DNA of 64,000 bases from the NCBI RefSeq assembly GCF_003856835.1, contig NZ_CP034145.1, positions 62,001 through 126,000 of the forward strand, written 5' to 3'. The stretch is from Haloplanus aerogenes. GTDB taxonomy: Archaea; Halobacteriota; Halobacteria; Halobacteriales; Haloferacaceae. A program made the position numbers and the translations under genes. Below the pieces are notes generated by a model. The model was not told the DNA's origin. It was given only the letters and a program-made list of their open reading frames with translations, and ran no database searches. This document shows positions 1-64,000 of the stretch, one piece after another; positions within the stretch are counted from its first letter, which is position 1; each line of letters begins with the position of its first letter.

Positions 1-462
1 GACGATGGTCCAGTGGCCCACCTCGCTGCCCGTGCCCGCAGTGGTGGGGACGAACACGCTCGGCGGCGGATCGTTGGGGACGTTACCGCTTCCCTCGAAG
101 TCGAGGATGTGGCCGTCGTTGGTCGCGAGGATGCTCGCCGCCTTCGCGGTGTCGATGGAGGAACCGCCGCCGACGCCGAGAATCAGGTCGGCACCCGCCT
201 CGTCGTAGGCCGACGCCGCCTCGTGGACGATCACGTCCGTCGGGTCCGGTTGCACGCCGTCGAAGATGGTGTACGAGCGACCCGACGCCTCGATGGCGTC
301 GAGGAGGGGGTCGAGGACGCCCGCCGCGCGCACGCCCTCGTCGGTGACGACGAGCGGGTGATCGGCATCGAACTCGTCGAGATACTCGCCGAGTTCGGTC
401 ACGGAGCCCCAGCCGAAGAGGATCCGATTCGGTACGTTCCACATCTGGTGAGTCGCTGTCAT
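1..462 (-). CDS. Iron-containing alcohol dehydrogenase family protein (partial)
   Basis: The 3' part of this gene lies beyond the left edge; 154 codons are visible from the ATG at 462. The visible part carries the NAD(P)-binding signature of group III (iron-dependent) alcohol dehydrogenases: GVGGGSSIDTAKA at about residues 96-108 and PTTAGTGSE at 139-147. The family reduces aldehydes or ketones, or oxidises alcohols, with a metal held by downstream Asp/His residues not visible here. It lies downstream of, and on the same strand as, the aldehyde dehydrogenase and M81 peptidase genes, separated from the latter by 171 bp that contain a short stem-loop. A role in handling an aldehyde or alcohol from the neighbouring amine-type cluster is inference; the substrate cannot be told. 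Confidence 0.88.
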   Translation of the reverse strand, partial: MTATHQMWNVPNRILFGWGSVTELGEYLDEFDADHPLVVTDEGVRAAGVLDPLLDAIEASGRSYTIFDGVQPDPTDVIVHEAASAYDEAGADLILGVGGGSSIDTAKAASILATNDGHILDFEGSGNVPNDPPPSVFVPTTAGTGSEVGHWTIV

Positions 463-487
463 AATGGGTGTGAATGTCTGTCATTGC

Positions 488-506
488 CCGTGGCCTACGG
501 CCACGG
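488..506. repeat. 8-bp perfect stem-loop upstream of the iron-ADH gene
   Basis: CCGTGGCC (488-495), a TAC loop and GGCCACGG (499-506) form a perfect inverted repeat. It lies 25 bp before the ATG of the leftward iron alcohol dehydrogenase gene, where a promoter or 5' leader would be. It may be an operator or a leader hairpin; the sequence does not say which. Confidence 0.5.
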
Positions 507-633
507 AGTCGGTCGATCGATTCGACGGCACCGACTGTCGAAGGAGCCGCCGCGTATGCCATACGTTCCCGTTTCGGCGCAAGGCCGTTGTGTCACATAT
601 CGACGGGCAGTTAAGTCCGCCCTCGGCGAGCGG

Positions 634-2103
634 CTACACCTCGTCCAGCGGGTAGATGGGCCGCGGAACGTGGTCGTAGTCGAACGCCGAAAGATCCGGG
701 CTACAGAGCCCCGGCGTCGCCACCTCGCGCACTCCGCCGACGAAGGGTTCGAACCCCGCGCGGTAGTGGACGGTGCTCTTGAGGACGAGGACGCGCCGCC
801 GTTCAGGCGTGATCCCCTGACTCCGGAACGCCTCCGGATCGTAGGGTTGCTGGCGGTGAGAGCCGACCAGTACGTCGATTCCATCCACGTCGAGAAGCGC
901 CGTCCGGCCGAAGGAGACGGCCAGTCCCGTCGACATCGGTCCCTGATTCCGGTAGTCGCCGTCGGAGAGCAGGCGGACCCGACCCGTCACGTCGAGCGGG
1001 TCGCCGTTCTCGCCGCTCCGCCCGCCGAGCGCCAGCGACACCTCCTCGCCGATGCCCGCGTCGACGGCCGCCTCGACCGCTTCGGGGTCGTAGATGGTCG
1101 CCAGCGCCGCGTCCTCGACGCCGGCGTCGAGGAGGGCACGGAGCAACACCACGCCGTCTTGTGCGCTCCCGCCGCCGGGATTGTCGGAGATGTCGGCGAG
1201 GAGGAGTGGCGCGTCGTCGTCCCACGCCGCCGCCTCCGCCGCGGCGTCGTCGACGCTCGTGTAGTCGCGGTCGAACTCGCCGCGTCGATCCACCGCCTCG
1301 TCGGCGAGGGCGCGACAGGTCGCGCGCGCGTCGTCGGCCACCGAGCGATCCGCGACGCCGACGACCGAGAAGCCGGCGTGGTCCACGTCGGCGTAGGCGA
1401 ACCCGCCGAACACCGACACGTCCGGCACCTCCTCCCCTTCGGCGTCGGCCGACGACGCGAGCAGTGAGGCCATCGGCTCCGTCTCGGTCCGGAGTTCCGG
1501 GAGCGGCGGGAGCAGGGGGGCACGCTCCACGATCACCTCGGGGTCGAGGTCGCCACGGAGCGTCGCCGCCATCGCCCGCGCCGCCGTCTCGCCCGTGTCC
1601 CCGATGTCGACGTGCGGGTAGGTGTCGTAGCCGAACAGGCCGTCCGCGTGGGTCGCCATCCGCTCCGAAATGTTGGCGTGGAGGTCGAGCGACGCCATCA
1701 CCGGAACGTCCGGCCCGACCGCGCGGCGCACGCGTTCGAGGATGTAGCCGTCGCCGTCCGGCGCCGCTTCACTCACCATCGCGCCGTGCAGGGCGAGGAG
1801 GACGCCGTCCGGGTCCGAATCCTCGATGCCCTCCAGTACCGCCTCCAAGAGCGTCTCTCGGGCGTCGGCGGTAACGGTCCCGCCCGGCGTCGCGTCGGCG
1901 GCGACGGTCGGCACGACGTCCCAGTCCGCTTCGTCGGCCACCCGCAGGAACCCACCGACGGCGGTGTTGGTCCCCTGCAGGTCGTCGATCACGTCGTCGC
2001 CGTAGTGGAGCGACGCGTCCGCGAACTCGGTCATCCCCGTGGGAAGCGCCGAGAACGTGTTCGTCTCGTGTTCGATCTGGCCGACGAGCACCGTCTCACT
2101 CAT
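634..2103 (-). CDS. M81 family metallopeptidase (MlrC / microcystinase C-like)
   Basis: A 489-residue cytoplasmic protein of the M81/MlrC family, named after the metallohydrolase that finishes microcystin degradation in sphingomonads. Family hallmarks are GQIEHETNTFSAL near the N terminus, LDLHANISERM and DTYPHVDIGDTGETAARAM in the middle, and ADISDNPGGGSAQDG and GSHRQQPYDPEAFRSQGI in the C-terminal half; the His and Asp residues in these are presumed metal ligands. The ATG at 2103 overlaps the end of the aldehyde dehydrogenase gene (stop 2096-2098) by 8 bp, so the two are probably co-translated; a GTG at 2112 is an alternative. The substrate in archaea is unknown. Here it may cleave an amide or C-N bond of an amine-derived compound, which is inference. 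Confidence 0.85.
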   Translation of the reverse strand: MSETVLVGQIEHETNTFSALPTGMTEFADASLHYGDDVIDDLQGTNTAVGGFLRVADEADWDVVPTVAADATPGGTVTADARETLLEAVLEGIEDSDPDGVLLALHGAMVSEAAPDGDGYILERVRRAVGPDVPVMASLDLHANISERMATHADGLFGYDTYPHVDIGDTGETAARAMAATLRGDLDPEVIVERAPLLPPLPELRTETEPMASLLASSADAEGEEVPDVSVFGGFAYADVDHAGFSVVGVADRSVADDARATCRALADEAVDRRGEFDRDYTSVDDAAAEAAAWDDDAPLLLADISDNPGGGSAQDGVVLLRALLDAGVEDAALATIYDPEAVEAAVDAGIGEEVSLALGGRSGENGDPLDVTGRVRLLSDGDYRNQGPMSTGLAVSFGRTALLDVDGIDVLVGSHRQQPYDPEAFRSQGITPERRRVLVLKSTVHYRAGFEPFVGGVREVATPGLCSPDLSAFDYDHVPRPIYPLDEV

Positions 2104-3550
2104 ACGGCTCACCCATCTCGTCGTGTTCGATCACCACGCTGTCGACGGTGGTGAACGCCTCGACGCCCTCCAGTCCACCCTCACGGCCGATGCCGCTCTC
2201 CTTGTTGCCGCCCCACGGGCTCTGGGGCATGGAGACGGGGAAGGTGTTGATAGCGACGAGACCGTGGTCGAGTCGGTCGGCCAACTGCGTGGCGTCGATG
2301 GACTCCGTCCACAGCGACGCCGCGAGGCCGAACGGCGAGTCGTTCGCCACCTCGATGGCTTCCTCGGCCGAGGAGACGGTGACGAACCCCAGCACGGGGC
2401 CGAAAATCTCCTCGCACGCGATGGTCATGTCCGGGGTCACGTCGTCGAAGACGGTCGGCTCGACGAAGTGGCCGTCCGCGAGGTCCGGGTCGTCGGGGAC
2501 GCTCCCGCCGGTCAGGAGCGTCGCGCCCTCCTCGACCGCGGAGTCGACGTAGTCCAGCACGTCCGCCTGCGCGTCCGCGGAGATGACCGGGCCCATGTCG
2601 GTTTCGGAGTCCCGCCCCTCTCCGAGCGTGATCCGCTCGGTCTTCTCCACCACCGCCTCGACGAGTTCGTCGTGCACGTCCTCGTGGACGAGACACCGCG
2701 AGGTAGCGACGCAGTTCTGGCCGGCGTTGGAGAAGATGCCGGCGACGACGCCCCGAGCGGCGTTCTCCACGTCCGCGTCGTCGAGGACGATGGCCGGCGC
2801 CTTGCCACCGAGTTCCACGTCGACGGGCGTGATGTGTTCGGCGGCGGCTTCGAGGACGCCTCGACCGACACCGGTCGATCCGGTGAACGTGATGGCGTCG
2901 ACGCCCCCACTGCTGGCGAGTTCCGCGCCCACCTCGCTCCCGGGGCCGGGAACGAGGTTGACGACGCCGTCCGGGGTTGCGTCCGCCATCACTTCGCCCA
3001 CCCACATCGTCGACAGTGGGGCGAGACTCGGCGGCTTGACGACCAGCGTGTTGCCCGTCGCCAGCGCACTGGCGAACCCACGCGTCCCCAGCAGGAGGGG
3101 GTAGTTCCACGGGACGACGTGAGCGGTGACGCCGTACGGCGAGCGCTTGGTGTAGTTGAACCGATTCTCGGCAGTGGGGATGGTGTCGCCCCGGACCTTG
3201 TCGGTCACGCCCGCGTAGAAGCGGTACTGGGCGATGGTTTCGGCGACTTCACCCTCGGCGGTCGGGAGGGGTTTGCCCGCCTCGGCCGAGAGCAGTGCGG
3301 CCAGGTCGTCGGCCTCGGCTTCGATCCGGTCCGCGATGGTTCGGAGGGAGGCCGCGCGGTCGGCAGGGGAGGACCGTGCCCAGTCGTCGGCCGCGGCGGC
3401 CGCGGCGTCGATGGCGGCCGCCGCGTCGTCGGCGTCGCCGCTGGCTACCCGTCCGACCAGTTCCCCGGTTGCCGGGTTCTCGACCGACAGGGTCGACGCC
3501 GCCGCGCGTCGCTCCCCGTCGATAACCATGTCGTACTCCTGTTGCTCCAT
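2096..3550 (-). CDS. NAD(P)-dependent aldehyde dehydrogenase
   Basis: Full-length (484 residues) ALDH-superfamily enzyme oxidising an aldehyde to its acid. The catalytic set is present with normal spacing: N149 in PWNYPL, K172 in VVKPPS, E246 in VELGGK and nucleophile C280 in NAGQNC, with FTGSTGVGRG for cofactor binding. It is the first gene of a leftward unit, overlapping the M81 gene by 8 bp, and it diverges from the glutamine-synthetase-like gene at 3749. Its promoter has a clear TATA element overlapping a 15-bp motif also found before the ABC binding-protein gene. In amine catabolism such an enzyme removes the aminoaldehyde (PuuC-like role); the exact substrate is inferred from context only. 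Confidence 0.95.
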   Translation of the reverse strand: MEQQEYDMVIDGERRAAASTLSVENPATGELVGRVASGDADDAAAAIDAAAAAADDWARSSPADRAASLRTIADRIEAEADDLAALLSAEAGKPLPTAEGEVAETIAQYRFYAGVTDKVRGDTIPTAENRFNYTKRSPYGVTAHVVPWNYPLLLGTRGFASALATGNTLVVKPPSLAPLSTMWVGEVMADATPDGVVNLVPGPGSEVGAELASSGGVDAITFTGSTGVGRGVLEAAAEHITPVDVELGGKAPAIVLDDADVENAARGVVAGIFSNAGQNCVATSRCLVHEDVHDELVEAVVEKTERITLGEGRDSETDMGPVISADAQADVLDYVDSAVEEGATLLTGGSVPDDPDLADGHFVEPTVFDDVTPDMTIACEEIFGPVLGFVTVSSAEEAIEVANDSPFGLAASLWTESIDATQLADRLDHGLVAINTFPVSMPQSPWGGNKESGIGREGGLEGVEAFTTVDSVVIEHDEMGEPYE

Positions 3551-3592
3551 GCGGCGACTCCCCGGCGACTCCGCCTAAGCGTTGTCCACCGG

Positions 3593-3610
3593 ATGTGTGG
3601 TCGTTTATAA
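3593..3610 (-). promoter_or_regulatory. Aldehyde dehydrogenase promoter: TATA element fused to shared 15-bp motif
   Basis: On the minus strand TTATAAA (3610-3604) runs directly into TAAACGACCACACAT (3607-3593), 43 bp before the ATG at 3550. The same 15-mer, with one purine change, stands before the binding-protein gene at 10118-10132. It sits between the TATA element and the expected transcription start, the usual place for an archaeal repressor site. Confidence 0.65.
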
Positions 3611-3748
3611 CACATTACGGGACTGGTTCGCAGCGCGGACGGTCACGAACGCGCGCCGACGGCCGGTGGCCCCCGCGCCCTACTTAGTCACTCGTAAGTC
3701 GCCGGGTGAATCGCTATGATGTGGTAGACGCCTTGTTACGCTGTTCCA

Positions 3749-5071
3749 ATGACTGAGTACGAACGGGTGCGACTGTTCTGGACGGATCTGAACGGCGTCG
3801 CGCGCGGCATCTCCCTGCCGGCGGGCGAGTACGAGGCAGCAGTGGAGGAAGGAGTCGGCTTCGCCAACGGCGTCGCGGAGTTGACGCTCGAACCGGGCCT
3901 GCTGGACGACCCGCGATACGGGGCGGAAGGGGGCGACATGATGGCCGTCGCGGACCCCGACTCGCTCCGCGAGGTGGCGTGGGCCGACGACACCGCCGCC
4001 GTCTTCTCTAGCCTGACCAACGTCGACGGGACGCCCTTCGATCTCTGTGCGCGCGGCGCGCTCGAACGTGTCGTCGACGACCTGCAAAGCGAGGGCTTTC
4101 ACCCCTTCGCTGGCGTCGAGGCCGAGTTCTCGGTGCTCAAACCCGACGGCGACGACGGGTGGGAGCCGTACAACACCCGGTGTTCGTACGACATGAGCGC
4201 CGTCGACATGGCCGACGACCTCGTCCGCGCGTGGTCCGGCGCGATGGAAACTGCCGGTTCGTCGATGCTGGGCGTCCATCAGGAGTCCCAGCCCGGGCAG
4301 TACGAGGTGAACATCCAGTACGACGACGCGCTCACGACGGCGGACTCGCTCATGTTCTTCCGCCACGCCGCGAAGGCCATCGCTCGCGAGCAGGGGTACA
4401 AGGCCTCCTTCATGCCCCGACCCTACTCCGGCGAGGACGCCAACGGCCTCCACTTCCACCTCAGCCTGTGGGACGAGTCCGAGTCGGAGAACCTCTTCGC
4501 CAGCGAGACGGGCAACCTCCAGTTCCCCGCGGGCAAACACCCCGAAGGCGAGTCCGGTCTCTCGGACACCGCCCGCCACTTCATCGGCGGCCTCCTCGAT
4601 CACATGCAGGGGCTCACGGCCATCTGTGCGCCGACGGTGAACTCCTACAAACGTCTCCTGCCGGGCATCTGGGCACCCGTCAACGTGGCGTGGGGGCCGG
4701 ACAACCGCTCGACCGTCCTCCGCGTGCCGCCGGAACTCGGCCACGCGGCCCGCGTCGAACACCGGGTGCCCGACTCGGCGTGTAATCCCTACCTCGGGCT
4801 GGCGGCGACGCTCGCGGCGGGGCTGGACGGCATCCGAAACGAGACCGACCCGGGCGACCCGACGCTCGGGAACGCCTACGAGGAGGAGTACGACAGTCTC
4901 CCGCGCACCCTCTGGGCCGCACTCGACGAACTCGAAGCCGACGACGTGTTGATCGAGGCACTCGGCGAACCGCTCGTCGAGGAGTTCCTGAAGCTCAAAC
5001 GCGACGAGTTCGACCGCTACATGGACTCGGTCACGGAGTGGGAAGTCGAGGAGTACCGCGACGAGTTCTAG
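3749..5071 (+). CDS. Glutamine synthetase-like gamma-glutamyl ligase (PuuA/GlnA3 type)
   Basis: A 440-residue GS-fold protein. The metal- and ATP-binding segments are present: FAGVEAEFSVL (E124, E126), HQESQPGQYEVN (about 177-188), NGLHFHLSLW (about 232-241) and NSYKRLLPGIWAP plus NRSTVLRVP further on. Divergence from housekeeping GlnA, and the neighbouring polyamine-type importer, aldehyde dehydrogenase and regulator, point to ATP-dependent gamma-glutamylation of an amine as in the Puu pathway, not ammonia assimilation. It diverges from the aldehyde dehydrogenase gene. Its stop shares the tetranucleotide CTAG with the stop of the convergent HTH_10 gene. The fold is certain; the substrate is inferred. 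Confidence 0.88.
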   Translation: MTEYERVRLFWTDLNGVARGISLPAGEYEAAVEEGVGFANGVAELTLEPGLLDDPRYGAEGGDMMAVADPDSLREVAWADDTAAVFSSLTNVDGTPFDLCARGALERVVDDLQSEGFHPFAGVEAEFSVLKPDGDDGWEPYNTRCSYDMSAVDMADDLVRAWSGAMETAGSSMLGVHQESQPGQYEVNIQYDDALTTADSLMFFRHAAKAIAREQGYKASFMPRPYSGEDANGLHFHLSLWDESESENLFASETGNLQFPAGKHPEGESGLSDTARHFIGGLLDHMQGLTAICAPTVNSYKRLLPGIWAPVNVAWGPDNRSTVLRVPPELGHAARVEHRVPDSACNPYLGLAATLAAGLDGIRNETDPGDPTLGNAYEEEYDSLPRTLWAALDELEADDVLIEALGEPLVEEFLKLKRDEFDRYMDSVTEWEVEEYRDEF

Positions 5072-5781
5072 TCGCGTCGGTCGGCGCTACTCTGGTCCAG
5101 CATCGCTCCCACCGCCTCCAGAATCTTCGCCTCCGACCGCCGGAGGTGTTCGCCCACGGTCGACGTGTTCGCGGAGTCCATCTCCGCGAGTTCCTCGATG
5201 TTGCACCCGCGGGGCGAGTCGTAGTAGCCGTGTTCGATGGCACGGGCAAGCACCTCCGTCTGTCGGGGCGAGAGATCCTGGACGGCCTGTTTGATCTCCG
5301 TGAGCCCCGTGAGCAGCCGACCGAGTTCGGGTTGGCGGAGCGCGTCCACCTCGACGGAACCGATGTCACGGAGTTCGTCGTGGGTCGTACTGACCTCTTC
5401 GTGGGTCGAGGCGAGGACGCTCCAGTGTTCGCGGCCGTTGGAAACGGTGGCCGGGATGGTTGGAAAACAGTTGTTCCGCAGGAGGACGTTCAGCACGGGT
5501 TCGGTGTCGGTGCGGTAGTCGCCTTCGAGACTGATGAAGGCCGTCTCCCGCGTCTCGTGGTAACTGACCAACTGCGCCGTAGTCATGACTTCGTGGTCAC
5601 CCAGCCATTCGACGAGTTCGTCGACCCGGTCCTCGTCGATGCCCGTCGCCTCGATCATGGTGATGCTCGTCCCGGTCAGCCGGTACGAGTAGATGATCGT
5701 CGCCGAGACACCCGGAAACGCGTCGGCGACCGTCTCGGTCCAACACCCCTTGTGCCTGATTCTGAATGTGTATTCGAGCAT
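5068..5781 (-). CDS. HTH_10 family (bacterio-opsin activator-type) transcriptional regulator
   Basis: A 237-residue cytoplasmic regulator with an N-terminal haloarchaeal sensor-like region and a C-terminal HTH_10 domain: LSPRQTEVLARAIEHGYYDS (about 170-189) followed by a recognition-helix region ending STVGEHLRRSEAKIL. The ATG at 5781 is chosen because homologous regulators begin near MLEYTFRIRH and a purine-rich GGGAGTGG lies just upstream; an in-frame start at 5823 would add an unconvincing 14 residues. It lies between the GS-like gene and the ABC importer operon and probably controls the cluster; the inverted repeat at 5819-5856 lies in its own promoter region. Confidence 0.88.
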   Translation of the reverse strand: MLEYTFRIRHKGCWTETVADAFPGVSATIIYSYRLTGTSITMIEATGIDEDRVDELVEWLGDHEVMTTAQLVSYHETRETAFISLEGDYRTDTEPVLNVLLRNNCFPTIPATVSNGREHWSVLASTHEEVSTTHDELRDIGSVEVDALRQPELGRLLTGLTEIKQAVQDLSPRQTEVLARAIEHGYYDSPRGCNIEELAEMDSANTSTVGEHLRRSEAKILEAVGAMLDQSSADRRD

Positions 5782-5818
5782 CGTCCCACTCCCACGTGGT
5801 TCCCGTCGCTTGGCAGCC

Positions 5819-5856
5819 CACATATTTACGGGTTGTGCTAAAAACCCGGATATGTG
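5819..5856. promoter_or_regulatory. CACATAT/ATATGTG inverted repeat before the HTH_10 gene
   Basis: CACATAT (5819-5825) and ATATGTG (5850-5856) are perfect inverted copies 24 bp apart, 38 bp upstream of the regulator start at 5781. The right arm continues as ATGTGCGGGTCGT (5852-5864), a one-base-insertion variant of the motif at 3593 and 10118. It is a candidate autoregulatory site. Confidence 0.45.
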
Positions 5857-5890
5857 CGGGTCGTCGACAGGAAGGAAAGGTGAGTAGCAG

Positions 5891-6697
5891 TCAGCCGCTC
5901 TCCTCGCGGAATTCGACGACGAAGGCGGCGACGACCAGCAGGAGCGAGACGTAGAAGATCAACGACGCGACGGCCGGGACGACCGGCGTGAACCCCTGCG
6001 TCATCCGGCCGTGGATCCACGTCGTGATCGTGCTCTGCGCGCCGGAGAGGTAGGAGACGATGTAGTAGTTGTTCCACGACAGGACGAACGCGAAGATGGC
6101 GCCGGAGACGACGCCGTCCTTGATGAGGGGGAGCGTGATCTCGCGGTAGAGCGTGATCGTGTCGGCGCCGAGGTCACGCGCCGCCTCCTCGACGTTGGGG
6201 TCGATCCCCAGCGCCGTGATGGAGACGACGAACATCACGATGGGCGAGATCCAGACGAGTTCGCCGATGATCGAGGGGACAATGCCGTAGCCGAGTCCGA
6301 TCACGCTCGCCCACATCGACATCCCGAGTCCGAGGAGGATGAGCGGGAAGAAGATGGGGAGGAGCGCGAGGAGTTTGAACTGCTCCTGCCACGGGAACTC
6401 GTAGCGCGTGTACGCGATGGCGCCGCCCGTCCCGATGATCGTGCTGAGGATGGTCACCGGCACCGAGATGCGGACAGTGTTCATGAACGCGGAGCGGATG
6501 CTCCCGGACGCGAGCGCCGCCCGGTACCAGTCGAGCGAGAACTCGTAGTCGACGATAGAGAAGAAGCGCCCGTCGTAGAACGAGGCGATCACGAGCGAGA
6601 ACAGCGGCATGAGGAAAAAGAGCGCGACGAGCGCGACGTAGGCGTACCACGCGCCGGCGCCGAGGCGGTCGGTCAGACTGCGGGATTCGACGCTCAT
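5891..6697 (-). CDS. ABC transporter permease, PotC/spermidine-putrescine type
   Basis: A 268-residue inner-membrane permease with about six transmembrane segments. The ATPase-contact (EAA) loop is EEAARDLGADTITLYREITLPLI at about residues 170-192. It is the last gene of the importer operon, overlapping the other permease as ATGA (start 6697, upstream stop 6694-6696). Together with 6694-7629 it should form the heterodimeric channel of a polyamine, amino-compound or similar class I importer. The family is clear; the substrate is inferred from the neighbouring GS-like and ALDH genes. Confidence 0.92.
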   Translation of the reverse strand: MSVESRSLTDRLGAGAWYAYVALVALFFLMPLFSLVIASFYDGRFFSIVDYEFSLDWYRAALASGSIRSAFMNTVRISVPVTILSTIIGTGGAIAYTRYEFPWQEQFKLLALLPIFFPLILLGLGMSMWASVIGLGYGIVPSIIGELVWISPIVMFVVSITALGIDPNVEEAARDLGADTITLYREITLPLIKDGVVSGAIFAFVLSWNNYYIVSYLSGAQSTITTWIHGRMTQGFTPVVPAVASLIFYVSLLLVVAAFVVEFREESG

Positions 6698-7629
6698 GCG
6701 TCACCCCGCGACGCGATTTCCTTCAGGTTGATCGTCCGGAGGATGATGATCCCACAGATCACCGTGATGATCAGGAGGCCTACGGCCTGTGCGGAGCCGA
6801 GCGGCCAGTTCTGGCTGTACCCGAACGAGTAGTTGATGTTGCTCGCCATGGTGAAGATGGAGCCGCCGCCGAGGATCTGTGCCTCCACGTCGGCGCCGAG
6901 GCTGAGGATGAACACGAACAGCGAGCCGATGATGACACCGGGCTTGCTCAGCGGGAGGATGATCCGCCGGAAGAGCGTCCACCGCCCCGCCCCGAGGTCA
7001 CGCGCGGCCGCGAGCGTCTCGTCCTCGATGGAGAGCATCGACAGATAGATCGGGAAGAGCATGAACGGCATGTAGACGTACGTCGTCCCGAGGATGATCG
7101 TCCAGCGCTGATACATCATCGTGGGGTAGTTCGACACGCCGAACAGGGTCACGACGCTGTCGAGCACGCCGTTTTTGACGAGAAAGAGCGCCCACCCGAA
7201 CACACGGATGTTGACGCTGGTGAACAGGGGGATGATGAGCACGAGCAGAAAGACCGTCTTGTACCGGTCGATCTTGCGCGCCAGCGCGTACGCTGCGGGG
7301 TAGGAGAACACGAGCGTCGCGACGGTCGTGACGGCGCTCACCGCGGTGGTGTTGACGAGTACGTCCCCGTAGACGCCTTCGCCGCTCACCATGCCGCCGA
7401 TGATCTCGGCGTAGTGATCGACCGTCCACATCGACGGATTCAGCGAGATGGCGTTGCCCGTCTGGAACGAGAAGACGATGATGGCGAGCATCGGCCCGAC
7501 GAACATGACGAGCAGGAGGATCGAGATGGGAAGCAGGAACACGTACGGCGGGCGGAGCAGCGCCATCAGAGGGTTGTCGCTCTCGGTCGCCGCGCCGACC
7601 CGGCCGCGGAGGGTATCTATCGTCGACAT
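6694..7629 (-). CDS. ABC transporter permease, PotB/spermidine-putrescine type
   Basis: A 311-residue membrane protein with six or more hydrophobic segments and an EAA loop (LAAARDLGAGRWTLFRRIIL). The ATG at 7629 is chosen over an in-frame start at 7665 because it forms a TAATG junction with the ATPase stop (7629-7631). The first hydrophobic segment (PYVFLLPISILLLVMFVGPM) follows a short cytoplasmic N terminus, as usual for PotB-type subunits. Partner of the permease at 5891-6697. Confidence 0.92.
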   Translation of the reverse strand: MSTIDTLRGRVGAATESDNPLMALLRPPYVFLLPISILLLVMFVGPMLAIIVFSFQTGNAISLNPSMWTVDHYAEIIGGMVSGEGVYGDVLVNTTAVSAVTTVATLVFSYPAAYALARKIDRYKTVFLLVLIIPLFTSVNIRVFGWALFLVKNGVLDSVVTLFGVSNYPTMMYQRWTIILGTTYVYMPFMLFPIYLSMLSIEDETLAAARDLGAGRWTLFRRIILPLSKPGVIIGSLFVFILSLGADVEAQILGGGSIFTMASNINYSFGYSQNWPLGSAQAVGLLIITVICGIIILRTINLKEIASRGDA

Positions 7630-8690
7630 TACTCTGGTACCAGGATGGATTTCTCGGCCTCCCACTGGAGGTACGCGGTGTCACCGACCGCGACCGACGC
7701 TTCCTCGAAGTGGTCGTAGTCGACTTCGGCGACGTAGTCCTCGTCGGTCGTCGTCGACGAACACTCGACGAGGACGGTGTTCCCCCGCACGAGGATGTTG
7801 TCGACGTGGACTTCGGCGCCAATTGGCCGGCGAAGCTCCGCTTCGACCACGCAGTCGTCGTGCCGGACCACGAGGTGACTCGGTTCGTCGTCGACGTGGG
7901 TGGGGACGGTCACGGAGCCTTCGAACTCGTCGCTGGTGACGGTCGCCGCCCCCGCGTCGAACTCGACGAGGTCGACGCCGAACACGTTGGCGTCGCCCAT
8001 GAACTCCGCGATGAACTTGTTGTTCGGCTCCCGGTAGATTTCCTCGGGCGGCCCGGTCTGGATCAGGTCGCCCTCGTCGATGACGAACAGTTTGTCGCTC
8101 ATGACCAGCGCGGCCTCCAGCGAGTGCGTGACGTAGACGAACGTCATGTCGAGTTCGACGTTGAGGTCGGCGAGTTCGCGCTGGAGCTGTTTCTGCAGCA
8201 CGTAGTCGAGCGACGCGAGCGGTTCGTCCAGCAGGAGGATGTCGGGGTCGTACGCCAGCGAGCGCGCGAGGGCGACCCGCTGGCGCTGCCCGCCCGACAG
8301 CTCCGAGACGTTCTTGTCCGCCTGAATCTCGGGGTCGAGCTGGACCTGTTCGAGCAGTTCCTCCACCTGCCCGTCGACGCTCCGGCCCGTGGTGCGGATG
8401 GGGAACTCGATGTTCTCGCGGACCGTCATGTGGGGAAAGAGCGCCCACGACTGGAAGACGAGACTCGTGGGGCGCTCCTGTGGCTTGGTGTCGGTGATGT
8501 CCGTGCCGTCGAGCGTGATGCGCCCGCCGGTCGGCTCGAGATGTCCCGCCAGCATATGCAGTAGCGTACTCTTCCCGCTCCCCGACGGCCCGACGATAGT
8601 TGCGAACTCGCCGGTCTCGATCTCGAGGTCGACGTCGTCGACCGCGACGAGCGAGCCATACTCCTTTCGTAGATTGGTTGCCTGTAACAT
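7629..8690 (-). CDS. ABC transporter ATP-binding protein, PotA type
   Basis: A 353-residue ATPase. Walker A GPSGSGKS is at about residues 34-41, the signature is LSGGQRQRVALARSL, Walker B is DILLLDEPLASLD, and a C-terminal TOBE-like regulatory domain follows (about 240-353). The ATG at 8690 gives the canonical start MLQATNLRKEYGSLVAV; a start at 8726 is in frame but adds nothing conserved. It powers the importer with the two permeases downstream and the Tat lipoprotein upstream (gap 99 bp). Confidence 0.95.
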   Translation of the reverse strand: MLQATNLRKEYGSLVAVDDVDLEIETGEFATIVGPSGSGKSTLLHMLAGHLEPTGGRITLDGTDITDTKPQERPTSLVFQSWALFPHMTVRENIEFPIRTTGRSVDGQVEELLEQVQLDPEIQADKNVSELSGGQRQRVALARSLAYDPDILLLDEPLASLDYVLQKQLQRELADLNVELDMTFVYVTHSLEAALVMSDKLFVIDEGDLIQTGPPEEIYREPNNKFIAEFMGDANVFGVDLVEFDAGAATVTSDEFEGSVTVPTHVDDEPSHLVVRHDDCVVEAELRRPIGAEVHVDNILVRGNTVLVECSSTTTDEDYVAEVDYDHFEEASVAVGDTAYLQWEAEKSILVPE

Positions 8691-8789
8691 TGATAATCGT
8701 CGCGGCGCGAGGCCGCTCGTGGTCACGGTCGTAAGTCCATACCAGTGCGACCATACGCGCGCATCGGTAAAGAATTACGACCGTCGCTG

Positions 8790-10022
8790 TTAGAGCCGGC
8801 TCTTCGCCTGCCGCCAGATCGGTTCGAACTTCTCCAGATCCGGAATCCCGGTGTAGAACACCGACCGGTCGATGATATCCCGAACCTCGTCGACACGCAG
8901 CACTTCGCGCTGTCGGTCGTTGTAGTTCTCCCACGCCGTCTGGTGCGGGACGACGTTCGTCCCGCCGGAGGTGGGCCAGGAGAGCTTCAGCGCGTTCTCG
9001 CCTTTCTGCATGTACGCGAGGTAGTTGTCGGAGACGGTGGGCTGGTCGCCCTTGACGAAGGCCGTCGTCTCCACCCAGATCACGCTCCCTTCCTCGGGAA
9101 CGATCGCCTGGAACTGGAGGTTGCCGCCGCGGCGGAGCGTCCCGTTGATCCAGTTGCCGGAGATGAAGCCAATGTCGATCTCGCCCGACTTCATCGCCTG
9201 ATTCATCGACGCGAAATCGGGGAGAAGCGTCTTCGCGTTGTCGAACAGTTCGAACGTGGCCTGCTTGACCTGCTCGACTTCGGCCTCGGTGTGCTCCTTG
9301 AACGGGTCGATGCCCTCGCGGAGCATGATGATCTGGATGCCCCAGAACATCAGGTCGTAGACGCCGACGTTGTACTCGTCGGACCACGCGGCGTCGTAAC
9401 TCATGTACGCGTCCTCGGGGACGGTGTCGGTGTTGACGACGAACGACGCCCACCCGAATCGCTGGGGCGCGCCGTACATCGTGCCGTCGATGTCGAACGT
9501 GTAGTCGTCCTCGTTGACGAACGCGTACTTGTACCCGTTCTCCCGCTTGAACAGGTCGATGTACTGGTCGAACGTGTACGGCTTCCAGTCCTCGTAGCTG
9601 ATGGGCCGGATCAGGTCCGCCTCCGCCAGTCGCGGAATCCACGCCATGTCGAACGTGGCCTGGTGGAACTGCTGCCACTCGCCGGACTGGAGGCGGTTGA
9701 ACGCCTTCGGGTTCGACGTGAACAGATCCAGTTGCGTCTGACAGTTGAACCGCTCGCGGAACGGGTCCTGGACGTTCGAGGCGTCGTACCCTGTCCACGT
9801 GAGGTGGTTGATCGTCTCGCCCGTCTCGTCCTCCTCGGTGGGTTCATAGAGCGCGCCGTCGCCCGGCGCCGGCACCATGGCGAGTTCCTGTGTCCGCCAG
9901 CTGTTCCCCTCGCTACCGCCGCCACCGCCGCCGCCGAGACAGCCGGCCGCACCGGCCATCGCGGCACCAGCGGTCGCCGCCTTCAGGTATCGCCGCCGCG
10001 TGAGATCGTGATCGTTGGTCAT
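8790..10022 (-). CDS. Tat-exported substrate-binding lipoprotein of the PotD/extracellular family 1 type
   Basis: A 410-residue binding protein. The N terminus has a twin-arginine motif (TRRRYLKAA) and a lipobox AAGC with Cys28, then a glycine linker, as for haloarchaeal Tat-secreted lipoproteins. The mature part has the features of periplasmic binding proteins for polyamines or similar cations, rich in Trp and acidic residues. It is the first gene of the importer operon and should capture the substrate outside the membrane. Its promoter carries the motif shared with the aldehyde dehydrogenase gene. Export through the Tat system matches the tatC genes at 36517-40272. Confidence 0.92.
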   Translation of the reverse strand: MTNDHDLTRRRYLKAATAGAAMAGAAGCLGGGGGGGSEGNSWRTQELAMVPAPGDGALYEPTEEDETGETINHLTWTGYDASNVQDPFRERFNCQTQLDLFTSNPKAFNRLQSGEWQQFHQATFDMAWIPRLAEADLIRPISYEDWKPYTFDQYIDLFKRENGYKYAFVNEDDYTFDIDGTMYGAPQRFGWASFVVNTDTVPEDAYMSYDAAWSDEYNVGVYDLMFWGIQIIMLREGIDPFKEHTEAEVEQVKQATFELFDNAKTLLPDFASMNQAMKSGEIDIGFISGNWINGTLRRGGNLQFQAIVPEEGSVIWVETTAFVKGDQPTVSDNYLAYMQKGENALKLSWPTSGGTNVVPHQTAWENYNDRQREVLRVDEVRDIIDRSVFYTGIPDLEKFEPIWRQAKSRL

Positions 10023-10117
10023 GGTGGGTGGTCGACTCGCGACGAGACACGAACCTCGTCTCCCGCCGCGTCACGATAGGGAATGCAACAGTGTCACAAA
10101 TCACCATTACGCTGGCT

Positions 10118-10139
10118 ATGTGCGGTCGTTTAAGTTATC
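10118..10139 (-). promoter_or_regulatory. Binding-protein operon promoter with shared 15-bp motif
   Basis: On the minus strand a TATA-like ATAACTTAAA overlaps TAAACGACCGCACAT (10132-10118), 96 bp before the start at 10022. The 15-mer differs at one position from that at 3593-3607, and its placement against the TATA element is the same in both promoters. This suggests one regulator for uptake and catabolism. Confidence 0.6.
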
Positions 10140-10194
10140 GGGAGAGAATCGTCGCTTCGTCTGCCTAATTGGCAAATAGTTGTACGTTTGATCG

Positions 10195-11412
10195 TCAGTT
10201 CACGCGTTCGACTTCATATCCAGCGTCCTCGATGGATTTCATCACCGTCTTTGCGTGATTTTCACCACTCGTGACCACCTGGAAGACGAGATACGCGTCG
10301 CCGACGTGGAGGTCGCCGACGGCGCGATCGTGACGCACCGTCCGGATGTTCGCCCCTTGCTCGCCGATGATGCCCGAAATCTTCCCCATCTCGCCGGGTT
10401 GATCGTGGATGCGGATGCGCAGGTGAAGGAGCTGATTCCGGTCGGTCAGCGCGTGGGTCAGCACCGTCTGGAGCATCGACATGTCGATGTTCCCGCCACA
10501 GAGTAGCGGGACGACCGTCTCCCCCTCCACGTCAACCTGATCGCTCAGCATCGCCGCGACGGAGGCCGCGCCCGCGCCTTCGACCAGTTGCTTCGCGCGT
10601 TCCAGCACCGTGAGGATGGCGCGCGCGATTTCGTCGTCGCTCACCGTCACCACCTCGTCGACGTACTCCTCGATCAGGCCGAGCGTCAACTCCGAGATGC
10701 TCCCCGTGGCGATGCCGTCCGCGATGGTCTTCGGGGATTCCTCGTCGACCGGCACCCCCTTCCGGAGACTCTCGTGGACCGTCGACGCCAGTTCGGCCTG
10801 CACGCCGATCACGCGCACCGAGTCGTCGAGCGACTTCAGCGCCGTGCTGATGCCGCCGATCAACCCGCCGCCGCCGATGGGGACGATCACCGTATCTACG
10901 TCCGGTACCTGCTCGTAAATCTCCAGTCCGAGCGTCCCCTGCCCGGCGACGATGTCGGGGTCGTCGTACGCGTGGACGAACAGCATCCCCGGCTCCTCGG
11001 CCATCGCCTGTGCGTGCGACATCGCCTCGCCGAAGTTCGATCCGTGGAGTTCGACCGTCGCGCCGTAGCTCCGGGTGGCGTCGATTTTCGCCTGCGGGGC
11101 GTTCTCCGGCATCACGATGGTCGATTCCAGCCCGACCGTCGTCGCCGCCAGCGCGACACCCTGCGCGTGGTTGCCCGCGCTCGCTGCCACGACGTGTTTG
11201 TCGCTTCCCGCCTCGGCTTCCTGTTTCAGTTTGTTGTACGCACCTCGGGTCTTGAACGACCCCGTGCGCTGGAGATGCTCCATCTTCAGGTGGACGTCCC
11301 CGCCGGACATCTCGCTGAGCGAGCGGTTCGTCTCGATGGGTGTCTGCCGGACGATGGCCGGGTCGTCGAACCGGTCGCGTGCGGCCTCGATGTCCGCGAG
11401 CGTGACTGTCAT
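10195..11412 (-). CDS. ilvA: Threonine ammonia-lyase (threonine dehydratase) with ACT domain
   Basis: A 405-residue PLP enzyme converting threonine to 2-oxobutanoate and ammonia. Family features: RTGSFKTRGAYNKL with the PLP-binding Lys (about 51-57), ASAGNHAQGVA, the phosphate-cup glycines in PIGGGGLIGGI, and a C-terminal ACT-like regulatory region (HLRIRIHDQPGEMGKISGII) from about residue 325. It may supply isoleucine synthesis or amino-acid catabolism. It lies downstream of the 2-oxoacid dehydrogenase operon on the same strand but has its own TATA element, so it is probably transcribed alone; 2-oxobutanoate could nevertheless feed that complex. Confidence 0.93.
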   Translation of the reverse strand: MTVTLADIEAARDRFDDPAIVRQTPIETNRSLSEMSGGDVHLKMEHLQRTGSFKTRGAYNKLKQEAEAGSDKHVVAASAGNHAQGVALAATTVGLESTIVMPENAPQAKIDATRSYGATVELHGSNFGEAMSHAQAMAEEPGMLFVHAYDDPDIVAGQGTLGLEIYEQVPDVDTVIVPIGGGGLIGGISTALKSLDDSVRVIGVQAELASTVHESLRKGVPVDEESPKTIADGIATGSISELTLGLIEEYVDEVVTVSDDEIARAILTVLERAKQLVEGAGAASVAAMLSDQVDVEGETVVPLLCGGNIDMSMLQTVLTHALTDRNQLLHLRIRIHDQPGEMGKISGIIGEQGANIRTVRHDRAVGDLHVGDAYLVFQVVTSGENHAKTVMKSIEDAGYEVERVN

Positions 11413-11435
11413 GAACTATCCTCTCTCGCAGGGAC

Positions 11436-11446
11436 GGAATAAATGG
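11436..11446 (-). promoter_or_regulatory. TATA element of threonine ammonia-lyase gene
   Basis: CCATTTATTCC on the minus strand is centred about 29 bp before the ATG at 11412, as expected for a leaderless haloarchaeal transcript. Confidence 0.6.
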
Positions 11447-11544
11447 CGTGTTTACCGCAAAAGGTGGTTAAGTCGGGGCGGCACGTGGTGGGGCCGATCG
11501 GTCATACTATCGGCTGTAACGGTACGGACGTACAGCCGGCAGTA

Positions 11545-13140
11545 TCAGCCGACCAGCAACCGCGCGGGCGCCGAGAGCAACTCCATCACCCGGTTGGTGA
11601 AGCGGGCGGCGACCGCGCCGTCGACGACGCGGTGGTCGACCGACAGGGAGAGCGGGAGGGTGTAGCGGGGCACCACCTCGCCGTCGATGACGCGGGGGCG
11701 CTCCGCGATCCGACCGAGGGCGAGGATGGCCACCTCGGGGTAGTTGACGATGGGCGTAGCGTACTCGCCGCCGATGACGCCGACGTTGGTGATGGTGAAG
11801 GTCCCGCCCTGCATCTCCTCGCGGGAGATGGAGCGGTCGCGCGCCCGGTCGGCTTTGTCCGCCGCCTCCGCGGCGAGTTCGAGCAGCCCCTTCTCGTCGG
11901 CGTCCTCGATCACCGGCACCATGAGTCCCGCATCCGTCGCCGTCGCCACGCCGACGTTGTACTCGTCGTGACAGACGATCACCTCCTCGTCCTCGTCCAG
12001 CGTGGCGTTGACCTGCGGGAACTCCGCGAGCGCCCGCGTCACCGCCCGCATCACGAACGGGAGGTAGGTGAGGTCGACGCCCTCCTCCGCGGCGTACGGT
12101 TCGAGATCCGCTTTCGTCTCCACGAGCGTCGTCACGTCCACCTCGTCGGTGTGGGTGACGTGCGGCGCCGTATACTTCGAACGCTCCATCTGTTCGCCGA
12201 TGGATCGACGGACGCCGCGGTAGGGGATGCGGTCGCCGGGCTGGGGGCCGACCACGGGCGAGGGTTCGCGGGCAGGTTCGTCGGCGGCCGTCTCGACCAT
12301 CTCGTCGCTCGGTTCCGCGCTCGCCGCCGCGGCCGTCTCGCGCTGTCGCTCCGCGTACTCGTGGACCATCGCCGGCGTGACGAAGGCCACGCCGTCGCGG
12401 GCCTCGTCGGTCGGCACCGCGTCGAGGTCGACGCCGAGTTCGTCCGCGAGGCGGCGCGTCGCCGGCGCGGCGAGGGTGCGGTCGCGGGTCTCGTCGAGCT
12501 GGCCCGCCGCGGCCGCGGCTTGCTCGACGGCGTCGGCCGATTCCCGGTGTTCGCCCACGTCGTCGAGGTCGGTCGTCCCGTCGTGTTCCCGCATCACGCT
12601 CGTGGCGTCCGCGTCGGCGGCGCGAGGCGTCGGCGTTCCGTCCCCCGCCTCGGCCGCCGCCCGCACGTCCGTGTCGGTGACGCGCCCGCCCGGGCCGGAG
12701 CCAGCCACCTGCCCGATGTCGACGCCGAGTTCGCGTGCCAGCCGGCGGGTGTGTGGGGGCGCGAAGACGCGGCCGTCGGGGGGGCTGGCGGCGGTGTCAG
12801 CGTCAGTGTCGGCGGTGACTTCGGCGTCAGCCGTGTCTTGGTCGTCCGCGCCAGCCGTCTCGGGCACGTCCGCGGACGCCTCCTCGGCCGCGTCGTCGCC
12901 GTCTACCTCGATAGAGACGAGGGCGCTGCCGACGGGCACCATCTCGCCCTCCTCGGCGTGGCGGTCGGTGACCGTCCCCGCGAAGGGGGATGGAAGGTCG
13001 ACCAGCGCCTTGTCCGTCTCCACCTCCGCGAGCGGCTGATCCTCGTCGATTTCCTCGCCCACGTCGACCAGCCACCGGACCAGTTCCCCCTCCGCGACGC
13101 CCTCGCCCACGTCGGGGAGTTTGAACGTCTCGACGGTCAT
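11545..13140 (-). CDS. 2-oxoacid dehydrogenase E2 (dihydrolipoyl acyltransferase) with two subunit-binding domains
   Basis: A 531-residue E2. Domain order: lipoyl domain 1-80 with the lipoylated Lys44 in ETDKALV; acidic Ala/Asp-rich linker; peripheral subunit-binding domain at about 125-162 (APPHTRRLARELGVDIGQV); long linker; a second such domain at about 223-262 (APATRRLADELGVDLDAV); and the catalytic domain from about 305 with DHRVVDG at 502-508 (His503). It passes the acyl group from E1 to CoA. The ATG at 13140 overlaps the E1beta stop as ATGA. Two subunit-binding domains on one chain is unusual, since most bacterial and archaeal E2 proteins have one. The E1 neighbours form the rest of the complex; E3 is absent from this locus. 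Confidence 0.93.
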   Translation of the reverse strand: MTVETFKLPDVGEGVAEGELVRWLVDVGEEIDEDQPLAEVETDKALVDLPSPFAGTVTDRHAEEGEMVPVGSALVSIEVDGDDAAEEASADVPETAGADDQDTADAEVTADTDADTAASPPDGRVFAPPHTRRLARELGVDIGQVAGSGPGGRVTDTDVRAAAEAGDGTPTPRAADADATSVMREHDGTTDLDDVGEHRESADAVEQAAAAAGQLDETRDRTLAAPATRRLADELGVDLDAVPTDEARDGVAFVTPAMVHEYAERQRETAAAASAEPSDEMVETAADEPAREPSPVVGPQPGDRIPYRGVRRSIGEQMERSKYTAPHVTHTDEVDVTTLVETKADLEPYAAEEGVDLTYLPFVMRAVTRALAEFPQVNATLDEDEEVIVCHDEYNVGVATATDAGLMVPVIEDADEKGLLELAAEAADKADRARDRSISREEMQGGTFTITNVGVIGGEYATPIVNYPEVAILALGRIAERPRVIDGEVVPRYTLPLSLSVDHRVVDGAVAARFTNRVMELLSAPARLLVG

Positions 13141-14129
13141 GGGAAGTCGACCACCTCCCGGATACCGTCCTCGATGCGCGTCGGGGACGGGAGGTAGTAA
13201 TCCTCCAGCGCGTACAGCGGGACGGGCGTATCGAAGCCAGTGATTCGCTCGATTGGGGCTTCCTGATAGAGCAGCGCTTCTTCCTGCAGGATGGCGGTAA
13301 TCTCGCCGCCGAGGCCGCCAGTCCGGGGCGCCTCGTGGACGACGGCGGCCCGACCCGTCTTCTCGAAGGAGTCGACGATGGTCTCCCGATCCAGCGGCGA
13401 GAGCGTCCGCAAGTCGATTACCTCGCAGTCGACGCCCTCGGCGGCCAGATTGTCGGCTGCCTCCATCGTCGGCCGGGTCATCGCGCCCCACGTGTAGACC
13501 GACACGTCGCTTCCCTCGCGCCGGACGGCGGCCTCACCGAGCGGGACGGTGTGGTCACCCGTGGGCACGTCCTCGCGGAACGCGCGGTAGATGAGTTTGG
13601 GTTCGAGGAAGATCACGGGGTCGGGGTCGCGGATGGCCGAGGCGAGGAGGCCCTTCGTATCCGCGGGCGTGGAGGGAATCACTACCTTCAGCCCGGGTTC
13701 GTGGACGAAGAACGCCTCCTTCGACTCGGAGTGGTGTTCGGGGGCGCGGATACCGCCGCCGTAGGGGGCGCGGATGACCATCGGACACGTGAAGCGCCCC
13801 CGGGTACGGGTGCGCAGGCGCGCCGCGTGGCTGACGATCTGATCGAAGGCCGGGTAGATGAAGCCCATGAACTGAATCTCGGGCACCGGGCGGAGGCCGT
13901 AGGCCGCCATGCCGATGGAGGTGCCGACGATGCCCGACTCCGCCAGCGGCGTGTCGATGACGCGGTCGTCACCGAACTCCTCGTAGAGGCCCTCGGTGGC
14001 GCGGAAGACGCCACCGTTCTTGCCCACGTCCTCCCCGAGGACGATCACGTCCTCGTCGCGTTGCATCTCGGTCCGGAGGCCGTCACGGACCGCCTGTACC
14101 AGGGTCAGATTCTGCGTCTCAGTGCTCAT
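13137..14129 (-). CDS. 2-oxoacid dehydrogenase E1 component, beta subunit
   Basis: A 330-residue transketolase-like beta subunit (TLVQAVRDGLRTEMQRDE, VLGEDVGKNGGVF, DTPLAESGIVGTSIGMA, YGGGIRAPEHHSE). With E1alpha it forms the thiamine-diphosphate-dependent decarboxylase that transfers the acyl group to lipoyl-E2. It lies one base after E1alpha and overlaps E2 by ATGA, so the three are one transcription unit. The true substrate (pyruvate, branched-chain 2-oxoacids or 2-oxobutanoate) cannot be decided from sequence. Most haloarchaea oxidise pyruvate with a ferredoxin oxidoreductase, so a branched-chain or other 2-oxoacid role is plausible. Confidence 0.95.
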   Translation of the reverse strand: MSTETQNLTLVQAVRDGLRTEMQRDEDVIVLGEDVGKNGGVFRATEGLYEEFGDDRVIDTPLAESGIVGTSIGMAAYGLRPVPEIQFMGFIYPAFDQIVSHAARLRTRTRGRFTCPMVIRAPYGGGIRAPEHHSESKEAFFVHEPGLKVVIPSTPADTKGLLASAIRDPDPVIFLEPKLIYRAFREDVPTGDHTVPLGEAAVRREGSDVSVYTWGAMTRPTMEAADNLAAEGVDCEVIDLRTLSPLDRETIVDSFEKTGRAAVVHEAPRTGGLGGEITAILQEEALLYQEAPIERITGFDTPVPLYALEDYYLPSPTRIEDGIREVVDFP

Positions 14130-14130
14130 A

Positions 14131-15291
14131 TTACTCTTTCAGGAACGCGTCGTCGCCGTGTCGGTCGCGCAGTCGGTGCAGATAGGCCTGCTGGGCCCGG
14201 AGTTCGGCGGACTGCTCGGCGTATACGTCCGCGAACATCCGGTCGGGATTGGGACGAGGGGTGTCTTCGGCCCGGTCGATAGCCTCGGTCACCTGAGTTC
14301 GAATCGAGGCTTCGATGTCGTCGATCCGGTCGTCGTCGAGGCGGCCCGTCTCGCGCAGGAAGCGTTCGAGACGGGGGATGGGGTCCCGTCGCCGCCACGC
14401 TTCGACCTCCGCCTCGTCACGGTAGACAGTGGGGTCGTCCGCAGTGGTGTGGGCGCCGAAGCGATACTGCACCGCCTCGATCAGGGTGGGTCGCGAGCGG
14501 TCGCCGGGAGTGCGGGCCTTCTCGACCGCTGCACGGGTGACCGCGTAGGTCGCCAGCGGGTCCATCCCGTCGACCTGCACGCCGTCGATGCCGTAGGCGG
14601 CGGCCTTGCCCGCGAGCGTCGGACTCGCCGTCTGGCGCTCCCGTGGTACGGAGATGGCCCAGCCGTTGTTGTTGCAGACGAAGACCGCGGGCACGTCGAA
14701 GACGCCGGCCATGTTCAGCCCCTCGTGGAAGTCGCCCTCGCTGGTGGCGCCGTCGCCGAAGTAGGCACAGGCGACGGCGTCACCGGCGTTGCCGGTTTGC
14801 CGAGGACTCTCCGAGTCCTCGCCCCGGAGTTTCGACGCCAGCGCCAGTCCCGTCGTGTGGGGAATCTGCGTCGCGATGGGCACCGCCGCGGGAAGGACGT
14901 TCGCGTCCGTGTCCCACCCGCCCGCGCCGTGACCCATCCAGTACAGCAAGATATCGGACAGCGAGAGGCCGTGGACGTGGACGGCGGCGTGTTCGCGGTA
15001 ACTGGGAGCGATCCAGTCGCCGTCGTCGAGGGCCATGGCACTTCCCACCTGTGCGGCCTCCTGTCCCGCCAGCGGGGGGTAGGTGCCCATCCGTCCCTGT
15101 CGCTGGAGGTTCACCGCGCGTTCGTCGAAGTGGCGGGCGAGGCGCATGTGGCGGTAGAGAGCCACCAGTTCCGAATCGGAGAGGTCGGGCAAGTCGCCGA
15201 CGAGTTCGCCGTCCGCGTCGAGTACCTGGATCTGGTCGTCCGGGTCGCGGTCGAACACGCTCACGACGGCCACCTCACCATGGTCAGGCAC
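14131..15291 (-). CDS. 2-oxoacid dehydrogenase E1 component, alpha subunit
   Basis: A 386-residue E1alpha. The thiamine-diphosphate motif is GDGATSEGDFHEGLN followed about 18 residues later by NNNGWAIS; RMGTYPPLAGQEAAQVG and the phosphorylation-loop region YRFGAHTTADDPT are also conserved. About 30 residues precede the usual family start. Its start lies 31 bp after the lipA stop, and E1beta follows one base after its stop. Confidence 0.95.
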   Translation of the reverse strand: MPDHGEVAVVSVFDRDPDDQIQVLDADGELVGDLPDLSDSELVALYRHMRLARHFDERAVNLQRQGRMGTYPPLAGQEAAQVGSAMALDDGDWIAPSYREHAAVHVHGLSLSDILLYWMGHGAGGWDTDANVLPAAVPIATQIPHTTGLALASKLRGEDSESPRQTGNAGDAVACAYFGDGATSEGDFHEGLNMAGVFDVPAVFVCNNNGWAISVPRERQTASPTLAGKAAAYGIDGVQVDGMDPLATYAVTRAAVEKARTPGDRSRPTLIEAVQYRFGAHTTADDPTVYRDEAEVEAWRRRDPIPRLERFLRETGRLDDDRIDDIEASIRTQVTEAIDRAEDTPRPNPDRMFADVYAEQSAELRAQQAYLHRLRDRHGDDAFLKE

Positions 15292-15322
15292 TCTCGCGCC
15301 CGTCCCTTAGCCGTTCGGGGCA

Positions 15323-16249
15323 TCACGCCGCGTGGGCCTCGCGGCGCGCCTCGTCGACGCTCCGACCGTCGCGGAGGACGGCGTCGACGAACAGTTCGCC
15401 CGCCCGGTACGACGACCGGACCATCGGCCCGCTGGCACAGTAGAGGAAGCCGAGTTCCTCCTCCGCGACCCGGCGCCACGTCTCGAAGGCGTCGGGGTGG
15501 ACGTACTCGTACACGTCGAGGTGAGAGCGGGAGGGCTGGAGATACTGACCGAGCGTGATCACGTCGACGCCGGCCTCGCGACAGTCCGAGAGGGTCTGAT
15601 ATATTTCGTGGTCGTACTCCCCGAGACCGAGCATGAGGCTCGTCTTGGTGTACACGTCGGCGGTGTCGTCGACACGTTCGAGGACCGAGAGCGACTGCGC
15701 GTAGCCGGCGCGGCGGTCCCGGACCGGCCACTGGAGGCGTTCGACCGTCTCGATATTGTGGGCGATCACGTCCGGCCCGGCGTCGACGATTCGGTCGACG
15801 AGTTCGGGGTCGCCCTGAAAGTCGGGGATCAGGACTTCGACCAGAATCCCCGGATCGCGCTCCTTGATCGCCTCGATGGTGCGGGCGAAGTGGCCGGCGC
15901 CCTGATCCGGCAGGTCGTCGCGGTCGACGCTCGTGAGGACGACGTAGTCGAGGCCGATTTCCGCGACGGCGTCGGCGACGTTCTCGGGTTCGTCCGGGTC
16001 GAGCGCCTCCATCCCACCCGTCTCCACGTCACAGAAGTTACAGCCCCGGGAACACCGGTCGCCCATGAGCATGAACGTGGCCGTGCCGGGGCCGTTGCGA
16101 CCGCTCCAGCATTCACCCAGATTCGGGCAGTTCGCTTCCTCGCACACGGTGTGAAGATCGCGGTCCCGGAGCGTCTCCTTGATCTCCGTGAACCGCTGGC
16201 CCGACGGGGGCCGCATCCGTAACCAGTCGGGCTTGCGTTGCCGTGCCAT
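15323..16249 (-). CDS. lipA: Lipoyl synthase
   Basis: A 308-residue radical-SAM enzyme inserting two sulfur atoms into an octanoyl group on the E2 lipoyl domain. Both [4Fe-4S] motifs are complete: the auxiliary cluster Cys36-x4-Cys41-x5-Cys47 ([12 protein letters not shown]) and the SAM cluster Cys66-x3-Cys70-x2-Cys73 (CSRGCNFC). The family C-terminal segment RSSYRAGE, whose Ser ligates the auxiliary cluster, is present. As first gene of the 2-oxoacid dehydrogenase operon it couples lipoate formation to its client. No octanoyltransferase or lipoate ligase is visible in the window. Confidence 0.96.
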
Positions 16250-16319
16250 ACTCTCTCCTTCGGCCTAGCGGGCAAAAACGTGTGGGCTCCGGGCGGCCGA
16301 TCACCATCCAAATCGTCCG

Positions 16320-16331
16320 TTACATATATAT
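16320..16331 (+). promoter_or_regulatory. TATA element of the 57-residue acidic protein gene
   Basis: TTACATATATAT (16320-16331) is centred about 33 bp before the ATG at 16359 and about 27 bp before a plausible start point. It is the strongest TATA match in this part of the window and supports the small gene being real. Confidence 0.6.
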
Positions 16332-16358
16332 TCGGAGGTATCCAAGCCAACTTGTACC

Positions 16359-16532
16359 ATGTCAATGGGTGCCTATGACGAAGACGAGCACGAGCGCCGC
16401 GCGGAGAAAACGGGGCAAGTCGACGCGGAGTTCGACGACGACCGGTCGCAGTTCCGAGGGACCCTCTCGTACGAGTCCGGTGACTCCACGGAGGCGCTGT
16501 TGGATCAGTTCAAACAGCTACAGGGCGAGTAA
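16359..16532 (+). CDS. Small acidic haloarchaeal protein (DUF5786-like)
   Basis: A 57-residue protein beginning MSMGAYDEDEHERR, with a Lys/Asp-rich middle (AEFDDDRSQFRGTLSYESG) and ending in DSTEALLDQFKQLQGE. I recognise the pattern as a small protein conserved across haloarchaea (DUF5786, from memory). It has no membrane segment or Cys and its function is unknown. It is preceded by a strong TATA element and an AGGT sequence. The convergent membrane-protein gene ends one base after its stop. Confidence 0.75.
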   Translation: MSMGAYDEDEHERRAEKTGQVDAEFDDDRSQFRGTLSYESGDSTEALLDQFKQLQGE

Positions 16533-16533
16533 A

Positions 16534-17247
16534 TCAGGGGAGCTCCGTTCTGAGTAGCAGTGTCGCCGCCGCCGAGACGACGGTCACGGCGACGACGTGG
16601 CCGACCAACGCCCCGACGGCGAGTGCGTCGTCCGCGACGACGGGGAGCAGTCCCAGTTCGAGGAGCGCGAAGCCGACGTTGGCAGCGTCGATGCGCCGAC
16701 ACCCTCGCGCGGTGTCGGGCGTGACGCGAATCCGGAGCGACCGCCACAGCGACACCAACGCCGTCCACCACGAGACCCCGATCCGGTAACAGAGATCCCA
16801 GAGGATCAGCAGCGTCACGAAAACGACGGGGGCGGGCGGCCGAGCGCCCAACAGCGATTCGAACGGCGTCGGGAGTCCGGTGAGCAGGTACGTCACGGCG
16901 GCAACGAACCCGAGGACGCCGAAGAGAACCTCGACGCTCGACCCGAACAGGAGGCGGCGGTGGGCGACGGGCAGGTCGAGGCCGCGTGTCGCGGCGCCGA
17001 TGTAGAGCATGGCGACGCTCCCCGCGGCCGCGACGGCGACGGCGATGGTTCCCGCGACGACGGCCGACCGGGGAAGGCCGTAGTAGGCCGCGAGGCCGAC
17101 GACGAGCGTCTCGAAGAGGGCGAACTGGACGCCGATGGCCTGCGTGGTCGAGAGGTGGAGGCCGGGAATACCGCGGACGAGGCTCTCGTAGACCCACGTG
17201 TCGCCGAAGGTGGGGTCGTCGACGGCGGCGTCGTGATCGCCGCTCAC
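16534..17247 (-). CDS. Polytopic membrane protein, haloarchaeal, unknown function
   Basis: A 237-residue protein with about six hydrophobic segments, the first near 36-60 (TQAIGVQFALFETLVVGLAA). The GTG at 17247 forms a GTGA junction with the stop of the preceding NAD(P)-binding protein gene, so the two should be co-translated. Longer in-frame extensions into that gene read as Arg-rich shadow sequence. I do not recognise a functional family. Confidence 0.75.
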   Translation of the reverse strand: MSGDHDAAVDDPTFGDTWVYESLVRGIPGLHLSTTQAIGVQFALFETLVVGLAAYYGLPRSAVVAGTIAVAVAAAGSVAMLYIGAATRGLDLPVAHRRLLFGSSVEVLFGVLGFVAAVTYLLTGLPTPFESLLGARPPAPVVFVTLLILWDLCYRIGVSWWTALVSLWRSLRIRVTPDTARGCRRIDAANVGFALLELGLLPVVADDALAVGALVGHVVAVTVVSAAATLLLRTELP

Positions 17248-18146
17248 GCCTCGATCCGCTCCCCGCGGTCGGCCAGCGCCCGGCGAACCGCCTCGTCGAA
17301 CGGGGTCGACTCGACGGGAACGAGGTGCGCGAGTCGGTCGTCGCGCACCACGACCGGATTCTTCAGCCCCTCGATCAGCGGGCGGGCGACGCTCCACGGC
17401 ACGTCGGTCATCAGTCCAACCCAGTAGGCGGAGAGCCGCGGCGTCAGCACCGGTACGGCGAGAATGATCGGTTCGTGACCCAGGTGGCGGCCCGTCCGCC
17501 GCAACATCTCGGCGTAGGTCAGCACCTCCGGGCCGCCGATGTCGTACGTCTCGCCCGCCGTCGCCGGCACGTCGAGGACGCCGACGAGGTAGGCGATCAC
17601 GTCGTCGACGGCGATGGGCTGACACGGCGTCCGCACCCACCGCGGCGTCACCATCACGGGAAGCCGGGAGGCGAGCTGGACGACCATCTCGAAGCCGGCG
17701 CTCCGGGGGCCGACGACGATGGCCGCCCGGAGCGTCGTGAGGGCGTAGTCGCCAGTCGCCAGCACCCGTTCGACCTCGCGCCGGGATTGGAGGTGGGTCG
17801 AGAGGTGATCCTGCTCTTCGCCCAGCCCGCCGAGGTAGATGACGCGCGGCACGCCCGCCGCGCTCGCGGCCCGAGCGAAGTGCTCGGCGGCCCGACGGTC
17901 GCGCGTTTCGAAGTCGTCGCGGGCGGTCATGGAGTGGACGAGATAGTAGGCCGCGTCGACGTCGGTGAGGGCGTCGTCGAACGAGCCGGGGTCGAGCAGG
18001 TCACCGGTGACGACCCGGACGCCGGGTGGCGGGTCGTACCGCTGGGCGTCGCGAACGAGGGCGGTCACCGTGTGACCGGCGTCGAGGAGCGCGGGGACGA
18101 GGTGGTGGCCGACGAACCCTGTGGCGCCGGTGACGAGGACGTGCAT
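17244..18146 (-). CDS. NAD(P)H-binding protein, atypical SDR (NmrA/epimerase-like)
   Basis: A 300-residue Rossmann protein. The dinucleotide motif GATGFVGHHL is at residues 7-16; a YLVHSM segment and LRAAIVVGPRSAGFEMV are typical of the atypical extended-SDR group that includes NmrA-like and complex-I-assembly-like proteins. It probably binds NAD(P)H; whether it is an enzyme or a redox sensor is not clear. It leads a two-gene unit with the membrane protein downstream (GTGA overlap). Confidence 0.85.
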   Translation of the reverse strand: MHVLVTGATGFVGHHLVPALLDAGHTVTALVRDAQRYDPPPGVRVVTGDLLDPGSFDDALTDVDAAYYLVHSMTARDDFETRDRRAAEHFARAASAAGVPRVIYLGGLGEEQDHLSTHLQSRREVERVLATGDYALTTLRAAIVVGPRSAGFEMVVQLASRLPVMVTPRWVRTPCQPIAVDDVIAYLVGVLDVPATAGETYDIGGPEVLTYAEMLRRTGRHLGHEPIILAVPVLTPRLSAYWVGLMTDVPWSVARPLIEGLKNPVVVRDDRLAHLVPVESTPFDEAVRRALADRGERIEA

Positions 18147-18265
18147 ACCCGGTTATGGGCGCGGAGCGGGATTAACGGTCGTGGTCGGTCGAGGGGCAAA
18201 TCGGCTTCAGGCTCACCCTGAGCCGTCAGGACGAGCCATCCACGCGAGCTAGTATCCGATTACCT

Positions 18266-18370
18266 ATGATCCCCCGGGGGGTAGAGAGGGTCGTGAACAC
18301 CATCCCGCTCCTGCAGCCCGCGACCCTCCAGACGGAACGGTGGCTCGACGCTGCCGGTGACTTCTCGTGA
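18266..18370 (+). CDS. Possible 34-codon leader ORF overlapping the TasA-like gene
   Basis: ATG at 18266 reads 34 codons and stops at TGA 18368-18370, which overlaps the GTG start (18367) of the next gene as GTGA. A TAGTATCC sequence just upstream is a weak TATA candidate. The peptide (start MIPRGVERVV) has no recognisable domain. The precise overlap is the main reason to list it: a short ORF that ends on a GTG start could drive that start by translational coupling. It may be chance. Confidence 0.3.
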   Translation: MIPRGVERVVNTIPLLQPATLQTERWLDAAGDFS

Positions 18371-19275
18371 GCGGCGGCCCCGACGAGGAGGAAGACTCGT
18401 CACGCCGTCGCGTCCTCGCACTGCTCGCCGCCGCCCTCCTCGCGCTCTTCGGGGCGGGGACCGGGAACCTCCTCGGCGGCAACGACGGCAACGACGGCAA
18501 CGGCGACGGTGGATTCGACCTCTCGGTCGACTACTCGGTGACGCCAGACGAACCGAGCCCGACGCCGACGCCGGACCCGTCACCGAGCAGTAGCGGTGGC
18601 GGTGCCCCGAACCCCGACGACGCCGCCGACTCACCCGAGCAGTCGGACACGACCACCGACGGGTCGGAGAGCGATCCGACGACCACCGACGAGCCGTGGC
18701 GCTTCGACGACCCGGACGACGACCGTCGTTCGGTCGGGACGGAGACGAAGACACCGACGGACACGCCGGGGAGCGATCTGGTCACCTCCTCGATCCCGCC
18801 GGTGTCGGTGAGCGACATCGAACCCGGCGACGGTGGTGTGGTCGATCTCTCGCTCACGCTGTCGGGGTCGCCGGCCCGGCTCTGGGTCCGCGGTGTCGCG
18901 ACCGACTTCGAAGAAGGCGGCGTCGTCGAGGCCGAGCGGAGCGCCGGCGACACCGGCGAACCCGGCGAGTTGCAACAGTACGTGGAGGTGCGCCTGTGGT
19001 ACGACGCCGATGGCGTGGAGCCACGCTCCACGGAGAGCCGGACGCAGTCCGGCGACGGCACCGTCAGCGACGGCGACAATCTGGTGTACGAAGGGACGCT
19101 GGCCGACCTCGACGGCGGGGATGGCTGGGCGCCGCTGACCGCGGCCTGCGTGCCGCCGGGAACCCACACGGCCCGTTTCCGGTGGGATCTGCCGGCAGAT
19201 GCCCCGAACACTGTCCAGACGGACGGCGCCTCGTTCTCGCTCAGTGTGGCCGCGGACGCGAGCACGTGTGAGTGA
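18367..19275 (+). CDS. Exported protein with a TasA/camelysin (M73)-like domain
   Basis: A 302-residue protein from a GTG start. The N terminus is cytoplasmic-acidic, then RRRVLALLAAALLALFGAG (13-31) forms a signal or anchor segment; a twin-arginine context is possible (SSRRRVLAL). Residues about 38-140 are a low-complexity Asp/Thr/Pro linker. From about 145 to 300 the sequence matches the pattern of haloarchaeal SipW-dependent, TasA-like proteins: SVSDIEPGDGGVVDLSLTL, then RLWVRG, then YVEVRLWYDADG, and near the end RFRWDLP and NTVQTDGASFSLSV. TasA and camelysin proteins form surface fibres or peptidase-like filaments. The usual AYFSDTE motif after the signal segment is missing. Surface location is inferred. 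Confidence 0.65.
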   Translation: MSGGPDEEEDSSRRRVLALLAAALLALFGAGTGNLLGGNDGNDGNGDGGFDLSVDYSVTPDEPSPTPTPDPSPSSSGGGAPNPDDAADSPEQSDTTTDGSESDPTTTDEPWRFDDPDDDRRSVGTETKTPTDTPGSDLVTSSIPPVSVSDIEPGDGGVVDLSLTLSGSPARLWVRGVATDFEEGGVVEAERSAGDTGEPGELQQYVEVRLWYDADGVEPRSTESRTQSGDGTVSDGDNLVYEGTLADLDGGDGWAPLTAACVPPGTHTARFRWDLPADAPNTVQTDGASFSLSVAADASTCE

Positions 19276-19313
19276 CGGTAGGTCTTTCCCGTTCGGCCCG
19301 CTCGGTCGTACCG

Positions 19314-19523
19314 ATGAGCTCCGATCCCTGTGACGGCTGTGGCGAGGAGGTGCCCGTCGCGGGCGGTGTCGGCAACTTCTGGACGTTCGAGGCGGAGGCG
19401 ACCGGGGGGATGACGCTCGAACTCGCCGACGGCACCGAACACTTCCTCTGCTTCGACTGCATCGAACGCCTTCCTGACGACCGCGAGGTGACGGCGGCGG
19501 ACGTGGAAGCGCTGTCCGAATAA
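19314..19523 (+). CDS. Small zinc-finger protein
   Basis: A 69-residue protein with CDGCGEEV near the N terminus and CFDCIERL near residue 50, two CxxC pairs that can bind one zinc. The ATG at 19314 follows the previous gene by 38 bp; an earlier in-frame start at 19272 is unlikely. Zinc microproteins of this kind are numerous in haloarchaea; the function is unknown. Confidence 0.75.
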   Translation: MSSDPCDGCGEEVPVAGGVGNFWTFEAEATGGMTLELADGTEHFLCFDCIERLPDDREVTAADVEALSE

Positions 19524-19552
19524 TTTACTTGCGGCGACCGGCTGATTCAGCC

Positions 19553-21397
19553 GTGGACCCCGACCGCATTCTCCCGTCGTTTCCGGCCCCCTCCTTCCGC
19601 GGGAACCAGCGCGAGGCGCTCGAAGCGATCAGCGACGCCTTCGCCGCGGGCAACGACGCCGTCCTCGTGCGGGCGCCGACGGGGAGCGGGAAGTCGCTCC
19701 TCGCGCGCGCCGTCGCCGGCGCGGCCCGCACGCCCGAGGAGGCGGCGCCAGCCGAGGCAACCGGCGCCTACTACACCACGCCGCAGGTGTCCCAGCTGGA
19801 CGACGTGGCCGAGGACGACCTGCTCTCGGATCTGAACGTGATCCGGGGGAAGAGCAACTACACCTGTATCCTCCCCGACGAGACGACGACGCCGGTCGAC
19901 CGCGCGCCCTGCGCCCGCGAGTCGGGCTACGACTGCTCGATTCAACACCGCTGTCCGTACTACGCCGACCGCGCCATCGCCTCCAACCGCTCGATTGCGG
20001 CGATGACGCTCGCCTACTTCATGCAGACCGCGGGGTCGGAGGTGTTTGGCAAGCGGGACGTGGTCGTCATCGACGAGGCCCACGGCCTCGCGGAGTGGGC
20101 GGAGATGTACGCCACCGTGGATCTGCGCCCCCGGACCGTCCCCGTCTGGGACGATGTGGGGGTGCCGGACGTGGCCGACGCCGACGACCCGCTGGACCGC
20201 ACGGCTCGGTTCGCGGAGACGCTCGCCGGCGTCTGCGAACGGGCGGCGGAGAACCTCGTGGCGAGTCAGGACCTCACCGCCGCCGAGGCCGCCCGGCGGG
20301 ACCGCCTGCAGGATCTCCGCTCGGAGTTGAAGTGGTTCGTTTCGGACTACCGCGACCCGACGAGTACGACGACGTGGGTGGTGGATCAGCCGGACGGCGA
20401 GGGGACGCCCATCACGATCAAGCCCATCGACCCCAGCCGGTATCTCCACCACACCGTCTGGGACCGGGGGAACAAGTTCGCCCTCCTCTCGGCGACGATT
20501 CTGGACAAAGAAGCCTTCTGCCGTGGCGTGGGGCTCGATCCCTCGAACGTGGCGCTCGTCGACGTACCGCACACCTTCCCTCTCGACCATCGCCCGCTCT
20601 ACGACGTGACACAGGGGAAGATGACCTACGAACACCGCGACGAGACGCTGCCGAAGGTGGCGCGACTGCTCGTCCGCCTGATGGCCCAGCACCCGGACGA
20701 GAAGGGTATCGTCCACTGTCACTCCTACGCGATTCAGGAGCAACTGGCGGATCGGCTGGAGAACTTCGGCGTCTCGCCCCGTGTCCGCGTCCACAACCGG
20801 GAGAACCGAGACGCGGTGCTAGAAGAGTGGAAGGCGACCGACGACACCGACGTGTTCCTCTCGGTGAAGATGGAAGAAGCGCTGGATCTGCGCGGCGATC
20901 TCGCCCGCTGGCAAGTGCTGTGCAAGGCACCGTACCTCAACACGAGCGACTCGCGGGTCGCCCGGCGGTTGGAGGAAGGGCAGTGGGCGTGGTACTACCG
21001 GGTCGCGCTCCGGACGGTGATTCAGGCAGCGGGGCGCGTCGTGCGCGCGCCGGACGACCACGGCGCGACCTACCTCGCGGATTCGAGCCTGCTCGACCTG
21101 TTCGACCGCGCTCGGAGCGACATGCCGGACTGGTTTGCCGACGCGGTGGACGAGATGACCCGACCCACGCTCCCCGAGTTCGAACCCGCGGCGGCACTCG
21201 CGGGGACGGACGCGACGCCCGGGGCACGAACCGGTGGCCGGACCGGCGGGCGGACGCGGTCCGGATCGCAGTCGGCCGGTCACTCGGGATCGCGATCTCG
21301 CACGGCGTCCGGTGCGGGGAATACGGGAGAGGGGACGAACGGCGGGGGCGAGGATGGCGACGACGACCACCCCCTGTCGGACGTGTGGGGCGAATGA
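19553..21397 (+). CDS. XPD/DinG-like Fe-S superfamily 2 DNA helicase
   Basis: A 614-residue helicase. Walker A is APTGSGKS (41-48). Four Cys at 105, 120, 128 and 134 have the arrangement of the [4Fe-4S] domain of XPD and DinG. The DEAH box is at 174-177 (VVVIDEAHGLAE), and motif VI lies in RVALRTVIQAAGRVVRA. It should unwind DNA 5' to 3' in repair or R-loop removal. The C-terminal 60 residues are a Gly/Arg/Ser/Thr tail with repeated TGGRTGGRTR, which is not part of the family core. The GTG at 19553 is chosen (MDPDRILPSF); a TTG at 19529 is possible. Confidence 0.9.
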   Translation: MDPDRILPSFPAPSFRGNQREALEAISDAFAAGNDAVLVRAPTGSGKSLLARAVAGAARTPEEAAPAEATGAYYTTPQVSQLDDVAEDDLLSDLNVIRGKSNYTCILPDETTTPVDRAPCARESGYDCSIQHRCPYYADRAIASNRSIAAMTLAYFMQTAGSEVFGKRDVVVIDEAHGLAEWAEMYATVDLRPRTVPVWDDVGVPDVADADDPLDRTARFAETLAGVCERAAENLVASQDLTAAEAARRDRLQDLRSELKWFVSDYRDPTSTTTWVVDQPDGEGTPITIKPIDPSRYLHHTVWDRGNKFALLSATILDKEAFCRGVGLDPSNVALVDVPHTFPLDHRPLYDVTQGKMTYEHRDETLPKVARLLVRLMAQHPDEKGIVHCHSYAIQEQLADRLENFGVSPRVRVHNRENRDAVLEEWKATDDTDVFLSVKMEEALDLRGDLARWQVLCKAPYLNTSDSRVARRLEEGQWAWYYRVALRTVIQAAGRVVRAPDDHGATYLADSSLLDLFDRARSDMPDWFADAVDEMTRPTLPEFEPAAALAGTDATPGARTGGRTGGRTRSGSQSAGHSGSRSRTASGAGNTGEGTNGGGEDGDDDHPLSDVWGE

Positions 21398-21520
21398 GGC
21401 GTGGTACCACGCCCCGGATTAGAAGTTGTGTTTCTTTCTCAGCAATTTAGTGGCTGTATATTCCAATTTAAATCTAGAAAGACTTACGTGCTGTCGTGTA
21501 TTACTCTGATATGTACCCAA

Positions 21521-21703
21521 ATGCCCACTCATTCGTTCGAATCGTCGGTGATCCTGTATCGTAGCGGGACGCTCACGCTCTCGCAGGCGGCACGGCACGC
21601 GGGCTGTTCGGAGGCAGAGATGGCCGCGGCAGTGGACGTAACCCCGCAGATGCGGGTCGACGCCGGCGTGGATGCCGGTGCGCGGTCGGTCGATCCGGTC
21701 TAG
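21521..21703 (+). CDS. Small haloarchaeal protein with helix-turn-helix-like core
   Basis: A 60-residue protein. FESSVILYRSGTLTLSQAARHAGCSEAEMAAAV resembles the small HTH-like haloarchaeal proteins with the pattern YRsGtLTLeqAA. The upstream 120 bp (21398-21520) is the most AT-rich stretch of this part, with TTTAAAT and TATATT elements and a T-rich run after the helicase gene that may act as its terminator. The stop shares CTAG with the stop of the convergent NMD3 gene. It may bind DNA or pair with a partner toxin or antitoxin; neither is shown. Confidence 0.6.
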   Translation: MPTHSFESSVILYRSGTLTLSQAARHAGCSEAEMAAAVDVTPQMRVDAGVDAGARSVDPV

Positions 21704-22803
21704 TCCGGCAGAATGTGGAGGCCCGCCCGCGTCTTGACGACCGGCGTCGTCTCCGCGTCGGGATCGAAGAAGTCGGGACGCGGGACGGTCTTGGCCTCGT
21801 ACGTCTCGGGGTCGAGCACCTGCACCGCGTGGTCGTCCTCCACCGTGACCACCGTCGTCTCGACGGCGTCGTCGCGGGTGGCGAGACGCCGGCCCGCCGT
21901 CTCGTCCTCGAACGGTTCCTCGTACGGCTCACCCGACGTGAGGCGCACACCCTTCAGGTTCCCGCTGACGTTCCGGACGAGGACCGGCCCCTCGTCGTCA
22001 CCGGGGTCGATCACGTCGCCGGGCGTGAACTTCGGCAGGCGCACGGCGTAGGTCACGCGATAGACCTCGTTGCCGTCGCCATCTTCGGTGACGAGCGTGG
22101 GATAGCTCTCGACGCTCCCGCCGAGTTCGCGCGTGATGCGCCGGGAAACTTCCTCGCCGAGGCGGTTGGTCGAAAGTTTCACGTCCGGGCCGTCCTCGGT
22201 CTCCATCACCTCCGTGACGAACGCCTCGCGGTCGCCGTCGCCCTCCTTGCCGGCGACGTGGGATTCGGCGATTTCGACCGCACGGGACCGCTCCTCGGGG
22301 GTAGGCGTGCGGTCGGTCGCCCGCACCTGCACGGTGCTGGCGTAGTAGCCGCCGGCGATGCGGCCACAGCGGTCGCAGGTGCCCCGCGAGATTTTGACGG
22401 GGACGACCACCGACTCCTCCAGCGGCGTCTCGCGAACGACGCCGGTGAAGTGACAGTGCATCCGGATGGTGTTCTCGTCGACCTGTTCGGGATCGACCGC
22501 CCACGTCACGTCGCGGGCGTTCACGTGGACGCCGAGGGCTTCGCTCACCTCGTCCACCGCCACGTCGGTGTAGTCGCGGGCGTCGACGTCGACCCAGCGG
22601 TTGCCGCGGTGGACGGCGCCACAGCCGGAACAAACGAGGACTTCGATCCGATCGGGGGCGTCGACCATGTCGTAGTCCTCGAAGTAGCAGGCGTCACAGA
22701 GGCGGGCGTCACGGTCGCGGGGGACGCCGGGGAGCGGCTCCGCTCGCGCCGGCACCGGATCGCCACAGCGGGGGCAGAACTCCCGGGACTCGCTATCGCT
22801 CAT
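21700..22803 (-). CDS. nmd3: NMD3-family ribosome-associated protein
   Basis: A 367-residue archaeal NMD3 homolog. The N-terminal zinc-binding Cys pairs are CPRC, CDAC and CSGC, followed later by CDRC (TCDRCGRIAGGYY), the pattern of eukaryotic NMD3, which escorts the 60S subunit. Archaeal members are thought to act in large-subunit maturation. The ATG at 22803 (MSDSESREF) is chosen; an upstream in-frame start at 22845 is not supported. The C-terminal part (about 250-367) is beta-rich with no membrane segments. Confidence 0.88.
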   Translation of the reverse strand: MSDSESREFCPRCGDPVPARAEPLPGVPRDRDARLCDACYFEDYDMVDAPDRIEVLVCSGCGAVHRGNRWVDVDARDYTDVAVDEVSEALGVHVNARDVTWAVDPEQVDENTIRMHCHFTGVVRETPLEESVVVPVKISRGTCDRCGRIAGGYYASTVQVRATDRTPTPEERSRAVEIAESHVAGKEGDGDREAFVTEVMETEDGPDVKLSTNRLGEEVSRRITRELGGSVESYPTLVTEDGDGNEVYRVTYAVRLPKFTPGDVIDPGDDEGPVLVRNVSGNLKGVRLTSGEPYEEPFEDETAGRRLATRDDAVETTVVTVEDDHAVQVLDPETYEAKTVPRPDFFDPDAETTPVVKTRAGLHILPD

Positions 22804-22885
22804 TGGCCGCCGGTAGTCGGTCGCGGCGGTTAAGCCCCGCGACATCGAGCGATACTGTTTACCTTCGCGGGCAACTACTCCGGAT

Positions 22886-23758
22886 ATGGAGTGGAAAGCC
22901 GACTGGGGACTTCGGGGCCGGATGGTCCTGACGATGTTCCTGCTCTTCGTCCTCTATATCGTCTTCATCGCCATCCTCTCGCAGTACATGGGGCTGTTCG
23001 GTGTCGTCGTCGTGATGGGCCTGTTCTCGCTGGGGCAGTTCTTCTTCAGTGACCGCCTCGCGCTGTACAGCATGGGCGCGTCGAAAGTCGACGAGGAGGA
23101 GTATCCGCAACTGCACGCGACGATCGGTCGTCTCTCCCAGCAGGCCGACCTGCCGAAACCGACCGTCGCCGTCGCGGAGACGCGCATGCCGAACGCGTTC
23201 GCGACCGGGCGGTCGCCGAAGAACTCGACGGTGTGTGTCACGAAGGGTCTCCTCGAAAGCCTCGACAAGGACGAACTCGAAGGCGTCCTCGCCCACGAAC
23301 TCGCCCACGTCAAGAACCGGGACGTGATGGTGATGACCATCGCCTCTTTCCTCTCGACTATCGCGTTCATGATCGTTCGCTGGGGGTGGCTGTTCGGCGG
23401 GAACCGCAACCGGCAGGGCGGGGGCGGCATGATGGTCGCCATCCTCGTTTCGGTGGTGGTCTGGATCGTCTCGTTCGTGCTCATCCGGACGCTCTCGCGC
23501 TACCGCGAGTACGCGGCCGACCGAGGCGGGGCGGCGATTACGGGCAAACCGACCGCGCTCGCGTCCGCCCTCCTCACGATTTCGGGACGGATGGACCGGG
23601 TGCCACAGGAGGACCTCCGCGAGCAGTCGGAGATGAACGCCTTCTTCGTCATTCCCATCCGGAGCGGATTCGTCGGCCGCATCTTCTCGACGCATCCGCC
23701 GACCGAGAAGCGTGTCGAACGACTCCGCGAGATGGCCGCGGAGATGGAGCGACGGTAG
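22886..23758 (+). CDS. htpX: Membrane zinc metalloprotease HtpX (M48)
   Basis: A 290-residue protease with two N-terminal transmembrane segments (about 14-32 and 37-55), the HELAH zinc site at 137-141, two further membrane segments (about 147-170 and 180-205), and the third zinc ligand Glu in SRYREYAADRGGA. It degrades misfolded membrane proteins. The next gene, pspAB, begins 5 bp after its stop, linking it to the phage-shock-type envelope response. Confidence 0.96.
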   Translation: MEWKADWGLRGRMVLTMFLLFVLYIVFIAILSQYMGLFGVVVVMGLFSLGQFFFSDRLALYSMGASKVDEEEYPQLHATIGRLSQQADLPKPTVAVAETRMPNAFATGRSPKNSTVCVTKGLLESLDKDELEGVLAHELAHVKNRDVMVMTIASFLSTIAFMIVRWGWLFGGNRNRQGGGGMMVAILVSVVVWIVSFVLIRTLSRYREYAADRGGAAITGKPTALASALLTISGRMDRVPQEDLREQSEMNAFFVIPIRSGFVGRIFSTHPPTEKRVERLREMAAEMERR

Positions 23759-23762
23759 CGAC

Positions 23763-24374
23763 ATGGGCCTGTTCGACTCCATCCGCTCCGTGTTCGGTCT
23801 GAGCGCCGAGGCGGACGCGACACGCGATGCCGATCCGGACGACCTGTTTGGGATGTCGACGGCCTACATCACGATGGAGGCGAACCTCGATTTCGTCCCG
23901 GCGGGCGCCGCGGCGCTCTGTTTCTCCTCCGTGGACAGCACCGACTTCGCCGCCGCCGTCGACGAGGTGGAGACCATCCTCCACGCGGGCGAGGAAGACA
24001 CCGGGACGACCTTCCGCCGTCACGAGGACGACCACGGCTACCACTGGGTCGTCCTCGCGGACAGCGACCCGGAAGATCTGGTGACGAGCGTCCACTTCGC
24101 GGCCGACACGTTCGTCGAAGAGGGGTACGGCTCCCGGCTACTGGCCGCCGTCTTCGGCTTCGAACGCCCCCGCGACGGCGCCCACGCGTACTGGATCTAC
24201 TCGTTCCGCCGCGGGGCGTACTACCCCTTCGCCCCGTCGGGACGCCACGAACGCGACAACCGACTCGAGTTCAAACTCCAGTCCGTCCTCGACGGCGAAC
24301 TCGACGTGGAGGACGACGAGGGGTACTGGTACCCGCTGTGGCCCGACGACCCGGACGGCCACCCGTGGGAGTAG
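23763..24374 (+). CDS. pspAB: PspA-associated protein PspAB
   Basis: A 203-residue cytoplasmic protein starting MGLFDSIRSVFGLS. The pattern FGMSTAYITMEANLDF, the GAAALCFSSVDSTDF segment and the C-terminal W-rich YWYPLWPDD ending match the PspAB family that accompanies HtpX and PspA in archaea and actinobacteria. It follows htpX by 5 bp, almost certainly one operon. PspA itself is not in the window. The biochemical role is not established; I rely on pattern memory and context. Confidence 0.75.
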   Translation: MGLFDSIRSVFGLSAEADATRDADPDDLFGMSTAYITMEANLDFVPAGAAALCFSSVDSTDFAAAVDEVETILHAGEEDTGTTFRRHEDDHGYHWVVLADSDPEDLVTSVHFAADTFVEEGYGSRLLAAVFGFERPRDGAHAYWIYSFRRGAYYPFAPSGRHERDNRLEFKLQSVLDGELDVEDDEGYWYPLWPDDPDGHPWE

Positions 24375-24434
24375 CGCGTCACCGCCTTTGAACCTCGGTG
24401 TGCCGTGGGAAAGAGAGGCACGCCGTCGGCCCAT

Positions 24435-24468
24435 TTCACTTTCACCACGGTGTTAACGAGACTTTATG
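24435..24468 (+). promoter_or_regulatory. radA promoter with TTCACTTTCACCACG element
   Basis: TTCACTTTCACCACG (24435-24449) precedes a TATA-like CTTTATG (24462-24468), which is about 29 bp before the radA ATG at 24494. The same 15-mer with nearly the same spacing to a TATA-like CTTAA occurs at 63943-63957. Confidence 0.55.
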
Positions 24469-24493
24469 TGGGGAGGGGCACAAGCAGAGTCAC

Positions 24494-25525
24494 ATGGCAG
24501 AAGACGACCTCGAAACCCTTCCGGGTGTCGGGCCGGCGACGGCGGACAAGTTGGTCGAAGCGGGCTTCGAAAGCTACCAGAGCATCGCGGTCGCCAGTCC
24601 GGCCGAACTCTCGAATACGGCGGACATCGGTGAGTCGACGGCGAGCGACATCATCAACGCGGCCCGCGACGCCGCGGACGTGGGCGGCTTCGAGACGGGC
24701 GCGGCCGTCCTCGAACGCCGCGAACAGATCGGGAAGCTCACCTGGAACGTCCCCGAAGTCGACGACCTCCTCGGCGGCGGCGTCGAGACCCAGTCCATCA
24801 CGGAGGTGTACGGCGAGTTCGGTGCCGGGAAGTCACAGGTCACCCACCAGCTCTCGGTGAACGTGCAGCTCCCCAAGGAGTACGGCGGCCTCCGCGGGAG
24901 CGCCATCTTCGTCGACAGCGAGGACACGTTCCGACCGGAGCGTATCGACGACATGGTCCGTGGCCTCGACGACGAGATCATTCAGGCCACGATGGACGAC
25001 CGCGACATCGAGGGGTCGCCGGGCGACGAGGAAGCGATGGAGGCACTCGTCACCGACGTCCTCGACAAGATCCACGTCGCCAAGGCGTTCAACTCCAACC
25101 ACCAGATCCTGCTGGCGGAGAAGGCGAAGGAACTCGCGAGCGAACACGAGGACAGCGAGTGGCCCGTGCGACTGCTCTGTGTCGACTCGCTCACCGCCCA
25201 CTTCCGCGCCGAGTACGTCGGCCGGGGCGAACTCGCGGAACGCCAGCAGAAGCTCAACAAACACCTCCACGACCTGATGCGGATCGGCGACCTCTACAAC
25301 ACCGCCGTCCTCGTCACGAATCAGGTCGCCTCCAACCCCGACTCCTACTTCGGCGATCCGACCCAGCCCATCGGTGGGAACATTCTCGGGCACACCTCGA
25401 CGTTCCGGATGTACCTGCGGAAATCGAAGGGCGACAAGCGGATCGTCCGCCTCGTCGACGCGCCGAACCTCGCGGACGGCGAGGCCGTGATGCGGGTGCA
25501 GGACGCGGGGCTCGTGCCCGAGTGA
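24494..25525 (+). CDS. radA: DNA repair and recombination protein RadA
   Basis: A 343-residue archaeal RecA/Rad51 recombinase. The N-terminal helix-hairpin-helix domain (about 5-60, [20 protein letters not shown]) is followed by the ATPase core with Walker [10 protein letters not shown] (107-115) and Walker B LLCVDSL, then [18 protein letters not shown] and [16 protein letters not shown] of the L1/L2 region. It forms filaments on single-stranded DNA and catalyses strand exchange. The ATG at 24494 gives the conserved start [13 protein letters not shown]. Confidence 0.98.
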
Positions 25526-25568
25526 GGCCCTCGGCCGACGACCCGTAATCCGTCGTTACAGTTCTCAC

Positions 25569-25583
25569 GATTTTGGAAAAATC
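25569..25583. repeat. GATTTT-GGA-AAAATC inverted repeat before the sulfur operon
   Basis: A perfect 6-bp inverted repeat with a 3-base spacer in the 105-bp gap after radA. It is followed by ATCATAC, a possible TATA region for the downstream tusA operon, so it may be an operator; the T-rich arm could alternatively help end radA transcription. Confidence 0.4.
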
Positions 25584-25630
25584 ATACAAGACTATCTCCC
25601 CGTAGACCGTATCTTCGGTCGTGAGACACC

Positions 25631-25723
25631 ATGACTGACTGCACTCGGCCCTCTGTACGCCTGCACGACGGCGATGGACCGAACGAACCGCTCGCGGGCT
25701 ACGTGGACGTGGTCGTGAGGTGA
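25631..25723 (+). CDS. Possible 30-residue peptide upstream of tusA
   Basis: ATG at 25631 reads 30 codons to TGA at 25721-25723, ending 5 bp before the tusA start. The codon composition is like that of neighbouring genes (GAC, GGC, GTG rich). No domain is recognised; a leader peptide or a small membrane-free protein are both possible. There is no RBS that decides the start. Confidence 0.3.
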   Translation: MTDCTRPSVRLHDGDGPNEPLAGYVDVVVR

Positions 25724-25728
25724 TCGCG

Positions 25729-25965
25729 ATGAGCGAACACACTCCCGACGTGACGGTCGACGCGCGCGGTGCCGGCTGTCCCGGCCCCCTGATGGATCTC
25801 ATCGGGAAGGTCAAGACGGTAGACGAGGGCACCGTCATCGAACTCCAGACGACGGAATCGGGATCGAAAAACGACGTTCCCGAGTGGCTGGAGAAGGCAG
25901 GACACGAACTGCTCGACATCGTCGACGAGGGCGACTACTGGAGCATCTACGTGCGGAAGGCCTGA
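25729..25965 (+). CDS. TusA-family sulfurtransferase
   Basis: A 78-residue protein with the TusA CPxP motif: AGCPGPLMDLIGKV, catalytic Cys17. TusA-type carriers pass persulfide sulfur between proteins. The start MSEHTPDVTVDARG at 25729 is the family pattern. It is followed after one base by the SQR-like gene and then by DUF1641, a set seen in sulfide or sulfane-sulfur metabolism. Confidence 0.93.
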   Translation: MSEHTPDVTVDARGAGCPGPLMDLIGKVKTVDEGTVIELQTTESGSKNDVPEWLEKAGHELLDIVDEGDYWSIYVRKA

Positions 25966-25966
25966 G

Positions 25967-27106
25967 ATGCAACGAATCCTCATCGTCGGTGGCGGCACCG
26001 GCGGCACGGTACTGGCGAATCGCCTCTCGAAGAAACTCGGCGACGAGATAGATGCGGGCGAGGTAGAGGTGCGACTGGTCAACGACGGCCCGAACCACGT
26101 CTACAAGCCGGTCTACCTCTACGTCGCGTTCGGTCAGCGAGAGCCCGACGACGCGCTCCGACCGCTGTCGGACCTCGTGAACTCCCGAGTCACCCTCGAC
26201 GTCGACCGGGTGACCGACGTCGACACCGACGCGAAACGGGTGACGCGCCGCGACGGCGGCGAACTCGACTACGACTACCTCGTGTTGGCGACGGGCGCGA
26301 CCCTCGTTCCCGAGGAGACGCCCGGCCTCGTCGAAGGTGGCCACCACTTCTACGGCCCGGAGGGGGCCGCGGCCCTCCGCGACACCCTCGCGGACTTCGA
26401 GGGCGGGCGCGTCGTCCTCAGCGTCGTCGGGACGCCGCACATGTGCCCCGCCGCCCCCATCGAGTTCACCCTGATGGTCGACGACTGGTTCCGCGAACGT
26501 GGGATGCGCGACGAGGTAGAAGTCCACTACACCTACCCGATCATGCGCCTCCACGGCAAGCAGTCCATCTCGGACTGGGCCGAACCCCGCTTCGCGGACC
26601 GCGACATCGAGACGCACACCTTCTTCAACGTCGAAGAGGTCGACCCCGAGGCGCAGACGCTCCACACGGTCGAGGGCGAATCCCTCGATTACGACCTGTT
26701 GGTCGCCATCCCGCCCCACCGCGGCGACGACCTGATCGTCGAGTCGGGACTCGGCGACGACGGCTGGGTCGAGGTGGACCGCAACACCCTCGAAGCGGCC
26801 GCCGCGGAGGACGTGTACGCCATCGGCGACACGGCGGCCGCTCCCGCACCGAAAGCGGGGAGCGTCGCCCACTACGAGGCGGGCGTCGTCGCGGAGCGAC
26901 TGGCCTCGTCGGTCCACGGTCACGTCCCGACGGCGACGTACCACGGCAAGACCATCTGCTTCATGGAGGCCGGGATGGACGACGCCACCTACGTCTCCTT
27001 CGACTACGAGAACGAACCCGTGATGCGCGACGAGAACAAGTTCGTCCACTGGGCAAAACTCGCGTACAACGAGTCCTACTGGCTCACCGCGAGGGGGCTC
27101 CTGTGA
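25967..27106 (+). CDS. Sulfide:quinone oxidoreductase-like flavoprotein
   Basis: A 379-residue FAD-dependent disulfide oxidoreductase of the SQR type. FAD-binding GGGTGGTVLANRL is at 8-20, the ATG motif LVLATGATLVP at about 106-116, and the second FAD motif YAIGDTAAAP at about 284-293. Two Cys that could form the SQR redox pair are C160 (GTPHMCPAAP) and C331 (KTICFMEAG). It would oxidise sulfide to persulfide or polysulfide and pass electrons to menaquinone at the membrane face. The neighbours TusA and DUF1641 support a sulfur role. Confidence 0.88.
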   Translation: MQRILIVGGGTGGTVLANRLSKKLGDEIDAGEVEVRLVNDGPNHVYKPVYLYVAFGQREPDDALRPLSDLVNSRVTLDVDRVTDVDTDAKRVTRRDGGELDYDYLVLATGATLVPEETPGLVEGGHHFYGPEGAAALRDTLADFEGGRVVLSVVGTPHMCPAAPIEFTLMVDDWFRERGMRDEVEVHYTYPIMRLHGKQSISDWAEPRFADRDIETHTFFNVEEVDPEAQTLHTVEGESLDYDLLVAIPPHRGDDLIVESGLGDDGWVEVDRNTLEAAAAEDVYAIGDTAAAPAPKAGSVAHYEAGVVAERLASSVHGHVPTATYHGKTICFMEAGMDDATYVSFDYENEPVMRDENKFVHWAKLAYNESYWLTARGLL

Positions 27107-27115
27107 GGTGGGTCG

Positions 27116-27733
27116 ATGAGTGACACCGATCAAGAGGAACTCGAACGTGTCATCGCGGAGAATCCCGAGACGGTCGCTCGCTTCGTCGACCACCTCGACG
27201 CGGTGAACGAACTCCTCGACGTGGTGGAGCTCGGCGGCGACGCGCTGGACGACGAGATGGTCGCCTCACTCGCGGGGACGGCGACGACGCTGGCAGAAGC
27301 GGGCGACGGCCTCGCCACCGACGAGACGGTCCGCCTCGCGGACACCGTCGGTGAGAACGCCGACGACCTGAACGACGCGCTGGAGTCGTTGCTCGCCCTG
27401 CAACGGTCGGGGACGCTCGCTGATCTCGTCGCCGTCGCCGACGTCGTCGCCCTCGGTGCGGACGCCATGGACGACGAGATGGTGTCGTCGCTCGCGGCGA
27501 CGGGCAGTTCGCTCGGCGAAGTCGCGGACGAGGCGTCGGACCCCGACACCGTCCGCGGGATGCGGACGCTCCTGCGCGCGATGGGCCACGCGGGCGACTC
27601 CGACGTCGACTACGCGCCGGTCGGTGCGGTCGGACTCCTGCGTGCGCTCCGGGATCCGGAGGTCAAACACGGGATGGCCTTCCTCGTCGGACTGGCGCGA
27701 GGGATCGGGCGAGAAATAGACGAAACGGCCTGA
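27116..27733 (+). CDS. DUF1641 domain protein
   Basis: A 205-residue acidic protein containing the DUF1641 pattern VDYAPVGAVGLLRALRDPEVKHGMAFLVGLARGIG at the C terminus and two similar segments (ALDDEMVASLAGTATTLAEA and AMDDEMVSSLAATGSSLGEV). DUF1641 proteins commonly stand next to SQR or formate dehydrogenase-like oxidoreductases. The internal repeat of about 100 residues suggests domain duplication. Function unknown; it is third in the tusA-SQR operon. Confidence 0.85.
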   Translation: MSDTDQEELERVIAENPETVARFVDHLDAVNELLDVVELGGDALDDEMVASLAGTATTLAEAGDGLATDETVRLADTVGENADDLNDALESLLALQRSGTLADLVAVADVVALGADAMDDEMVSSLAATGSSLGEVADEASDPDTVRGMRTLLRAMGHAGDSDVDYAPVGAVGLLRALRDPEVKHGMAFLVGLARGIGREIDETA

Positions 27734-27776
27734 ACTGCCTCGGGAACCGTCACGACAGTGCGCCGCCGGTAGACGG

Positions 27777-28196
27777 CTACTCCTCGGTCGTGGTCTCTTC
27801 GATCTCTAGCTCCCCGTCGTGGATCTTCGCGCCATCCTGTACGACCTTCTCCGCGAGGACGGCACACTTGATCCGCATGGGACTGATGTCGACGCCGAGC
27901 ATCTCCACCACGTCGTCGGTGTCCATCTCGGCCAGTTCGTCGAGCGTCGTGCCGGGGAGCTGCTGGGTGAGCATGCTGGCGCTCGCCTGACTGATCGCAC
28001 AGCCGTCGCCGGAGAAGCTGACGTACTCGATGGTCTCGCCGTCGTCGTCGAGGCGGACGTCCATCCGGATGGTGTCGCCACACGACGGATTCTCGCCGAC
28101 GTGAGAGAACGTGGGGTCCTCGAGTTCCCCGTGATTCCGGGGGTTCTTGTAGTGATCGAGGATCTGCTGTCGGTACATATCCGAGCCCATTCCCAT
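27777..28196 (-). CDS. Fe-S cluster assembly scaffold, SufU/IscU family
   Basis: A 139-residue scaffold with three conserved Cys: C39 in NPSCGD (Asp41 follows), C66 in GDGCAISQAS and C111 in RIKCAVL. The 19-residue insertion between the second and third Cys that marks SufU is present (AEMDTDDVVEMLGVDIS). It assembles or transfers sulfur for iron-sulfur clusters used by proteins such as lipoyl synthase. The ATG at 28196 is chosen; upstream in-frame starts extend past the gap. Confidence 0.92.
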   Translation of the reverse strand: MGMGSDMYRQQILDHYKNPRNHGELEDPTFSHVGENPSCGDTIRMDVRLDDDGETIEYVSFSGDGCAISQASASMLTQQLPGTTLDELAEMDTDDVVEMLGVDISPMRIKCAVLAEKVVQDGAKIHDGELEIEETTTEE

Positions 28197-28288
28197 AGTT
28201 GCGTCCGGGTAGGGTACTGCCGAGTAAAAGGATTCCGTTGCGGCGAACCGAGCGACGGGTTTTCCCCATCGAGCATCAACCATGTGAC

Positions 28289-30004
28289 ATGGCAACGCTC
28301 GACGAGGTAGCACGGACGGTCCTTCGCGAGCGGTATCTCCGGCAGGACGAAGCGGGTACCGTGATCGAAACGCCCGACGAGCTCTTTCGTCGTGTGGCGG
28401 ACGCCGTCGCAGCGGCGGAAGACGACGATGTGGAGGGGACGGCGGATCGCTTCTACGACGCGCTCTCGGCGCTTGAGTTCCTGCCCAACTCGCCGACGCT
28501 GATGAACGCCGGGACGGACCTACACCAGCTGGCGGCGTGTTTCGTCCTGCCGATCGAGGACTCGCTGGTGTCGATATTCGAGACGTTGAAACGGACCGCG
28601 CTGATCCACCAGAGCGGCGGCGGCACGGGGTTTTCGTTCTCGAAGATCCGCCCCGTGGGCGACGTGGTGGCGAAAACGGGTGGCGTCGCCAGCGGGCCGG
28701 TGAGTTTCATGCGCATCTTCGACGTGGCGACTGAACAGATCAAACAGGGCGGCCGCCGCCGCGGGGCGAACATGGGCGTCCTCGACGCCTCTCACCCGGA
28801 CGTGCGGGCGTTCGTGACGGCCAAGCACGAAGCGGACGCGTTCCGGAACTTCAACCTCTCGGTGGCTACCGACGCGGCGTTCTGGGACGCCGTCGAGAGC
28901 GGCGAGCCGTACGATCTGGTCAACCCGCGGACGGGTGAAACTGTCGACCGGGTGGACGCCGACGCGATCCTCGACCTGATCGCCGAACTCGCGTGGGCGA
29001 CGGGCGATCCCGGCCTGCTCTTTCTCGACGAGATCAACACCCACAACCCGACGCCCGCGCTCGGCCGGATCGAGGCGACGAACCCCTGTGGAGAGGTGCC
29101 CCTGCTCCCCTACGAGGCCTGCATTCTCGGTTCGGTCAACCTCGGCGAGATGACCGACGGCGACAAAATCGATCGGGAGAAACTGGCACGTACCGTTCGT
29201 CTGGGAGTCCGCTTCCTCGACGATGCGCTCGATGTCTCGACGTTTCCGGTGGCCGACATCGAGCGTGCCGTCTCCCGCACCCGAAAAGTCGGGGTGGGAG
29301 TCATGGGATTTCACGACATGCTCGTCGATATCGGCGTCGCGTACGACAGCGACGAGGCCGTCGCCGTCGCCGACGAAGTGATGCAACTCGTCTCGGAGAC
29401 GGCGTGGGAGACATCACGGCGCCTCGCCGAGGAGCGTGGCCCCTTCCCGGTGTGGTCGGAGTCGGTCTTCGACGATCCCGTCCGTAATGCGACGACCACG
29501 ACCATCGCGCCGACGGGCACCATCTCGATGATCGCCGGAGCGACGGCCGGCATCGAACCCATCTACAACGTCGTCTACGAGAAGCAGGTCCTCGGCGGGC
29601 TGGAGATGGTGAACGACCGGTTCGTCGAGATAGCGAAGGCACGCGGCTTCTACGACGAGGATCTGCTGACCGATCTCAAGGACCGAACGTCGATTCAGGA
29701 CGTGGACGCGATTCCCGCGGACGTGAAACGTCTCTTCCAGACGGCACACGACGTACCCCCGGAACGACACGTCGCAGTGCAGGCCGCATTCCAGCACCAC
29801 GTCGACAACGCGGTCAGCAAGACGGTGAATCTCCCGTCAGACGCCAGCGTCGACGACGTGCGGACGGTGTTCCTCGCGGCGAGAGATCAGGGGTTGAAAG
29901 GGATCACGGTCTTCCGGAGCGGCGCACGTCCGGAGCAAGTGCTGGGCGACGATCCGTTGAAAGAAGAGTGTGTCGGCGAGTGCGAGTACGCCGGGAGGGA
30001 GTGA
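28289..30004 (+). CDS. nrdJ: Adenosylcobalamin-dependent (class II) ribonucleotide reductase, short form
   Basis: A 571-residue class II RNR that makes deoxyribonucleotides with a cobalamin-generated thiyl radical. Features: LAACFVLPIED with redox Cys84, ALIHQSGGGTGFSFSKIRP, active-site NPCGE (265-269; thiyl Cys267, Glu269), and C-terminal CVGEC Cys pair for reductant exchange. It lacks the N-terminal ATP-cone and is about half the length of the long archaeal forms (close to 1000 residues). The ATG at 28289 is 93 bp from the divergent scaffold gene. A second RNR may exist elsewhere. Confidence 0.92.
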   Translation: MATLDEVARTVLRERYLRQDEAGTVIETPDELFRRVADAVAAAEDDDVEGTADRFYDALSALEFLPNSPTLMNAGTDLHQLAACFVLPIEDSLVSIFETLKRTALIHQSGGGTGFSFSKIRPVGDVVAKTGGVASGPVSFMRIFDVATEQIKQGGRRRGANMGVLDASHPDVRAFVTAKHEADAFRNFNLSVATDAAFWDAVESGEPYDLVNPRTGETVDRVDADAILDLIAELAWATGDPGLLFLDEINTHNPTPALGRIEATNPCGEVPLLPYEACILGSVNLGEMTDGDKIDREKLARTVRLGVRFLDDALDVSTFPVADIERAVSRTRKVGVGVMGFHDMLVDIGVAYDSDEAVAVADEVMQLVSETAWETSRRLAEERGPFPVWSESVFDDPVRNATTTTIAPTGTISMIAGATAGIEPIYNVVYEKQVLGGLEMVNDRFVEIAKARGFYDEDLLTDLKDRTSIQDVDAIPADVKRLFQTAHDVPPERHVAVQAAFQHHVDNAVSKTVNLPSDASVDDVRTVFLAARDQGLKGITVFRSGARPEQVLGDDPLKEECVGECEYAGRE

Positions 30005-30013
30005 CCGATCGGA

Positions 30014-30997
30014 TCAGGCCGCGACTGCGCCCATCTGCTCGTACGCGTTGAGAAGTTCGCGGTAGCGGTTGCGGATAGTCACTTCCGAGATGTCGGCCAC
30101 CTCGCTGACTTCCTGCTGGGTGACCTGCTCGTTGGTGAGCAGGGGGGCAGCGTAGACGGCGGCGGCCGCGAGGCCGACCGGGTTCTTACCGCTGTGGATG
30201 CCCTGTTCCTTGGCGGCGTCGAGCATCTCGCGGGCGAGGCGTTCGGCCTCGTCCGAGAGGTCGAGTTCCGACGCGAACCGGGTGACGTAGCTCACCGGAT
30301 CGGCCGGGGCGACTTCGAGGTTGAGTTCCCGCACCACGTAGCGGTAGGTGCGTTTGAACTCCTCCTCGTCGACGCGGCTGACGCGGGCCACCTCGTCGAT
30401 GGTCCGGGGGACGCCGGCCTGTCGGGCCGCGGCGTAGAGCGCGCTGGTCGCGACGCCCTCGATCGAACGGCCGGGCAGGAGGTCGTCCTCCAGCGCCCGT
30501 CGGTAGATGACAGACGCGGTCTCGCGGACCGTCTCGGGGAGGCCGAGCGCCGAGGCCATGCGATCGATTTCGCCGAGCGCCTGCCGCAGGTTGCGCTCCT
30601 GGTGGTCGCGGGTCTGGAACCGGCGGTTCCAGGTGCGCAGACGCTGCATCTTCTGGCGCTGGTCGGCCGAGAGCGTGTTGCCGTAGGCGTCCTTGTTCTG
30701 CCAGTCGATGGTGGTCGACAGACCCTTGTCGTGCATCATATTCGTCGTCGGCGATCCGACGCGGGCCTTCTCGTCGCGTTCGCGCGAGTCGAAAGCGCGC
30801 CACTCGGGACCGCGGTCGATGCCGTCCGCCTCGACGACGAGGCCACACTCGCTACAGGCCGTCTCGCCGTGTTCCTCGTCGGTCACGAGCGCACCGCCAC
30901 ACTCGGGACAGACGTGTTCCTGTTCGGTCTCCGCCGTCGATTCCTCCCGTTCGTCGAGTGCCGTCTCGCTGGCCGTCCATACGTGTGTTTCAGTCAT
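30014..30997 (-). CDS. tfb: Transcription initiation factor B (TFB)
   Basis: A 327-residue TFIIB homolog. The N-terminal zinc ribbon (CPEC...CSEC at about 30-55) is followed by the B-finger (about 60-110) and two cyclin-fold repeats (about 125-215 and 220-315), with YRRALEDDLLPGRSIEGVATSALYAAAR in the first. It recruits RNA polymerase to TATA/BRE promoters with TBP. Haloarchaea have several TFB paralogs; which one this is cannot be told. The convergent nrdJ gene ends 9 bp away. The upstream region carries a TATA box, a palindrome and an ACTTGGTTAA element. Confidence 0.95.
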   Translation of the reverse strand: MTETHVWTASETALDEREESTAETEQEHVCPECGGALVTDEEHGETACSECGLVVEADGIDRGPEWRAFDSRERDEKARVGSPTTNMMHDKGLSTTIDWQNKDAYGNTLSADQRQKMQRLRTWNRRFQTRDHQERNLRQALGEIDRMASALGLPETVRETASVIYRRALEDDLLPGRSIEGVATSALYAAARQAGVPRTIDEVARVSRVDEEEFKRTYRYVVRELNLEVAPADPVSYVTRFASELDLSDEAERLAREMLDAAKEQGIHSGKNPVGLAAAAVYAAPLLTNEQVTQQEVSEVADISEVTIRNRYRELLNAYEQMGAVAA

Positions 30998-31052
30998 GAT
31001 GAGGGGTGGACGCCACTGCCAACTGAGCGGGGGGACCAGTCGGGTGGCGCTT

Positions 31053-31120
31053 CTTAACCAAGTGTAAGGCCGATAAGCTTATAAATGTTTCGCTGAATCC
31101 GCCGTGGGAATATATACCCA
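31053..31120 (-). promoter_or_regulatory. TFB promoter: TATA box, near-palindrome and start-site element
   Basis: On the minus strand, reading toward the TFB gene: near-palindrome TGGGTATATATTCCCA (31120-31105, 7 of 8 pairs), TATA TTTATAAG (31085-31078), 14 bp, then ACTTGGTTAAG (31063-31053) at the expected start point. This leaves a leader of about 57 nt. The surrounding 30998-31263 (about 265 bp) is the longest gene-free stretch of the window and is AT-rich from 31075 to 31195; I see no further gene in it. Confidence 0.6.
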
Positions 31121-31263
31121 TCGAAATATACAACAATAATTACTGACATATCCGGCGCCGAGTCGTTCTATAGCATATAACTACTTTGGTCATCGCACAC
31201 ACGGACCGAACCCGTGGCTGGGGGAGTCGGAACGAGAGAAATGGCGGCGTGAGCGCGAGTCGA

Positions 31264-32007
31264 CTAGTCGCTCTGAATCCGCGGTGCGAGCATGAAGGTC
31301 ACGTTACCCAGCCCTTCGGCGAACTCGTAGTGGAGTTTCACCGGGAACTCCTCGCCCAGTTCGATGGTCACCTCGGCGTCGCCGGGGATGGCCTTGTTCA
31401 TATCCTTGAGGTAATCGAGCGAGAACAGCGAGTCCGCGGGACCGGCCTCCAGATCGATGAGGTCGTTGGGGCCCATCTCGAAATCCACGTCGTCGGTGTC
31501 GCCTTCGGCTTCGATGTGGAACGTCTCGGCGTCCTCGTCGACGCGGAGGTTGATGTGATCGGACACCATGTCGGCGGCCGTGATCCCGCGGTCGAGCTGG
31601 TTGCCTTCGACGACGATCCGAGCCGGCAGGTCGAGGTCGGGGATGTCCGGCTCCTGGCGGATCGAGTCGGGATCGATGAGCGCCAGCGTGTAGGAGAGCC
31701 CGTCGATCCGGATGTGGAGCTTTCGCGTCTCCTCGTCGAGTTCGAGATGGACCAGGTCGCCGGCGTTGCCCATACCGGCGATGTCCTCCAGTCGTGCGAG
31801 GTTGACGCCGATGACGCCACCGTCGGCCTCGTAGGATTCGAAGGCGGCCGCATCGAGCGACAGATCGACCATCCCCACGTTCGCCGGATCGACCGCGCGG
31901 ATCGACAGGCCGTCCTCGTTGAGTCGCACCTTACACTCGTCGACCAACACGCTCACGGAGTCGAGGGCGTCCCGGAGCGTCGACGCGCTCACGATGGCCT
32001 TGAACAT
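31264..32007 (-). CDS. pcn: DNA polymerase sliding clamp (PCNA)
   Basis: A 247-residue PCNA subunit, the usual length. Family segments: [22 protein letters not shown] at the start, the acidic [27 protein letters not shown] region, the interdomain loop near 118-130, and PLKFEF-like C-terminal [24 protein letters not shown]. It forms a homotrimeric ring that tethers polymerases, ligase and FEN1. Very acidic as in other halophilic clamps. The TATA element at 32031-32040 fits a leaderless transcript. Confidence 0.98.
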
Positions 32008-32030
32008 GTATCCAGTGGTACGCCCCGGGC

Positions 32031-32040
32031 GTTAAAAATA
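32031..32040 (-). promoter_or_regulatory. PCNA TATA element
   Basis: TATTTTTAAC on the minus strand is centred about 28 bp before the PCNA ATG at 32007, giving an essentially leaderless mRNA. Confidence 0.6.
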
Positions 32041-32100
32041 CCCGCTGTTCGTCGCGGCCGGGCGCGCGGTGGCGCGCGGCCCGGGTCAGCGTTTATCACG

Positions 32101-32136
32101 GATATTACCGTGACGAACGAAACTTGGTTAACCAAG
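32101..32136 (+). promoter_or_regulatory. HTH_10 regulator promoter with 14-bp perfect palindrome
   Basis: GATATTA (32101-32107), 14 bp, then CTTGGTTAACCAAG (32123-32136), a perfect 14-bp palindrome. It overlaps the expected start point, about 47 bp before the ATG at 32183. The left arm ACTTGGTTAA and the 14-bp spacing repeat those of the TFB promoter. A likely dimer-binding operator. Confidence 0.6.
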
Positions 32137-32182
32137 CATACCTGCTATGACCCCCCGTGGACAATTCCCCGACGCACTATCT

Positions 32183-32833
32183 ATGGGTGTCATTGTAGAC
32201 GTACGGATACCGGCCCATCAGTTCGAACTCGGCCGACGCCTGCCGTTTCACGACGGCGACAGCGCCGAACTCGAACGGGTGGGGACGGTGGGGGGCGGCG
32301 ACGTTTCGGTCTTCTCGCTCTCGTGGATGCTTCCGGACGGCTGCGTCGAGAACCCGTTCGTCGACGCGGACGGCTATCGGCTCGAAGTGCTGGAGCCATT
32401 CGACGGCCAGGAACTCTACGTATTGGCGTGGGAACCGACCGCTGACCCGTTCTTCGGGTTGATCGACGACTACGGCGGATCGGTGCGGTGCGGTACCGGC
32501 ACGTCGGACAGCTGGACGTTCGAGACGCGATTCCCTAGCCACGACGCGTTCGCGTCGTTTCGGTCCTCCTGCGAGGCGACCGAGATGGGGGTGGACGTGG
32601 AGCGAGTGTACAACCCTACCAGACGGGGGACCGGCGCCTGGTACGGGTTGACGCCGCGACAGCGCCGAACGCTCGAACTCGCCGTCGAACGGGGATACTA
32701 CGACATCCCCCGGCGGTGTACGACCATCGAACTCGCCGACGAACTCGGGATCTCCGATCAGGCGGTCACCGAACGACTCCGTCGCGGTATCGTGACCTTC
32801 GTCACCAACGCCTTGCTGTTCGAGGAGGGGTGA
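32183..32833 (+). CDS. HTH_10 family (bacterio-opsin activator-type) regulator
   Basis: A 216-residue regulator with an N-terminal haloarchaeal sensor-like domain and a C-terminal HTH_10: YGLTPRQRRTLELAVERGYY at about 155-174 and a recognition region ISDQAVTERLRRGIVTF. The ATG at 32183 (MGVIVDVRIPAHQFEL) matches the usual start of this family; an in-frame ATG at 32147 would place translation inside the palindromic promoter. It is followed by two small genes that may share its operon. Confidence 0.88.
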   Translation: MGVIVDVRIPAHQFELGRRLPFHDGDSAELERVGTVGGGDVSVFSLSWMLPDGCVENPFVDADGYRLEVLEPFDGQELYVLAWEPTADPFFGLIDDYGGSVRCGTGTSDSWTFETRFPSHDAFASFRSSCEATEMGVDVERVYNPTRRGTGAWYGLTPRQRRTLELAVERGYYDIPRRCTTIELADELGISDQAVTERLRRGIVTFVTNALLFEEG

Positions 32834-32841
32834 CAGAGAAC

Positions 32842-32919
32842 ATGACAGTTTTCGTAGTCAACAACTTCATGAATGTTCCCGTCGAACACCTGTTCGCACT
32901 GCAGGGGGGGAGAGTATGA
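32842..32919 (+). CDS. 25-residue peptide gene overlapping a winged-helix gene by ATGA
   Basis: ATG at 32842 begins 9 bp after the HTH_10 stop, with GAGGAGGGGTGA just before it as a strong Shine-Dalgarno region. It encodes MTVFVVNNFMNVPVEHLFAL plus five residues, ending in TGA that overlaps the next ATG (32916) as ATGA. Placement, RBS and overlap support translation. No domain is recognised; it may be a regulatory microprotein or a coupling ORF. Confidence 0.5.
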   Translation: MTVFVVNNFMNVPVEHLFALQGGRV

Positions 32920-33278
32920 CCACATCGAATGTCAATCAGCGTGAAGACACCACAGCCGGCGAATCGAGGGGGAATCGGCGCCGAACGAACGAAGAGCAGC
33001 TCGATGCGGTGTTCGAGGTTCTAGCGGACGCGCGACGACGACGCATCATCCGTATCTTGCGGACACAGGACGGCGACACGGTACCCGTACCGGCGCTCGC
33101 ACAGACGCTCGCCACCCGTGAACCGACCGATCCGGAGCCGGACCAGCTCGTCATCTCGCTCAGACATGTCCACCTGCCGAAACTCGACGCGACCGGTGTG
33201 ATCGAGTACACCGCCGAGCGGTCACAGGTTCGATACTGCGGCCCGTCACTCGTCGAACGACTGCTGGATCAGGTCTGA
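32916..33278 (+). CDS. Winged-helix DNA-binding protein (DUF7344/ArsR-like)
   Basis: A 120-residue protein with a hydrophilic 27-residue N terminus and a winged-helix core: LDAVFEVLADARRRRIIRIL, PVPALAQTLATRE and the wing LDATGVIEYTAERSQVRYCG. This pattern is typical of small haloarchaeal regulators named DUF7344. It overlaps the 25-residue peptide gene by ATGA and follows an HTH_10 regulator, so the three may act as a regulatory unit. Confidence 0.82.
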   Translation: MTTSNVNQREDTTAGESRGNRRRTNEEQLDAVFEVLADARRRRIIRILRTQDGDTVPVPALAQTLATREPTDPEPDQLVISLRHVHLPKLDATGVIEYTAERSQVRYCGPSLVERLLDQV

Positions 33279-33398
33279 GCGTCACGGCGGTCGGGGTGCC
33301 ACCGGATCCGACGTGTCTTTCCGGATCGACCGCGTGTGACCAAGTATGAACGCAGCATCACCAGTTACACGTGTCGCGGAGCGTCGGAGGCCCCAGCC

Positions 33399-34169
33399 AT
33401 GACGGGAAAGGACGAGTACTACAACCGCTCGAAACAGGAGGGGTATCGCGCCCGGTCGGCCTACAAGCTCAAACAGCTCGACGAGGCGGCGAACCTGTTT
33501 TCGCCGGGCGATGCGGTGGTCGACCTCGGCGCCGCGCCCGGTGGGTGGCTTCAGGTCGCCGCCGAGGCGGTCGGTGAGGGAGGCACCGTCGTCGGCGTCG
33601 ACCGCCAGCGCATCCGACCGCTGGACGCCGAGAACGTCGAAACCGTCCGCGGCGACATGACCGAGGAGGCGACGGTCGAGCGCCTCCGAGACGCGGTGGA
33701 TGGGACCGGTATCGACGTCGTCGTCTCCGACATGGCACCGAACATGACCGGGGAGTACAGCGTCGACCACGCACGATCGGTCCACCTCGCCCGACAGGCG
33801 CTCGGCGTCGCCCGGGACCTCCTCGACCCCGGCGGCGACCTCGTCGTCAAGGTGTTCGACGGGCCGGATCTGGCCGACCTCCGGAGCGACATGGAGGAGT
33901 CCTTCGAGTACGTGCGGTCGATCCGGCCGGACGCCTCGCGGGATTCGTCGTCGGAACTCTACCTCGTCGCCAAAGGGTATCTGACCGCGCCGGTGAGCGC
34001 CGGCGACGAACTCACGGTCGAGATTACGGACGAGGGGCGCGAGGGTGACGGCATCGCCCGCGTCGACGACTTCACCGTCTTCGTCCCCGACACCGAGGTG
34101 GGCGAGAAAGTCGCAATTCGGATCGAGGACGTGAAACCGCGGTTCGCGTTCGCGGCGCGGCAGGATTAG
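33399..34169 (+). CDS. rlmE: 23S rRNA uridine-2'-O-methyltransferase RlmE with TRAM domain
   Basis: A 256-residue FtsJ/RrmJ-type methyltransferase. YNRSKQEGYRARSAYKLKQL at the start, SAM-binding VVDLGAAPGGWLQVA (about 43-57), SDMAPNMTGEYSVDHARS with the catalytic Asp, and a Lys in LVVKVFDG are as in RlmE. Residues about 200-256 form a TRAM domain (RNA-binding), the archaeal arrangement. It methylates a uridine of the 23S rRNA A-loop. The ATG at 33399 is chosen (MTGKDEYYNRSK). Confidence 0.95.
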   Translation: MTGKDEYYNRSKQEGYRARSAYKLKQLDEAANLFSPGDAVVDLGAAPGGWLQVAAEAVGEGGTVVGVDRQRIRPLDAENVETVRGDMTEEATVERLRDAVDGTGIDVVVSDMAPNMTGEYSVDHARSVHLARQALGVARDLLDPGGDLVVKVFDGPDLADLRSDMEESFEYVRSIRPDASRDSSSELYLVAKGYLTAPVSAGDELTVEITDEGREGDGIARVDDFTVFVPDTEVGEKVAIRIEDVKPRFAFAARQD

Positions 34170-34921
34170 AACTCGTCGGTGGTCGACTCGCGCTCGCGCT
34201 CTCCCGCGGCGGCCGCGGCCGCCGCCTTCGCCGCATCGTCGGCCCGCGACCGCACGACGCCAACGACGGCGTAGACGAAGGGCGTATCCACCAGCGCGAT
34301 GAGCAGTTTCAGGAGGTACTGCCCGATCATCAGCGAGACGACGACGTTCCACGGCGTCGGACTGCCGATAGAGACGTACTGCGGCAGGAGGTAGAAGGCC
34401 ACGCCGATGAAGATGACCGTGTCGAGAGCCTGACTCGTCGCCGTGGAGACGATGTTACGGAGCCAGAGGAAGTCGCCCTCGGTCGCGTCACGGAGACGGT
34501 GGAAGACGATCACGTCCCAGTTCTGGCTGACGAGGTAGGCGAGCAGACTCCCGGCGACGATGTTGGTCGCGGGGGCGAGGACGCCCGCGAACTGCGCCGC
34601 GAACTCGGGATTCCGCGCGGGGGCGAGGATGGTCGACCACACCAGCGCCAGCAGGACGAAGTTCATCACGAAGCCGACGTTCACCATCACCTGCGCGTCT
34701 CGCCGTCCGTAGAGTTCTCCGTAACAGTCGGAGGCGAAGAAGGTGAGCGCGTACGCCAGCGCCGCCCCCGGCAGGAAGATGGTGCTCCCAACCCGGGGTA
34801 CGGCGGTTGGCAACGGGATCGCCAGCACCTTCGACGCGGTCAACTGCGCGGTCACTAGCGCCGTGACGAACAGCGACAGGATGGCGACGCGGCCGACCGG
34901 CCAATCGTCGCCGGCGCTCAT
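34166..34921 (-). CDS. Queuosine precursor transporter (VUT/YhhQ family)
   Basis: A 251-residue membrane protein with about six to seven hydrophobic segments. ILSLFVTALVTAQLTASKVL, SDCYGELYGRRDAQVMVNVGF, and TSQALDTVIFIGVAFY are typical of the VUT/YhhQ family, which imports queuine-type precursors (archaeosine pathway in archaea). The C-terminal 30 residues are a charged Ala-rich tail. The gene overlaps the ribbon-helix-helix gene upstream by ATGA; its stop shares TTAG with the rlmE stop. Confidence 0.9.
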   Translation of the reverse strand: MSAGDDWPVGRVAILSLFVTALVTAQLTASKVLAIPLPTAVPRVGSTIFLPGAALAYALTFFASDCYGELYGRRDAQVMVNVGFVMNFVLLALVWSTILAPARNPEFAAQFAGVLAPATNIVAGSLLAYLVSQNWDVIVFHRLRDATEGDFLWLRNIVSTATSQALDTVIFIGVAFYLLPQYVSIGSPTPWNVVVSLMIGQYLLKLLIALVDTPFVYAVVGVVRSRADDAAKAAAAAAAGERERESTTDEF

Positions 34922-35094
34922 TCGTCGGACTCCAGCCGACCGTGCCGGGCGTCGATCTCGTCCAGCACGTCGAGCGTCTTGCGAATCGATGCCCGGACGG
35001 CGTCGCTCCGATTCACGAACTTGCCGTCGTCACCGACGTGGTCGTCCAGATCCTCGAGCAGTTCGTCGGGAATCTCGACGCTTATCTTGGCCAT
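34918..35094 (-). CDS. Ribbon-helix-helix (CopG/MetJ-type) DNA-binding protein
   Basis: A 58-residue protein: an N-terminal strand MAKISVEIPDELLEDLDDHV and then two helices with NRSDAVRASIRKTLDVLDEI, the RHH fold. It probably dimerises and binds DNA. It is co-translated with the queuosine-precursor transporter by an ATGA junction (stop 34918-34920, next start 34921) and may regulate it. The short length had to be read directly from the sequence. Confidence 0.85.
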   Translation of the reverse strand: MAKISVEIPDELLEDLDDHVGDDGKFVNRSDAVRASIRKTLDVLDEIDARHGRLESDE

Positions 35095-35198
35095 ATTTTG
35101 GTATTACGCAGCGAATATCTACCTCTTACGCTTTCGGCCGCGGGACTGTCGACAGATCGACGCCAGCCGGGTCGCAAAGTACTTTGAAGCGCTATCGA

Positions 35199-36515
35199 AT
35201 GCGCAATACGATGACAACGCTGGCGGCGTTCGTCGTGTTCTCGACTCTGCCGCTGGTCGCTCTCACGCTGGCCATCGGGTACTCGCTCGTCTCGATCCGA
35301 CGACTCGACGACCTCCGGCCACTCGTCCTCGTGACACTGTTGGCGTTCATGGCGACCCACCAGTTGACCGAACTGGCGGCGTTCACCCAGGGGGAACTCG
35401 TGGTGAACTACGGAGGCGAACTAACCGAGACGAGCGCCAACCTGCTCGCGAGTTTCGCGTCCTACTTCCTGCTCGATTTCGTTCGCGAGGAGCACCGGCT
35501 GAACGAGCGACTCAGGACCCAGCGTCGCGAACTGCGGCGGACGAGGCGCGCTATCGAGGCATCGGGGCACGCGGTGTGTATTAGCGACGCGGATGGCCGG
35601 ATCGACTACGTGAATCCGGCGTTCGAGGAGATGACGGGGTACTCGGCCGACGAGGTTCGGGGCGAACACCCCGATATCCTGGTGACCGACGGAACGGTCG
35701 AGTACGGAGACAACGAACACGTCCTGCGGCGCAAGGACGGCGAGCGCTACTACGTCCAGCAGACGAGCGCCCCAATCACCGACGAGGACGGCAACTACGA
35801 GGGGTTCGTCTCCATCCAGACTGACATCACCGACCGTAAGCGGCTGGAGAACGACCTCCGTGAGAGCCTCCGGCAGTTGCAAGTGTTCGATCGAATCCTG
35901 CGCCACAACTTCCACAACGGCATAAACGTGATCAAGGGGTACGCGGAGACGATCCAGTCGTCGAGCGACGGCGACGTGGCCGACTATGCGAGCATCGTCG
36001 TCGACCGGAGCGAGACCCTGTTGCACACGGTGGACAAGGAACACGAGATCACGAAGCGGCTGGCGAACCCCAAATCACCCGAACCGCTCGAACTGGCGCC
36101 ACTGCTCGATGCGGCCGTCTCGGCCGTCGAGGAGGCCGATCACGGCGCCGATATCACTGTCACACAGCCACGGGACGTGCGCGTCAAGGCGACGACGGAC
36201 GTTCGACGCGCGGTCGAGGAACTCGTGACGAACGCCGTGATACACTCGGACCGCGAGTCGCCGACCGTAACCGTCGACGTGACTATCGAGGGTGACGAGG
36301 TCGCCGTCAGCGTTGCGGACGACGGGCCGGGGATTCCGGAGATGGAGCGGAAGATTCTGACGAGCGAGCGGGAGATAGAACCGCTGTACCACGGGAGCGG
36401 GATCGGCCTCTGGCTCGTCACCCTGATCGTCCGGCAGTTGGACGGCAGCCTCTCGTTCCACGAGAACGACCCGCGCGGGTGTGTGGTGACCGTTCGGCTC
36501 CCGCTCGCCGACTAA
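35199..36515 (+). CDS. Membrane PAS-domain histidine kinase
   Basis: A 438-residue kinase. Two N-terminal membrane segments (about 9-32 and 41-60), a coiled-coil-like Arg-rich linker (95-118), a PAS/PAC domain (about 115-213: SDADGRIDYVNPAFEEMTGYSA), the H-box DRILRHNFHNGINVIKGYAE with phosphoacceptor His236, and an ATPase domain with N-box EELVTNAVIHS, DDGPGIP and GSGIGLWLV. No receiver domain and no adjacent response regulator. The start at 35199 or 35211 (two close ATG codons) is chosen because it places the membrane segment near the N terminus; longer in-frame extensions cross the RHH gene. Confidence 0.9.
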   Translation: MRNTMTTLAAFVVFSTLPLVALTLAIGYSLVSIRRLDDLRPLVLVTLLAFMATHQLTELAAFTQGELVVNYGGELTETSANLLASFASYFLLDFVREEHRLNERLRTQRRELRRTRRAIEASGHAVCISDADGRIDYVNPAFEEMTGYSADEVRGEHPDILVTDGTVEYGDNEHVLRRKDGERYYVQQTSAPITDEDGNYEGFVSIQTDITDRKRLENDLRESLRQLQVFDRILRHNFHNGINVIKGYAETIQSSSDGDVADYASIVVDRSETLLHTVDKEHEITKRLANPKSPEPLELAPLLDAAVSAVEEADHGADITVTQPRDVRVKATTDVRRAVEELVTNAVIHSDRESPTVTVDVTIEGDEVAVSVADDGPGIPEMERKILTSEREIEPLYHGSGIGLWLVTLIVRQLDGSLSFHENDPRGCVVTVRLPLAD

Positions 36516-36516
36516 C

Positions 36517-38682
36517 CTACGCGTTCGCAGTCCACCGCGAGAGGTCCCGCCGCCCGCCGAACGTCACGAAGAACAGGACGACGAGGCCGGCGCCGTACGC
36601 GAACATCAGCGGAATGGTGACGAGGAACATCGTCATCACGTCGGCGGGCGTGGCGACGGCGGCGAAGGCCATGATGCCGACGGTGACCTCGCGCCAGCGA
36701 TCACGCATCGTCCGGTACGAGACGCCGGCAGTGTTGAGCAGGAGCATGAGGACGGGAACGTCCGCGAGGATGCCGATGCCGGCGGTGGTGAAGAAGATGA
36801 GCCAGAAGAAGTTGGTGATGCGGTAGGCGATGATCATGTTCGCTCGCACGCCGTCAGCGACGAGATAGGAGATGACCGTCGGCGCGACGGTGGTGTAGCC
36901 GAGGACGAAGCCACCGAAGAGGCCGAGGACGAGCGCGGCGGCCCACCCGAAGATGATGTTGCGGTTGCCGCGGACGAAGCCCCGTTCCCGCAGCGCCGGC
37001 CACGCGTAGTACATGACGATGGGGAAGGTGACTGCGGTGGCGATCAGCGTCGAGAACTTCACCTCGAAGATGAGCGCTTCCATCGGGTGGAGCGCGACGA
37101 CGTTGATGCTCTCCGGCGTCACCTGACTCGGCAACTGCGAGAGGAACTGTTCGAACACGCGGCCGATACCGCCGGTGTAGAGCCACCCGAACGTCGCCGC
37201 GAGGACGATACCGAAGACGGCGGCGATACGGAACGCCCGCGAGGTGAGGCTATCGAGGATGAAGGCGATATCGGTGTAGTAGCCGCCGATGTCGTCCTCG
37301 TCTTTCTCGCCGTCGGTGAACTCGTCGAGGAAGGTGCCGCTGGCTCGACTCGCCCGATCGCCGATCTCCTCCGTCGTCGACTGCGGCGCCGACGACTCGG
37401 CCTCGCGCACTTCTTCAGCCTCGTCGAACCGTTCGAGGATGGCCCGCGCTTTCTCCTTGTCGCCGTCGTCCATCGCGTCGCCCGCCATCGACACGGCGTC
37501 GTCCTCGCTCAGGTCGGCGAACGCTTCCGGCGGCGCGGCCCGAATCCCGGCCGCGTCGAGTTCCGAGAGGTCGATGTCGGCCGGGTCGCTCACCGCGATG
37601 GGAGCGGCCGCGTCGTCGAGTTCGGCGTAGACGTAGTACATGAACGCGACGAGGCCGGCGAGGAGGATGCCGAGGGTGGTCCAGAGCGCGAGGCCGACGG
37701 TCCGGGAGACGGGCAGGGAGGCACCGGGCTGGGAGAGCCGTCGACTGCTCCCCATCCACGCCAGCAGGTCGTTGGCGACGGGGAGGCCGCCGCGGGCGAA
37801 GAAGGCGTACACGAGGAGCCCGCCGACGATGCCGATCCCGAGGATGACGTTCCAGTGACCGGCGGCGGCCGCTTTGATGCTGATCTGCTCGCTGCCGCGT
37901 TTGGCCGTCATCACGACTTTCGTGAGATAGAGGCTGAAGCCGTAGAGGACCAGCATAGGAATGGCCCACATGATCTGCGTGAAGGGGTCCGGCGGGGTGA
38001 ACAGGGCGCCGAAGGCGAACATGGCGACGACGGCGTAGCGCCAGCGGTCGCGGAACGTCTCGTACGGCACGATTTCGGCGTAGGCGAGGCCGCTCATCGC
38101 CAGCGGCAGTTGTGCCGCGAGGCCAAAGGAGAGAGTGAGCAGGAAGATGAACTGCGCCCAGAGGACGATGGAGTACGTGGGCGTAAAGCCCGCGGAGAGG
38201 GCGTTGTTGGCGAGGAAGGCGAACATCACCGGGAAGAAGACGAGGTAGCCGTAGGCGAGGCCGGCGAAAAAGAGGACGGTCGCCAACAGGGCACCGAGGG
38301 CGAGTTTCCACCGCGAGATCGGTGACGAGGGCCACATCCCTCGGTCCCGCAGCGCGTCACGGGAGAAGTAGATGAAGACCGGCAGACCGAGGATGATGCC
38401 AGCGACAAGACCGATCTTCGCCTGCAGGAGGATCACGTCGAACGGCGTCTGGGCGATGATCTGGAGTTCGCCCGACGTTGCCGCGTCCATCTGGGAACGG
38501 GTGATCCGTTCGAGGAAGCCCCAGACGTAGAGCCGTAGGGCGTAGAAGGAGCCGATGAACCCGACGAGGAAGACGATGAACACCTTCTGGAGGTCCTTCT
38601 GCGCGGACCGGAGCATCGCGCCGGCGGTCTCGCGGCCGGCGTCCAGGGTCTGACGGGTGTCCTCATCGAGCGCGCTCGACAT
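36517..38682 (-). CDS. tatC2: Double-length TatC translocase subunit (TatCt type)
   Basis: A 721-residue membrane protein in which two TatC modules are fused (about 25-300 and 475-715), joined by an extra hydrophobic segment (about 330-352) and an acidic cytoplasmic linker (about 355-460). Each module has the TatC pattern of about six hydrophobic segments (for example FAYGAGLVVLFFV near the end). This is the known haloarchaeal 14-TM TatCt. It receives folded Tat substrates such as the lipoproteins at 8790 and 45969. It diverges from the single-length tatC at 38803. Confidence 0.95.
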   Translation of the reverse strand: MSSALDEDTRQTLDAGRETAGAMLRSAQKDLQKVFIVFLVGFIGSFYALRLYVWGFLERITRSQMDAATSGELQIIAQTPFDVILLQAKIGLVAGIILGLPVFIYFSRDALRDRGMWPSSPISRWKLALGALLATVLFFAGLAYGYLVFFPVMFAFLANNALSAGFTPTYSIVLWAQFIFLLTLSFGLAAQLPLAMSGLAYAEIVPYETFRDRWRYAVVAMFAFGALFTPPDPFTQIMWAIPMLVLYGFSLYLTKVVMTAKRGSEQISIKAAAAGHWNVILGIGIVGGLLVYAFFARGGLPVANDLLAWMGSSRRLSQPGASLPVSRTVGLALWTTLGILLAGLVAFMYYVYAELDDAAAPIAVSDPADIDLSELDAAGIRAAPPEAFADLSEDDAVSMAGDAMDDGDKEKARAILERFDEAEEVREAESSAPQSTTEEIGDRASRASGTFLDEFTDGEKDEDDIGGYYTDIAFILDSLTSRAFRIAAVFGIVLAATFGWLYTGGIGRVFEQFLSQLPSQVTPESINVVALHPMEALIFEVKFSTLIATAVTFPIVMYYAWPALRERGFVRGNRNIIFGWAAALVLGLFGGFVLGYTTVAPTVISYLVADGVRANMIIAYRITNFFWLIFFTTAGIGILADVPVLMLLLNTAGVSYRTMRDRWREVTVGIMAFAAVATPADVMTMFLVTIPLMFAYGAGLVVLFFVTFGGRRDLSRWTANA

Positions 38683-38802
38683 GCGTTATCGAAGCCGTCT
38701 CGCTGTCATCAATCTTTTCTCTCCGTCGCCGTCCGTGGAGAGCGGTCGGAGCGCGGCGAGATGGAAAAAGGCCTATAACAGCACGGGAGATATGTCGGGT
38801 GA

Positions 38803-40272
38803 ATGGCTGAGGAACCGGAGTCGGAATCACCGGCCGGTACGACGGCGGACGACGATCCGCCGACCGATGGCTCGTCGGACGCGGAGGCCGACAGCCACGA
38901 GGCCGCGGCCGACTCCGAGCGCGAGTCGGACGACGGCGACGTCGACACCGGGAACGGCGCCTTCGATCCGGAGACGGACACGGTCGCCTCGCCGGACGAC
39001 GACGACATTCCCGGCGGCACCATCGAGGACTACATCGACGACGAGTCGGTCATCGCGGCGGACAAGCAGGCACCGATGGGGGCGACGGGGACGCCGGATC
39101 CGTTCGACGAGGACGAACGCCAGAGCGTCTCCGACGCCATCGGCGCGCCAGTCCCCGACTCCGAACTCGAAGAGGACCCGGAACTCGAACTGGATCCGAG
39201 CGTGGTGACGACCGGCGACGGAGAGCGTGACGCCGACGCATCCTCGGGCGCGCCCCCCGACGGCGACGGCACGCCGAGTGACGGCCGCGACCAGATCCCG
39301 GCGGACGCACCCATCCATCGGAGCGAGGACACGGACGGATCGGATGCCGACTCGGTCATCGAATCGAATTCCGACTCGGTCGTCGAAACCGACGCCAACC
39401 CGTCGGCGGACTCCGTGATCGAATCCGAGACGGACGACGCGGCGACCGAACCGTCGGTCGAGGAGAGCGAGACCCCGGAGACCGATCTCACGGCGGCCGA
39501 CGACGATCCGACCGACAACCTCGACGACGGCCTGATCGGAGAGGGACCGGCCTCGGACGAGGAAATGCCGCTCGCGGCCCACATCGAGGAGATGGTGCGT
39601 CGACTCGCCGTCGTCCTCGTCGTCGGCGGCGTCGTTGCCCTCGCCGTCTTCCCCATCGCGGACCAGGTGATCAACTTCCTCTGGAACTCCCACATCCCCG
39701 GTGCGGAGACCATCACGGACCGGCGCCCGCGGCTCTACGGCCCGCTCGAACTCCTCCTCACGGAGCTGAAGGTCGCGGCGCTGGCCGGCTTCGTCGTCGG
39801 TCTCCCCGTCGCAGTCTACGAAACGTATCTGTTCATGCGTCCCGGTCTCTTCCCGCGCGAACGCCGCTACTACCTCGCCGCCATCCCGACCAGCCTCGTG
39901 TTGGCGTTGATCGGCGTCGCCTTCGCTCACTTCGTCGTCCTCCCCGCCATCTTCGCGTACTTCACCGCCTACACGACGGGCACCGCCGTCGTCGCGTTCG
40001 GCCTCAAGGAGACGTTCAGCCTCATTCTCGTCCTCATGGGCTACATGGCGCTCGTCTTCCAGATTCCCCTGTTCATCATGCTCGCGATCATGATGAATCT
40101 CACCACGCGGATCTGGTTGGAGGACCGTCGCCTCCTGTTCTGGGGCGGCTTCCTCGGCGTCGCCTTCCTCGTCAGCCCCGATCCGACGGGGATGGCCCCC
40201 ATCATCGTCGCCGCGACGATGATTTCGCTGTTCGAGGGGACACTGGCACTCCTCCGGTGGACGGGGAACTAG
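38803..40272 (+). CDS. tatC1: TatC translocase subunit with long acidic N-terminal extension (TatCo type)
   Basis: A 489-residue protein. Residues 1-258 are extremely acidic and Ser/Asp-rich with repeats such as DSVIESNSDSVVETDAN; the TatC core begins at about 259 (PLAAHIEEMVRRLAVVLVVG) with the family's conserved FMRPGLFPRERRYY and SPDPTGMAP near the end. With TatA subunits it forms the twin-arginine translocase, the dominant secretion route in haloarchaea. The acidic extension is larger than the core and cytoplasmic by topology. The intergenic region to the divergent tatC2 is 120 bp. Confidence 0.95.
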   Translation: MAEEPESESPAGTTADDDPPTDGSSDAEADSHEAAADSERESDDGDVDTGNGAFDPETDTVASPDDDDIPGGTIEDYIDDESVIAADKQAPMGATGTPDPFDEDERQSVSDAIGAPVPDSELEEDPELELDPSVVTTGDGERDADASSGAPPDGDGTPSDGRDQIPADAPIHRSEDTDGSDADSVIESNSDSVVETDANPSADSVIESETDDAATEPSVEESETPETDLTAADDDPTDNLDDGLIGEGPASDEEMPLAAHIEEMVRRLAVVLVVGGVVALAVFPIADQVINFLWNSHIPGAETITDRRPRLYGPLELLLTELKVAALAGFVVGLPVAVYETYLFMRPGLFPRERRYYLAAIPTSLVLALIGVAFAHFVVLPAIFAYFTAYTTGTAVVAFGLKETFSLILVLMGYMALVFQIPLFIMLAIMMNLTTRIWLEDRRLLFWGGFLGVAFLVSPDPTGMAPIIVAATMISLFEGTLALLRWTGN

Positions 40273-40355
40273 GTTCTAGTCCCCACGGACTACTGGGGAG
40301 CAGTACGGAACCGTACCGAGGAACGCTCTTGTAGGGGTGCGCTCTACCGTCACCC

Positions 40356-40985
40356 ATGCCGACCCTCCTCCTCGCCCGGCACGGCGAGACGACGTGGAAC
40401 CGAGACGGCCGTCTGCAGGGCTGGGCACCGACACCGCTGACCGACCGCGGTCACGAACAGGCGCGGGCGCTCGCGGCCGCCGTCGACACCGAGTACGACG
40501 TGGACCGCATCGTCGCCTCCGACCTCCGGCGCGCCAGACAGACGGCGTCGTATCTCGCCGACCGCGTCGGGCGTGAGCCGACGTTCGAGTCGTCGTGGCG
40601 CGAACGCGACTTCGGCCGGTATCAGGGGCTTCCCCACGAGACGGTGTTCGAGGACCACGAGCGATTGTCGCTCAAGCGCGCCGGCCGGGAGGCCGTCGAC
40701 GCCCGCCCGGAGAGCGGCGAGAGCCTCCGCGACGTGCGCGAACGCGTCCTCGCGGGCTGGAACCGGCTCCTCGCCGACAGCGGCGCCGACGAGACGGTGG
40801 CCGTCGTCGCCCACGGCGGGCCGCTGTATCTCCTTCTGGGCGCCGTCGAGGACCGCAATATCGTCGACGCGGTGACGGAGAGGACCCAGCACAACTGTGC
40901 GCTGAACGAACTCCGCGTGACCGACGGGGCGCCGACCGTCGTCTCGGAGAACCGGACGGACTTCCTCGACGAAGTGCGCACGTGA
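40356..40985 (+). CDS. Histidine phosphatase family protein (phosphoglycerate mutase-like)
   Basis: A 209-residue enzyme. The active-site RHGETTWNRDGRLQGW holds catalytic His9 near the N terminus; RARQTA, ERDFGRYQG and VVAHGGPLYLLLG carry the second conserved His. It removes or moves a phosphate on an unidentified substrate. The ATG is 83 bp after tatC1. Substrate unclear: dPGM, alpha-ribazole phosphatase and general phosphatases share this pattern. Confidence 0.92.
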   Translation: MPTLLLARHGETTWNRDGRLQGWAPTPLTDRGHEQARALAAAVDTEYDVDRIVASDLRRARQTASYLADRVGREPTFESSWRERDFGRYQGLPHETVFEDHERLSLKRAGREAVDARPESGESLRDVRERVLAGWNRLLADSGADETVAVVAHGGPLYLLLGAVEDRNIVDAVTERTQHNCALNELRVTDGAPTVVSENRTDFLDEVRT

Positions 40986-41068
40986 GTCGGGCGGATCGTT
41001 GTAACTGTGTCCCGGCGGTCGTCACTCCCCGATCGGTGACTGCCGGAACTGACTCACAACGGTCCGCC

Positions 41069-41935
41069 TCAGTCCTCGCGGACGGGATACTCCTGTTCGA
41101 GGTCCGGGGCGGTCGACTCCGCGTTCTCGCCCGCAGGACTCACGCTCCCGGTCCGGTACCCGTGTAGGTCGAGCGTAACGTGATCGAAGCCGGCGTCGGT
41201 GAGGTGTTCGCGGGCGGCGCGGGCGAAGTCCCGGTCCAGCGCCGCGTCGAGTTCGTCGGGCGCGACTTCGATGCGTGCGAGGCCGTCGTGGTCGCGGACG
41301 CGGAACTGCGAGAACCCCCACGTCCGAAGGAGGCGTTCGGCCTTCTCCACGCGCGTTAGTTTCTCCTCGGTCACCTCCAGCCCGGTCGGGATGCGCGAGG
41401 AGAGACACGCCATCGAGGGTTTGTCGGCGACGGAGAGGCCGTAGCGCTCGGCCGCCTTCCGCACCTCAGCCTTGGTGATGTCGTGTGCGAGGAGGGGCGA
41501 AAAGACTTCGAGTTCCTCGACCGCACGGAGGCCGGGGCGATGCCCCTCGCCGGGGTCGGAGGCGTTCGTGCCGTCACAGACGGTCGAGAACCCGAGGTCG
41601 CGGGCCACGTCGTACATCTTCCCGAGACGCATCGTCCGGCAGTGGTAACAGCGCTCGCCGTCGTTTTCGACGAAGTCGGGGTTGTCGAGTTCGGAGAACG
41701 TCACCGTCTCGTGGCGGATGCCGATCTCGTCGGCCACGCGGCGGGCGTCGTCGAGTTCCTCGGCAGGGAGCGTCTCGCTTCGGGCCGTACACGCCACGGC
41801 GTCGTCGCCGAGGGCGTCGCGGGCGAGGGCGGCGACGACGCTGGAGTCGACGCCGCCGGAGAAGGCGACGACGACGCCGTCACGCTCGGCCAGGGCGTCG
41901 CGGGCGGCGTCGAGTTTCGCGTCGAGGGCAGTCAT
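41069..41935 (-). CDS. larE: ATP-dependent sacrificial sulfur transferase LarE
   Basis: A 288-residue PP-loop enzyme, SGGVDSS at about 26-32, with CYHCRTMRLGKMYDVA and DKPSMACLSSRIPTG, the segment carrying the sacrificial Cys in LarE. It thiolates the pyridine carboxylate to build the nickel pincer nucleotide cofactor of LarA-type racemases. LarB, the preceding pathway enzyme, is encoded at 50298-51065, about 8.4 kb away; LarC and LarA are not in the window. C-terminal residues 260-288 are an acidic tail. Confidence 0.9.
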   Translation of the reverse strand: MTALDAKLDAARDALAERDGVVVAFSGGVDSSVVAALARDALGDDAVACTARSETLPAEELDDARRVADEIGIRHETVTFSELDNPDFVENDGERCYHCRTMRLGKMYDVARDLGFSTVCDGTNASDPGEGHRPGLRAVEELEVFSPLLAHDITKAEVRKAAERYGLSVADKPSMACLSSRIPTGLEVTEEKLTRVEKAERLLRTWGFSQFRVRDHDGLARIEVAPDELDAALDRDFARAAREHLTDAGFDHVTLDLHGYRTGSVSPAGENAESTAPDLEQEYPVRED

Positions 41936-42036
41936 TGCCCGCCCCTACCGTACCGACGGGCAAAAGCGCGTTGTCTGGGTCGGCGGAGAAAGATTCTTTC
42001 CGCTGTGCTGACCACTCGTCGACCGGGGAGACGGAA

Positions 42037-42282
42037 ATGCCTGCCAAAACGGGGACCTCACACGCGCTCGCGGCGTTCGTCAGTCTCGTTGTCGGATCGA
42101 TGCTCTCGAAATACGTGTGGACGTACACGCCACCGCTCGCGGAGGCGGGAGCGACCATCGGCCGACAGCTCGAACCGCTGATCGGCGCGCCGCTGTCGCA
42201 GGAAGTGACCGGCGGCCTCGTCCTGATCCTCGCGCTCTCGTTCGTCTGGGGCGTCGTCTACCACCTCGGTCGCCACGGGTAG
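42037..42282 (+). CDS. Small membrane protein with two hydrophobic segments
   Basis: An 81-residue protein. Hydrophobic stretches lie at about 9-24 (HALAAFVSLVVGSMLS) and 58-77 (GGLVLILALSFVWGVVYHL), separated by a region rich in Pro, Glu and Gly. It diverges from larE by 101 bp and ends 42 bp before the MutS-like gene. Family unknown; probably a haloarchaea-specific membrane protein. Confidence 0.7.
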   Translation: MPAKTGTSHALAAFVSLVVGSMLSKYVWTYTPPLAEAGATIGRQLEPLIGAPLSQEVTGGLVLILALSFVWGVVYHLGRHG

Positions 42283-42324
42283 GACCCGCAACGTTTTGCC
42301 GGATGGGGCGATACACTGCCCCGA

Positions 42325-50297: not shown

Positions 50298-51065
50298 ATG
50301 GCGGGTATGCGCGACATTCTCGACGCGGTAGCGAGCGGCGATCTCTCGCCCGCCGAGGCGGAGGCCCGGCTCGTCGGTTACGCGACGACCGACGCCGGGC
50401 GGTTCGACGCCGCACGCGAGCGCCGCCGGGGGATTCCCGAGGCGGTGCTCGCGGACGGCAAGACGCCCGCCGAGGTGGCGTCGATGGCGATGGCGGCACT
50501 GGAGACGACGGGCCGGGTGCTGGTCACCCGAGCCGACGACGCCCACGTCGCGGCCGTCACCGACGACCTGCCGGCGGACGCGACGGTGGACCACGACGAA
50601 CGCGCGCGGACGCTCGTCGTCCACGCCCCCGACTTCGAACCCCCCGACCTCGACGCGACGGTCGCCGTCGTCACCGCGGGTACCTCGGACGCCGCGGCGG
50701 CGGGCGAGGCGACCGTCCTCGCACGTGCCGTCGGCGCGACGGTCGACCGGATCGACGACGTGGGTGTCGCCCACCTCGGTCGGATCGTCGACCACCTCGA
50801 CACCCTCCGGGCGGCCGACGTGGTGGTCGTCGCCGCCGGGCGCGAGGGGGCACTGCCGACGGTCGTCGCCGGCCTGATCGACACGCCGGTGATCGGGCTT
50901 CCCGTGTCGACGGGATACGGCTACGGGGGCGAAGGTGAGTCGGCGCTCGGCAGTATGCTCCAGTCGTGTACCGTCCTCTCGGTCGTCAACGTCGACGACG
51001 GCTTCACCGCAGGCGCACAGGCGGGGTTGATCGCCCGGGCGATCAGCGGCGCGCGCGACGAGTGA
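50298..51065 (+). CDS. larB: Nickel pincer cofactor biosynthesis protein LarB
   Basis: A 255-residue enzyme related to AIR carboxylase (PurE). The N terminus MRDILDAVASGDLSPAEAEA and the C-terminal PurE-like part with AAGREGALPTVVAGLIDTPVIGLPVSTGYG and GSMLQSC match LarB, which carboxylates and hydrolyses nicotinic acid adenine dinucleotide. LarE, the next step but two, is at 41069-41935. A GTG at 50283 could be the true leaderless start, adding five residues. Confidence 0.92.
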   Translation: MAGMRDILDAVASGDLSPAEAEARLVGYATTDAGRFDAARERRRGIPEAVLADGKTPAEVASMAMAALETTGRVLVTRADDAHVAAVTDDLPADATVDHDERARTLVVHAPDFEPPDLDATVAVVTAGTSDAAAAGEATVLARAVGATVDRIDDVGVAHLGRIVDHLDTLRAADVVVVAAGREGALPTVVAGLIDTPVIGLPVSTGYGYGGEGESALGSMLQSCTVLSVVNVDDGFTAGAQAGLIARAISGARDE

Positions 51066-51249
51066 TTGTTTACCGTCGGTCGCCACTTGACGGCAACAGC
51101 CGGAATGATTCGCGACGATCTGTGCGAACTACGCCGGTTCTGTGCGTTTGTTTTGGACGTTCGTGAACTCATCACGCACGCGCGCGATGCCCATTTAGGT
51201 GTGTGTGCCCAACACAGGATCGCCGGCACGGGTGGTAGCCGGCACAATC

Positions 51250-51399
51250 ATGGCACGCTGCGATCACTGTGGGTCTCACGTCTCGGAGCGCTTCGCGCGG
51301 GTGTTCGCCGACGCGAGTGGGCGCATCCTCGCCTGTCCAAGCTGCTCGGCCAACGCCGGCATCGCGGAGGCATCGAGGCGTCGGACCCCAAACGCGTAA
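51250..51399 (+). CDS. Small zinc-finger protein (DUF7563-like)
   Basis: A 49-residue protein with CDHCGSHV (residues 4-11) and CPSCSANAGI near 31-40, two CxxC pairs binding one zinc. The pattern VSERFARVFADxxGRILACPSC is a conserved haloarchaeal microprotein (DUF7563, from memory). Function unknown. The 184 bp before it hold no convincing gene; an in-frame stretch upstream looks random. Confidence 0.75.
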   Translation: MARCDHCGSHVSERFARVFADASGRILACPSCSANAGIAEASRRRTPNA

Positions 51400-51504
51400 C
51401 CACTGCAGCGACGTTCGACCACCACGCGAAGCCACCTTCCACGCACACCGCACCGTGACGGTCGGTCGACGACTATAGGTGCGGCCGGCGTGTCGACCCG
51501 ACGG

Positions 51505-51756
51505 ATGCATTACGTCTACGTCCTCGAGTGTTCGGACGGCTCTTACTACACGGGCTACACGACGGACGTGGAGCGCCGGGTGGCCGAACACGACGCCGGC
51601 GAGGGGGCGAAATACACCCGCGGACGGACGCCGGTCGAACTCGTGCACGTCGAGGAGTACGACACGCGGTCGGCGGCGATGAGCCGCGAACACGCGATCA
51701 AGTCGCTGTCACGGCGGCAGAAAGAAGGGTTGGTCGACAGTGCTACACGCGATTGA
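51505..51756 (+). CDS. GIY-YIG nuclease family protein (UPF0213-like)
   Basis: An 83-residue single-domain protein with the GIY-YIG pattern VYVLECSDGSYYTGYTTDV at the start, then RVAEHDAGEGAKYTRGRTPV and AMSREHAIKSLSRRQK. The conserved Glu (MSREHAIK) is the metal-ligand candidate. Such single-domain members are probably structure-specific nucleases. The ATG at 51505 is chosen because CTATAGG at about 51472 fits a leaderless start there; a GTG at 51490 adds five residues. It overlaps the convergent zinc-ribbon gene by 14 bp. Confidence 0.88.
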   Translation: MHYVYVLECSDGSYYTGYTTDVERRVAEHDAGEGAKYTRGRTPVELVHVEEYDTRSAAMSREHAIKSLSRRQKEGLVDSATRD

Positions 51757-51904
51757 TCTGTCGTACCTCGGTCGACTCGCACGCGGTACACGCCGGATCG
51801 TCGACGCTCGACCCTACATCGAACGTCTCCCCACACGCGTCGCACCGATAGACGATGCGTTCGTCGGCGCTGAACATCGATTTCAGGGTGTCGACGAGTG
51901 ACAT
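51743..51904 (-). CDS. Small zinc-ribbon protein
   Basis: A 53-residue protein: MSLVDTLKSMFSADERIVYR, then CDACGETF and CTACESTEV, two CxxC pairs 17 residues apart, the zinc-ribbon pattern of short haloarchaeal proteins. It overlaps the end of the GIY-YIG gene by 14 bp. Function unknown; read directly from the sequence because of its length. Confidence 0.75.
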   Translation of the reverse strand: MSLVDTLKSMFSADERIVYRCDACGETFDVGSSVDDPACTACESTEVRQINRV

Positions 51905-52076
51905 ACGTCTCCCCCCAGTTTGGGGCTACTGTGTCACCACCTAACATGGTTTCGCTCGGTTCGTAGAAGTGAACGTTCGTCCATCACACCCGACCAGTCG
52001 GGCGATCGTGGGTGACGACGGGGCGGTGCCAGCGGACGACGCCCACCTTTTTCTCGCCCGCAGGGGATGGGAGCGT

Positions 52077-53444
52077 ATGGACGCCATCTCCTTCGGCACC
52101 GACGGGTGGCGCGCCCGTCTGGACACCTTCACCGACGAGCGGGTGCGGATGGTCGGACAGGCGGTCGCGGACTATCTCGCCGACACCGGCCACGACGCCC
52201 CGGTCGCCGTCGGCTACGACGCGCGGGCCACCTCCGAGGGGTTCGCGGAGTCGCTCGCCGATGTCCTCGCAGCCAACGGGTTCGACGTCCTCCTACCCGA
52301 GCGGGACTGCCCGACGCCCGTGGTCGCGTGGGGAATCGTCGACCGCGATCTCGCCGGCGCACTCATGGTCACCGCCTCGCACAACCCACCGGAGTACAAC
52401 GGCGTGAAGTTCCTCCCCGCCGACGGCGCGCCGGCGCTCCCCGACGTGACCGACGCCATCGAGGAACGCCTCGCGGAACCGCGCGCTGATGGCCCGCGCG
52501 GATCGGTCGAGCGCGTGAATCTGGTCGACTCCCACGCCGCGCAGGCCCGGGAACTGGTCGGGCCGGACTGCGAGGGGCTGACCGTCGTCTACGACGCCAT
52601 GCACGGGAGCGGGCGGGGCGTCACCGACGCCCTCCTCGAATCGGCGGGCACGACGGTTATCTGCCGGCGCTGTGAGCGGGACACCTCGTTCGGCGGGGGG
52701 TCGCCCGAACCCAGCGCCGACCATCTCGCCGGCCTCGTCGACGCCGTCGAGGCCCACGACGCCGACCTCGGCATCGCGAACGACGGCGACGCCGACCGCC
52801 TCGCCGTCGTCACCCCCGAGCGGGGCTTTCTCGACGAGAACCTGTTTTTCGCCGCCATCTACGACGAGTTGCTCGAAGACGACTCGGGGCCGGCAGTGCG
52901 GACCGTCTCGACCACGTTCCTGATCGACCGGATCGCCGCCGCCCACGGTGAGGACGTGATCGAGACGGCGGTCGGGTTCAAGTGGGTCGCGGAGGCGATG
53001 GTGGAACACGACGCGTTGATGGGCGGCGAGGAGTCCGGCGGCTTCTCCATCCGCGGGCACGTCCCCGAGAAGGACGGGGTGTTGATGGCACTGGTCGCGG
53101 CCGACGCGGCGGCGGCCGAACCGCTCGACCACCGGGTCGACCGCTTGCTCGACACCCACGGCGACATCGTCGCCGACAAGGTGAGCGTCGACTGCCCGGA
53201 CGACCGGAAGGACGCGGTCGTCGACGCGCTCGGTAATACCATCCCCGACGAAGTCGCCGGCGAAGGCGTGGAGAAAGTCGTCACGCTCGACGGCTTCAAA
53301 CTCCTCCTGACGGACGGGTCGTGGCTCCTCGTCCGTCCCAGCGGCACCGAACCGAAGATGCGAGTGTACGCCGAGGCCGGGAGCCGCGAGCGGGTCGACG
53401 AACTGCTCGCCGCCGGGCGCGACCTGGTCGAAAGCCACCTGTAG
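52077..53444 (+). CDS. Phosphoglucomutase/phosphomannomutase family enzyme
   Basis: A 455-residue alpha-D-phosphohexomutase. The N-terminal FGTDGWRA, catalytic-Ser loop TASHNPPEYNG, metal-binding DGDADRLAVV, sugar-binding GGEESGG and phosphate-binding RPSGTEPKMRVY are all present. It interconverts hexose 1- and 6-phosphates (glucose, mannose or glucosamine), feeding surface glycans. The ATG at 52077 gives the usual start MDAISFGTDGWRARL; longer in-frame starts at 51969 are unlikely. The upstream gap of 172 bp shows a CCCC/GGGG hairpin near 51911. Confidence 0.94.
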   Translation: MDAISFGTDGWRARLDTFTDERVRMVGQAVADYLADTGHDAPVAVGYDARATSEGFAESLADVLAANGFDVLLPERDCPTPVVAWGIVDRDLAGALMVTASHNPPEYNGVKFLPADGAPALPDVTDAIEERLAEPRADGPRGSVERVNLVDSHAAQARELVGPDCEGLTVVYDAMHGSGRGVTDALLESAGTTVICRRCERDTSFGGGSPEPSADHLAGLVDAVEAHDADLGIANDGDADRLAVVTPERGFLDENLFFAAIYDELLEDDSGPAVRTVSTTFLIDRIAAAHGEDVIETAVGFKWVAEAMVEHDALMGGEESGGFSIRGHVPEKDGVLMALVAADAAAAEPLDHRVDRLLDTHGDIVADKVSVDCPDDRKDAVVDALGNTIPDEVAGEGVEKVVTLDGFKLLLTDGSWLLVRPSGTEPKMRVYAEAGSRERVDELLAAGRDLVESHL

Positions 53445-53481
53445 TCGAAGCGTCCATAGTCCTCCGCACGGAGTATCGGAT

Positions 53482-53526
53482 ATGAGCGGCACTGGCACGC
53501 GAAGTCGGATGGAGGTGATCGCTTGA
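53482..53526 (+). CDS. Possible 14-codon leader ORF with TTGA junction
   Basis: ATG at 53482 reads 14 codons and ends at TGA 53524-53526, which overlaps the TTG (53523) start of the membrane protein as TTGA. A TATGAG context and no clear SD are seen. Like the case at 18266, the exact stop/start overlap suggests translational coupling of a rare start codon. Coincidence cannot be excluded. Confidence 0.25.
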   Translation: MSGTGTRSRMEVIA

Positions 53527-54221
53527 GCGAAGCGTACGGCCCGCTGTCGCGGGTGCGACGGGTCCTCCTCGCGGAGACGGCGGCGATCCGGTGGTGGAGC
53601 CTCGTCATCGCCGCCGAACTCGCCCTCGTCGCCGCGTACGTCGCCGCGACGGACGTGATAATCACCGAACCGCGATACGTTATCTACCCGTTCGTCTGGA
53701 TCAACGTCGGCCTGTGGGCGATGATCCGCACCGACCTCCCGGGCGTCGAGGGGCGCCAGCGCACCATCGCCACCGCGCTGGCCGGGGGCTACCTCCTCCT
53801 GCTCTCGTGGGCGGGCGGCATCCTCCTCCTCGGCCTCTCCGGCCCCCTCCCCGGCGGCGCCGTCTCCTCGATCCACTGGAACATCCCCGGCTGGGGACCG
53901 ACCGTCATCGTCGGCACGCCGCGGGTTCGGCTGTCGATCATCCCGTTCAAACTCGTCGGCTACGTGGCGATGACCTACCTCGTTTACGCCCGCTTGCTCG
54001 ACGCGACGCGGGCGGTGCTCTCGGGCGTCCTCGGCCTCGTCTCCTGTGTCGGCTGTACGTTCTCCATCCTCCTCCCCCTGATCGGCGCGACCACGCTGTT
54101 CGGGTCGACGCTGACCGGCCTGTCGTGGGACCTCTCGACGGTCGTCTTCCTCGTCACCGTCGCCCTCCTCTACTGGGCCGACGAGGTGGGCGCGGCCGTC
54201 TCGCGGCGGCTAGACCTCTAA
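53523..54221 (+). CDS. Haloarchaeal polytopic membrane protein (TTG start)
   Basis: A 232-residue protein with seven hydrophobic segments, for example WWSLVIAAELALVAAYVAAT (23-42) and LAGGYLLLLSWAGGILLLGL (about 85-104). A CVGC pair (LVSCVGCTFSILLPL) lies in a membrane segment and could bind a metal or form a disulfide. The TTG at 53523 is the first usable start after the phosphohexomutase and forms a TTGA overlap with the mini-ORF. The family is unknown to me. It overlaps the convergent SAMP2-GNAT gene by 12 bp. Confidence 0.75.
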   Translation: MSEAYGPLSRVRRVLLAETAAIRWWSLVIAAELALVAAYVAATDVIITEPRYVIYPFVWINVGLWAMIRTDLPGVEGRQRTIATALAGGYLLLLSWAGGILLLGLSGPLPGGAVSSIHWNIPGWGPTVIVGTPRVRLSIIPFKLVGYVAMTYLVYARLLDATRAVLSGVLGLVSCVGCTFSILLPLIGATTLFGSTLTGLSWDLSTVVFLVTVALLYWADEVGAAVSRRLDL

Positions 54222-54797
54222 ACGGCCACAAAACCGTTCCTCGTCATCCTCGACGGCCTCGATGTCGAATCCCAGCGACTCGTAGAAGGGTCGCACGGCC
54301 GGGTCGAACTCCGCGACGAGACGACCCCGGTCGTCGAGGGCCTGCGACACCAGCGCCGTGCCGACGCCCCGGTCACGGTAGCGTCGCCGGGTCGCCACCG
54401 CGGTCACGCGGTCGCCGTCGCGGACGAGGGCGCCGACCGGTCGGCCCGAAATCGTCGCCACCAGCACCGCGCCGTCGTCGATACACTCGCGCACCGTCTC
54501 GGCGTCGGCCGAGAGCATCGCGCCGTCGACGAGACGCATCACGTCGAGGTGATCGTCGGGACGGGCGCGGCGGACGGTGACGGCCGCCTCGGCCGCGCCG
54601 CCCTTGACCAGTCGGAGCACCCGGACCCGGTCGGCGTCGACCCGGCGGTCCTCGGGGACCGGCGTGTCGTCGACGAGGACGGTCGCCTCGTGAGGGCTGA
54701 ACTCGAGGGCGGCGAGCAGGTCGCCGTAGGTGGCGTCGGCGTCGAGACGGAGGTCCCGCGTCCCCTCGCCCACCACCTCAGCACGCACCGTCGGCAT
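54210..54797 (-). CDS. Fusion of a SAMP2-like ubiquitin-fold domain to a GNAT acetyltransferase
   Basis: A 195-residue protein of two parts. Residues 1-67 match small archaeal modifier SAMP2: beta-grasp pattern MPTVRAEVVGEGTRDLRL, ATYGDLLAALEFSPHEATV, LVDDTPVPEDRRV and the end VRVLRLVKGG, a di-glycine at 66-67, as in the 66-residue Haloferax SAMP2. With no stop, the frame continues through AAEAA into a GNAT domain (about 73-195): acetyl-CoA loop RDRGVGTA (141-148) and FYESLGF (171-177). SAMP2 is both a protein modifier and the sulfur carrier for tRNA thiolation, functions that need a free GG end. Here it is internal, so cleavage after GG or loss of conjugation must apply. The ATG at 54797 is chosen (standard SAMP2 start). 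Confidence 0.85.
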   Translation of the reverse strand: MPTVRAEVVGEGTRDLRLDADATYGDLLAALEFSPHEATVLVDDTPVPEDRRVDADRVRVLRLVKGGAAEAAVTVRRARPDDHLDVMRLVDGAMLSADAETVRECIDDGAVLVATISGRPVGALVRDGDRVTAVATRRRYRDRGVGTALVSQALDDRGRLVAEFDPAVRPFYESLGFDIEAVEDDEERFCGRLEV

Positions 54798-54879
54798 GGG
54801 CGGAGGAAGCGGGCGGACAGCCCTGAACCTTCCGACCCTCGCCACGCGAGTTTTTGTCATCGAGCCATACACTACGGAT

Positions 54880-55200
54880 ATGCCCCTCCGGAACCGCGAC
54901 GGGACCGCCGTCGACGCCGTCCCCTTCCTCGTCGTGACGGCGATGGCCGTCCTCGTCTGTTTCTCCTTCGGGCCAATCTACGCCATCGCCATCGGACTGG
55001 AGGGCCCGGCGGTGTTCGGTCTCCCGACGGTCGCCTGCGTCGCGACCGTCGGCGTCGCCTACCACCGTCTCGTCCACACGGCTCGACCGGAAATACGGGG
55101 CGAGGTACCGGCCGAACAACGCCTCCGTGGGCTGTTCTACGCCGCCATCGTGGGGACAGCGGTGCTGGTTGCCCTGTCCCTCCCGCTTTTGGTGCGGTGA
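54880..55200 (+). CDS. Small haloarchaeal membrane protein
   Basis: A 106-residue protein with three hydrophobic segments (about 13-37, 42-62 and 84-104) and a short charged loop (RPEIRGEVPAEQRLR). It diverges from the SAMP2-GNAT gene, with 82 bp between starts. No family recognised. It is followed 16 bp later by the SRPBCC-like gene, so an operon is likely. Confidence 0.65.
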   Translation: MPLRNRDGTAVDAVPFLVVTAMAVLVCFSFGPIYAIAIGLEGPAVFGLPTVACVATVGVAYHRLVHTARPEIRGEVPAEQRLRGLFYAAIVGTAVLVALSLPLLVR

Positions 55201-55216
55201 CCCGAACGCCGGGACG

Positions 55217-55627
55217 ATGCGCGAGGTCGAGGTCTCACGGTTCGTCCAAGCGACGCCAGCGACGGTCGAACGCGTCCTGACGCCAACCACGGTCGTCGAG
55301 AGCGAGGGAAGCTTCACCGTTCGAGACGTGACCGAGACGGACGACGGAACGCTCGTCACGGCGGGCGCGCGGGGACTGGAACTCACCCTCCGGTTCGAGG
55401 AACGCCCGAACGGACTCCACTACACACAGGCGGGGTCGGCGGGGCCGTTCGACGCCATGACGACCGATCTGACCGTCGAGGCGGAGAACGAGGGGTCGCG
55501 CGTGACCGCGCGGTCGGCGGTGAGTCTCGGACTCCCCCTGCCGGCGTTGACCGATCGACTGGCGACGTGGAAACGCCGGGGCGAACTGAACCGCCTGCTC
55601 GATGCACTGGCGGAGGCGGCGACCTGA
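55217..55627 (+). CDS. SRPBCC-like (polyketide cyclase fold) protein
   Basis: A 136-residue protein starting MREVEVSRFVQATPATVERV, followed by strands rich in Thr/Val (SFTVRDVTETDDGTLVTAGA) and a C-terminal helix (LPALTDRLATWKRRGELNRL), the layout of SRPBCC lipid- or small-molecule-binding domains. Ligand unknown. It is part of a chain of small genes from 54880 to 56153. Confidence 0.7.
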   Translation: MREVEVSRFVQATPATVERVLTPTTVVESEGSFTVRDVTETDDGTLVTAGARGLELTLRFEERPNGLHYTQAGSAGPFDAMTTDLTVEAENEGSRVTARSAVSLGLPLPALTDRLATWKRRGELNRLLDALAEAAT

Positions 55628-55652
55628 AGTATCCGGCGACCCACAGACACCT

Positions 55653-55856
55653 ATGGACTGGCGGGACCTCGTGACCATCGCTCTCGCCGGCGTCTTCGGG
55701 ATGCTGGGAGGGGTCTTCGGCCCGGTCGGCATCGTCGCCGGTATCGTCGTCGGGGCGGCCATCGGCGCGCGGTGGGCCGCCCGCTCCGACCGTCTCGAAG
55801 CTCTCGAACGCCGGGTCGCGGAACTCGAATCCGCGCCCGACGACGACGAGATGTGA
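55653..55856 (+). CDS. Small membrane protein with coiled-coil tail
   Basis: A 67-residue protein: a hydrophobic glycine-rich segment (about 7-40, LVTIALAGVFGMLGGVFGPV onward) and then a helical charged tail (RSDRLEALERRVAELESA) with a heptad pattern typical of a short coiled coil. It may anchor or oligomerise at the membrane. Family not recognised. Confidence 0.6.
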   Translation: MDWRDLVTIALAGVFGMLGGVFGPVGIVAGIVVGAAIGARWAARSDRLEALERRVAELESAPDDDEM

Positions 55857-55931
55857 GCGGCTGCGAGCGCCCGTGCGCCATCCGCGGACAACTGACCGAG
55901 TCTTTACCTGTCGGCGCTCGGACCGTCTACC

Positions 55932-56149
55932 ATGGGACTGTTCAGCACGATCACCGACACGCTCAAGGCCTCCTCGTCGTCGACGAACCGCGGCGACGGC
56001 ACGAGCGAGTCGAAGGGGGCGTACTGGTGTCACGACTGTAGCGAGCGAATCCTCGATACGAAGGTAGACGGCGACGACACCCCGGCGTGTCCGGCCTGCG
56101 GCGAGCCGATGGAGTTCGAGCGCTCGCCCGGGTCGACCGGGTGTGCCTG

Positions 56150-56153
<4 letters not shown>
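55932..56153 (+). CDS. Small zinc-ribbon protein
   Basis: A 73-residue protein starting MGLFSTITDTLKAS. CHDC (33-36) and CPAC (53-56) are the ribbon pairs; two extra Cys lie in the C-terminal GCAC. The stop overlaps that of the convergent CobW gene by CTAG. Function unknown. Confidence 0.72.
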
Positions 56154-57529
<1,376 letters not shown>

Positions 57530-57628
57530 GGTGACACGTCGGGCGGACGCCCATTTAAGCCCGCGGACGTGCGACCAGTGCGACCGACCGACGACACCCT
57601 TTTCTCTACGCCGCCGGGAGACGAGGGT

Positions 57629-57925
57629 ATGGATCTCGCGGAACGGATCGAGCGCTTCCGGCGGGTCGCCATGGAGTGGCTCCGTGGCCTGTATCACGGC
57701 CTGGTGACCCACCCGGCGTACGAGAAAATCGAGAAGGAAGCCGAGGATCAGGAGGACACCTTCATGCTCGCGTGTTTCCCCGACGCCTTCGGCATCCCGA
57801 GTCCGGTGTCGTACTACACGGCCGAACTCCTCCCGTATCTCGAAGACGAGTTCGAGGCGTGGGAGCGTCGGATGTGGAATCGGGGCTCGCTGCTCGAACG
57901 CAAGGGCGAACAGTACCACTTCTGA
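57629..57925 (+). CDS. Conserved 98-residue protein coupled to ArsA/Get3
   Basis: A 98-residue soluble protein. MDLAERIERFRRVAMEWLRGLYHGL, DQEDTFMLACFPDAFGIPSP and ELLPYLEDEFEAWERRMWNR are regular features; helical and acidic. Its stop overlaps the ArsA ATG as TGATG (57923-57927), implying translational coupling. I do not recognise the family. A partner of the ArsA/Get3 ATPase is a fair inference. Confidence 0.72.
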   Translation: MDLAERIERFRRVAMEWLRGLYHGLVTHPAYEKIEKEAEDQEDTFMLACFPDAFGIPSPVSYYTAELLPYLEDEFEAWERRMWNRGSLLERKGEQYHF

Positions 57926-58875
57926 TGGAGCGCTTCGTCTTCTTCGGCGGCAAGGGTGGCGTGGGCAAGACGACGATGTCGAGCGCCTACGGCCTGAAAT
58001 GTGCGCGGTCGGGGCTGGAGACGCTGATCGTCTCGACCGACCCCGCCCACAGCACCGCCGACGTGTTCGATCAGGAGTTCGACGACGAACCCCGCCCGGT
58101 GCAGGGGATCGACAACCTCAGCGTCATGGAAATCGACCCCGACGAGGAACTCGAACGGCACCTGATGGAGACGAAGCGGGCCATGGGCGATCAGGTGAGT
58201 CCGGCGATGGTCAACGAAATCGACCGACAGATCGAGATGGCCCACCAGACACCGGGCGCCTACGAGGCGGCGCTGTTCGACCGCTTCATCGACGTGATGC
58301 GCGATGCCGACCCCTACGACCGGATCGTCTTCGACACCTCGCCCACGGGTGGCACGCTCCGCCTCCTGAGTCTCCCGAAATTCCTGCATGGGTGGGTCGA
58401 ACGCCTCCTCCACAAGCGCCAGCAGAGCGTCAAACTGTTCGAACGGGCGGCCATCGGCAACCAGGAGCCCCGGCGGATGATGGAGGGCGACCCCATCATC
58501 GCCCGCCTGCAGGAGCGCAAGGAGATGTTCGAGTTCGCGAATGAGACGTTGCAGGAGGAGGCGGCGTTCTACCTCGTCGTCAATCCCGACCAACTGTCGA
58601 TCCGCGAGACGCGACGAGCCATCGACGGCCTCGCGGACCACGGCCTGACCGTGCGGGGGCTAGCGGTGAACAAACTGACGCCGGAACCCGACGACGACGA
58701 GAACGGCCGCGGGGGCCGATTCCTCAGGGAACGGGTGGCGACCGAACGCGAACGCCTCGAAGAACTCCACGGGACGTTCGATCCGCCGGTGGTCGCGGAA
58801 ATCGAAACCCGCGTCAGAGAGGTGAAGGGGTCGCTACTCGACGAGGTGGCCGCCGAACTCGACGTGGCCGTGTAG
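57925..58875 (+). CDS. ArsA/Get3 family P-loop ATPase
   Basis: A 316-residue ATPase with the deviant Walker A GGKGGVGKTT (8-17), switch segments STDPAHSTADVF and FDTSPTGGTLRLLSLP, and the A-loop-like NPDQLSIRETRR and AVNKLTP segments. Arsenite ATPases have two such halves; this is a single half like Get3, which guides tail-anchored proteins to the membrane. The CxxC dimer motif of Get3 is not obvious. It is co-translated with the 98-residue protein. Confidence 0.9.
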   Translation: MERFVFFGGKGGVGKTTMSSAYGLKCARSGLETLIVSTDPAHSTADVFDQEFDDEPRPVQGIDNLSVMEIDPDEELERHLMETKRAMGDQVSPAMVNEIDRQIEMAHQTPGAYEAALFDRFIDVMRDADPYDRIVFDTSPTGGTLRLLSLPKFLHGWVERLLHKRQQSVKLFERAAIGNQEPRRMMEGDPIIARLQERKEMFEFANETLQEEAAFYLVVNPDQLSIRETRRAIDGLADHGLTVRGLAVNKLTPEPDDDENGRGGRFLRERVATERERLEELHGTFDPPVVAEIETRVREVKGSLLDEVAAELDVAV

Positions 58876-58948
58876 CACCGGTAGCTGATGGGTTTTTGAC
58901 ACGCTCGCGCCCCGGGCCCGTGCGTGTCGGGTGGGCAGATGCCCAACG

Positions 58949-58958
58949 TTTAAGTAAT
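58949..58958 (+). promoter_or_regulatory. TATA region of the CstA-like gene
   Basis: TTTAAGTAAT is centred about 38 bp before the ATG at 58991, giving a start point near 58978 and a short leader. A run of T follows at 58961. Confidence 0.5.
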
Positions 58959-58990
58959 AATTTTTCGTGATTCCACATTGGGTCACACAC

Positions 58991-60814
58991 ATGGTACAGG
59001 CTATTACAGTGGTGGTTCTCACGCTCGTGTCGTTCACGGCCGCGTATCTTGGGTACTCACGGTACCTCGCACAGTTCGTCGACCTGGACGACGAGCGGGA
59101 GACGCCAGCACACAAGTATCAGGACGGACAGGAGTACGTCCCGTCCAAGAAGCCGGTGTTGTTGGGGCATCACTATTCGAGTATCGCAGGCGGGGCGCCG
59201 ATCGTCGGCCCGATCACGGCGACGGTCGTCTGGGGATGGGTGCCGGCGTTCCTGTGGGTGGCAATCGGGAACCCGCTCTTTGGCTCCGTCCACGACTTCA
59301 TGGCGCTGACATCGAGTATGCGCCACGAAGGGAAGTCGATCGGGTACATCATCGGGGAGTACGTCGGCGAACGCGGCAAGGATATGATCCTCTGGTTCGC
59401 GTTCCTGACGATCATCCTCGTCGTGGCGGTGTTCGCGCTGGTGATCGCGCTGGTGTTCAACGCGTATCCCCAGGCCGCGACGGCGTCACTCGTCTACATC
59501 GCCCTCGCACTCGTGTTCGGGGTGTATCTCTACCAGTTGGACCTGCCCTTCCTGCCGGGGACGCTCACGTTCATCGCGGCCGTCTTCGCCGGCGTCTGGG
59601 TCGGCGTCCAGTACCCCCTCGCGCTGGTGCCGGGCGACTACCCCGCGGGGACCATCGTCCTCCTAGCAGGGAGCCCGCTCCCACCCGTGCTGGGCAGTGT
59701 CAACATCGCGACGTGGATTCCGGTGATCCTCGTCTACGGCTTCATCGCCAGCGTCCTGCCCGTCTGGGTGCTGCTCCAGCCGCGTGACTTCCTCACGTCG
59801 AGCCTGCTGTACGCGGGCGTCGGCGGGACGTTGCTGGCCGTCATCGTCGGCACGTTCACCGGCGGCGCGTCCCAGTTAGTCATCGACGTGCCCGCCTACG
59901 CCGGCTTCTGGGGCGGCGCACTGGTGGACACGACCTTGCCGCTGTTCCCACTGCTTTTCGTCACCATCGCCTGCGGGACGATCAGTGGGTTCCACTCGCT
60001 GGTCTCCTCTGGGACGACGGCGAAACAGCTGGACAAAGAGTCCGACGCGCGGACCATCGGCTACGGCGGCATGCTCGGGGAGGGCCTGCTCGCGACGGTG
60101 GCCATCGTCACCGTCGCGGTGTACGCCGAGGTGCCGACCGGCGGCGGCATCGGCCTCGCCCTGCCCAACTTCGCGTCCGGTGGTGGGCTCATCCTCAACG
60201 TCGGCTTCGGCATCTCCGAGGCCATCGCCGCGCCGTTCATGGGCCTCGTGCTCGTGAGTTTCCTGCTCACCAGCACCGACACGGCGGTGCGACTCGGCCG
60301 CTACATGGTCGAGGAACTCGTCGGGACGCCCGAGACGCAGGTACAGGAAGTCGCCGCCAACCGCTACGTCAACGCCTTCCTGCAGGTGGCGCCGGCGTAC
60401 GTCCTCGTCGCCTCCGGCCGGTGGGCCGACCTCTGGCCGCTCTTTGGCGGCGCGAACCAGACGCTCGCGGCGCTCGCGCTCCTCGTCGCGACCATCTGGC
60501 TCGCCAACTGGGACGACCAGAAACAGCTCATCTCGACCGGCGCGCCGATGGCGTTCATGCTGGTCATCACGACGACGGCGCTGCTGTATCTGGCGCTGTA
60601 TCAGAACCTGTACCAGAAGTTCGTTCAGGGCAACTGGGCCGGCGGCGGGACGACCATCGAGATGGCCTCTGCGGGGGTCCAGATCGTCATCGCGCTGGTG
60701 TTGATCTGGCTGGCCCTCTCGCTGGCCTACATGGGCATCAACAACATCCGCAAAGCCCGCGGCACGGGCGCAGCCGTCGCCGACGGCGGCGAACCCGCGG
60801 AGACGGACGACTAA
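58991..60814 (+). CDS. Carbon starvation protein CstA family transporter
   Basis: A 607-residue polytopic membrane protein with about 16 hydrophobic segments. SIAGGAPIVGPITATVVWGW, FGSVHDFMALTSSMRHEGKS, GFHSLVSSGTTAKQL and FLLTSTDTAVRLGRYMVEEL are hallmarks of CstA/BtsT-type pyruvate or peptide carriers. The ATG at 58991 (MVQAITVVVL) is chosen; a GTG at 58967 would extend it by eight residues. Its stop overlaps that of the convergent lipoprotein gene by CTAA. Substrate unknown (pyruvate or small peptides in bacteria). Confidence 0.93.
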   Translation: MVQAITVVVLTLVSFTAAYLGYSRYLAQFVDLDDERETPAHKYQDGQEYVPSKKPVLLGHHYSSIAGGAPIVGPITATVVWGWVPAFLWVAIGNPLFGSVHDFMALTSSMRHEGKSIGYIIGEYVGERGKDMILWFAFLTIILVVAVFALVIALVFNAYPQAATASLVYIALALVFGVYLYQLDLPFLPGTLTFIAAVFAGVWVGVQYPLALVPGDYPAGTIVLLAGSPLPPVLGSVNIATWIPVILVYGFIASVLPVWVLLQPRDFLTSSLLYAGVGGTLLAVIVGTFTGGASQLVIDVPAYAGFWGGALVDTTLPLFPLLFVTIACGTISGFHSLVSSGTTAKQLDKESDARTIGYGGMLGEGLLATVAIVTVAVYAEVPTGGGIGLALPNFASGGGLILNVGFGISEAIAAPFMGLVLVSFLLTSTDTAVRLGRYMVEELVGTPETQVQEVAANRYVNAFLQVAPAYVLVASGRWADLWPLFGGANQTLAALALLVATIWLANWDDQKQLISTGAPMAFMLVITTTALLYLALYQNLYQKFVQGNWAGGGTTIEMASAGVQIVIALVLIWLALSLAYMGINNIRKARGTGAAVADGGEPAETDD

Positions 60815-61482
60815 TCGCGACGCGGCGACTCCGTTTTTTCGTGACGCACTGCCTCGACCAGTCGGACTAGCGGCGCATCCCGTCCCCGTGGCGTCACGAC
60901 GGCGGCCGTCACGTAGTCGTCGCCGTGAGCGACGGTGACGACGGCCGCAGTGACGGGCCGGTCGGTGCCGTTGGCGGTCGCCATCCCCTCGTACTGCGTG
61001 AGCGTCGCGTCGGTACCCAGTAGCGTCACGGATCGCTGGCCCGTCTGCGAGAGGTCACGCACGTCGTACACCGTCTGGGCGCGCGTGAGCACGTCGGCGG
61101 TCGACAGCCCGGTGGCCGGATTCTTTCGCAGATCGGCGTTCTCGAACGGTTGGACGGCGGGGACGGCGTAGAGTCCGACGACCACGGAGCCGTCGGGCGT
61201 GGCTCGGCCGTACACCCGGCGGGCGGTCGTCGCGCGCACGTCACGGGTGGTCTGTAAGGTCACGTCACCCTCGATCCGGGCCGTGATCGTCGTGTTCAGG
61301 GGCGGGGTGTCGGCGTGGCGTTCGGTGTAGCCGGTCGCGTCGAGTGTCGCCGGGTCGAGGGTTGCGGGGGTGGCCGTGGCGCGGAGCGGGGGGTCGTCGG
61401 TCGGTGTCCCGTCGCCGCCGCCCGCACAGCCTGCAGCGAGGACGAGAACGAGCACGCCAAGTGTCACCGCGAGCCGAGGCAT
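60811..61482 (-). CDS. Secreted lipoprotein, haloarchaeal (DUF6517-like)
   Basis: A 223-residue protein. LGVLVLVLAAGC (8-19) is a lipobox signal; Cys19 is lipidated. There is no twin arginine, so the Sec route is likely. After a Thr/Pro spacer the mature part has the pattern ATPATLDPATLDATGYTERHA typical of a haloarchaeal lipoprotein family (DUF6517, from memory). Function unknown. It lies between the CstA-like gene and a conserved haloarchaeal gene. Confidence 0.72.
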   Translation of the reverse strand: MPRLAVTLGVLVLVLAAGCAGGGDGTPTDDPPLRATATPATLDPATLDATGYTERHADTPPLNTTITARIEGDVTLQTTRDVRATTARRVYGRATPDGSVVVGLYAVPAVQPFENADLRKNPATGLSTADVLTRAQTVYDVRDLSQTGQRSVTLLGTDATLTQYEGMATANGTDRPVTAAVVTVAHGDDYVTAAVVTPRGRDAPLVRLVEAVRHEKTESPRRD

Positions 61483-61561
61483 ACGAGTTACTCGTCGGGC
61501 GCGATCCTTCAGTGACGTGTCGGTCGTGCGCGAGTAGCGGACGACCGTCTCGTGCGCCGCG

Positions 61562-62218
61562 TCAGCCGAGCAACCGGCGTTTGAGCCGTTCGAGCGGGCC
61601 GGGTGGCGTGGTGTCGATCGGTTCCCACACGGTGAGTGCGTCGCCCACGTCGGCACGCTCGCTCGTCACGACGGCTTCCCGGTCAGGCGCGACGACCGCG
61701 AGATGGATCTCGTAGTAACCGTTGTAGCCGTACTTGAGCATCGTGCGGTCGCGGAACGACGAGACGAACGCGCGCACGTCGTCGGGAATCTCGGGGGCGA
61801 CGACGACGAACGTGAACTCGGTGGCGTAATGTTCCTCGTCGGCTTCGATCCAGCGGTCCACGAGGTCGTTCGCGAGGGCGACGAGGCGTTCGAGTTCGGC
61901 CACTCGGATGCCCTCCGTCCGGCGAAGGAACAGATGCTCGTAGGATTCGTGGTGGCCGTAGGTGATCGCGGGGTGGAAGAACTTCTTCTGGGTGTGGATT
62001 TCGAGGCGGCCGTAGAGGTCGAACGCCTCGCCGTCGACCCAGTAGTCGCGGTCGAGGTCGTAGTTGTACATGAGGCGGTCGCTGACCCGGTCGACGTACT
62101 CGTCGTCCCACTCGGGGACGTCCTCGGGGATGTCGCCGGCGACATCCGGATCCGAGTCGTCGCTCTCGACGCCGGTCTCGACCTCGTGTTCGCCCTCCGG
62201 CGTGGCCTCGTCGCTCAC
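61562..62218 (-). CDS. Conserved haloarchaeal protein, unknown function
   Basis: A 218-residue soluble acidic protein: an Asp/Glu-rich 40-residue start, then DRVSDRLMYNYDLDRDYWVDGEAF, YGRLEIHTQKKFFHPAITYG and MLKYGYNGYYEIHLAVVAPD. It resembles a haloarchaeal-only family with no known role. A GTG start (62218) gives a GTGA overlap with the cupin stop, so the two are co-translated. Confidence 0.78.
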   Translation of the reverse strand: MSDEATPEGEHEVETGVESDDSDPDVAGDIPEDVPEWDDEYVDRVSDRLMYNYDLDRDYWVDGEAFDLYGRLEIHTQKKFFHPAITYGHHESYEHLFLRRTEGIRVAELERLVALANDLVDRWIEADEEHYATEFTFVVVAPEIPDDVRAFVSSFRDRTMLKYGYNGYYEIHLAVVAPDREAVVTSERADVGDALTVWEPIDTTPPGPLERLKRRLLG

Positions 62219-62586
62219 GGTTCGTAGGGTTTGGCGTCGCCCTCGACCGGCGGCGCGCCGATGGCGATCACGTCGACGGCCTCGTCCGCATCCTCGGGGT
62301 TGTACGCGAACTGCGGACTCTCGGGCTCGACGGTGAGCAGGGTGTCGGGACCGGCCTCCAGCGTTCCCTCGGGCGTCTTCACGTGGAGCGTCCCGGAGAG
62401 GACGTAGAAGGCCTCCTCCTGCTCCTCGTGATAGTGGTACGCGAGCGGGAGTTCCTCGCCCGGCGCGGCCGTGTAGCGGTTGATCGCCATCTGGGAGAGG
62501 TTACCAAGCTCCGACAGCGACCGGCGCGTGCAGGGGCGGTCGGGGTCCGGCTCGACTTCGTCGGTGTCGACGACGTGGTAGCCCAT
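62215..62586 (-). CDS. Small cupin-domain protein
   Basis: A 123-residue single-cupin protein. The metal motif H-x-H-x4-E is YHYHEEQEEAFYVLSGTLHV (about 50-69), with PEGTLEAGPDTLLTVEPESP next. A metal-dependent isomerase or binding function is plausible; the substrate is unknown. The 102 bp upstream carries the divergent promoter with the 73-residue gene. Confidence 0.88.
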   Translation of the reverse strand: MGYHVVDTDEVEPDPDRPCTRRSLSELGNLSQMAINRYTAAPGEELPLAYHYHEEQEEAFYVLSGTLHVKTPEGTLEAGPDTLLTVEPESPQFAYNPEDADEAVDVIAIGAPPVEGDAKPYEP

Positions 62587-62688
62587 ACCCGTTCACTGTG
62601 CCGACGGGACAAAAAACGCGTCGTCACGCCCGCGAGAGTCACGCCCACGGCAAGCTTTAATCGGCTCGTGGCCGTACGCGTGGGTACG

Positions 62689-62910
62689 ATGGGTGGCAAA
62701 GAAACCGAAGCGTGTGGCCGCTGTGCCATGAGTTCGGTCGTCGGCGTGACGGCCGAATCGGACGACGACGAGCGGGAGCGCGACCCGTTCGCCGGCGACC
62801 GGATCGAGGTCGACGAGCGGCAACTCAAAGCCGTCTCGCCGGCCGCGTGGCTCGGCCGCGTCAAGCGTCGGATCGACGACTACGCGACCCGGCTCACGTA
62901 CGGCCGGTAG
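62689..62910 (+). CDS. Small haloarchaeal protein with a CGRC motif
   Basis: A 73-residue protein: MGGKETEACGRCAMSSVVGV with a CxxC pair (CGRC), an acidic middle, and LGRVKRRIDDYATRLTYGR at the end. A single CxxC could be half a zinc site or a redox pair. The CTTTAAT at about 62655 is a TATA candidate for a leaderless start. Function unknown. Confidence 0.62.
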   Translation: MGGKETEACGRCAMSSVVGVTAESDDDERERDPFAGDRIEVDERQLKAVSPAAWLGRVKRRIDDYATRLTYGR

Positions 62911-62955
62911 CACGGAACCGTTTTGTACGCCGACACCGTGGGAGCCTGACAAGCG

Positions 62956-63642
62956 ATGGAAGAGAGCGTGTCCGGTTTCAAACGCCGGGGAACGTGGGCG
63001 GAAATCGTCGAACACGGCGAGCGGATCACGCGCGCACTCCGCGACGCCGGCGCCGAAGGCGAGGCGTTCGAGGAGTGGGACGAGTGGCGTCCCAAGTCCC
63101 ACGAACGGCTCGGCGAGGACGTGAACGAAAAGACCGCCGAGCAGGCGAGCGTCAGCGAGGGTGAAGGGGAGAAAGCGGGGAAAGAACCCGACGAGGACCT
63201 GCGAACCGCCGGCGAGAAACTCTCCGAATCCTACAAACGCGTCGAGGAGGGCGACAACGAAGGGGCCGTCGAGCGCTGGCAGGACTCGATCAACTACGTC
63301 GCCCGCGCCGCCGACTCCGCCGGCCGGAAGGCGCTCCGAGCCGTCGAGGACACCGTCTACCGCAAGGTGATGACCCAGCTCGCGCCCTACTACTTCGACA
63401 ACGAACTCGTGAGCGCGAACGTCCAGAAGACGGCTCGCGGCGGCGACGAGGATCAGTTCATCTTCGAGGTGAACGTCAACGACGACGACCTCAAGACGGC
63501 CGTGAGCGACCGACTTGCCGACTACGAGGACGCCGTCGACCGCTGGCACGTCGACACTGAGAAGGAGACCGAGGTGGCCGAAGTCGTCGAAGGTGTCGAG
63601 CCCCCGCCGAACGGCGGCGACTCGAAGTCGACGACGAACTGA
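62956..63642 (+). CDS. Conserved haloarchaeal protein (DUF5828-like)
   Basis: A 228-residue soluble acidic protein: MEESVSGFKRRGTWAEIVEH, a Glu/Lys-rich central part (about 60-90), ERWQDSINYVARAADSAGRKA and LVSANVQKTARGGDEDQFIF. It matches a haloarchaeal family named DUF5828 in my memory. No catalytic motif is evident. It begins 45 bp after the CGRC-protein stop and may share its transcript. Confidence 0.72.
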   Translation: MEESVSGFKRRGTWAEIVEHGERITRALRDAGAEGEAFEEWDEWRPKSHERLGEDVNEKTAEQASVSEGEGEKAGKEPDEDLRTAGEKLSESYKRVEEGDNEGAVERWQDSINYVARAADSAGRKALRAVEDTVYRKVMTQLAPYYFDNELVSANVQKTARGGDEDQFIFEVNVNDDDLKTAVSDRLADYEDAVDRWHVDTEKETEVAEVVEGVEPPPNGGDSKSTTN

Positions 63643-63680
63643 ACACCACACCTTTCTCGCCGCCCCGTCTACGTCCGTTC

Positions 63681-63923
63681 ATGCACGTCGAATTCGACCG
63701 CGACACCTGCATCGGGATGTTTCAGTGTGTCGACGAGTGGGACGCATTCGAGGAGAACCGGGACGACGGGAAGGCCGACCTGCAGGGGAGCGAGGAGACC
63801 GAACCGGACCTGTTCGTCCGCGAGGTGCCCGAGGACGCGGAGCTGGACGCGGAGTTCGCCGCCCGCACCTGCCCCGTCGACGCCATCCGCCTGTACGACG
63901 ACGACGGCGAGCAGATCGTCTGA
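63681..63923 (+). CDS. Small ferredoxin-like protein with three cluster Cys
   Basis: An 80-residue acidic ferredoxin. The Cys pattern is C10-IGMFQ-C16 and TCPVDAI near the C terminus (C65), giving three Cys and fitting a [3Fe-4S] or a modified [4Fe-4S] site, like the ferredoxins that feed cytochrome P450 in other prokaryotes. Electron transfer in the cytoplasm is the likely role; no partner gene is seen before the right edge. Confidence 0.85.
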   Translation: MHVEFDRDTCIGMFQCVDEWDAFEENRDDGKADLQGSEETEPDLFVREVPEDAELDAEFAARTCPVDAIRLYDDDGEQIV

Positions 63924-63942
63924 GACCAGTTCCCCGTCCGGC

Positions 63943-63973
63943 TTCACTTTCACCACGCTTCGCCAACCCTTAA
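63943..63973 (+). promoter_or_regulatory. Promoter of a gene beyond the right edge with TTCACTTTCACCACG element
   Basis: TTCACTTTCACCACG (63943-63957) is followed 11 bp later by CTTAA (63969-63973). The 15-mer is identical to that before radA, where the spacing to CTTTA is 12 bp. The gene itself would start after 64000. Confidence 0.4.
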
Positions 63974-64000
63974 CCACGCCGCCGCCCAAGCACGGCCGAT

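Follow-up and report, generated by a model that had tools for sequence, protein, structure and literature searches.

The window analysed here, a stretch of 64,000 nucleotides of the Haloplanus aerogenes genome, carries on its minus strand one open frame in which a SAMP2-type ubiquitin-like protein (Ubl) is followed, without a stop at the junction, by a GNAT acetyltransferase domain (Table 1). In the profile search, residues 4-67 matched PF21965 with 89.4 bits (Pfam cut-off 27), and the fusion protein reached 102.6 bits against the SAMP2 equivalog NF041919 (NCBIfam cut-off 70). For the second domain, PF13508 (Acetyltransf_7, residues 108-178), PF13673 and PF00583 were all over cut-off, the GNAT profile matches spanning residues 100-178, and the sequence RDRGVG in this part fits the R/QxxGxG/A motif. 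The earlier note had read the gene as SAMP2-like up to residue 67, ending in VKGG, and in frame with a GNAT domain; this reading was borne out by the matches to PF21965, NF041919 and PF13508 on the minus strand.

A profile of the 12 host-genus sequences matched two solved structures of SAMP2, 2L32 and 4HRS; its match to the SAMP2 chain of the JAMM1 complex 5LDA was weaker. The AlphaFold model of the fusion (mean pLDDT 83) revealed two folded domains, with residues 63-73 between them being without secondary structure (pLDDT ~60) and the junction exposed. A fold search with the two-domain model returned GNAT matches and gave no clue to the GNAT substrate. The layout is that of a ubiquitin-type fusion precursor, with a Ubl placed in frame before another protein and Gly-Gly at the join. 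As encoded, 128 residues follow Gly-Gly, and the terminal di-glycine of a SAMP2 would be present only if the protein were cut.

The SAMP2 domain of the fusion has one lysine only, that of KGG. At the position of HvSAMP2 Lys58, the chain linkage site, Arg was found in 12/12 host-genus fusions, so that SAMP2 chains via this residue seem impossible in the host genus.

Table 1. Features of the SAMP2-GNAT locus and of nearby genes (positions in the window)
Feature	Position	Strand	Remarks
Whole fusion gene, SAMP2 - linker - GNAT	54210..54797	(-)	195 aa + stop; 195-codon frame from ATG at 54797 to stop at 54212-54210
SAMP2 domain, residues 1-67, end VKGG	54597..54797	(-)	PF21965 1.9e-25; NF041919 over cut-off
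KGG codons, residues 65-67; proposed cleavage at the peptide bond after the second Gly	54597..54605	(-)	pN 0.000, pS 0.61 (three codons, synonymous sites near saturation); cut inferred from PMC4443979
Linker AAEAA	54582..54596	(-)	length and sequence vary in 12 species; dN/dS ~0.84 (average near saturation); unstructured in model
GNAT acetyltransferase domain, residues 73-195	54213..54581	(-)	PF13508 4.1e-9; dN/dS 0.36 (average near saturation); GNAT fold matches
Upstream element GGAAGGTTCAGG, possible promoter element	54822..54833	(-)	about -36 to -25 from ATG; near-invariant, 12 species
DUF7546 membrane protein	53523..54221	(+)	PF24412
CobW/COG0523-type GTPase, by eye	56150..57919	(-)	GSLGAGKTTLLNHLL, CICC
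Small ORF, by eye like GIY-YIG nuclease domain	51490..51756	(+)	YVYVLECSDGSYYTGYT

On comparison of the upstream sequences, each of the 12 species had the element GGAAGGTTCAGG, nearly unchanged, ~25-36 bases 5' of the ATG, the spacer being variable; the element is perhaps the promoter of a nearly leaderless transcript. The DUF7546 gene converges on the fusion gene, with a 12-base overlap at its 3' end, and was found by tblastn to adjoin 12/12 fusions and none of the unfused loci examined. Elsewhere in the window, the presumed CobW/COG0523-type GTPase contains a long stretch of His-Ala-Asp-His repeats, and a small ORF resembles a GIY-YIG nuclease domain, both as judged by eye.

With one genome sampled per species, the same uninterrupted frame was found in 12/12 host-genus genomes at 69-77% identity. 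The absence of a junction stop, claimed earlier for the source, thus holds throughout, KGG reading on through AAEAA into GNAT in the source, and the suggested look for the same fusion in related genomes revealed it to be fixed in the genus. Host-genus linkers differ by species, from about 5 to 15 residues, which implies that the genus has carried the fusion for a long time. An internal start for a separate GNAT was ruled out for the source species, the stretch from KGG to the first GNAT strand having no in-frame ATG, GTG or TTG from which the GNAT could be made on its own. A separate free SAMP2 gene, for which the earlier note had proposed to search the source genome, was rejected, and no second SAMP2 over the family cut-off was found in any of the 12 host-genus genomes.

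The partners of a functional SAMP2 are encoded as well. E1-type genes (ThiF family, UbaA-type) and NcsA-type genes were each found in 12/12 host-genus genomes. The Ubl-specific protease belonging to a fusion precursor system is represented in the source genome by a JAMM1 desampylase equivalog at C1:651016-651414, scoring 194 bits against NF041370 (cut-off 130) and having an intact E/HxH/D motif (E...HSHP...PSATD). JAMM1 was found in 11/12 host-genus genomes; the exception, G116, is 79% complete and has the fusion without JAMM1 being found. The host genus generally encodes a second JAMM protein, and other ThiS/MoaD-type Ubl genes are present. Two other Ubl proteins of the source genome (L153, C1:557400-558100, and L155, C1:678700-679500) end in GGA and GGNGA, respectively, and so apparently must be trimmed for a di-glycine to become free.

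To judge selection at the junction, a codon alignment of the 12 genes was used. For KGG, a test on three codons, pN was 0.000 at a pS of 0.61, with synonymous sites near saturation; dN/dS, given as pairwise Nei-Gojobori averages near saturation, was ~0.84 for the linker, 0.33 for the SAMP2 domain and 0.36 for GNAT. From these values, the linker appears almost unconstrained, KGG selected and both domains constrained. Retention of KGG by common descent alone was rejected because the synonymous sites of the same codons are near saturation. There is no obvious reason why a permanent fusion should retain Gly-Gly; a cleavage site and a reactive end would give one.

What follows Gly-Gly elsewhere was determined from the SAMP2 3' ends of 134 genomes of the host family, comprising 25 genera. 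SAMP2 ends exactly at GG in 58/134 genomes, has a tail of 2-21 residues in another 58 (e.g. AE, SR, SSPR, ATDGDATDGDA, NGNVGFGDDCRA; the 21-residue tail of G140 is placed here, though the script tallied it as a fusion) and runs on into a complete fused domain in 18, namely GNAT in 13 and an AhpC/TSA redoxin in 5. Over half of the host-family SAMP2s thus carry something past Gly-Gly. The 13 SAMP2-GNAT genomes are the 12 of the host genus and G122 of genus g14. The redoxin, assigned with Pfam, follows in frame after KGG in G011, G037 and G056 (g12, L093-L095), G014 (g15, L089) and G020 (g21, L088), and in the loci of these three genera a separate GNAT gene comes after the SAMP2-redoxin fusion. 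A third pairing, a redoxin-GNAT fusion gene, is present in genus g3 (L087, L103 and L104 of G066, G077 and G092); at L103 it comes after a tail-less SAMP2 ending in ...RLIAGG. The GG itself is invariant in 158/158 SAMP2s of the class, the preceding residue being K, R, A, Q or T, and outside the host family a tail was found in 1/24 only, of one residue. The unrelated redoxin partner and the second origin of SAMP2-GNAT argue that the residues after GG hardly matter.

The gene order offers a route to such fusions. SAMP2 and GNAT genes adjoin each other throughout the class, an adjacency already listed for Halobacteria in PMC2948915, and in the family the row consists of SAMP2, sometimes a redoxin, and GNAT, beside a GlmM/PGM-type mutase. 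In genus g14, nearly all SAMP2 genes have tails of 3-21 residues (e.g. L121, L123, L145, L146), and in 27/28 of the short-tailed genes the stop lies inside a GTGA/ATGA overlap of four bases, a type at which a following gene starts. This suggests that the tail is probably a stretch bringing the stop onto the start of the next gene; one more indel or stop loss would turn such an overlapping pair into a fusion. A quick tree of SAMP2 and GNAT, in which many branches are weak, gave ten changes between tail and no tail and at least five between fused and unfused, the latter being a parsimony count and not proven events since one origin for all SAMP2-redoxin fusions is compatible with the tree (p-AU 0.34). 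For the SAMP2-GNAT fusions, one common origin was rejected, the two lineages not forming one clade (p-AU 1.2e-4).

If JAMM1 is the maturase of SAMP2, a genome that lacks JAMM1 should have no tolerance for tails. Either a tail or a fusion was found in 75/121 family genomes with JAMM1 vs 1/13 without (Fisher p 1.8e-4), where "without" includes genomes whose sole match fell far below cut-off, and the lone tailed or fused genome without JAMM1 is the incomplete G116. Counted per genus, tails are present in 14/21 genera with JAMM1 vs 0/4 with JAMM1-lacking genomes (p 0.026), one of these four, g10, also having the JAMM1-bearing G054. The presence of JAMM1 goes with SAMP2 tails and fusions, as an association in which kinship is partly corrected only.

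We consider it likely that SAMP2 of the host genus is the front half of a precursor that arose by stop loss and is cut by JAMM1 after Gly67 to give mature SAMP2 and GNAT. The stop between two adjacent genes would have been lost, and the lineage would have tolerated the loss since it was already equipped with a protease maturing SAMP2 tails of almost any sequence. SAMP2 and GNAT would be translated as one precursor and supplied in equal amounts; JAMM1 would hydrolyse the peptide bond after Gly67; and the released SAMP2, with its free Gly-Gly end, would be activated by UbaA, serving in tRNA wobble-uridine thiolation with NcsA and in protein modification, while the free GNAT of ~128 residues would act on its own. 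Cleavage exactly after Gly-Gly we infer from the selection on KGG, the JAMM1/tail association and the precedent of HvJAMM1, whose cut of linear SAMP1-MoaE falls precisely behind GG, both in vitro and in vivo, and is blocked when GG is deleted (PMC4443979). Uncut SAMP1-MoaE is inactive without jamm1 (PMC4443979), and CsSAMP precursors are cut by CsJAMM (PMC6043591). In H. volcanii, thiolated tRNA-Lys(UUU) requires SAMP2, UbaA and NcsA (PMC4048286); an unprocessed sole SAMP2 would therefore be costly, and release by a cut behind Gly-Gly is probably necessary for the only SAMP2 of the host genus.

The earlier note had offered two readings, a precursor released in the manner of a ubiquitin fusion and a GNAT carrying SAMP2 as a docking or regulatory domain. 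The former is favoured by the invariant KGG, the lack of another SAMP2, the retention of UbaA, NcsA and JAMM1, the tails in the family, the redoxin partner and the JAMM1/tail association. According to the latter, which we deem unlikely, the fusion stays intact and the sulfur-carrier and modifier duties of SAMP2 were lost or moved to other Ubls. Constraint on both domains and the other ThiS/MoaD-type Ubl genes of the host genus are in keeping with it, as is the redundancy of Ubl sulfur carriers in Thermococcus kodakarensis reported in PMC11323500, by analogy with which a lost SAMP2 end might be compensated by other Ubls. However, a permanent domain leaves the retention of the free-end motif unexplained: KGG is unchanged while the adjoining linker drifts, the UbaA-type, NcsA-type and JAMM1 genes are kept, and related genera put an unrelated redoxin or meaningless short tails there, always after GG.

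About equally improbable is a cut after GG by a protease other than JAMM1, either JAMM2 or an as yet unnamed one. The second JAMM protein general in the genus would be a candidate, and in H. volcanii the turnover of TBP2 was affected by JAMM2 and not by JAMM1, the former being proposed as a SAMP2 recycler (PMC4895103); however, tails track the JAMM1 family, and it is for HvJAMM1 that activity on a linear fusion was demonstrated, with SAMP1 (PMC4443979). Still less credit is given to a partial, regulated cleavage in which the uncut fusion has a role of its own, e.g. as stored or inhibited GNAT or SAMP2. It would parallel covalent SAMP1-MoaE, inactive until freed by JAMM1 (PMC4443979), and would suit the adjoining SAMP2 and GNAT genes across the class (PMC2948915), yet the short meaningless tails of relatives need no regulatory reading. 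That the open junction is a sequencing or assembly artefact hiding a stop, an objection raised by the earlier note and fed by relatives outside the host genus keeping two genes with a stop between them, is excluded for the genus by the open frame in 12 genomes with differing linkers. A separate scan of genome contigs matched unfused relatives in every case. The related objection that homologues might always be two genes is correct outside the host genus, where two genes are the ancestral state, and fails within it, where the fusion is fixed. The fusion of G122 (g14), known from a single draft genome, could still be an indel error.

Beyond precursor processing by JAMM1, a functional link of the SAMP2 fusion to acetylation is possible. 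Many genera have the genes for SAMP2, redoxin and GNAT in one place, and each of the three possible pairs is also known as a fusion (SAMP2-GNAT, SAMP2-redoxin and redoxin-GNAT). Tentatively, and with the balance of our judgement against it, SAMP2, the AhpC/TSA-type redoxin and GNAT may form one module, the fusions being precursors for a redox- and acetylation-linked SAMP2 branch with the GNAT acting on a component of the pathway.

Ubl precursors, Ubl-MoaE fusions and the cleavage of linear SAMP fusions by JAMM proteases were already known. In the open-licence literature searched, no report was found of SAMP2-GNAT as the sole SAMP2 of a genus, of SAMP2-redoxin fusions, of the frequency of tails or of their co-occurrence with JAMM1. 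Eukaryotic ubiquitin has the processing of precursors as one of its hallmarks, and a whole archaeal genus appears dependent on such processing for its only SAMP2. JAMM1 would gain a probable housekeeping task in maturation, besides deconjugation, and the SAMP2 fusions and tails provide natural substrates for testing it. They also suggest a simple model for the birth of ubiquitin fusion genes, in which the stop slides onto the start of the next gene and then vanishes. Designs of "mature" SAMP2 copied from Haloferax misdescribe what many relatives encode.

In eukaryotes, ubiquitin precursors include fusions of ubiquitin to ribosomal proteins. As in the host genus, the modifier stands in frame before a protein unrelated to it, GG marks the join and the partners vary by lineage; the eukaryotic fusions are matured by cysteine deubiquitinases and there are several ubiquitin genes, whereas the host has a candidate metalloprotease and one SAMP2. 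The Haloferax type (arCOG00535-arCOG04721), the association of which was listed in 2010 (PMC2948915), has an orthologous SAMP2 adjacent to a related GNAT; there GG is the end of SAMP2 and the GNAT is encoded by a gene of its own, whereas the two are fused in the host genus. The passages of PMC2948915 consulted make no mention of the fusion, of tails or of a redoxin as third member. The SAMP1-MoaE and Ubl-MoaE fusions (PMC4443979) share with the host fusion a SAMP-type Ubl head to tail with an enzyme, a di-glycine at the join and a JAMM desampylase at hand. They differ in that SAMP2 is the Ubl of the host, joined to an acetyltransferase (in relatives, to a redoxin), a partner not known to act as Ubl acceptor; moreover, the SAMP1-MoaE tested in Haloferax, for which the cut was observed, is an artificial construct, whereas for the host fusion a cut is proposed. 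The ubiquitin and SAMP precursors of Caldiarchaeum (CsRpn11 / CsJAMM, PMC6043591) are likewise archaeal Ubls with residues after GG, which a JAMM protease removes; the tail of CsUb comprises nine residues, whereas SAMP2 is the Ubl of the host genus and has an entire folded enzyme as its extension.
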